Under the pieces are notes generated by a model. That model worked only from the letters and a program-made list of their open reading frames with translations. It was not told the DNA's origin and made no database searches. The position numbers and the translations under genes were made by a program. Shown here in pieces: positions 1 to 32,948 of a DNA stretch of 32,948 nucleotides; position 1 is the stretch's first letter, and the number at the start of each line of letters is the position of its first letter. The DNA comes from Spirochaetes bacterium GWB1_27_13 (GTDB taxonomy: Bacteria > Spirochaetota > GWE2-31-10 > MWDO01). The DNA lies in assembly GCA_001829125.1 (NCBI GenBank), contig MIAN01000063.1:13075-46022 (forward strand), written 5' to 3'.

Positions 1-677
1 TAGCGTTATTGTTAAAAGAGTTAAAACCACAGATAAAGCAACCTATTTTTAATAGAATTGCAACGGCTCTTTTTTATGGAATAACATCAGATACTGATGA
101 TCTTAAGCATTCCTTTCCAATTGATGTGGAAGCAATAGATTTTTTAAAACCAAGTATTATACAAACAATCATAGATTATATAAAAAAGACACCACATAAT
201 GAAGAAACTCGAAAAATAGTAAATAATGCCTTATTAAATCATATATTATATAAAGATTGGTTTATTTGCGGTGTAGGTTATCTTAATGAGAAACATAGAG
301 ATAGTATTGCTATTGCAGGAGATTATATTTTACAATTAGAGCAAGATAAAAATGTAGTAATTTTTTGTATTGTAGAAAAAGATGATTACGAAGGCTTATA
401 TATTGATGCTTCTTTTAGGACTAACAATCTGGCGCTTGACTTAAATAATTTCATAAAATCAATTACTCACAATGGAGGAGGAAGAAAAAATAAAGGAGCT
501 TACCAAGTAAATCTTGATTATTTCTCTAAATATGCAGATAAAGAATTATTATGGAAAATAGTTTCTGATACAACCATTTCATACATGAAGAATGAAATAG
601 ACAATATTAGTAGTTTTAAATGGAGTTTGAGTTCTGTTTTTAATAAATTTTCTAATTTTTTTAAGAAAAAACAGTAA
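1..677 (+). CDS. DHH/DHHA1-family phosphoesterase, 3' part only (NrnA-like)
   Basis: The reading frame is open to the first base (codons GCG TTA TTG from position 3), so the gene begins before the window; a TTG at 9 is not a convincing start. The first visible segment contains a TALFYGITSDT motif, the conserved helix that follows the DHH catalytic core in NrnA-like phosphoesterases. A GGGRKNKGA motif (nt 474-500) matches the DHHA1 substrate-binding motif, usually GGGH; here the histidine is arginine. The family hydrolyses short oligoribonucleotides, cyclic-dinucleotide breakdown products or 3'-phosphoadenosine-5'-phosphate. The metal-binding DHH residues lie outside the window, so activity cannot be judged. 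The C-terminus is lysine/phenylalanine-rich. No neighbour hints at a substrate. Confidence 0.75.
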   Translation, partial: ALLLKELKPQIKQPIFNRIATALFYGITSDTDDLKHSFPIDVEAIDFLKPSIIQTIIDYIKKTPHNEETRKIVNNALLNHILYKDWFICGVGYLNEKHRDSIAIAGDYILQLEQDKNVVIFCIVEKDDYEGLYIDASFRTNNLALDLNNFIKSITHNGGGRKNKGAYQVNLDYFSKYADKELLWKIVSDTTISYMKNEIDNISSFKWSLSSVFNKFSNFFKKKQ

Positions 678-796
678 AAACAATTCTATATTTTGATATT
701 TATTTAAATTTGAAATTTAATAGATAAAAATAACTTAAAATCAGTAAAATTAGAATAAATATTCTTTTTTAAAAAATTTAAATTTCCTCTAAAAAA

Positions 797-825
797 TTGA
801 TCTATGGTTCGACTTTAACCATATT
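797..825 (+). promoter_or_regulatory. Possible promoter with internal palindrome before the NTF2-like gene
   Basis: TTGATC (797-802) and CATATT (820-825) are separated by 17 bases, a weak sigma-70-like pair. A 7-base inverted repeat, TATGGTT (803-809) and AACCATA (817-823), occupies the spacer and could be a repressor site or an RNA hairpin. The rest of 678-905 is plain AT-rich DNA in which I see nothing else. Confidence 0.3.
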
Positions 826-905
826 TATGCACATTTTAACCTTTTAAATCTTTTATATTTTTTCTATATTACTTATCAAATATTAAATTAAAGAGGTTAA
901 TTAAA

Positions 906-1319
906 ATGGAAAATTTAAAAGAAATTGTGAAATCGTTTTATACAGAATGCTTGACTGTAAACAAAACAAGTAATCCAAGTGAAAAAATGGAAAAATTATT
1001 AGCCGAGGATTTTAAATCAATCAATGCAAAAGAAACTAAAGGAAAAGCACAATTAATCGGTCAGATTGGATTTTTCTGGAAATTGATACCAAATTTGAAA
1101 TGGGAACCACAAGAAATATTACAAGACGGTAATAGAGTAATAGTAAGAAGTATTTTTAGCGGTTCACCAAAGGGTGATTTTATGGGATTGACTTTGGACG
1201 GAACAAAATCTTTTAACACAACATCTATTGATATTCATACAGTTGAAAATGAACAAATAAAGACTGTTTACCATGTTGAAGAGTGGGCAACTGCAATACA
1301 GCAATTAACTGTAAAATAA
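906..1319 (+). CDS. NTF2-like / SnoaL-type ester cyclase family protein
   Basis: A 137-residue soluble protein without signal peptide. The order helix-rich N-terminus (residues 1-35), ...LLAEDFKSI..., an aromatic stretch near IPNLKWEPQEIL, then alternating beta strands (VIVRSIFSGSPKG, IDIHTVENEQI) ending in a histidine/glutamate-bearing strand is typical of SnoaL-like proteins of the NTF2 fold. Members include polyketide cyclases, steroid isomerases and many uncharacterised small enzymes, so no substrate can be named. The ATG follows an AAAGAGG ribosome-binding site (891-897). A strong terminator follows immediately, so this is a single-gene unit. Its neighbours downstream are also small accessory-looking genes, suggesting an acquired patch; that is inference. 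Confidence 0.7.
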   Translation: MENLKEIVKSFYTECLTVNKTSNPSEKMEKLLAEDFKSINAKETKGKAQLIGQIGFFWKLIPNLKWEPQEILQDGNRVIVRSIFSGSPKGDFMGLTLDGTKSFNTTSIDIHTVENEQIKTVYHVEEWATAIQQLTVK

Positions 1320-1327
1320 ATTTTTTA

Positions 1328-1364
1328 AGCCCCTCTAGCCAATAATAGTAGGGGCTGTTTTTTT
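1328..1364 (+). terminator. Rho-independent terminator of the NTF2-like gene
   Basis: AGCCCCT (1328-1334) pairs perfectly with AGGGGCT (1350-1356) across a 15-base loop and is followed by a GTTTTTTT tract. It is one of the few GC-rich stems in this stretch and lies 8 bases past the stop codon. Confidence 0.85.
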
Positions 1365-1394
1365 CAGATTTTAAGTTAAAACAGGACTAATAAT

Positions 1395-1650
1395 ATGAGT
1401 AAACACATCGATATTGTACCAATTTGGTTACGAATTATAATAGGATTTTTAGCGTTGATGAACATTGCATTTGGAGTAATGGGATATTTTGACATGTCTG
1501 TTCTTTTCAACAATGGAGCAGGGCTTAATCTCAGTAATACGATTCTTAAAAATGCAAGTTTTGAATTTGCAGCAAAGGAATCTGGCAATTGGATTGGCAT
1601 TAGGAATTGTAGCTGCTAAGTGTGTTCCTGAAAGTATTACTATATCATAA
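1395..1650 (+). pseudogene. Small integral membrane protein gene, frameshifted
   Basis: An ATG at 1395 after AGGA encodes a membrane protein start (helix at residues about 8-30, WLRIIIGFLALMNIAFGVMG) and runs to a stop at 1617-1619, giving an abnormal hydrophilic tail (KESGNWIGIRNCSC). Removing one A from the AAA at about 1573-1576 restores the frame to FAARNLAIGLALGIVAAKCV, a proper second membrane helix with an ARN-type motif seen in small DUF-type membrane proteins, ending at 1648-1650. So the tail comes from a single-base insertion in a short A run, or from a sequencing error. Even repaired, the protein would be about 85 residues, shorter than the 120-130 I would expect for this type, so it may also be 3'-truncated. 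Confidence 0.65.
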
Positions 1651-1684
1651 CATTAATTAGAGTAATTAAAAAAAGGGATGTTCA

Positions 1685-2071
1685 ATGAAAAAAATAATAG
1701 TATTAACTACCATTCTTTTTTCTTTATCAATATTATTAATAGCACAAAATAATAACTCAATGACTTCTAAATCGGAATATATTGAAATTGCAAAATTCCA
1801 ACTCAAAGCAGGTTTTAGCGACGAACAATTTTTACAAGCCGAACAAACTGTAAGAAAAGGAATTATCAAAGATACCAAAGGATATATAGGTAGAGAACTT
1901 TTTAAAAATGAAAACAACGAATGGACAGTAATTCTTAGGTATGACACTAAAGAAAATATGGACGCTTTATTGGCATTATTAAAAAAAAATCTACATCCCA
2001 GTTTTCAAGATTACGCTTCGATGATAGATTTTTCTACAATGCGTAAAGAGTTTCTTTTCAAAAAAATTTAA
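1685..2071 (+). CDS. Exported ABM-like (dimeric alpha-beta barrel) protein
   Basis: A 128-residue protein with a classical signal peptide (MKK, hydrophobic residues 4-19, likely cleavage after LLIA before QNNN). The mature part has the strand-helix-strand pattern of the antibiotic biosynthesis monooxygenase / dimeric alpha-beta barrel superfamily: YIEIAKFQLKAGFSDEQFLQA, GYIGRELFKNENNEWTVILRY, then KENMDALLALL. Members are often cofactor-free oxygenases or small ligand-binding proteins; substrate unknown. The start follows AAAGGGATG. The gene is only 34 bases past the frameshifted membrane gene, so the two may have formed one transcript. Export of such a domain is somewhat unusual. Confidence 0.6.
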   Translation: MKKIIVLTTILFSLSILLIAQNNNSMTSKSEYIEIAKFQLKAGFSDEQFLQAEQTVRKGIIKDTKGYIGRELFKNENNEWTVILRYDTKENMDALLALLKKNLHPSFQDYASMIDFSTMRKEFLFKKI

Positions 2072-2079
2072 TCAATTTA

Positions 2080-2110
2080 TGAGACCAATAACAAAAATAT
2101 GTTGGTCTCA
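2080..2110 (+). terminator. Hairpin after the ABM-like gene, possible terminator
   Basis: TGAGACCAA (2080-2088) and TTGGTCTCA (2102-2110) form a perfect 9-base stem with a 13-base loop, 9 bases after the stop codon. The bases after it (CGCCTTTAC) are not a proper T tract, so it may be a weak terminator or an mRNA 3'-stabilising hairpin. Confidence 0.45.
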
Positions 2111-2178
2111 CGCCTTTACAAAAAAAAGAAGAATCATTTTATAAAAAAACCACAAACAATGCTAATATTTAGTATTTA

Positions 2179-2209
2179 TTGAGCTTTTGAAAGCATTTAA
2201 GTATATAAT
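2179..2209 (+). promoter_or_regulatory. Promoter and leader hairpin of the metallo-hydrolase/CNB gene
   Basis: TATAAT at 2204-2209 is a perfect -10 box; the best -35 is TTGAGC at 2179-2184 with a long 19-base spacer. The implied leader is about 100 bases and includes a hairpin, GGGTG (2280-2284) with CACCC (2289-2293), placed 7 bases before the AAAGGAG ribosome-binding site (2301-2307). The hairpin could affect translation. Confidence 0.5.
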
Positions 2210-2314
2210 GTAAGACGCTTTAATTTTATGTAAAATTCTGCCGTAAATTAGTATAAAAAAATTGGAAATACAAAATACTGGGTGAAGACACCCTCAATCA
2301 AAAGGAGAATTTAC

Positions 2315-4450
2315 ATGGATCAAAATATAGAAATTTCTTATAAAGTTTTACCTCGAGGTGGGTTTTTGGTGGATACAAGCGAAGGTTATATCCAGTTTGG
2401 AGTACCGCCTGAGACAATAAAGGATACCATGGGTTTTCCAAAGGGTGTACCTCAGATTTTTGTACTAACTGACAGAATGTTTGATTGGAAAAAGGGTATT
2501 AGTCTTGCAGAAGTTGAGTTTCCACTTTACTTTAATTTTTTTATCAAAAAACGTAAAACTTATATCGTTTGCACAGAAGATCAGGAAAAAGCATTAATAC
2601 CGCTCTTACAAGAGTCATTGTTTGGTCCAAAAAAGTTTGATATAAGTAGGGATTGTACCGAAGATTTTGATAAAAAACTCATCCCAAATCTGATCAATGA
2701 GATGGAATATTTCAGAAACAATTTGAAAATTTCTGATCTTGTAAAACTTATCGTTTTCAAAGATGATAAGGTTTGTTTCAATAACATTACAATTGTAAGA
2801 GACAAAGAAAATTTATTTTCTGTTTTGGATTCTGAAGTCGAAATCGCAATTGTACCAAGAAACATAACCTACACTCCAACAATAATGATAGGTGCTCGTT
2901 TGTCAGAACCATATAGACCACCACTTTTTAGTATCACATGTTTAGGTCCAAGTCATGGATTTGACCCTACGGAAAACACATCGGGCTACATAATATGGCT
3001 TAACCATCACGGAATTATGGTAGACCCACCTGTCAATTCCACCGAGTGGCTTGATGCCTCCAATGTAAACCCTAAACTTATAGATAGTATTATCCTTACA
3101 CATTGTCACGCAGACCATGATGCAGGAACTTTTCAAAAAATACTAAACGAAGGCAAAATTACTGTTTATTCTACCGAAACTGTTATGATGAGTTTCTTGA
3201 GGAAATACTCGGCTTTGTCTGGAGAATCAGTTAAGGATCTTCTCAAACTTTTCAATTTTATTCCAATAAAAATTAGGACTCCAGTTTTTATACACGGAGG
3301 ACAGTTTGAAATGTTTTATACTCTCCATTCAATTCCAACATTAGGTTTTAAAATGGCTTTTCAGGATCAAACTTTTGTATATTCTTCTGACCACAATAAC
3401 GATCCTGTTTTACATCAGAAATTATTTGACACAGGAGTTATCTCTCCCGAAAGGTATAATGAACTATCGCTTTTTCCATGGGATTCTAAAGTAATCTACC
3501 ATGAATCAGGCGTTCCACCACTTCATACACCTATCAAATATTTGGATTCTTTACCAGAAGAAATCAAAAAAAAGACAGTGGTCTACCATATAGCAAAAAA
3601 AGATTTTCCAGAAAACACAATCTTAAAATTAGCCACTTTTGGTATTGAGAATACGCTTGAGTTCAAAACAGAAAAACCTCCTTATGAATCAGTTTATAAC
3701 CTACTAAATATTTTGAAACATCTAGATTTTTTCAACAATTTGTCAATCCTAAAAATACAAGATTTTATTACAAGTGTTGTTAAAGAAGAATTTAAAAGAG
3801 GTGATTTGATTATAAAAAAAGGAACTATTGGCGATAAATTTTATATCATATATTCTGGTAGTGTGTCGGTACAAAGTGAAGGTCTTGTACATAAAAAGAT
3901 TTATGGAAGTTACGAATATTTTGGTGAACTTGCACTTTTAACAGGTCAAGTTCGTGTAGCAGATATAATTGCAGAAACAGATGTTGTTGCATATTCAATG
4001 GAAAGGAATAGATTTTTACATTTTATCTCTGGTACTGATTTTGAAAAAACCCTTTATAGGCTTGCCAAAACTCGAAGTAGTGATACTTGGAATCTTTTAT
4101 CAGACAGTCAATTTTACAAACAATGCACTTCTTACCAAAAAACTTGGTTAGAATCGATTTTAATTCCAATGGATGACGTGCCTGCTGGTATCATACTAGG
4201 CGAAGGAGAACCAACAGAACGAGTCTATATTATCCGAAACGGTGAAGTAACAGTTGATTGGCAGGGAGGAAATTCTTTTAAAATAGGTCGAGGTGATATT
4301 ATTGGCTCAATGTTGAAAGTAGCAAAACGTGAACCATCCAATTTTACATTCTCAAATTCAAACCCTGTTTCACTTTACACTATGAAAAGGGAAGATATAA
4401 TCGAATTTGTGCGAGGAAATCCTGGTATTGCAAAGAAAATGTTTTATTAA
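2315..4450 (+). CDS. Metallo-beta-lactamase-fold hydrolase fused to two cyclic-nucleotide-binding domains
   Basis: I take the ATG at 2315 (711 residues), placed 7 bases after AAAGGAG, rather than the in-frame GTG at 2282, which lies inside a leader hairpin. Residues 1-190 match no family I recognise. Residues about 200-450 are a metallo-beta-lactamase fold: the THCHADHD motif gives H263, H265, D267 and H268, with later metal-site candidates in SSDHNND and YHESG. From about residue 485, a cyclic-nucleotide-binding domain carries a good phosphate-binding cassette (FGELALLTGQVRVAD, with the key Glu and Arg). A second, degenerate domain (about 610-705) lacks that cassette. No membrane segment is visible, so it is probably cytoplasmic. 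Ligand control of a hydrolase is the natural reading; substrate and ligand are unknown. It is monocistronic. Confidence 0.8.
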   Translation: MDQNIEISYKVLPRGGFLVDTSEGYIQFGVPPETIKDTMGFPKGVPQIFVLTDRMFDWKKGISLAEVEFPLYFNFFIKKRKTYIVCTEDQEKALIPLLQESLFGPKKFDISRDCTEDFDKKLIPNLINEMEYFRNNLKISDLVKLIVFKDDKVCFNNITIVRDKENLFSVLDSEVEIAIVPRNITYTPTIMIGARLSEPYRPPLFSITCLGPSHGFDPTENTSGYIIWLNHHGIMVDPPVNSTEWLDASNVNPKLIDSIILTHCHADHDAGTFQKILNEGKITVYSTETVMMSFLRKYSALSGESVKDLLKLFNFIPIKIRTPVFIHGGQFEMFYTLHSIPTLGFKMAFQDQTFVYSSDHNNDPVLHQKLFDTGVISPERYNELSLFPWDSKVIYHESGVPPLHTPIKYLDSLPEEIKKKTVVYHIAKKDFPENTILKLATFGIENTLEFKTEKPPYESVYNLLNILKHLDFFNNLSILKIQDFITSVVKEEFKRGDLIIKKGTIGDKFYIIYSGSVSVQSEGLVHKKIYGSYEYFGELALLTGQVRVADIIAETDVVAYSMERNRFLHFISGTDFEKTLYRLAKTRSSDTWNLLSDSQFYKQCTSYQKTWLESILIPMDDVPAGIILGEGEPTERVYIIRNGEVTVDWQGGNSFKIGRGDIIGSMLKVAKREPSNFTFSNSNPVSLYTMKREDIIEFVRGNPGIAKKMFY

Positions 4451-4543
4451 AAAATAAAAACCACTCACCTAATAATAATACTGATTGTACAAATTAGATT
4501 TTTTACATTAACCAATGTAATGTGTGTAAATCCGTGTTATCAT

Positions 4544-4572
4544 TTGACAAACAAAAAAAAATTAGGTATATT
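4544..4572 (+). promoter_or_regulatory. Promoter upstream of lepA
   Basis: TTGACA (4544-4549) and TATATT (4567-4572) with a 17-base spacer. Transcription from it would give a leader of about 240 bases that begins with the left arm of the inverted repeat 4573-4765. A perfect 7-base hairpin (TTACATT 4503-4509, AATGTAA 4514-4520) lies just upstream and may end the preceding gene's transcript. Confidence 0.6.
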
Positions 4573-4765
4573 ATAACACAGATTTTTTAGGTTATCACAG
4601 ATTACACAGATTGAATTTATTTAATATTAAACTAATTAATTTCATAGTCTCTGGCAAACTACACTAAAAAGTTTTCAGTTTGTCAAAAAATTAAATATAG
4701 TTATTGTTTATAATTATAGAATTTAGTCTGTGTTAATCTGCAACAATCTGATTAATCTGTGTTAT
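4573..4765. repeat. Imperfect long inverted repeat built from AATCTGTGTTAT units
   Basis: The left arm (4573-4612) reads ATAACACAGATT ... CACAGATT ... ACACAGATT. The right arm (4724-4765) carries the same words in the opposite orientation (GTCTGTGTTAATCTG ... TTAATCTGTGTTAT). The outer 12 bases pair perfectly and the rest pairs in blocks. The 111-base interior contains a further inverted repeat, TGGCAAACT (4652-4660) and AGTTTGTCA (4677-4685), with one mismatch. A related unit, AATCCGTGTTAT, lies at 4529-4540. No coding potential; this accounts for most of the 368-base gap 4451-4818. It resembles a miniature non-autonomous element or palindromic intergenic repeat, but I see no clear target-site duplication. 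Confidence 0.7.
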
Positions 4766-4818
4766 AAAAACTTTTTACTATAAGTTAAACATTTCCCAAA
4801 AACACAGGAGAATACGCG

Positions 4819-6615
4819 GTGAATAATATTAGAAATTTTTCTATTATAGCACATATTGATCATGGTAAATCTACGCTTGCGGATAGATTGATTCAACATT
4901 GTAATATCATTTCAGATAGAGAATTTCAAGATCAGATTCTTGATAGTCTTGATATAGAGCGAGAAAGAGGAATTACAATTAAAAGTAACGCAGTTTTGCT
5001 TCCATATAAAGCAAGAGATGGCAAAATATATAATTTGAACTTAATTGATACGCCAGGTCATGTTGACTTTACTTATGAGGTATCCCGTTCGTTAAAATCC
5101 TGTGAAGGTGCTTTACTTTTAGTCGATGCGTCTCAAGGAGTTGAGGCTCAAACTTTAGCAAATCTTTATCTAGCTTTAGAGCAAAATCTTGAAATAATAA
5201 TTGTAATTAATAAAATAGATTTACCTTCTGCTGATATTGAAAGTGCAAAAAAACAGATTGAACATGATTTGGGATTTCCAAAAGAAGATGTTATTTTAGC
5301 TTCTGGTAAAGAAGGTATTGGAATTGAAGATATTTTTGAGGCAATTGTTAAAAGAGTCCCTCCGCCATCTGGAAAACCTGAAAATATATTAAAAGCATTG
5401 ATTTTTGATAGTCATTATGACGAATTTAGAGGTGTTGTTCTACATATTAGAATATTTGAAGGCGAAATAAAAGCAGGCGATCCTATTTTACTTATGTATA
5501 GTAATTCTGCCTATATAGTTGAAGAAGTTGGATATTTCAAACTAAAAATGGAAAAGAAAAACAAACTAGTCGCTGGTGAAGTAGGATATTTGATCGCTGG
5601 TATTAAAAATATCACTGATATTCAAATAGGAGACACTGTAACATCTTCAAAGACTCCAGCTCCAGAACCATTACCGGGTTTTAAAGAAGTAAAACCAGTT
5701 GTTTATTCATCATTATATCCTGTTGCAGCAGATGATTATATATCACTAACCGATGCTTTAGGAAAATTAAAATTAAACGATGCGTCTTTAATTTACTCAA
5801 AAGATTTTTCATCTGCATTAGGTTTTGGATTTAGATGTGGCTTTTTGGGATTATTACATCTCGAAGTTGTTCAAGAAAGACTCGAACGAGAATTTGACAT
5901 GTCTTTGATTCTAACTGCTCCATCAGTTCAATATAAAATTAAGTTAAAAAATGGTACTACAATAATGGTAGATAACCCAGTTAATTATCCAGACCCTCTT
6001 CTAATTGAATCAGCAGAAGAACCATATATTAAAGCAACAATTATTTTACCAAAAGAATATCTTGGTCCAATTATGAACCTCTGTATAGAAAAAAGAGGCG
6101 TTCAAACTGACTTAAAATTCCTTGATGAAAGAAGAGTTGAAATAATTTATGAATTACCTTTAGCCGAAATTATTTATGATTTTTATGATAAGTTAAAATC
6201 TTTAAGTCGTGGTTATGCTTCATTTGATTATGAAATTATGGATTTTAAAGCAACAGAACTTGTTAAACTTGATATTCTTGTCTCTGGAAAACCAGTTGAT
6301 GCTTTATCTATGCTTGTTTATAAAGACAATGCAAGACACAGAGCAAAAAAAGTTTGTGAAAAATTAAGAGAATTTATACCTCGCCAACAATTTCAAATAC
6401 CTATTCAAGGTGCTGTTGGTGGTCAAATTATATCTCGCGAAACTATCAGTGCTTATAGAAAAGATGTTACTGCAAAATGTTATGGTGGTGATATAAGTAG
6501 AAAACGAAAACTCCTCGAAAAACAAAAAGAGGGTAAAAAGAGAATGAAAATGATTGGTAATGTTGAAATACCACAAACAGCATTCTTAGCAGTACTCAAA
6601 TCAGACGAAAATTAA
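4819..6615 (+). CDS. lepA: Elongation factor 4 (back-translocating GTPase LepA)
   Basis: 598 residues, the normal LepA length. GTPase motifs are complete: AHIDHGKST at 11-19, the GIT switch I threonine at 53, DTPGH at 77-81 and NKID at 131-134. The EF-G-like domains follow, and the LepA-specific C-terminal domain ends with the basic stretch CYGGDISRKRKLLEKQKEGKKR. LepA binds ribosomes and influences initiation and elongation under ionic or cold stress. The start is GTG at 4819, 8 bases after CAGGAG; no ATG lies nearby in frame. The gene stands alone: a promoter and long inverted repeat precede it and a perfect hairpin follows. Confidence 0.97.
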   Translation: MNNIRNFSIIAHIDHGKSTLADRLIQHCNIISDREFQDQILDSLDIERERGITIKSNAVLLPYKARDGKIYNLNLIDTPGHVDFTYEVSRSLKSCEGALLLVDASQGVEAQTLANLYLALEQNLEIIIVINKIDLPSADIESAKKQIEHDLGFPKEDVILASGKEGIGIEDIFEAIVKRVPPPSGKPENILKALIFDSHYDEFRGVVLHIRIFEGEIKAGDPILLMYSNSAYIVEEVGYFKLKMEKKNKLVAGEVGYLIAGIKNITDIQIGDTVTSSKTPAPEPLPGFKEVKPVVYSSLYPVAADDYISLTDALGKLKLNDASLIYSKDFSSALGFGFRCGFLGLLHLEVVQERLEREFDMSLILTAPSVQYKIKLKNGTTIMVDNPVNYPDPLLIESAEEPYIKATIILPKEYLGPIMNLCIEKRGVQTDLKFLDERRVEIIYELPLAEIIYDFYDKLKSLSRGYASFDYEIMDFKATELVKLDILVSGKPVDALSMLVYKDNARHRAKKVCEKLREFIPRQQFQIPIQGAVGGQIISRETISAYRKDVTAKCYGGDISRKRKLLEKQKEGKKRMKMIGNVEIPQTAFLAVLKSDEN

Positions 6616-6628
6616 AATAATTTTTACT

Positions 6629-6658
6629 AATAGTGGTAGTTTTATTACTACCACTATT
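6629..6658 (+). terminator. Perfect hairpin downstream of lepA
   Basis: AATAGTGGTAGT (6629-6640) pairs perfectly over 12 bases with ACTACCACTATT (6647-6658), loop TTTATT, 13 bases past the lepA stop. A T tract is missing on the 3' side, so it may work as a stabilising hairpin or an imperfect terminator rather than a classical one. Confidence 0.6.
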
Positions 6659-6701
6659 GATATGTAATAGTCATTTCATCCTTCTATTACACGAATTTAA
6701 G

Positions 6702-6766
6702 CACAGATTAATTAGTATAAAGAATCTAATCTGTGTCACTCTGTGATAATCATAATAATCTGTGTT
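6702..6766. repeat. Second copy of the AATCTGTGTTAT intergenic repeat
   Basis: CACAGATTA (6702-6710) pairs with TAATCTGTG (6727-6735), followed by CTCTGTGATAAT and a terminal AATCTGTGTTAT (6755-6766). The words and opposed orientation are the same as in the element before lepA. It abuts the decayed Rpn-type reading frame and is followed by a small hairpin, CAACTAT/ATAGTTG (6771-6777, 6782-6788). Confidence 0.65.
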
Positions 6767-6767
6767 A

Positions 6768-7179
6768 TAGCAACTATGATGATAGTTGTATTGTTCAAAT
6801 AAATCAAAATCAAGTATATTTATACAAATCGTAGGTTTTAACTTCTTAAAGAGTTTGTAGTTTTTAGTTGTGAAGAATAAAGTTTTGTCCAGTAATAAAG
6901 TGTTCTATTTCTAAAAATATAATTGCCAGTTGTTAGAACTTCTACATCGTAAACTCGCTGGTTTTCATCAGTTGCTTTCACATCAACAATTGACTCTTTG
7001 TCAATAGAAAAATTTTTAATATTAAAAGGATTCTTTATCTCAACAGTCTTAATTACTGGAAAGCCAGAGTCAGAATGGACTGCGTTTATAAATGATAACA
7101 ATAAATCCTAGTTTTCTTCTTTGCAAACAGAAACTTGATAAAAATATCAGAAGTTGCTTTAACTATTTCTCTACTTAAA
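6768..7179 (-). pseudogene. Rpn-type PD-(D/E)XK nuclease / putative transposase, decayed fragment
   Basis: Three minus-strand segments in different frames rebuild one protein. The upstream piece (about 7179-7110) reads SREIVKATSDIFIKFLFAKKK. The middle piece (7107-6838) reads DLLLSFINAV, then SGFPVIKTVEIKNPFNIK, KESIVDVKATDENQRVYDVEV and YYWTKLYSSQL. The downstream piece (about 6862-6780) reads YKLFKKLKPTICINILDFDLFEQYN. This order is that of Rpn recombination-promoting nuclease / PD-(D/E)XK transposase-like proteins, normally about 280-310 residues. The middle piece holds the catalytic-type D...D.E region. Each join fits a one-base deletion near an A-rich run, no ATG/GTG/TTG start remains upstream, and the C-terminal half is missing where the AATCTGTG repeat begins. 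Almost certainly non-functional. Confidence 0.8.
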
Positions 7180-7258
7180 ATATATCAAAAAAAATTAAGA
7201 AAAGCAAATAAAAAACATTTTCTTTAAAGTTAAAATTTTTAAATTAATTATATTTCTC

Positions 7259-7287
7259 TTGAAATAATTGGTTTTCTGTTTTAGAAT
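7259..7287 (+). promoter_or_regulatory. Promoter of the diguanylate cyclase gene
   Basis: TTGAAA (7259-7264), 17-base spacer, TAGAAT (7282-7287). It overlaps the earliest in-frame start-like codon at 7268, which therefore cannot be translated from this transcript, and supports the ATG at 7334. Confidence 0.65.
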
Positions 7288-7333
7288 ATTGTTATATTTT
7301 AATCTATTTTTTAATAAAAGGGTCATAATAAAA

Positions 7334-8455
7334 ATGGGAAAATCAGATAAAACATCAAAAAAAATTATTAAATCTTATAAAAAAGAAATTTCTTTGTTAG
7401 AAAATCAATTAACCGAAAAAGAAGAAACTATAAGTAAATTAAAAATGTTAATTGATGTTAACTCGGTTATTACTTCTTCATTGGATAAAAAACGGGTATT
7501 AAGAACTATACTTGACCAAACAAAAAAATTAATTGGCTGTTTAAAAAGTAGTATTCTTTTGGTTGATAAAGAAACAAACCAACTCATTTTTGAAGTTTTA
7601 ACAAATGAAGAGGATGAAAAATTTTTGTCTGATATAAGGCTTAATATTGGCGAAGGTATCGCAGGTATGGTATGGGAACATGGACAACCAATTTTAGTCG
7701 AAGATGCTCAAAAAGACGCAAGATTTTCTGAAAAAGCTGATAAAAAAAGCGATTTTATTACAACTTCGATAATTGCGGTTCCTTTAATTGCTAATGGCAA
7801 AATTATAGGTGTAATGGAAGCAATAAATAAAGTTGACGGTAGTTTTTTTCATCATCTTGATTTAGAATTATTTCAAAATATATCTGTTCAGGCTGCTGTT
7901 GCAATACAAAATGCAAGTTTATATGATATGGCTATTTCTGATGGAAAAACTCAACTTTTTATACATAGATATTTTCAAGTTAGACTTGACGAAGAATTAA
8001 AAAGAGTTGTACGGTATGGTGGCTTTTTATCTTTGGTTATGTTTGATTTAGACCATTTCAAAAGCATCAATGATACTTATGGACATCAATTTGGTGATGA
8101 AGTTTTAATTAAAGTTGCCAATGTTATAAAAAAAAATTGCCGCACATCAGATGTACCAAGTAGGTTTGGAGGTGAAGAATTTGCAATAATGCTTACCGAA
8201 ACAAATAAAGAGGGTGCAAAAATTTTTGGTGAAAAAATTAGAAAAGTAATTGAAGAACTTGAAATAGAATATAATGGTAAAAAGATTAAAGTAACAATTT
8301 CTGGAGGAATTACATCATTTCCAGATGATAATCCAAAAGATATTCAAGAATTCATCGAAATGGCTGATAAATCACTATATGTTTCTAAAAAAGAGGGAAG
8401 AAACAAAATTACTGGCTACTCTCCAGAAATGGCAAATGAAGAACTAGAGAAGTAA
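7334..8455 (+). CDS. GAF-domain diguanylate cyclase (GGDEF)
   Basis: 373 residues from the ATG at 7334, which follows AAAAGGG (7316-7322). The N-terminus is lysine-rich and coiled-coil-like (about 5-45), then a GAF sensor domain (about 48-205; GEGIAGMVWEHGQPILVEDA is a typical GAF core) and a GGDEF domain (about 215-365). The active-site motif is GGEEF at 279-283, an accepted functional variant. An RxxD inhibitory site (RTSD, 270-273) sits exactly five residues before it, implying product inhibition. The usual DxLTGLxNR entry motif is altered to DGKTQLFIHRYF. The protein should make c-di-GMP from GTP in the cytoplasm in response to a GAF ligand that cannot be deduced. No transmembrane segment. 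Confidence 0.9.
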   Translation: MGKSDKTSKKIIKSYKKEISLLENQLTEKEETISKLKMLIDVNSVITSSLDKKRVLRTILDQTKKLIGCLKSSILLVDKETNQLIFEVLTNEEDEKFLSDIRLNIGEGIAGMVWEHGQPILVEDAQKDARFSEKADKKSDFITTSIIAVPLIANGKIIGVMEAINKVDGSFFHHLDLELFQNISVQAAVAIQNASLYDMAISDGKTQLFIHRYFQVRLDEELKRVVRYGGFLSLVMFDLDHFKSINDTYGHQFGDEVLIKVANVIKKNCRTSDVPSRFGGEEFAIMLTETNKEGAKIFGEKIRKVIEELEIEYNGKKIKVTISGGITSFPDDNPKDIQEFIEMADKSLYVSKKEGRNKITGYSPEMANEELEK

Positions 8456-8468
8456 AAAAGTTTTTCAC

Positions 8469-8503
8469 AAGAACACAAATGGTGAATATTTTTTTGTGTT
8501 CTT
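8469..8503. terminator. Hairpin between the convergent cyclase and binding-protein genes
   Basis: AAGAACACAAA (8469-8479) pairs perfectly over 11 bases with TTTGTGTTCTT (8493-8503). It lies 13 bases after the cyclase stop and 40 bases from the convergent gene's stop, so it could serve both strands, although neither side has a long T tract directly after the stem. Confidence 0.6.
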
Positions 8504-8542
8504 CATGATAAAATTGTAAAAACTGATTAGTTACAAAATTTA

Positions 8543-10342
8543 CTATTTTAAAAATATATAATTTAAATCCAAATCTCTCAAATTATCAAAATATACATTT
8601 TCCCATTTATTTCTTACAGCCCTAAAAGTATATGGATGAACTATATACATCAAAGGAACTTGCTCAAGTATTATTTGTTGATACTCATCCCATATCTTTT
8701 TTGCTTTTGCCTTATCTAATGTAAAAGCACCTTCATTATAAAGATGATCAATACGAGCCTCCCAGTCTGTTGCAGGTTTTTCTTGTAATGGTCTCCATAA
8801 ATGAAAATTCCCAGAAGAAAGCCAGACATTTATACCACCAGTAGCCCAATAATTTGCTCCAAGCCCAACAATAACACAATGCCAATCATAAGTCTTAATA
8901 AGACTATCAACTAGTTTCTGAAAATCAATAGGTCTAACTTTTAGAGTAATCCCTATATTTTTAAGTTCATCCGCAAAAATATTTGCCATATCAATCCTAA
9001 TATTATTTTCTGCACCTGTAACAATATCAAATTCAACTATATTACCATCCTTGTCAACCATTAACCCATCTTTATTTTTTTTGATACCAATTTCTTCGAG
9101 TAATTTAATTGCTTTTTTTGGATTGTAAGTGTACTGAAGCTTTATATTTTCATCAAAAAATGGATTTGCCTTAGCATAAAAATGTATGGCAGGTTCTGCA
9201 AGACCTCTATAAACTTGATTAATTATTCTATCTCTGTTAATCATACAACTCATTGCTTGTCTAAATTTCGTATTACTAAACCAATTATAGTATTTTTTAT
9301 CGATATTTGATGGATTTTGATTAAAACAGAAGAATGCTGCATCTAATGACGATCCTCCATTATAAACAGTGTAATCTGACTTTTCTTTAGAAAGTAAATT
9401 ATCTAAATCCTCTGGTCTTACTACATGAAAATCTTTTTCACCATTTTTAAAAAGTAAAAATTCTGTATTCATATCAGGAACTATCTTAAAAACAATTTGT
9501 TCTACATAAGGAAGTGTTGTATTACCAGCATCTTTTTTCCAATGATTAGGATTTCTTTTCAATACCACTCTAACACCAGGGGTATATTCGTAAATATAGT
9601 AAGAGCTAAGAGATGGAATAGTTTTAACATCAGTATCAACACTAAATAATTCTAAAAGACTTTGAACACCTTTTTCTTTTTTTGCTTTTTCAAAAATAAA
9701 CTTAGGTCCAAAATCCATATTTGTAGTTAAAATTGGATTTGCAATAATACGAGGATAATGAAATACAAACGAGAGGTCATCGATTTTTTCTATATCAATG
9801 TGTTTCTCTACTCCATCTTTCATCTTTATAAATTGCCCCGAATAATCTGGAAGTTGTAATTTTTTTTCACCAGCGATTTCATTATACCAAAAAACAACAT
9901 CATCTGCAGTAACTTTAACCTTTGTTTTACCATCATAAGTTGTCCAATATAAATCATCTCTTAATTTATAAATAACATCAAGTTTATCATTTTCTTCATC
10001 AGCCTTAACTTCAAAACTCGCGAGGTTTGGGATAAACTCTTTTTTATATGGATCATAATCTGCTAAACTTTCATATAAATAATCAATAACAGTTCTACTG
10101 TCACTGTCCCTTGCTGTTAGTGTATTGAATGTTTTTGGATCATTTGTCAATGTAGCAACCCACACACCACCAATTTTACCGTTTTTATATTTTTGAGGAC
10201 CAAATTTTTTTACAGTTTTTGACAAAATAGTACTCTTATTAGTATCTTTTAATGTATTTATTTCATCAACAGAATATTCTTCTTCTTTAGTACAACTTAA
10301 AAAAAACAAAGTAACGATAATTAATAACACCAAATTTTTCAT
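8543..10342 (-). CDS. Oligopeptide-type ABC transporter substrate-binding lipoprotein (SBP_bac_5 family)
   Basis: About 599 residues from the ATG at 10342-10340. The promoter at 10377-10405 rules out in-frame starts further upstream, and TATAGGATGG provides the ribosome-binding site. The signal peptide is MKNLVLLIIVTLFFLSC: basic, hydrophobic, then an LSC lipobox with C17 as the lipidated residue. The mature protein has the family 5 binding-protein pattern: an early DPKTFNTL segment, YLYESLADYDPYKKEFIPNLA, KVTADDVVFWYNEI, and a late segment with RQAMSCMINRDRIINQVYRGLAEPA and NPKKAIKLLEEIG. It would capture peptides or similar solutes outside the inner membrane and deliver them to an ABC permease. 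No permease or ATPase gene is adjacent, so its transporter must be encoded elsewhere. Confidence 0.88.
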   Translation of the reverse strand: MKNLVLLIIVTLFFLSCTKEEEYSVDEINTLKDTNKSTILSKTVKKFGPQKYKNGKIGGVWVATLTNDPKTFNTLTARDSDSRTVIDYLYESLADYDPYKKEFIPNLASFEVKADEENDKLDVIYKLRDDLYWTTYDGKTKVKVTADDVVFWYNEIAGEKKLQLPDYSGQFIKMKDGVEKHIDIEKIDDLSFVFHYPRIIANPILTTNMDFGPKFIFEKAKKEKGVQSLLELFSVDTDVKTIPSLSSYYIYEYTPGVRVVLKRNPNHWKKDAGNTTLPYVEQIVFKIVPDMNTEFLLFKNGEKDFHVVRPEDLDNLLSKEKSDYTVYNGGSSLDAAFFCFNQNPSNIDKKYYNWFSNTKFRQAMSCMINRDRIINQVYRGLAEPAIHFYAKANPFFDENIKLQYTYNPKKAIKLLEEIGIKKNKDGLMVDKDGNIVEFDIVTGAENNIRIDMANIFADELKNIGITLKVRPIDFQKLVDSLIKTYDWHCVIVGLGANYWATGGINVWLSSGNFHLWRPLQEKPATDWEARIDHLYNEGAFTLDKAKAKKIWDEYQQIILEQVPLMYIVHPYTFRAVRNKWENVYFDNLRDLDLNYIFLK

Positions 10343-10376
10343 AAATAAAACCATCCTATAACACTGATTTGCAGTA

Positions 10377-10405
10377 ATTATAACTAAAGTTTTTAGGTTT
10401 GTCAA
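10377..10405 (-). promoter_or_regulatory. Consensus promoter of the binding-protein gene with overlapping palindrome
   Basis: On the minus strand a perfect TTGACA (10405-10400) and perfect TATAAT (10382-10377) are separated by exactly 17 bases. The -35 box is half of an inverted repeat, TTGTCAA (10399-10405) and TTGACAA (10411-10417) around AAAAA, which could be an operator. The leader would be about 30 bases. Confidence 0.8.
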
Positions 10406-10489
10406 AAAAATTGACAAATTATATTGAAAAAGTTTTTATTAACCCGTTATTACTAAAGATAATTTAAATTATATTTTTTATATAGACTA

Positions 10490-10518
10490 TTTACATTCTC
10501 CATTTTTTTTTATATAAT
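10490..10518 (+). promoter_or_regulatory. Promoter of lysA
   Basis: TTTACA (10490-10495), 17-base spacer containing a run of nine T, TATAAT (10513-10518). The leader to the ATG at 10549 is about 25 bases and leaves no room for a lysine riboswitch. Confidence 0.75.
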
Positions 10519-10548
10519 CTTTTAATTTTGAAATCTTAGGATAAAGCC

Positions 10549-11799
10549 ATGACTGAAAAAAAATTGCCTTTTACAAAATCACAAATTGAAGAAATTATTC
10601 AAAAATACCCTACCCCTTTTCATATTTATGATGAAAAAGCAATTAGAGAAAATGCAAAAAAACTGATAAAAACCTTTTCGTGGTGTGATACTTTTAAAGA
10701 ATACTTTGCTGTAAAAGCAAATCCTAACCCATACCTTCTAAAAATTCTAAAAGAAGAAGGCTTTGGAGCAGATTGTAGCTCTTTGGCAGAATTAGTACTT
10801 GCAGAAAAAGCCTCTATAACTGGCGAAAACATAATGTTTACCTCAAATGATACTCCTGCAGAAGAATACGTTAAAGCAAAAAAACTTGGTGCGATTATAA
10901 ATCTTGATGATATAACACACATAGATTTTTTAGAACAAAACACTGGCTTACCTGATTTAATTTGTTTTAGATATAATCCTGGACCATTAAGAGGTGGAAA
11001 TGCACTTATTGGTAAACCTGAAGAGGCAAAATACGGCTTAACTAAAGATCAAATTCTTGAAGCATACAAAATTTGTAAACAAAAAGGCATAAAAAGATTT
11101 GGGCTTCATACTATGCTTGCGTCAAATGAACTTGACCCAAATTATTTTATTGATACAGCGATTATGCTTTTTGATTTAGTTGTTGATTTGTCAAAAGAAG
11201 TCGGTATTAAGATGGAATTTGTTAATCTTGGCGGTGGTTTTGGTATTCCATACAGACCCGAACAAAATAGGTTGGATATGGATTATATTTCTGCTGGCAT
11301 TAAAAAAGCTTTTGAAGAAAAAATTGTAAAAAACAAACTTAACCCTTTAAAAATATTTATGGAATGTGGAAGAATTATTACAGGTCCTTATGGTTATCTT
11401 GTTACAAAAGCAATTCACAAAAAAGATACATATAAAAACTATATAGGTCTTGATGCTTGTATGTCAAATTTAATGCGACCTGCACTTTACGGGGCATACC
11501 ATCATATAACTGTCATGGGTAAAGAGAATGCTTTATTTGACAAAAAGTATGATATTGTTGGCTCTTTGTGTGAAAATAATGATAAGTTTGCAATAGATAG
11601 AATGCTACCAAAAATTGATACTGGAGATATTGTTGTAATTCATGATACAGGAGCTCATGGTTTTGCAATGGGCTTTAATTATAACGGAAAGTTACGTTCA
11701 AAAGAACTTTTATTAAAACAAGATGGTTCTGTTGAGTTAATTAGAAGAGCAGAAACACTTGATGATTATTTTGCAACTTTGGATTTTTCTAAATTATGA
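10549..11799 (+). CDS. lysA: Diaminopimelate decarboxylase (PLP-dependent, fold type III)
   Basis: 416 residues, typical for LysA, which converts meso-diaminopimelate to L-lysine and CO2. The PLP lysine is K56 in the AVKANPNP motif. The phosphate-binding GGGFG loop (FVNLGGGFGIPY), the ECGR motif of the barrel C-terminus, SLCENNDKFA (equivalent to the CESGD active-site motif) and the IHDTGAHGFAMG segment are all present. The long N-terminal PFTKSQIEEI...YPTPFHIYDE and the ending RRAETLDDYFATLDF match a LysA subgroup I recall from anaerobes such as clostridia and treponemes. Ornithine or other amino acid decarboxylases share the fold, but the overall match favours LysA. Own promoter and terminator, so monocistronic. 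The ATG follows TTAGGATAAAGCC. Confidence 0.88.
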   Translation: MTEKKLPFTKSQIEEIIQKYPTPFHIYDEKAIRENAKKLIKTFSWCDTFKEYFAVKANPNPYLLKILKEEGFGADCSSLAELVLAEKASITGENIMFTSNDTPAEEYVKAKKLGAIINLDDITHIDFLEQNTGLPDLICFRYNPGPLRGGNALIGKPEEAKYGLTKDQILEAYKICKQKGIKRFGLHTMLASNELDPNYFIDTAIMLFDLVVDLSKEVGIKMEFVNLGGGFGIPYRPEQNRLDMDYISAGIKKAFEEKIVKNKLNPLKIFMECGRIITGPYGYLVTKAIHKKDTYKNYIGLDACMSNLMRPALYGAYHHITVMGKENALFDKKYDIVGSLCENNDKFAIDRMLPKIDTGDIVVIHDTGAHGFAMGFNYNGKLRSKELLLKQDGSVELIRRAETLDDYFATLDFSKL

Positions 11800-11845
11800 T
11801 CCAAAATATCATGCGTAAAAAAATAATTATATCTACAAATAAAAG

Positions 11846-11886
11846 AAAAGATGGAAAAATTGTGGCTAATTTTTCCATCTTTTTTT
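11846..11886 (+). terminator. Rho-independent terminator of lysA
   Basis: AAAAGATGGAAAAAT (11846-11860) pairs perfectly over 15 bases with the complementary arm at 11869-11883, loop TGTGGCTA, and the stem runs into a T tract. Confidence 0.9.
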
Positions 11887-11972
11887 AATTTTAAATAAAA
11901 CTTCCTTCTACCATTGATTTTTTTTATTTTCTATATTACAATTATACCAGAAACTTTTTTGGAGGATAGATT

Positions 11973-12341
11973 ATGGATAGAAAAAAAGCTTTGGTTGTTG
12001 ATGATATGGAAATAAATAGAAACGTAATTAAATCTTTTTTATACTTTGAAAAATTTGATGTAGATTTAGCCGAAGATGGCATAAAAGGGTTAGATTTGCT
12101 TTCTAAAAACAAATATGATTTAGTCTTTTCTGATATTGAGATGCCAAATATGAATGGAATGGAACTATTAACAAGAGCAAAAAAGAATCCAACTACTAAA
12201 AATATTCCAATAGTTATGCTAACTTCTTTGGATAAACAGGAAATTATAGACAAGGCAAAAGAACTTGGAGCATCTGGCTACATAGTAAAACCTTTCACAA
12301 AAGAAAAAATGGAAACTCTATTGAAAAATATTGGTTTTTAA
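11973..12341 (+). CDS. Stand-alone CheY-like response regulator receiver protein
   Basis: 122 residues, a single receiver domain with no output domain. The acidic pocket is D10/D11, the phosphoacceptor is D54 (FSDIEMPN), the switch threonine is T84 (VMLTS) and the conserved lysine is K106 (VKPF), all at expected spacing. Such proteins relay phosphate by protein contact, for example to flagellar motors or within phosphorelays. The ribosome-binding site GGAGG is strong. It opens a plus-strand block with an unknown membrane-anchored protein, bacteriohemerythrin, a small protein and a histidine kinase that itself lacks a receiver, so this may be that kinase's partner; this is inferred from position only. 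Confidence 0.9.
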   Translation: MDRKKALVVDDMEINRNVIKSFLYFEKFDVDLAEDGIKGLDLLSKNKYDLVFSDIEMPNMNGMELLTRAKKNPTTKNIPIVMLTSLDKQEIIDKAKELGASGYIVKPFTKEKMETLLKNIGF

Positions 12342-12410
12342 AGAAATATATTTAACTTACAATCTAAATTTCCGAAAATATTAATAATTAATTTTGGAAT
12401 TGAGGTTGTT

Positions 12411-13145
12411 ATGACTAATCGTAGTTTTGTAGTAATTGTCATTTTAATTTTTGTTGTTTTTATTTCTTTAGTTTTTAGTATTGGTATTCATTATTTTGAT
12501 TGGTTTAATTTAAAAGAAAAAAATAGTTATGTGAAATATATTCCATCAGAAAAACAACAAGTTAATGTTAATACTGTAAAAAATAAAGATATTACTACTG
12601 ATACTGAAAAAATTTTACAAAAAAAAGAAATTCTTAAAGAAAAAAAAATAGTTGAGAATAAAATCATTCAAGATAAAATTAGTGAAAAAAAATTTGAAAA
12701 TAAAAAAATAAAAAAGATAATTGATATAACTACTGATACTTATGTAAAAGATCTAAATTTGCCAAATCAAAATTTTCATTCTTTTGGAGAATATATTTCT
12801 CAAGAAGAATCAAGATATAGAATTTCTCTAATAAAAAATTTAAAAATTAAAACAATCATTATAAATTCTTTAACAAAAAATAATGGAGTAACTCAGGAGT
12901 TTTATAGAATTGTTTATTCTACAAAAATGATTCCTGCAAAAATACTTGACCAAATAGTTGAAAGCAAAGAATTTAGAGATTTAATACCAAAAAAATATTT
13001 AAGTAAAGAAGTTGAGTTTGGTGGATTAAAAAAAGGTGAATATATAAAATTTAAAAATACTGATATTAAAAATATTTTGATACAATGGACTCAGGGTAGA
13101 CTTACTCCTATACAAAAAGCATGGGAAGTAAAAGCCGAAAAATAA
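12411..13145 (+). CDS. Membrane-anchored protein of unknown function, lysine-rich
   Basis: 244 residues, not recognised. One N-terminal transmembrane helix (about 6-28) without a lipobox, then an asparagine- and lysine-rich linker (about 35-110, including IL-Q-KKEILKEKK and repeated K/E/I stretches that may be coiled coil). The C-terminal part (about 115-240) looks folded, with SFGEYISQEESRYRISLIKNL and an FYRIVYSTKMIPAKILDQIVESKEFRDLIPKKYL segment. Topology is probably N-in with the bulk outside the cytoplasm. The ATG follows GAGG. It lies 69 bases after the receiver gene and only about 18 bases before the hemerythrin start, so it is likely co-transcribed with both. Confidence 0.7.
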   Translation: MTNRSFVVIVILIFVVFISLVFSIGIHYFDWFNLKEKNSYVKYIPSEKQQVNVNTVKNKDITTDTEKILQKKEILKEKKIVENKIIQDKISEKKFENKKIKKIIDITTDTYVKDLNLPNQNFHSFGEYISQEESRYRISLIKNLKIKTIIINSLTKNNGVTQEFYRIVYSTKMIPAKILDQIVESKEFRDLIPKKYLSKEVEFGGLKKGEYIKFKNTDIKNILIQWTQGRLTPIQKAWEVKAEK

Positions 13146-13163
13146 TATTAAATGGAAGATTTT

Positions 13164-13589
13164 ATGGATTATTTTATTTGGGATAAAAATTATAATACTA
13201 ATATCGAAAAAATAGATGAGCAACATGAAATTTTGCTTTCTATGATGAATAGTTTGCACAATGGGTTAAAGTTGTCTGACACTCATTTAAATAAAATTGT
13301 TGCAAATGTAATTAATGACTTGTTTGATTATATTTCTTATCATTTTAAAACAGAAGAAGATTTGATGGAAAAGTCAAATTATCCTTACTATGAAGAACAT
13401 AAAAACGAGCATTCTGTTTTTTTTAAGAAAATGCTTGAAATTCAAAAAGAATTTAGCAAAGGCAAGTTAAATATAGAAAAAGAACTTCTTGATTTTTTAA
13501 AGGATTGGCTAATAAAGCATATTCTTGCAACAGATAAAAAACTTGGTAACTTTTTGCTAGAAAAAGGAAATAATAATGAAAATGAGTGA
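13164..13589 (+). CDS. Bacteriohemerythrin (di-iron O2-binding protein)
   Basis: 141 residues from the ATG at 13164, chosen because it opens the usual YFIWDKNYNTNIEKIDEQH start and follows GGAAG; an ATG 12 bases earlier is possible. Counting from the earlier ATG, all seven di-iron ligands are visible: H25 (IDEQH), H64 and E68 (HFKTEE), H83 and H87 (HKNEH), H123 and D128 (HILATD). The four-helix bundle binds O2 reversibly through two iron atoms, for storage, delivery or sensing in micro-aerobic or anaerobic cells. The 3' end overlaps the next gene by 14 bases. Placement between a receiver and a histidine kinase suggests an oxygen-related signalling role; that is inference. Confidence 0.92.
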   Translation: MDYFIWDKNYNTNIEKIDEQHEILLSMMNSLHNGLKLSDTHLNKIVANVINDLFDYISYHFKTEEDLMEKSNYPYYEEHKNEHSVFFKKMLEIQKEFSKGKLNIEKELLDFLKDWLIKHILATDKKLGNFLLEKGNNNENE

Positions 13590-13899
13590 TTGGGACACAG
13601 CATCATTTGATAATTTCAAAAATATTATTGTTTATTTTAAATTAGAAGAAATTTTTAAAAAAGTTTTTGAAAAAGATTTAGATTCTTTTAAATTAAAAGA
13701 TGAAATGAATAAATATGATGAAAACAACCTAATTAATTTTTGTCTCAATTGGCTTAATACCCCCCCAAATATTATCTGGTTTTCAGGCTACAATGAAGAA
13801 ACAAATCTATTTGACGTCAATAAAATTGAAATTGAACCAAAAGATATTACAGATGCAAAAGAAATGATAAAATATTTGCAAGAATATACTTCAAAATAA
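13576..13899 (+). CDS. Small hypothetical protein translationally coupled to hemerythrin
   Basis: 107 residues, not recognised. It is acidic and aromatic (SGYNEETNLFDV; many D/E, W, Y and F), with no signal peptide or membrane segment. The ATG at 13576 follows AAGGAA, and 13582 (second Met) is an alternative. The 14-base overlap with the hemerythrin gene suggests coupled translation and a shared function. A run of seven C at about 13760-13766, striking in such AT-rich DNA, encodes part of NTPPN and could be a slippage site. Codon use otherwise resembles its neighbours. Confidence 0.65.
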   Translation: MKMSDWDTASFDNFKNIIVYFKLEEIFKKVFEKDLDSFKLKDEMNKYDENNLINFCLNWLNTPPNIIWFSGYNEETNLFDVNKIEIEPKDITDAKEMIKYLQEYTSK

Positions 13900-13952
13900 A
13901 ACTATTAATTTTTCTCAAATATATCAATTTTTTTAAATAATTTAAGATTTTA

Positions 13953-13981
13953 TTGACATTTCTTATCTTATATTTTATGAT
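13953..13981 (+). promoter_or_regulatory. Promoter of the histidine kinase gene
   Basis: Perfect TTGACA (13953-13958), 17-base spacer, TATGAT (13976-13981). It separates the kinase transcription unit from the upstream receiver/hemerythrin genes, although read-through is possible because I see no terminator in 13900-13950. Confidence 0.75.
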
Positions 13982-14022
13982 TAATACTAAATGAATTTAA
14001 TAAAAATGAGCGAGCGGTTAGC

Positions 14023-15339
14023 ATGTTTAATAAAATATTGGCAATAATTAATTTTTTTTCTTCACAATATCTTAATTATTCAACTCAAAATAAAAAAAAG
14101 ATTAATAACCTCATAATAATTTCATTATTGGGGTCTATTTTTTCATTTTTATTAATGTTTCTATTTCTTATAAAAAGTGAGATTTCTTATCAATTTTCAT
14201 TAATTTCTCTAATTATTTTTCTTATGAGTTTAATTATTTTATTTTTGATAAAAAGAGAAAGAATTAATTTTGCTATAAATATAATGATATTGAGTATTAT
14301 TGGGTTTATTTCTTACTGTACTATTAAAATTGATCATATAGTATTTATTTTATATTTAGCAGCAATAAGTGCGGTAAGTTTATTCTTTATAAAAAAATAT
14401 CAAATAGTATCACTCCTTATTTCTATTTCTATTCTAGTATTAATAAGATTTGCAATCTTAATTAATGACTTTTTATTATCTCAAACATTTTCTATAGAAT
14501 TTTTAGAAGGTGTTATTACTTTTGTTATAGCTCTCATAATATTAGTCTCTTGGTTTATTTCTTATCAATCATTTATAAATGAACTGTTATTATTAGAAAA
14601 AGTTAAAGAAGAAAAAGAAAAAGCAGAAGAGGCTAATCGAGCAAAAAGTGATTTTTTATCTAATATGAGTCATGAATTAAGAACTCCATTAAATCCAATT
14701 ATTGGTCTTACTGATATTCTATCAATGGAAGAAAAAAATAAAGAAAAATTAGAAATATATAAAATAATTAATGATAGTGGAAAAAAATTATTAGAAATAG
14801 TAATTAGTTTATTGGAGTTTTCAAAGATAGAGAATAAGAATATTTTACTAAAGAATACTAATTTTAAGATAATAGATTTAATAAATTATTTAGATCAAAT
14901 GTTTACAGACATCGCCAAAAAAAGCAATTTGGATTTTAAAATAATAATAGATGATGGTATAGATTGTGAACTTCTAGGTGATCTAAATATGATTGAATAC
15001 TTATTTTTTAATTTAATAATGAACTCTATAAAATATACAGAAAAAGGTTACACTCTCTTAAAAATATCTAAAATATCAGAAAAAGAAAGTATTTTACTGT
15101 TAAAATTTGAGGTAATAGATACAGGGATAGGAATTTCAAAAGAAAATCAAAGTATTATTTTTGAAAAATTTGTTCAGGGTGAACCTTTTCTTACAAAAAA
15201 ACATAGCGGTATAGGTTTGGGATTAGCTATTTGTAAAAATTACGTTGATTTAATGGGTGGCAATATTTATGTAATTAGTGAAGATGGCAAAGGTAGTAAT
15301 TTTACAATCGAACTCCCATTAGAAAAGTCAAAGAATTAA
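14023..15339 (+). CDS. Membrane histidine kinase with six-helix input domain
   Basis: 438 residues. Six hydrophobic segments fill residues about 29-181 with no sizeable periplasmic loop, so the stimulus is probably sensed in or near the membrane. A short coiled coil (LLLEKVKEEKEKAEEANRAKSD) leads to a HisKA domain with phosphoaccepting H217 (SNMSHELRTPLNPIIG). The ATPase domain is complete: N box N330/N334, D366 in VIDTGIGIS, F box FEKF at 380-383 and the G2 loop GIGLGLAI near 396-403. No receiver or HPt domain is attached. The nearest receiver is the stand-alone CheY-like protein at 11973. The start follows a purine-rich but atypical ribosome-binding site (GAGCGAGCGG). Confidence 0.9.
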   Translation: MFNKILAIINFFSSQYLNYSTQNKKKINNLIIISLLGSIFSFLLMFLFLIKSEISYQFSLISLIIFLMSLIILFLIKRERINFAINIMILSIIGFISYCTIKIDHIVFILYLAAISAVSLFFIKKYQIVSLLISISILVLIRFAILINDFLLSQTFSIEFLEGVITFVIALIILVSWFISYQSFINELLLLEKVKEEKEKAEEANRAKSDFLSNMSHELRTPLNPIIGLTDILSMEEKNKEKLEIYKIINDSGKKLLEIVISLLEFSKIENKNILLKNTNFKIIDLINYLDQMFTDIAKKSNLDFKIIIDDGIDCELLGDLNMIEYLFFNLIMNSIKYTEKGYTLLKISKISEKESILLLKFEVIDTGIGISKENQSIIFEKFVQGEPFLTKKHSGIGLGLAICKNYVDLMGGNIYVISEDGKGSNFTIELPLEKSKN

Positions 15340-15374
15340 AAAAATAATTTAGAAACTGAATAATTTTCTATCTG

Positions 15375-17342
15375 CTAATTGTTATTCCATTTTTGCAACA
15401 ATGTTTGTAAAGTATTTGCTTCTGCGAATTTCTCCTCTGTGTTTACTCCTTCAATAATATCAGATGGAATTTCATCAATAAATGCTGATTTTTGTTTGTT
15501 GATTATATCATTAAATTTAACCCTTATTTTTGGATATGTTAAAAATAATTTTTCTCTTGCTCTTGTTACAGCAACATAAAAAAGCCTTCTTTCTTCTTCT
15601 TGATTACCGGTTTCTTCTACTGTTTTAAAATGAGGTATCAAACCATCTTCAACGCCAACAACAAAAATAACTTTAAATTCAAGACCTTTTGCAGAATGAA
15701 TACTCATCATACTAATTTCGTTATCGTCAAATTTTTCTTCTTCTCTTGTTGACATACTTACTCTTTGTAAATAATCATAAACATTTGGGTCAAAATTATC
15801 GGGATTTTTTTCATATCGTGATATTGATTGGATAAGTTGGTTTATATTATTCATTCTGTGACCAATTCTTTTTAAATCTTTTATTTCACTAATTAATTTA
15901 CCTTTATAATCAATTTCTTCAACGAGCAGTTGTACAGTTCTTGAAATGTTTTTTGGTTTAAAGATTAATTCTCTGTATTTTTCTATTAATTTGTAAAAGT
16001 CTTCTAAGTAAGGAGTGATTTTATTACCTAAAAAACCAGAACTAACGAAATTTTTTATTGTTAAATACAAAGAACAGTTATTTTCTTTTGAAAATTCCAT
16101 CATTGAATGAATTGTAGTAACACCTATTCCTCTTTTTGGATTATTTATAATTCTATGTAACGCCACCTCGTCGTCTGTGTTTGCCAAAAATCTTATATAA
16201 CTAATGATGTCTCTTATTTCGGGTCTTTCAAAAAACCTCATTGCACCTACGACTTTATATGGAATGTTGCATTCTCTAAATTTTTCTTCAAAAGGACGAG
16301 ACTGTGAGTTCATTCTAAAAAGAATACCAAAATCTTTGTATTTATAGCCAAGATTTTTCAATCTCTCAACCATTGTTAAAATAAAATTTGCCTCGTCTTC
16401 TTCATCTTTTGCTTCATAATAACCAATTTTGTCCCCATCACTTATATTTGTCCAGAGGTTTTTGGATTTTCTGTTAGAATTAAATTTTATAATTGAGTTT
16501 GCTGCTTTTAAAATATTTCCAGTAGAACGATAGTTTTGTTCTAGTCTTACTTCATAAACAGGATAAAAATCTTTTTCAAAGTTTGAAATATTAAGCGAAT
16601 TAGCACCTCTCCACGAGTAAATTGATTGGTCATCATCACCAACAACAGAAATATTTTTATGATTTATAGCAAGTAGTTTCATCAATTCGTATTGCATCAA
16701 AGATGTGTCTTGATATTCATCAACAAGTATATATTTCCATTTTTTTTGATATTTCTCAAGTATTTCTGGATGTGTTTTAAGAATTTCAATTGGAAGTTTA
16801 ATTAAATCATCAAAATCAACTGCATTATAAAATTTTAGATGTTCTTGGTATTTTAAATAAATCTGTTTTAGTTCTTGATCAACAATTTTATCTTGTAAAT
16901 TCATTTTGATCAAACTTATCTTAAAACCAAGACTATATATGTCATATTTATCCTCTGGGATTTTTAATTCTTGTAAAATATCTTTCAATAATTTTTGACA
17001 GTCTTTGTCATCATAAATAGAAAATTTATCTTTATAACCAATTTTTGTAATCTGTTCTTTTAATATTTTTAACCCAAGAGAATGAAATGTTGTTACAAGA
17101 GGTCCATGTTTTTTGGTCTTTAATAAATCCATAACTCTATGTTGCATTTCTTTTGCAGCTTTATTTGTAAAAGTTAAAGCTAAAATTTTATCAGCTGCAA
17201 TACCTTGTTGTATTATATAATAAATTTTATGCGTGATAACACGAGTCTTACCAGAGCCTGCACCTGCAAGAATAAGAGATGCACCATTAATTTTTGCAAT
17301 AGATAAATATTGCTCTTTATTTAATAAGTTTTTTAAATCCAT
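15375..17342 (-). CDS. UvrD/Rep/PcrA-family superfamily 1A DNA helicase
   Basis: 655 residues, a 3'-to-5' DNA helicase for repair and replication restart. Visible motifs: LNKEQ (Q motif), Walker A AGAGSGKT with K32, motif Ia LTFTNKAAKEM, motif II LVDEYQD with D208/E209, motif III GDDDQSIYSWRGA, motif IV EQNYRST, motif V SIHSAKGLEF and motif VI FYVAVTRAREKL. The length is nearer Rep (about 670) than UvrD/PcrA (about 720-750), and the C-terminal tail typical of PcrA is short or absent, so I leave the symbol open. It begins 3 bases after the DUF4349 gene's stop, implying co-transcription. The ribosome-binding site is weak (AGGAAG is distant), suggesting translational coupling. Confidence 0.92.
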   Translation of the reverse strand: MDLKNLLNKEQYLSIAKINGASLILAGAGSGKTRVITHKIYYIIQQGIAADKILALTFTNKAAKEMQHRVMDLLKTKKHGPLVTTFHSLGLKILKEQITKIGYKDKFSIYDDKDCQKLLKDILQELKIPEDKYDIYSLGFKISLIKMNLQDKIVDQELKQIYLKYQEHLKFYNAVDFDDLIKLPIEILKTHPEILEKYQKKWKYILVDEYQDTSLMQYELMKLLAINHKNISVVGDDDQSIYSWRGANSLNISNFEKDFYPVYEVRLEQNYRSTGNILKAANSIIKFNSNRKSKNLWTNISDGDKIGYYEAKDEEDEANFILTMVERLKNLGYKYKDFGILFRMNSQSRPFEEKFRECNIPYKVVGAMRFFERPEIRDIISYIRFLANTDDEVALHRIINNPKRGIGVTTIHSMMEFSKENNCSLYLTIKNFVSSGFLGNKITPYLEDFYKLIEKYRELIFKPKNISRTVQLLVEEIDYKGKLISEIKDLKRIGHRMNNINQLIQSISRYEKNPDNFDPNVYDYLQRVSMSTREEEKFDDNEISMMSIHSAKGLEFKVIFVVGVEDGLIPHFKTVEETGNQEEERRLFYVAVTRAREKLFLTYPKIRVKFNDIINKQKSAFIDEIPSDIIEGVNTEEKFAEANTLQTLLQKWNNN

Positions 17343-17345
17343 AAA

Positions 17346-18281
17346 TTAACTTTTTTTTTCTTCCTTTTTTTCTTCATTTCTATCAAACAATTTTTCAGCA
17401 ATGCTTCTTAATTTCTCTATAATTATCAATATAAAGAAAATCGAAATACTTGCCAACAACACAATTAAGGTAAAAATACCATAATATTGAATTGCCCATT
17501 CTAAAGAATTTTTTACCACTTTAAGAATAAAAAAGTTATTTTGAGAGTTTATTTCTTTCAATGAGTATTTTAATGTGCAAAGTTCATTTTCTTCGTCATA
17601 TTCGCCAAGTTTTATACCAAAATTTTGAATTTCTTTTTCAATATCATAAATTCTATTTTCAAGACTTATATATTCATCAATTTTTCCAGTCATTTTTTTT
17701 AGGGCAACAAGCGAATTTCTTAAGTCTTCCAATGATTTTCTTTTGGCATTTAAATCTTTATATTCATTTGTTTTATCAAATTTATTTATATTTATTGTTT
17801 TTACAATCCCTATTTTTTTAGTATCCTCTATCATATTGTCAAAATTATCAGGTGGAACTCCAATTGTGAGTTCTATATATCTATTTCCTTTTAAGCCAGA
17901 ATTTTGCTCAAATTGGATAATAGAATTGTGTTTTTTTATTAATTCTCTAATTTCTTTTTCAGATTTATCAAAATCAGAGGATTCACCTTGTAAATTGGCT
18001 ATTTTTTCATATTTTTGAGAAATAATTACTGTTTGTAAATTAGAATTATCTATTTGTTTAGTAACTTTTCTTTTTATACTAGCATAATTTGTTTTAGTAA
18101 ATGAAATATCGCTATTCATTTGATTTTGTTCAATAAGAGCATTGTTATTGTAATAAGTTTGTGTATAAGTAGAATTAACGATCCCTTCACCTATAACGAT
18201 CCCATAAATTAGCCTTAATACAAACAAAATCCCAAAGCCAATTAAATAAAAAGATAAATATTTTAAAATTTTTTGTTTCAT
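17346..18281 (-). CDS. DUF4349 domain-containing membrane protein
   Basis: 311 residues. An N-terminal hydrophobic helix (about 8-30) acts as signal anchor with no lipobox cysteine. The extracytoplasmic part has the DUF4349 pattern: a strand-rich start, then the family-typical segment RYIELTIGVPPDNFDNMIEDTKKIG, a coiled-coil stretch (YKDLNAKRKSLEDLRNSLVAL...IYDIEKEIQNF) and the LKYSLKE strand. A second membrane helix (about 265-290) precedes a charged cytoplasmic tail rich in E and K. The molecular function of DUF4349 is unknown. The start follows AAGGAAAAAT and the gene has its own consensus promoter. It is the first gene of a two-gene unit with the helicase; no functional link is evident. 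Confidence 0.85.
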   Translation of the reverse strand: MKQKILKYLSFYLIGFGILFVLRLIYGIVIGEGIVNSTYTQTYYNNNALIEQNQMNSDISFTKTNYASIKRKVTKQIDNSNLQTVIISQKYEKIANLQGESSDFDKSEKEIRELIKKHNSIIQFEQNSGLKGNRYIELTIGVPPDNFDNMIEDTKKIGIVKTININKFDKTNEYKDLNAKRKSLEDLRNSLVALKKMTGKIDEYISLENRIYDIEKEIQNFGIKLGEYDEENELCTLKYSLKEINSQNNFFILKVVKNSLEWAIQYYGIFTLIVLLASISIFFILIIIEKLRSIAEKLFDRNEEKKEEKKS

Positions 18282-18367
18282 ATTTTTCCTTATGAAATTA
18301 TCAATAATAATACCAAAAATTCTACCAATTAAACATCTGTGCTAATTCAGAATAATAACTAATCTAT

Positions 18368-18396
18368 ATTATACTTAATTAAATCCAATTTGTCAA
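18368..18396 (-). promoter_or_regulatory. Consensus promoter of the DUF4349-helicase unit
   Basis: On the minus strand, perfect TTGACA (18396-18391), 17-base spacer, perfect TATAAT (18373-18368). The -35 box begins within 5 bases of the stop codon of the upstream TPR gene. The roughly 80-base leader contains one degenerate copy of the intergenic repeat word (ATCTGTGCTAAT, near 18335-18346). Confidence 0.8.
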
Positions 18397-18400
18397 AATT

Positions 18401-21400
18401 TTATTTATCTTTCATTTCTTTAGCTTTTTGTATTTTTTCTAACTGCATTTGTAAATAAGTATAGTTTGGGTTTATTTTTAATGCTTTTTTTATTATTTCT
18501 ATCGCTTTATCATATTCTTTATTCTTAAAATATGCTTCTGCAAGCGTATCAAGATAAACATCGCTAAAAGGTTCTAAATCACACGCTTTTTTTGCATATT
18601 CTATAGCTTCTCTTATTTTAACATCATTTTCGCAGTAAAGCCACGCAAGATTGTTTAAAGCCATTGCATTTCTTTCGTTTAGTTGTATTGATTTTATGAA
18701 TGATTCTTCTGCATTTCTAAAATCTTTCTTTAAAGAATAAATATATCCAATATTAGCATGATAATTTGATACATTTGGAAAATCTTTTATTACATTTTTT
18801 ACAAAATCAATTGCTGCATCATAATTTTCTATTCTGCTATAAAAACTTACAACTTCTTGTACTATACTTTCGTTATCTTTAAATTTATTATTTGCTTCGA
18901 GTAAAACTTTTTCAAGACCAGCATCATCTTGTTTCTTTTTATAAATATCTATTAAATAATAGTATAAATTTATATTATCTGGTTCTTTTATTAAAGCTGA
19001 GCTTAGAATGTTTTCTGCTTTGTCAAGTTCATTTTTCTCTAAAAGTAGACTTGCTTTTATTATGTAAAAATATATATTATCAGGAAAAAGTTTTTGTGCT
19101 TCCTCTATAATTTGTTCAGCTTTATCAAGTTTTTTTAATTCAATCATTTTTTTTATATAATTTTCGTAAATTTCTTTTTGTTTGAACGATTTTGATAGTT
19201 TATCGTAAAATTCTTCATAATCAAAGTTTTCATTATTTTGTAATACTAAATTATAATTAACTTGACTTACCATTCCACTTATAAAATCATTCACAGTTTT
19301 TAAGTCTTCATTTTTAATAATTCGTTTTTTTAGTGAAATTTCAAATGTGAAAATAAAATTATTCTCACTAAGTTTATTGCCTGTCGCTTGGAAAATAAAA
19401 TATTCATTTTCTTGAGAAAAATTTTTAATATCACCTTCAATAATTTTATAATTTTGTGGAAATACATATTCTACGGTTTTTTTGTAAGTAAAAAGAAAAT
19501 TTCTTATATATTCATATTTTATAGTTGTTGGAATATTAAAAAGTGTATTTATATCTTTAATCGAAAAATTAATTTTTTGTCTTCCATCAAAGAATACGTT
19601 TGTTATAGAGGGTTCTTCGCTTTTTAATTCTAATTCCAAATTACCTGACTGTTTATCAGTTCCTGTTATGATAAGTTGTTCTTTTTTTAGATTTGGGTAT
19701 GATTTCTTTTGATAAGTGTAAAAAGAGTCAATTATTTCATCATTTGTTTTTCCTTGAAAAGAATATCTAATTAATTCAGAATACGCTCCTTCAAATTTTT
19801 CTTTAAATTGAATCTCTCCACCACCAGTTATATCAACTGTCTGTTTATAATATTCTTCAATTTTATTTATTTTGCTATCAATTATTGGAGTTGTCTTAAA
19901 AAAACCAGTACCATCATTTTTTATAACAAAAACATCGATGCCTTGATCAAGTGAAGGTATATTTGTAATCGGTGTTACAGAACTTGTAGTATCCAAAAAT
20001 AATTCTTCTTCCACATCTTTTTGTTTTGGAATAAAAGTAATCATGTGATTAAAATATAAAGAAGAAGGAATTTCTTTTACAACTGCTCCATTATCAAGAG
20101 TGCTTACTAAAACAGGATATGCTTCAACCCCAATTTTCCTTAATAAATAAATCAATAAAGCTGCCTGATCTTTACAGTCGCCAAATTTATTGTTATAAAC
20201 TTCTGAAGGTATTCGAGGTTTTAACGCACTTTCTTCAAGTTCGATTGCTATATAATTTATATTTTTTTGGATAAACTGATAAATTTCATCTATTTTTTGG
20301 AATGTTGATTTTCCCTCTAAATTTATATTTTTTATAATATCAGTTGCTTCCTCTTTAGATATTGTATCTTCAAAAAGTGTAGAATACCATTTTGCTATAT
20401 GATCCCAACTTTCAAAACTACTCAAAATTACATAAGGAGAAAGTTCGTAGATTGATATAGATTCATTTTTTAAATTATAAACTGGTGTATTTTTATAAGT
20501 AAATCTTTTTTCTGTTTTATCTTCCAAATCGTAAGTATCTTCTATTATATCATTGCCTTTTTTTAAAAATTTTAAATTTACAGTTTTTGGATACCTAACA
20601 ATTAATTCGTTGTTTATTATTTTGTCAAAAGAGCCAAAAAGATAATGATCAAATACATTTAGTGCTAAAATCTTTCCTGTTGAGTTAAAATTTATAACAA
20701 ACTCTACAATGCTGTCCTTTTTGATGTCTGGCATAGGAAAAGCAATGTATTTTCTATTTGTGTACATCGACGAAGCAGATGAAGAATCTTTTTTGTCAAC
20801 TAAAACTATATTCTTTTTATCAACTTCTGTAAAATTATAATTAGAATCATAAGTTCCTGCTTTCACAACAGTTGGCATAAATTCGTACGAGTTGTAAGAA
20901 TATGATATTTCTCTAAAAAAATTTACCCCTTGATTTGAAAGAATTTTCACAACACAATGAATTGTGTAATTAAATCTTTTGTCATCTATAACATTAATTT
21001 CTTTTTTATAAAGTAAATAAGCAAAGTCATCTTTGTCAGTAGTATATTTTGTGTACTCATCATTTAATTTTTTCATATCAATATCTGTTACATTTTGAGT
21101 TGTTTCTAAGAGTGTTGTAGCATTTAGGTTGAATGGGTCTATAATAGCAAGATAATTTTGTGCAAATTGGTTATTTTTATCTATTTTTATAACATTTTTA
21201 AAAGATTTGACAGAATCAGATAAGTTATTTAAATGAAAATTTACCATTCCCAAAAGATTTAATACTTTTATATTATTTTGGTCTAATTGGGTTGCTTTGG
21301 TTAAAGTATTTTTTGCTTCTATATAATCTTTCATATTAATCTCAATTTCAGCTTTAAGAATGTATAAATTAATATTATTTAGGTCTTTTTCGATATTTTG

Positions 21401-21538
21401 CTGTAATATTATGGTTTGTTCTAATGGAGTACGATTTTTTATTTTATTTTTTAAATTTTCAATATCATTGTTTGTATTTTGTCCAAAAATTGATGCACTA
21501 ATTACAAATATTAGAATAAAAAGTATTGCATTTTTCAT
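18401..21538 (-). CDS. Exported DUF3857 / transglutaminase-like / TPR protein
   Basis: 1045 residues. A signal peptide (residues 1-19, MKNAILFILIFVISASIFG|Q) without lipobox indicates periplasmic or surface location. TPR-like helices occupy about 55-135, a DUF3857 beta-rich domain about 170-410, and a transglutaminase-like domain about 410-530 with the full triad C455 (FGDCKDQA), H498 (FNHMITF) and D516 (LFLDTT). A further beta domain follows, then a long TPR array (about 795-1035; for example ALNNLAWLYCE and YDKAIEIIKKALKINPNYTY). Such proteins are known in Bacteroidetes and other Gram-negatives; a protease, cross-linking or scaffold role is possible, with no defined substrate. The start follows AAGGAAATAAA. 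It is transcribed alone, divergently from smc. Confidence 0.88.
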   Translation of the reverse strand: MKNAILFILIFVISASIFGQNTNNDIENLKNKIKNRTPLEQTIILQQNIEKDLNNINLYILKAEIEINMKDYIEAKNTLTKATQLDQNNIKVLNLLGMVNFHLNNLSDSVKSFKNVIKIDKNNQFAQNYLAIIDPFNLNATTLLETTQNVTDIDMKKLNDEYTKYTTDKDDFAYLLYKKEINVIDDKRFNYTIHCVVKILSNQGVNFFREISYSYNSYEFMPTVVKAGTYDSNYNFTEVDKKNIVLVDKKDSSSASSMYTNRKYIAFPMPDIKKDSIVEFVINFNSTGKILALNVFDHYLFGSFDKIINNELIVRYPKTVNLKFLKKGNDIIEDTYDLEDKTEKRFTYKNTPVYNLKNESISIYELSPYVILSSFESWDHIAKWYSTLFEDTISKEEATDIIKNINLEGKSTFQKIDEIYQFIQKNINYIAIELEESALKPRIPSEVYNNKFGDCKDQAALLIYLLRKIGVEAYPVLVSTLDNGAVVKEIPSSLYFNHMITFIPKQKDVEEELFLDTTSSVTPITNIPSLDQGIDVFVIKNDGTGFFKTTPIIDSKINKIEEYYKQTVDITGGGEIQFKEKFEGAYSELIRYSFQGKTNDEIIDSFYTYQKKSYPNLKKEQLIITGTDKQSGNLELELKSEEPSITNVFFDGRQKINFSIKDINTLFNIPTTIKYEYIRNFLFTYKKTVEYVFPQNYKIIEGDIKNFSQENEYFIFQATGNKLSENNFIFTFEISLKKRIIKNEDLKTVNDFISGMVSQVNYNLVLQNNENFDYEEFYDKLSKSFKQKEIYENYIKKMIELKKLDKAEQIIEEAQKLFPDNIYFYIIKASLLLEKNELDKAENILSSALIKEPDNINLYYYLIDIYKKKQDDAGLEKVLLEANNKFKDNESIVQEVVSFYSRIENYDAAIDFVKNVIKDFPNVSNYHANIGYIYSLKKDFRNAEESFIKSIQLNERNAMALNNLAWLYCENDVKIREAIEYAKKACDLEPFSDVYLDTLAEAYFKNKEYDKAIEIIKKALKINPNYTYLQMQLEKIQKAKEMKDK

Positions 21539-21557
21539 TTTATTTCCTTATTAAAAA

Positions 21558-21586
21558 TATATACTGAAATGTTTCAGGTTTGTCTT
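21558..21586 (-). promoter_or_regulatory. Possible promoter of the DUF3857/TPR gene
   Basis: On the minus strand AAGACA (21586-21581), 17-base spacer, TATATA (21563-21558). The bases GACAAACCT after the -35 box match those at the binding-protein promoter near 10395-10403. Confidence 0.4.
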
Positions 21587-21680
21587 AAATTCAAGGATTA
21601 TTTTTTTCTAACTCCTTTTAAGTAAACAAGTTATAAAAAAACATTTCAGGTATATAATGACAATCTGTACAATTATCATT

Positions 21681-21714
21681 ATAACACAAATTTTTATAAC
21701 CTAATCTGTGTTAT
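21681..21714. repeat. Third copy of the AATCTGTGTTAT intergenic repeat
   Basis: ATAACACA (21681-21688) and TGTGTTAT (21707-21714) pair perfectly, with CTAATCTGTGTTAT as the complete right-hand word. This short copy lies in the 392-base divergent region 21539-21930, which otherwise holds the two promoters and a near-repeated AACATTTCAGGTATATA / ATGTTTCAGGTTTGT pair; no coding potential is seen there. Confidence 0.55.
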
Positions 21715-21866
21715 TAAGATAGTTGATTTTTTTATTCAAAGCAATAAATTTTTAAAAATTTTACAAAAATATTTAAAAGTTTTTTAGAAAACCAAATTGT
21801 AATTCTTCAAACCTAACAGGTTTCAAAACCCAGTCATGTCTAATAATTAATAATCACTTACAAACC

Positions 21867-21895
21867 TTGACAATTCTATCGTACTTTTATATAAT
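21867..21895 (+). promoter_or_regulatory. Perfect consensus promoter of smc
   Basis: TTGACA (21867-21872), 17-base spacer, TATAAT (21890-21895). Both hexamers are exact. The leader to the ATG at 21931 is about 29 bases. Confidence 0.85.
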
Positions 21896-21930
21896 CAGCC
21901 GACTTTATTTGGGGAGAAAACATTTCTTTT

Positions 21931-24729
21931 ATGTTTTTAAAAAAATTAGTGATAAGTGGCTTTAAATCTTTTTGTGATTATTCGGAAGTTGGTTTTGTTA
22001 AAGGAATTTCTGCAATTGTTGGACCTAATGGGTGCGGAAAGTCTAATATAGTTGATGCTATAAAATGGGTAATCGGCGAACAAAAAACTAAAATGCTTCG
22101 TGCTGATAATATGACAGATGTTATATTTAAGGGGACAGAGACTCGTAAAGGGCTTGGTAGATGCGAAGTTAGATTGACAATTGTAAATGACCAAAATATT
22201 CTGCCTATTGAGTTTAATGAAGTCGAAATATCGAGAATAATTTATGCAAGTGGTGAAAACGAATACTATGTAAACAAACAAAGAGTTAGATTAAGAGATA
22301 TTCACGAATTATTTTTTGATACTGGAGTTGGAAAATCTGCTTATTCTGTTATGGAACAAGGTAAAATTGATTTGATACTTTCTACCAAACCAGAAGATAG
22401 ACGATATATAATTGAAGAAGCGGCTGGTATTACAAAATACAAAGTTAAAAGAGAAGATGCCTTATCAAAATTACATCAGGCTGACGAAAATATTGTTAGA
22501 ATTAAAGATATAATCAATGAAGTAAAAAAACAATATGATAGTATGAAAGTTCAAGCAGAAAAAGCAGAAAAATACAAAGACCTTTACGATAAAGAGATTA
22601 ATCTTGAGATTGAGTTAAATTTAAATAGAATATCAAGGTTAAAACAAGGAAAAGACGAATTAAAAGAAGAATTTGAGACAGCAGAAAAAGAACTTGGCGA
22701 AGTAAAAGATCATATTGAAAACCTTTCTGATGATGTTGAAGAAAAAATGGTATTTTTGAATGAACTTGAAAATAAAAAAATTGATGCTCAAAGACAACTT
22801 TTTCAAATTGATAGTGACTCAAAAGTTTTGTTTTCGAGGGAAAGTTTATTAAAAGACCAATTAATTACACTTACTTCTAATTCTAAAGCTGATAATGATA
22901 AAATAAAATTCGTTTTGGTAAAAATTGAAGAAATTGAAGATGAATTAATAAGTATACAAGAAACTAAGGAAGAATTTGACGAAAAAATTATTGGTTTAAT
23001 CAAAGATACAGAATTTTATAGTAATTCTATAAATAACATTGATCTTGAGATAAAGAGTGCAGATGAATGGAGCATTGATCTTAAGAAAAAAATTGAGCAG
23101 TCAAACAGGGATTTGGAACAAAAAAGAGTTAAGCATAAGCAAGTAACTGATAAACTTGTAGAAAAAATTGAACAATCTTTAAATACGATAGAGGTTCATT
23201 CATCAGAGATTTTGACTTTAAAATCAAACCTCAAAACTAGTATTTCTACTGTTATTGAAGAGTTGCCAAAAAGAAGAGCATTTATTGACGATATTCTAAA
23301 AGTTGGATATGTGTCTGGCGAGTCAAAAGAATTGTTAAAAATGCTTGAAGACTTATCTAATAAACTTAAAGTTATAGAAAATAAACTTGTTGTAGCAGAT
23401 GAAAATACAAAAAAATATATAGATATAACAGAAATATTCTTGGATGATATTTTTAGTCCAGAAGGTATCTTACAGCAAAAAAGACATATTGAACATGACA
23501 TTAGTGAGACTATTGAAAATATAAAAAATTATAACAATGAAATAGAAAATATTCAACTCGAAGTGCTCACTAAAAAAAATAAAAGAGAAGAGTATAAAGA
23601 AGTATTAAATGAGTTAAAAATTAACCTTTCTACACTAAAAGAAAAGAAAAATTCAATTGATAAAGAAGTTAATAGAATTATTTCTTTAAAAAACAACTAC
23701 GAGACAAATAAAGAAGAATTACAACAAAAAATTAAATTTGCTGAAAATAAAATTGAAGAAATTAGAGATCAACTTGAAGATATTGAAGATAAAATTATAG
23801 AAAGAAAGACAGCAAAAAGTAGTTTTGAAAAGAAATTAAAAGAATTCGATATTGAAATTCAAAAAGAAAATGTTAGACTTTCTGAGCAAAATAAATATAT
23901 TCGTGAAATTAATAATAGATTGATAGCAAAACAAACTCAGGTTGAAAAACTAAAAATTAGGATTACAGAAACAGATACTACGATAAACAATATTTACGAT
24001 GGTTTTTATGAGAATTTTTCGATAAATCTTACTGAATATGAGTCAAAAGGCGGATTTATAACAAATAGAAACTATGATGAAATCAGAAAAGAATTGTCTG
24101 AAGTGAGGACTCAAAAACATGGTCTTGGCAATGTAAATTTAATGGCTATTGAAGAATGTAAAAGTCTTTCTGAAAGATATAAACTTTTGACTGAACAATT
24201 AACAGATCTCGAAAAAGCCAAAAAAGATATTATTGAAATGATCGGCGAGATAAATAAAGTATCAGAAGAATTATTCTTAAAAACATTCAATCAAATAAAA
24301 ACAAACTTCCATAAACTTTTTAGAAAATTGTTTGATGGTGGAAACTCTGATATTGTTTTGACAAATCCAGAAAATCTTTTGGAAACTGGTATTGAAATAA
24401 TAGCACATCCACCTGGTCAAAAAACAAAGAGTATAACTTTACTTTCTGGTGGACAAAGAACAATGGTTGCAATATCTTTAATGTTTGCGACTTTTTTGGT
24501 TAAGCCGTCACCTTTTTGTCTTTTGGACGAAATTGATGCAGCTCTTGACGAAGAAAATGTTACAAGATTTATAAGTTTGTTAAATGATTTTAAAAGCACA
24601 AGCCAATTTATTATGATTACACATAACAGAAAAACAATGACAGCATCAGATGTTATGTATGGTGTAACTCAAGAGGAAAAAGGAGTGTCAAAAATTGTTT
24701 CAGCCAAACTCATTGAAAGAACTCTTTAA
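21931..24729 (+). CDS. smc: Chromosome segregation/condensation ATPase SMC, short form without recognisable hinge
   Basis: 932 residues against about 1170-1190 for standard bacterial SMC. The N-terminal head is canonical: FLKKLVISGFKSF, Walker A GPNGCGKSN (residues 31-39), KMLRADNMTDVIFKGT, and SAYSVMEQGKIDLIL with the Q-loop region. The C-terminal head has the signature LLSGGQRTMVAISLM, Walker B FCLLDEIDAALDE and ITHNRKTM. Between them lie coiled coils (about 165-790). Their centre (about 410-520) shows no glycine-rich SMC hinge, only short helical segments such as LKVGYVSGESKELL. I recall spirochaetal SMC (P115) homologues also being short. GGGGAG lies 14 bases before the ATG, a long spacing. 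The 3' end overlaps the next gene. Confidence 0.92.
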   Translation: MFLKKLVISGFKSFCDYSEVGFVKGISAIVGPNGCGKSNIVDAIKWVIGEQKTKMLRADNMTDVIFKGTETRKGLGRCEVRLTIVNDQNILPIEFNEVEISRIIYASGENEYYVNKQRVRLRDIHELFFDTGVGKSAYSVMEQGKIDLILSTKPEDRRYIIEEAAGITKYKVKREDALSKLHQADENIVRIKDIINEVKKQYDSMKVQAEKAEKYKDLYDKEINLEIELNLNRISRLKQGKDELKEEFETAEKELGEVKDHIENLSDDVEEKMVFLNELENKKIDAQRQLFQIDSDSKVLFSRESLLKDQLITLTSNSKADNDKIKFVLVKIEEIEDELISIQETKEEFDEKIIGLIKDTEFYSNSINNIDLEIKSADEWSIDLKKKIEQSNRDLEQKRVKHKQVTDKLVEKIEQSLNTIEVHSSEILTLKSNLKTSISTVIEELPKRRAFIDDILKVGYVSGESKELLKMLEDLSNKLKVIENKLVVADENTKKYIDITEIFLDDIFSPEGILQQKRHIEHDISETIENIKNYNNEIENIQLEVLTKKNKREEYKEVLNELKINLSTLKEKKNSIDKEVNRIISLKNNYETNKEELQQKIKFAENKIEEIRDQLEDIEDKIIERKTAKSSFEKKLKEFDIEIQKENVRLSEQNKYIREINNRLIAKQTQVEKLKIRITETDTTINNIYDGFYENFSINLTEYESKGGFITNRNYDEIRKELSEVRTQKHGLGNVNLMAIEECKSLSERYKLLTEQLTDLEKAKKDIIEMIGEINKVSEELFLKTFNQIKTNFHKLFRKLFDGGNSDIVLTNPENLLETGIEIIAHPPGQKTKSITLLSGGQRTMVAISLMFATFLVKPSPFCLLDEIDAALDEENVTRFISLLNDFKSTSQFIMITHNRKTMTASDVMYGVTQEEKGVSKIVSAKLIERTL

Positions 24730-25108
24730 AAAAATAGAAGATACTGTAAATGAACATTTCGTAGAAATTCTAAAATACATTGGTATAGTCGGAGCATTGC
24801 TCATTTTACTTATTGTAATGATTATTTTTGTTAGTAGAATATTCTCAAAGCCACAAAAAACTTATAAAGAAACAAAAATTGAAAGTAAGTATCAAGAAAA
24901 TGCTAATAAAAAAATTTTACTTACATCAGATGAATATGTTTTCCCGATTATAGAAAATTTTGATATTAGCGTTGATTATATTGATTTTATGGGTGGAAAA
25001 AAATTTGAAGTGCCAAAGTTTAAAAGAATTATAAAAGATTACGATAATCTATTAAAGGCAAATTTAGAGGAAACTACAAAATTTCAATTTGAGAAGCGGA
25101 GGCGTTAA
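24695..25108 (+). CDS. Small single-pass membrane protein overlapping smc
   Basis: 137 residues, not recognised. The start is TTG at 24695, 9 bases after AAAAGGAG (24678-24685). No ATG precedes the membrane helix in this frame, and the first 35 bases overlap the 3' end of smc. An amphipathic N-terminus (LKELFKKIEDTVNEHFVEIL) leads to one strong transmembrane helix (about 29-49), then a charged domain of about 85 residues with EYVFPIIENFDISVDYIDFMGG. Its stop directly abuts the ATG of the following lipoprotein gene. The arrangement suggests strict co-expression with smc and the lipoprotein. Confidence 0.7.
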   Translation: MFQPNSLKELFKKIEDTVNEHFVEILKYIGIVGALLILLIVMIIFVSRIFSKPQKTYKETKIESKYQENANKKILLTSDEYVFPIIENFDISVDYIDFMGGKKFEVPKFKRIIKDYDNLLKANLEETTKFQFEKRRR

Positions 25109-26677
25109 ATGAAGTGGGGGGGAATAGTTTTTTTAACATTAATTCTTTTTTCTTGTCTTTCTAATAAAAGTGTTTATTTAGACGAAGAAAATCTTAAACC
25201 AAAAATTGATCTTGATTCTGAGTCTATAAATGATTTTAAACAAAATATTCTAATTTCTTCTGATAATGATAATTGTTATCTAATAAAACCACAAATTGAA
25301 AAAAATAATTTTATTAAATTAGAAAGTTCTATTAAACTCAGTGATGATGAGGATATTCTTTTAGAAAAGCCAAAATTAGAAACAAAATCTTATAATTTTA
25401 ATCTAATTAGTGATATTAAAATTGGAGATGGCGATATTTTGTATATTCCTTCAAAAAATACAAAAACAAATAATCATATCACACAAAAAAAATCAAATCA
25501 AGATAATATATTCAAAAAAAATAAAAAACAAAATAATATAAATGAAAAAATCGTTAATAATAAAGAAATTACCCAAAATACTAAAACTGATGTTCTAAAC
25601 GAGAAGAATTATCAAATAAAAAATATGAAAATACCAAATGATAGTTTACAAATAAAAAAACTCAATGATATAAATGAAGAGATTGAAAATAAAAACTTTG
25701 ATTTAACAAATGTTACAAATACAAAAGTTGAAGAAAGTAATTTTAAAGAAATAGAAGGCAAAGAAAATGATGAAATCAGTATTTTAATCGAAAAATCTGG
25801 TTGGATTATAAAAAGTTTAATGCCAGACATTATAAAACTAAAAAATCGTGAAATTGTGAAAGATAATACACTTTTTACTTTTAAAACAACTTCTTCTGGC
25901 GTTGTGGATTTAGTTTTAATTAGATACGACGAAAATAAAAATACAATACAAAGACAGCCTTATAGAGTTAAAATTAAGCCTCGTGATTTATTAAGTGATA
26001 AAAAACAAAAAAAACAGACAAAAGATGATAAAAATACTAAAAAAGAACAAAAAAAACAGGAAAAAGATGATTTTAGGAAAATTTTGGGAAATGAACTTTT
26101 TGTCCAAAAAAAATACAATGAAGCAAAAGGAAGATTTCAGGCTTTGCTTGATGAAGGAAAAGTTGACGGTGAAATTTTTTATAAAATGGGTATAATCGAA
26201 AAAGAACTTGGCAATCAAGATATTGGCTATGATTTTTTTACAAAAAGTATAAAAGAAAAAGATAATCCTTTTTTTGTACCAGCTTTGAAAGAAATAATTA
26301 AAACTCAAAAAGACCAAAAAAAATATCAAGAGGCTGTTGATACATTTTACAACTACGCTATGGATGAAAATATTTCAGAAGAAGAAAAAGAAGACTTATA
26401 TCTTTTACTTTCTGAAGTTTATTATAATATGAAAGATTTTGTTAGTGCTGCAAATGAATATAGAAGATTTGTAGAAAATTATCCAAACTCAATTAATATC
26501 GATAAAACTTTATTCTATCTTGCTAATTCTATCGAAAATTACCAATTAAACCCAGATTTTAAAGAATCATATAGACTTTACAACATAATTGTAGAAAAAT
26601 ACCCCGAATCAAAATATTATCAACTTAGTAAAAATAGAATGCTTTATTTGGAAAGACATTACTTGAAGGTGAATTAG
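25109..26677 (+). CDS. TPR lipoprotein with low-complexity linker
   Basis: 522 residues. The signal peptide MKWGGIVFLTLILFSC ends in a lipobox with C16, so the protein is probably lipid-anchored in a membrane. Residues about 17-215 are asparagine- and lysine-rich low complexity. A compact beta domain follows (about 225-295: SGWIIKSLMPDI, NTLFTFKTTSSGVVDLVLIRYD), a layout I recall from treponemal surface proteins. After a very basic K/Q/D linker (about 297-322), TPR-type repeats fill the C-terminus (about 325-520), including EYRRFVENYPNS and YNIIVEKYPESKYY, similar to YbgF/BamD-like repeats. The ATG abuts the previous stop, with GGAGG six bases before it. Possible role in envelope assembly; unproven. 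Confidence 0.75.
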   Translation: MKWGGIVFLTLILFSCLSNKSVYLDEENLKPKIDLDSESINDFKQNILISSDNDNCYLIKPQIEKNNFIKLESSIKLSDDEDILLEKPKLETKSYNFNLISDIKIGDGDILYIPSKNTKTNNHITQKKSNQDNIFKKNKKQNNINEKIVNNKEITQNTKTDVLNEKNYQIKNMKIPNDSLQIKKLNDINEEIENKNFDLTNVTNTKVEESNFKEIEGKENDEISILIEKSGWIIKSLMPDIIKLKNREIVKDNTLFTFKTTSSGVVDLVLIRYDENKNTIQRQPYRVKIKPRDLLSDKKQKKQTKDDKNTKKEQKKQEKDDFRKILGNELFVQKKYNEAKGRFQALLDEGKVDGEIFYKMGIIEKELGNQDIGYDFFTKSIKEKDNPFFVPALKEIIKTQKDQKKYQEAVDTFYNYAMDENISEEEKEDLYLLLSEVYYNMKDFVSAANEYRRFVENYPNSINIDKTLFYLANSIENYQLNPDFKESYRLYNIIVEKYPESKYYQLSKNRMLYLERHYLKVN

Positions 26678-26687
26678 GGATGAATTT

Positions 26688-28412
26688 ATGTCAAGAATAA
26701 TATTATTAAATAATGAGCAAATTAATATATTAAAAGAAGAATATAATAATTTTTCAGAAAAATATTCAAAAGAAAAAGAAAAATTTAATTTGTCCTATTT
26801 TTTTAATGAATTTAAGACTAAATACCCTCAATTTAAAGAATTTACTGAAAGACAACTAACAAATAAAATAATTGATCAAAGAAAAATTTTTGGTGAAAAA
26901 GAATGGCCTCGATTGTATAAAAGTGAATTAGATGTGGCAATATGGTCTGGTATTAATTTCTCTCAGGAATGGGACAAAGTAAACACATCTACTTTGGATG
27001 AAATACTTCCCTCATGGTTAAAAAAAAGAGAGCAGTTAAAAAATAACCCAAAAGAATATTATTATTTTTTGGAAAAAATAAAAAGACAACACGCAATAGA
27101 AACTGGGGTAATAGAAAAATTATATGACTTAAAAGAAGGAGTTACAGAAACCTTTATTAGAGAAGGATTTGTTAGTTCTTATTTGCAACACGGAGATACA
27201 AATATATCAGAAGATAAATTAATGGAATATCTTAAAGACCATCTCTCTGCTATTGATTATATTTTTGATTTGGTAAAAAATAATAGAAATTTAACTAAAA
27301 GTGTTATTAAAGAATTACATCAATTAGTTACTTCTCATCAAGACTCAATAGTCGCTAAAGATCAATTTGGAAATTTAGGTGAAGTTCCATTATTAAAAGG
27401 TCAATTTAAAAAATATGAAAATAATCCATTAAAAGAAGATGGTAAAAAATTTATTTATTGTCCGCCAATTCAAGTCGAAAGTGAGATGGACAGGCTAATT
27501 GAAATATATAATAAAAAAATTAATTCAAAACCTATTGTTTTAGCTTCTTGGTTTCATCATGCTTTTACTCAAATACATCCTTTTCAAGATGGCAATGGTA
27601 GAATTGCTCGTTTATTAACAAGTTTGATATTGATAAAAAATAATTTATTTCCTTTTACAGTTGTACGACAAGAAAGAAAAAATTATCTTGAAGTTTTAGA
27701 AGAAGCGGATAATGGAAATCCACAACCATTAGTTAATTTTTTTTGTGAAGTACAAAAAAATTATATCGAAAATATATTAAATTTAAAATTAAATGTTGAT
27801 TCTACTTATGAAGAAGTCAAAGGAATATTTGCGGAAAAAATTAGAAAATTAAAATCTATTGAACAAGAAACTCGTTATAAAAACATTAATGAAAATAGGA
27901 TTAAAATTTTTGATTTTTGTAAACAAATTATGACCAATTATGAAAATGATTTAAAAACAGAATTATCAGATAAGATAAATGTTTATACAGATTTTGCTTA
28001 TCCAACTGATATTAAAAAATATTATAATTACACTCATCAAATACTTGAATATGCAATAAAACACAATTATTTTTTTAATAGAGGCTTGCCAAGAGGTTGG
28101 TTTAAACTGTCTATCGTCTTAGAAGAAGAAAGGCGTTATCAATTAATAATAACAGTTCATCATTTTGGTTATGATGATTCTACTTTAGCAATAGGGGCTA
28201 TATTGGAATTTATTGAGCCAATAACAACAAAATCTAAAAGAAAAGGGTCTCAACGAAAAACACCTCAAACAATTGTAACAAGTTTACCTTTAGAAATTAA
28301 ACCTTATGTAATTTCTATTGAAAAGAATATTGATGACTCAAGACATAATATTGAATCATTTTTAAAAGATGTAATTACTGTTGCATTAGGTCAAATATCA
28401 AATGAGTTTTAG
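26688..28412 (+). CDS. Fic-domain protein (probable AMP transferase) with built-in inhibitory motif
   Basis: 574 residues. The Fic core is intact: HPFQDGNGR at 297-305, with catalytic H297, the acidic D301 and R305. The preceding flap region is EVPLLKGQFKKYENNP (about 232-247). A T155-F-I-R-E-G160 sequence fits the (S/T)xxxE(G/N) inhibitory helix motif, so the enzyme may be self-inhibited rather than paired with a separate antitoxin; no antitoxin gene is adjacent. The N-terminal 150 and C-terminal 200 residues are unassigned (IETGVIEKLYDL is typical of this large Fic subgroup). The target protein is unknown. The ATG lies 10 bases after TTAGGGA and 10 bases past the lipoprotein stop. Its place between envelope and folate genes looks accessory. 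Confidence 0.9.
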   Translation: MSRIILLNNEQINILKEEYNNFSEKYSKEKEKFNLSYFFNEFKTKYPQFKEFTERQLTNKIIDQRKIFGEKEWPRLYKSELDVAIWSGINFSQEWDKVNTSTLDEILPSWLKKREQLKNNPKEYYYFLEKIKRQHAIETGVIEKLYDLKEGVTETFIREGFVSSYLQHGDTNISEDKLMEYLKDHLSAIDYIFDLVKNNRNLTKSVIKELHQLVTSHQDSIVAKDQFGNLGEVPLLKGQFKKYENNPLKEDGKKFIYCPPIQVESEMDRLIEIYNKKINSKPIVLASWFHHAFTQIHPFQDGNGRIARLLTSLILIKNNLFPFTVVRQERKNYLEVLEEADNGNPQPLVNFFCEVQKNYIENILNLKLNVDSTYEEVKGIFAEKIRKLKSIEQETRYKNINENRIKIFDFCKQIMTNYENDLKTELSDKINVYTDFAYPTDIKKYYNYTHQILEYAIKHNYFFNRGLPRGWFKLSIVLEEERRYQLIITVHHFGYDDSTLAIGAILEFIEPITTKSKRKGSQRKTPQTIVTSLPLEIKPYVISIEKNIDDSRHNIESFLKDVITVALGQISNEF

Positions 28413-28460
28413 TTAATAAAATTAGTTAATTTTACAAAAGATTTTATGGTGGTATAAATT

Positions 28461-29285
28461 ATGGCTTTATTAGACTTTTCAAATAATAAAATATATATAA
28501 TGGGGATTTTGAATGTAACGCCAGATTCTTTTTCTGATGGTGGGAAATTTAATAGCATCGATAAAGCGTTGTTTCAAGTAGAAAAAATGATAAAAGATGG
28601 TGCTGATATAATCGATGTTGGCGGGGAGTCAACAAAACCATTCGCAGAACCTATAACTTTACAAGAAGAACTTGATAGAGTGGTGCCTATAATAGAAAAG
28701 ATAAATAAAGAATTTAACACAATAATTTCAATCGATACTTATAAAAGTTTGGTTGCAGACGAATCTTTAAAAAATGGTGCAAAAATTATAAATGATATAA
28801 GCGGTTTTACTTTTGATAGCCAGATGGAAATCATTGCAAAAAAACATAATGCAACTTGTATAATCATGCACATAAAAGGTACACCAAAAAATATGCAAAT
28901 AGACCCTCATTATGATAATCTTATCTTAGAAATATTTAATTTTTTAAATAATAAGGTTATTAGTCTTAGAAATAATGGAATAAATGATATAATCATCGAT
29001 GTTGGTTTTGGTTTTGGTAAAAATCTAAATGATAACTATAAACTTCTTAAAAATCTTTCATATTTTACAAAAATTGGGTGTCCGATACTTGCAGGTATTT
29101 CTCGTAAATCTATGATTGGTAAGCTAATTAATATTCCACCAGCTGAAAGAGTTGCGGGAACTGTTTCTTTAAATACAATTGCTATCCTAAATGGTGCGAG
29201 GCTAATTAGAGTACATGATGTTAAAGAAAATCATCAAGCAGTTAAGACTATTGAAAAATATTTGGAGATAGATATTGTATTATAG
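28461..29285 (+). CDS. folP: Dihydropteroate synthase
   Basis: 274 residues, standard length. It condenses 4-aminobenzoate with 6-hydroxymethyl-dihydropterin diphosphate in folate synthesis and is the sulfonamide target. Motifs: GILNVTPDSFSDGG at 15-28, the pterin-binding SIDTYK, NDISG, IMHIKGTPKNMQ, a VGFGFGK loop, GISRKSMIG and the C-terminal RVHDV. Two deviations from the usual form are visible: GGESTRPG reads GGESTKPF, and DPGFGFGK reads DVGFGFGK. The first replaces the arginine that contacts the pyrophosphate with lysine. GGTGG precedes the ATG. No other folate gene is nearby; the gene probably shares the smc-to-Fic transcript, as I see no terminator between them. Confidence 0.94.
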   Translation: MALLDFSNNKIYIMGILNVTPDSFSDGGKFNSIDKALFQVEKMIKDGADIIDVGGESTKPFAEPITLQEELDRVVPIIEKINKEFNTIISIDTYKSLVADESLKNGAKIINDISGFTFDSQMEIIAKKHNATCIIMHIKGTPKNMQIDPHYDNLILEIFNFLNNKVISLRNNGINDIIIDVGFGFGKNLNDNYKLLKNLSYFTKIGCPILAGISRKSMIGKLINIPPAERVAGTVSLNTIAILNGARLIRVHDVKENHQAVKTIEKYLEIDIVL

Positions 29286-29473
29286 ACTTAAAATTTTAGT
29301 ACTATTTACATTTTAAATTTTAAAATAACTAAAGTGTAGATAATAGAGTTATGTTTTTTTTGAATTTTTTAAATCTTTTGGAGATGTCATTTTGAAAGAA
29401 AATCTTACAAAATAATCTCTAAATGGACTCGTAAAAAATAAAAAATTGCTTAACTTAATGGCATTGCCTTGTG

Positions 29474-29495
29474 ACGGAGCAAATATCCGTTTTTT
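29474..29495 (+). terminator. Possible terminator in the gap after folP
   Basis: ACGGA (29474-29478) pairs with TCCGT (29486-29490), loop GCAAATA, followed by TTTTT. It lies about 190 bases past folP in a small island (29459-29490) visibly richer in G and C than its surroundings. Confidence 0.45.
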
Positions 29496-29788
29496 AATCC
29501 AAAAATAGTCGCAATTACCTAAAATACAACATAAAATAACGAATATAATAATTATATTATCTATTTTAATAAACAACTCAATAATATTGTAAATAATCAT
29601 TAAAAATTAACACAAATGACTGTATTCAGAAAATTCTACAAAAAAACACTCCGTCCCTCAGGGACAGACCAAAAATTTATTTCTTACCAACTTCATATAT
29701 TTTTCATATTTTAAATTTGAATTATTAAACCTAATATTATTTAGCTATTTAAAAATTTATCTATAAAAAGTTTTTAGTGTTATTTCTA

Positions 29789-29816
29789 TTGACTTTTTGA
29801 AAGATTTGAATAAAAT
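29789..29816 (+). promoter_or_regulatory. Promoter of the VWA gene
   Basis: TTGACT (29789-29794), 16-base spacer, TAAAAT (29811-29816). The leader is about 20 bases and includes an unusually strong ribosome-binding site, GGAGGAGGAG. Confidence 0.6.
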
Positions 29817-29843
29817 AATACTATTCGGTAGGAGGAGGAGACA

Positions 29844-30632
29844 ATGGCAAGTCAATTAAGTAATCTTTTTAAAGACGCACACGATGAGGGGCTTATTTCT
29901 TCTGATACGCTAAATGCTTTGAATGTAATTGATATTGGGGCAGAAATTCAAGCGGCTTTAGGGGTAGGTGTTGATGATTTTGGTTCAAGTGAAGTAGTTT
30001 TTGTAACTATGTTAATCGATGATTCCAGTTCGATTGATTATGTTGCAGGAAATGCTAATGCTGTAAGAGAAGGACATAATGCAGTCATTGATGCGTTACA
30101 ATCTTCAAAACAAAAAGGAAATGTATTAATTCATACAAAATATCTAAATGGAAAAATTTTATATCCTTATTGCTATCTTGATCAGACTGTAAAAATGAAT
30201 GGTAGTAATTATAGTCCAAATGGAGGGACACCTCTTTACGATAAAACAGTTGAAATTTTATCTGAAGTATTAGCAAAATCAATGGAATATTCAAATAATG
30301 GTATTGCAGTAAGAACAGTAACTTTAATTGTTACTGATGGTGCTGATTATGGCTCAAAAAAACAAACCACACATACTGTAAAATCAACAGTAGTTGATAT
30401 GTTAAAACAAGAAAATCATATAATCGCAGCTATGGGAATTTATGATGGCAGTACAGATTTTAAGGACGTATTTAAAGACATGGGGATTCCAGATAAATGG
30501 GTATTAACACCAAAAAATACGGCATCAGACATAAGAAAAGCATTTCAAGTATTTTCTCAATCTGCTGTTAAAGCAAGCCAAAATGCTCAAATTTTTAATC
30601 AAACATCCTTAGGTGGATTTGGTTCTACTTAG
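29844..30632 (+). CDS. Cytoplasmic von Willebrand factor A-domain protein
   Basis: 262 residues without signal peptide or membrane helix. The VWA fold spans about 50-245 with an intact metal-ion-dependent adhesion site: D59-x-S61-x-S63 (LIDDSSSI), T129 (NGGTPLYD) and D165 (VTDGAD). Intracellular VWA proteins usually act as scaffolds with AAA ATPases, chelatases or kinases, but none is adjacent. The N-terminal 45 residues are helical and the C-terminal tail (SQNAQIFNQTSLGGFGST) is flexible and glycine-rich. The extended GGAGGAGGAG ribosome-binding site, own promoter and strong terminator suggest high, independent expression. Confidence 0.85.
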   Translation: MASQLSNLFKDAHDEGLISSDTLNALNVIDIGAEIQAALGVGVDDFGSSEVVFVTMLIDDSSSIDYVAGNANAVREGHNAVIDALQSSKQKGNVLIHTKYLNGKILYPYCYLDQTVKMNGSNYSPNGGTPLYDKTVEILSEVLAKSMEYSNNGIAVRTVTLIVTDGADYGSKKQTTHTVKSTVVDMLKQENHIIAAMGIYDGSTDFKDVFKDMGIPDKWVLTPKNTASDIRKAFQVFSQSAVKASQNAQIFNQTSLGGFGST

Positions 30633-30645
30633 TTTTTATAAAAAA

Positions 30646-30681
30646 AACAAGTGATATTCGCAAATATCGCTTGTTTTTTTT
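30646..30681. terminator. Bidirectional terminator between the VWA and amylase genes
   Basis: AACAAGTGATATT (30646-30658) pairs with AATATCGCTTGTT (30663-30675), one G-T wobble, loop CGCA. A T run follows on the plus strand and an A run precedes it, so it can end both convergent genes. Confidence 0.9.
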
Positions 30682-30689
30682 GTTATTTG

Positions 30690-32381
30690 TTAATTTATGA
30701 CATCAGTTGCTATATTAGCCTCGCTATTGCTACCTATATAAAAAACTCTAATGCCATAAGATGGAATATTATTTACTGCAAAATTTGATGCCTTGCCAAC
30801 CAATGTATTATCACCATTTAATGTACCAATTACTTGAGATATAGTCGCTTCTGTGATACCAGTACCACTAAAATCTAAGTTTACATTAGCCAAAGAACTA
30901 CCAAAATTTAACACAACAAATGTCTGTTCTGTGTCAGTTTTTCTTAAGAATGCTAAAACACTGGTATTATCTGTATTAATTCTTGTATAAGTTCCAGTTT
31001 TCAAAGATTTATATTTTAATTTTGCTTTGATTAAATATTTATTCCAACTAAGTATTGAGTTTACATCTTGTCCTTGTGTTGTTACAGAATTCCAAGTAAA
31101 AGATTGTCTTAAATTTATATCATCACCAGATAAACCCGTCATTCCAATTTCGTTACCATAATATATAAAAGGAGTGCCTGGGGCGAGAATACAAATAGCA
31201 GATGCTAATTTAACTTTGCCTGCATTATTACTATATTGAGTCATTGGACGAGAAGTTACATTATCATGATTTGATAAAAATACTGCTTGTTGGTAACCTG
31301 CTGGATATGTATTTTTTTCTACCTCAAAAACATTATTTAAATTATTTATACTCGTCGTAGATGGACTTGTGACAGCATTACTTATTTGATAAGCAAGAGG
31401 AAAATTGAAACACATGTTTAATTCATTTGTTCCATCCCCATAATAATTTTTGATAGTGCTGGCATCAGTCCATATTTCACCAACCATCATTTTTGAATAA
31501 CCAGCCAGTTTGTATTTTTCGGTAACTGTTCTTAACTGTTTGCAATATTCGTGAGTCATTGGTCTATCAGCAGCAAGACCAGGACCATCTTCAAACAAAT
31601 ATCGAACAGCATCAAGTCTTGCCCCATCAAAGCCTTTGTTAAACCAATATATTAAAATATTAGCAGTCTCTGTTCTTACATCAATGTTATTGAAATTCAA
31701 GTCTGGCATTGAACTATCAAAAGCGGCATAATAATAGCTTCCATTATAAGAGTGCCAAACATTACTCCAACTACCACCACCCCATGCAAATTGCCAACTA
31801 TTTGAAGGAGATTTATCCCAAATAAACCAATCTCTTTTATTGTTTGCATTATTTCTCGAATCAATAAACCATTGATTATTATTTGATGTATGATTTGGTA
31901 CAAAGTCAAAAATTACTCTAATCCCTCTTTTGTGAGCTTCTTTTAATAAATTAATCAAATCTGCTTCTGTTCCAAAACTACTGTTTATTTTATAATAATC
32001 AGTAGTATCATAACCATGCATATTTGAACCTTTATAACTACACTCAAATACAGGAGAAAGCCATATTGCATTGATAGCAAGGTCTGTATTTGTATTTGGA
32101 TCATTATCATTTAGGTAATCAAGTTTTTGGGTAATACCATTCAAATCCCCTATTCCATCATTATTAGAATCATTAAATGCCTTAATCCAAATATGATAAA
32201 AAACAGCATCTTTATACCAATTATCTACCCCTGTTAAAGAATTAGTAGTATCACAATTAATTAACTTTAAGTTAGAATCATTAAACCACGCGTTAATTGT
32301 AGTAGTCGTTGTCGTTGGAGTTTGACAAGAACTAACAAAAAAAAGGATAAGAAAACTAAAAAATAAAAAAAATTTTTTCAT
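30690..32381 (-). CDS. Alpha-amylase family GH13 glycoside hydrolase, lipoprotein
   Basis: 563 residues. The signal peptide MKKFFLFFSFLILFFVSSC places the lipidated cysteine at C19, followed by a short threonine run as linker. The catalytic barrel starts near WYKDAVFYHIWIKAF. Conserved GH13 regions are intact: DFVPNH, the nucleophile D257 (GFDGARLDAVRYL), the acid/base E302 (GEIW) and the transition-state stabiliser D373 (SNHDN). A calcium-type loop, SNNDGIGDLNGI, resembles GH13 proteins acting on maltooligosaccharides or alpha-1,6 substrates. A C-terminal beta domain (about 480-555) completes the fold. It probably degrades alpha-glucans at the cell surface or in the periplasm; no sugar transporter is adjacent. 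ATAGGAG precedes the ATG. Interleaved inverted repeats lie upstream. Confidence 0.92.
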   Translation of the reverse strand: MKKFFLFFSFLILFFVSSCQTPTTTTTTINAWFNDSNLKLINCDTTNSLTGVDNWYKDAVFYHIWIKAFNDSNNDGIGDLNGITQKLDYLNDNDPNTNTDLAINAIWLSPVFECSYKGSNMHGYDTTDYYKINSSFGTEADLINLLKEAHKRGIRVIFDFVPNHTSNNNQWFIDSRNNANNKRDWFIWDKSPSNSWQFAWGGGSWSNVWHSYNGSYYYAAFDSSMPDLNFNNIDVRTETANILIYWFNKGFDGARLDAVRYLFEDGPGLAADRPMTHEYCKQLRTVTEKYKLAGYSKMMVGEIWTDASTIKNYYGDGTNELNMCFNFPLAYQISNAVTSPSTTSINNLNNVFEVEKNTYPAGYQQAVFLSNHDNVTSRPMTQYSNNAGKVKLASAICILAPGTPFIYYGNEIGMTGLSGDDINLRQSFTWNSVTTQGQDVNSILSWNKYLIKAKLKYKSLKTGTYTRINTDNTSVLAFLRKTDTEQTFVVLNFGSSLANVNLDFSGTGITEATISQVIGTLNGDNTLVGKASNFAVNNIPSYGIRVFYIGSNSEANIATDVIN

Positions 32382-32423
32382 AAAAACTCCTATGATTTAG
32401 AATATAGATAAACTCTCAACATA

Positions 32424-32460
32424 AAACAGTGATTAATGTCACACTGTTTAAACATTAATC
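32424..32460. promoter_or_regulatory. Two interleaved inverted repeats upstream of the amylase gene
   Basis: AAACAGTG (32424-32431) pairs with CACTGTTT (32442-32449), and GATTAATGT (32431-32439) pairs with ACATTAATC (32452-32460), both perfect. The arms alternate, so both hairpins can form together only as a pseudoknot; otherwise they exclude one another. The site is 43 to 79 bases upstream of the amylase start on the minus strand: either overlapping operators or leader RNA structure. The rest of the 526-base gap 32382-32907 is very AT-rich and shows only the promoter and palindrome at its right end. Confidence 0.55.
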
Positions 32461-32826
32461 TATTTTAATAAAAAAATCCTACTAATATTATTTAAAAATA
32501 TTTATTAAAGAAAATATTAATTTAAAAGATTTTATCACAAAAACACAAAAAAGAATAAATAAATTTTAAAAATAAGATTTATTTAGTGATATTTATGTCA
32601 TTTGTGGTTAAAATGTTAATAAAATCATAAAAGTTATTATTTGATAAAATTATAGAAATTATAGTCAAATAAATTGTATTTAAAATAGAAAGAAAATGCA
32701 CAATATTTTAATATTAATTTGTTTTATATGTTATAAATACAATAAATCTTCAATTTGTTAGATAAAAAAAATGATTTATTTATAATTAATTTTTTTATTT
32801 TTTTTAAAGATTTTACATTTTTTTTG

Positions 32827-32877
32827 TTGACAAATATTATTTTTGTTATAAAATGTAAACTGCAATAATTTATTGCA
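32827..32877 (+). promoter_or_regulatory. Promoter with operator-like palindrome for the last gene
   Basis: TTGACA (32827-32832), 16-base spacer, TAAAAT (32849-32854). Seven bases on is a perfect 17-base palindrome, TGCAATAA-T-TTATTGCA (32861-32877), covering the expected transcription start and early leader, where a repressor would block initiation. Confidence 0.65.
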
Positions 32878-32907
32878 TATTTATATTAAATATTAGGAGT
32901 TTTTTTT

Positions 32908-32948
32908 ATGATCAAAAAAATTAGCGCTTTATTCGCTATATTGGCATT
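32908..32948 (+). CDS. Start of an exported protein gene, cut by the window end
   Basis: An ATG at 32908, 8 bases after AGGAG (32895-32899), opens the frame MIKKISALFAILA, which reads as the first half of a signal peptide (two lysines, then hydrophobic residues). Only 13 full codons are visible, so the product cannot be identified. The near-consensus promoter, the palindrome and a good ribosome-binding site suggest a regulated and possibly abundant envelope protein. Confidence 0.7.
   Translation, partial: MIKKISALFAILA

Follow-up and report, generated by a model that had tools for sequence, protein, structure and literature searches.

The gene at positions 21931 to 24729 of the window, by which we mean the whole 32,948-nucleotide stretch of DNA from Spirochaetes bacterium GWB1_27_13 that was analyzed, encodes a bona fide bacterial SMC protein in which both ATPase halves are complete and the SMC_hinge domain is absent. 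Apparently, the hinge-less SMC is a phylum-wide trait of spirochaetes. We think it likely that these proteins belong to an ordinary Smc-ScpAB system, in which a helical-hairpin apex has taken the place of the hinge and its role in dimerization, an exchange that probably happened early in the phylum. In SMC proteins the hinge is regarded as both defining and essential, in its roles as dimer joint, DNA contact and a proposed DNA entry gate. The Spirochaetota, which include the pathogens that cause syphilis, Lyme disease and leptospirosis, appear to manage without it while keeping ScpAB, Borrelia-like genomes apart. A supposedly essential part would thus have been swapped out in nature, making the role of the hinge testable beyond engineered chimeras.

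The frame is open from its ATG start and specifies a protein of 932 residues. It scored 788.5 bits with TIGR02168 (SMC_prok_B), the curated bacterial SMC model with a cut-off of 567, and 189 bits (E=9.2e-56) with Pfam SMC_N. Both half-heads are complete: Walker A, Q143, the LSGGQ signature, Walker B and the H-switch histidine H898 were all fully or almost fully conserved across an alignment of 28 relatives. The Pfam hinge model PF06470 did not match the protein even at E<=10. The first-pass annotation had described an SMC of 932 residues with complete half-heads and no recognizable hinge, and the frame, the motifs and the Pfam and TIGR02168 results all agree with this description. The region it had singled out for a hinge profile search, residues 400-530, likewise had no hinge match even at E<=10. 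The gene and its ATPase motifs are as follows.

21931..24729, + strand: smc, hinge-less SMC of 932 aa (TIGR02168 788.5 bits; SMC_N E=9.2e-56; no SMC_hinge at E<=10)
22021..22044, + strand: Walker A GPNGCGKS, residues 31-38 (from sequence; near-invariant columns in 28 relatives)
24442..24456, + strand: ABC signature LSGGQ, residues 838-842 (from sequence; conserved in relatives)
24517..24531, + strand: Walker B CLLDE, residues 863-867 (from sequence; conserved in relatives)

PF06470 found no hinge anywhere in the host genome (4.4 Mb in 273 contigs, 87% complete). A second full-length smc gene, which would have spoken against the first-pass reading, was absent from the SMC_N matches of this genome, ruling out a hidden second SMC.

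We then extended the search to 120 evenly drawn Spirochaetota genomes. A hinge-less SMC was present in 117 of them, nearly always as a single open frame, which rules out a frameshift, an assembly error or a private deletion as the source of the unusual architecture. PF06470 matched in only one of the 120 genomes (G115). This match was rejected as a condensin SMC, as the 1089-aa frame is the Wadjet protein JetC (PADLOC, E=5.5e-158), and the same genome additionally carries the usual hinge-less SMC (L050). A hinge-bearing condensin SMC was therefore detectable in none of the 120 genomes. The suggestion in the first-pass annotation that the architecture might be a lineage trait was right, and its extent can now be given as the phylum. 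Named records with the same apex were all labeled Spirochaetota, Spirochaetes, Spirochaetia or Brevinema, save one "uncultured bacterium", and no other phylum label occurred. The JetC frame, the sole PF06470 hinge in the 120 genomes, lies at 598-3750 on the minus strand of its contig (C27, locus L147). Two genomes more than 90% complete, G018 (L148, L149) and G086, had ScpA and ScpB and no convincing SMC, reflecting either an assembly gap or a real absence.

In order to locate the missing hinge relative to the arms, a profile built from 63 spirochaete SMCs was matched to canonical SMCs. Against the hinge-bearing Mycoplasmopsis SMC (978 aa), profile positions 1-404 corresponded to 1-406 and positions 525-928 to 569-973, and the net insertion was close to zero. 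Against the long-armed Monoglobus SMC, positions 1-402 corresponded to 1-402 and positions 519-926 to 778-1184. Because the flanking blocks are colinear with almost no net insertion, spirochaete residues 405-524 (120 aa) are taken as the counterpart of Mycoplasmopsis residues 407-568 (162 aa), inside which the Pfam hinge spans 419-538. The two arms were delimited accordingly.

22453..23142, + strand: N-terminal coiled-coil arm, approximately residues 175-404 (profile 1-404 = Mycoplasmopsis 1-406; 1-402 = Monoglobus 1-402)
23503..24165, + strand: C-terminal coiled-coil arm, approximately residues 525-745 (profile 525-928 = Mycoplasmopsis 569-973; 519-926 = Monoglobus 778-1184)

The arms are shorter than those of the canonical 1180-aa type and have the same length as those of the short-armed Mycoplasmopsis SMC. 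Since the latter protein has matching arms and retains its hinge, arm length and hinge exchange are two separate matters, and by this alignment the short arms are a natural arm-length class of their own, distinct from hinge loss. The shorter arms noted in the first-pass annotation are thus real in comparison with B. subtilis-like SMCs, but they are not part of the hinge loss. Bürmann et al. described several SMC arm-length classes and found arms of 253-267 residues to be functional in B. subtilis (PMC5344682). Some hinge-less SMCs in our set are longer (L056-L068, 1069-1106 aa), with extra coiled coil and a related apex.

The segment at the hinge position contains the following features.

23143..23502, + strand: replacement apex, residues 405-524, at the hinge position (between matched arm blocks; all-helical models)
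23305..23325, + strand: predicted hairpin tip loop, residues 459-465 (AlphaFold DSSP; family lengths vary there)
23437..23502, + strand: conserved apex motif, residues 503-524, with F503, I507-F508, the SPEG break 509-512, I513, K517, I520 and I524 (column counts, conservation peak)

An AlphaFold2 model of residues 330-620 (60 sequences) had a mean pLDDT of 89 and consisted of three helices only. A model of residues 395-535 (pLDDT 79) contained helices 396-422, 424-458, 466-508 and 513-534 and no strand. The simplest topology consistent with these models is a hairpin, the tip of which we place at 459-465 because the arms are then equal in length and because family lengths vary there. The conserved motif reads F503-x3-I-F-x3-G512-I-x3-K517-x2-I520-x3-I524. 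Among 83 spirochaete SMCs, K517 was present in 74 and G512 in 66, and position 524 was hydrophobic in all 83; besides K517, the motif has a second charged, nearly invariant position, the acidic residue 521. Within the distal arms, conservation is highest at residues 503-524 (2.24 bits per column versus an arm mean of 1.45), and residues 493-514 exceed every arm window of equal size in hydrophobicity. A zinc hook at the apex was rejected, as the 932-aa protein contains no CxxC; the motif occurred anywhere in only 1 of 84 relatives. Searches by sequence and fold with an arm-plus-apex piece returned generic coiled coils. With the apex model alone, the best TM-score among the 50 Foldseek matches listed belonged to a Rad50 coiled-coil rod (6zff; 0.60/0.66 over 121 columns), at a non-significant E-value of 3.3; no hinge was among the matches listed, whose E-values were non-significant. 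Taken from alignments and models, these data support a conserved, all-helical domain of 120 residues standing in for the hinge. The first-pass annotation had raised the possibility of a replacement domain, and a candidate is now placed exactly at the position of the Mycoplasmopsis hinge.

Two further contigs of the host genome encode intact ScpA (265 aa) and ScpB (181 aa), so that the search for these partners proposed in the first-pass annotation had a positive outcome. The two genes (scpA, L150 2571-3368, +; scpB, L151 2443-2988, +) are well inside their separate contigs, an arrangement characteristic of this family; in most other spirochaetes they are adjacent. Downstream of scpB are open reading frames that read like rluB and cmk. 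ScpA and ScpB were each found in 108 of the 120 genomes, and in 92 of the 95 of good quality, which identifies the spirochaete SMC, judging by gene content, as part of an Smc-ScpAB system. Because both partners are present, the MukB- or RecN-type replacement that had also been considered is unnecessary.

Borrelia-like spirochaetes differed in this respect. Neither ScpA nor ScpB was found by Pfam search in the three remaining good genomes (G075, G100, G105), which form one genus, judged Borrelia-like from its chromosomes of about 0.9 Mb. Their SMCs (L073, L072, L074) are 817 aa long and have the shortest apex (79 residues), from which the motif has been lost. A coupling between loss of the motif and loss of ScpAB is suggestive only: it concerns a single clade, and families f22 and f29 run counter to it, having a decayed motif while keeping ScpA and ScpB. 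A Hi-C study of B. burgdorferi reported no inter-arm alignment despite the presence of SMC and blamed the missing ScpB; the hinge is not mentioned there (PMC10406323). The same study counts an ScpA homologue in B. burgdorferi, which our Pfam search did not detect in Borrelia-like genomes. Absence of the hinge bears on why B. burgdorferi Smc leaves the chromosome arms unaligned.

Comparison with known systems places the protein closest to bacterial SMC (TIGR02168; B. subtilis, Mycoplasmopsis), with which it shares the heads, ATPase motifs, arm register, ScpA/ScpB partners and single copy. It differs in having the 120-aa helical apex instead of SMC_hinge. Rad50/SbcC resembles it in having a hinge-less, antiparallel coiled-coil hairpin as apex, with 6zff giving the best TM-score among those listed (E=3.3). 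However, the spirochaete SMC lacks the CxxC zinc hook, has kleisin partners and scored 84.5 bits with the Rad50/SbcC profile against a cut-off of 700. RecN is likewise SMC-like and hinge-less, and its dimer interface consists of three apical helices (PMC4255302); its arms, though, reach only about a quarter of the length, accessory proteins are not known for it, and the spirochaete protein reached only 44.1 bits with TIGR00634 (cut-off 407.85). Archaeal coalescin/ASRP is also SMC-related with a dimerization element other than the hinge (PMC9389158), but this element is a zinc hook, which the CxxC-free spirochaete SMC does not have, and NF045487 gave 82.6 bits, below its cut-off of 300. By description, an oceanic clade from another phylum, its members annotated as Actinomycetes, has an SMC with SMC-type heads and neither hinge nor zinc hook (PMC12153180).

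We propose that the spirochaete SMC works as the ATPase of a chromosomal Smc-ScpA-ScpB condensin whose hinge would have been exchanged for a helical hairpin early in the phylum. The N-arm helix would run to residue 458 and, after the loop 459-465, return as helix 466-508, followed by the SPEG break (509-512) and the C-arm. Two protomers would join via the hydrophobic surfaces of the hairpin and the conserved joint (405-413 and 503-524), as in the hinge-less proteins Rad50 and RecN. With the protomers joined at the apex, a closed SMC-kleisin ring could still form, and neither DNA entry nor ATP-driven translocation would require the hinge fold. Dimerization through the apex is plausible in light of work on other proteins. 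When the hinge of B. subtilis Smc was exchanged for a Rad50 zinc hook, growth remained normal, leading the authors to conclude that the fold of the dimerization domain is irrelevant for segregation (PMC5344682). A hinge-less dimer joint made of helices has a precedent in RecN. Whether the hinge-less proteins share one origin was addressed with a tree of the heads only, which placed them and five canonical SMCs with low support. A single early exchange of hinge for apex can be argued for from the sequences, because the apex motif is shared and the position of the exchange is exact.

Could a diverged hinge persist in the spirochaete proteins and have been overlooked by the profile? PF06470 is of limited sensitivity, as it missed the Caulobacter control and gave only 25.3 bits for the Azospirillum SMC, so that the model fails on some proteobacterial SMCs and the profile alone is insufficient. 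It nevertheless detected the hinge in the SMCs of Monoglobus, Pontibacillus, Mycoplasmopsis (978 aa) and Azospirillum, and gave no match in five divergent spirochaete SMCs, including long forms of 1097 and 1081 aa and a Borrelia-like form of 817 aa. Moreover, residues 405-524 are shorter than a hinge and come out as helices without any strand in both AlphaFold2 models, which cover different lengths of the protein, the listed fold and sequence matches of the apex region include no hinge structure, and a hinge was found in the SMC of 0 of 120 genomes. On the strength of the positive controls and the helix-only models we reject a missed hinge, and regard its persistence as highly improbable.

The other alternatives accept the absence of the hinge and concern what the apex does. 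It may not dimerize at all, so that the protomers would be joined only by the ATP-bound heads and ScpA-ScpB, as an open two-armed clamp without a closed ring. The lack of a known dimerization fold or zinc hook (CxxC in only 1 of 84 sequences) would fit, as would the Borrelia-like SMCs, with the shortest apex and no motif, and the B. burgdorferi chromosome, which lacks inter-arm alignment with SMC present (PMC10406323). That phenotype, however, was ascribed by its authors to missing ScpB (PMC10406323), and a conserved motif amid variable coiled coil suggests an interface. A non-dimerizing apex is further disfavored because B. subtilis Smc became non-functional once hinge dimerization was abolished (PMC5344682), and we consider it unlikely. 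In its boldest form, with the whole phylum running Smc-ScpAB without a closed apical gate, on plain non-dimerizing hairpins, with loading and loops achieved by an open clamp at heads and kleisin, the idea is rather unlikely. A separate protein might instead bind the apex and supply dimerization, in which case the motif would serve for docking rather than self-association. The charged, near-invariant positions beside the hydrophobic ones (K517, acidic 521) could be read this way, but the neighbors of smc in the window offer no hint of such a partner, and we judge this quite improbable. Joining of the protomers through the hairpin apex itself is thus the reading we prefer.

In the open-access papers searched, we found no description of a hinge-less spirochaete SMC, although older subscription papers on SMC evolution may mention the short proteins of spirochaetes. 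The oceanic-clade SMC without a hinge was presented in 2025 as new biology (PMC12153180). Spirochaetes are a much larger and cultivated group with the same hinge-less state.

Elsewhere in the window, the frame at 2282-4450 combines a metallo-beta-lactamase-like domain with cyclic-nucleotide-binding domains. A 262-aa protein at 29844-30632 had no Pfam match and resembles, by eye, a von Willebrand A-type domain, and positions 26688-28412 encode a Fic/DOC family protein.
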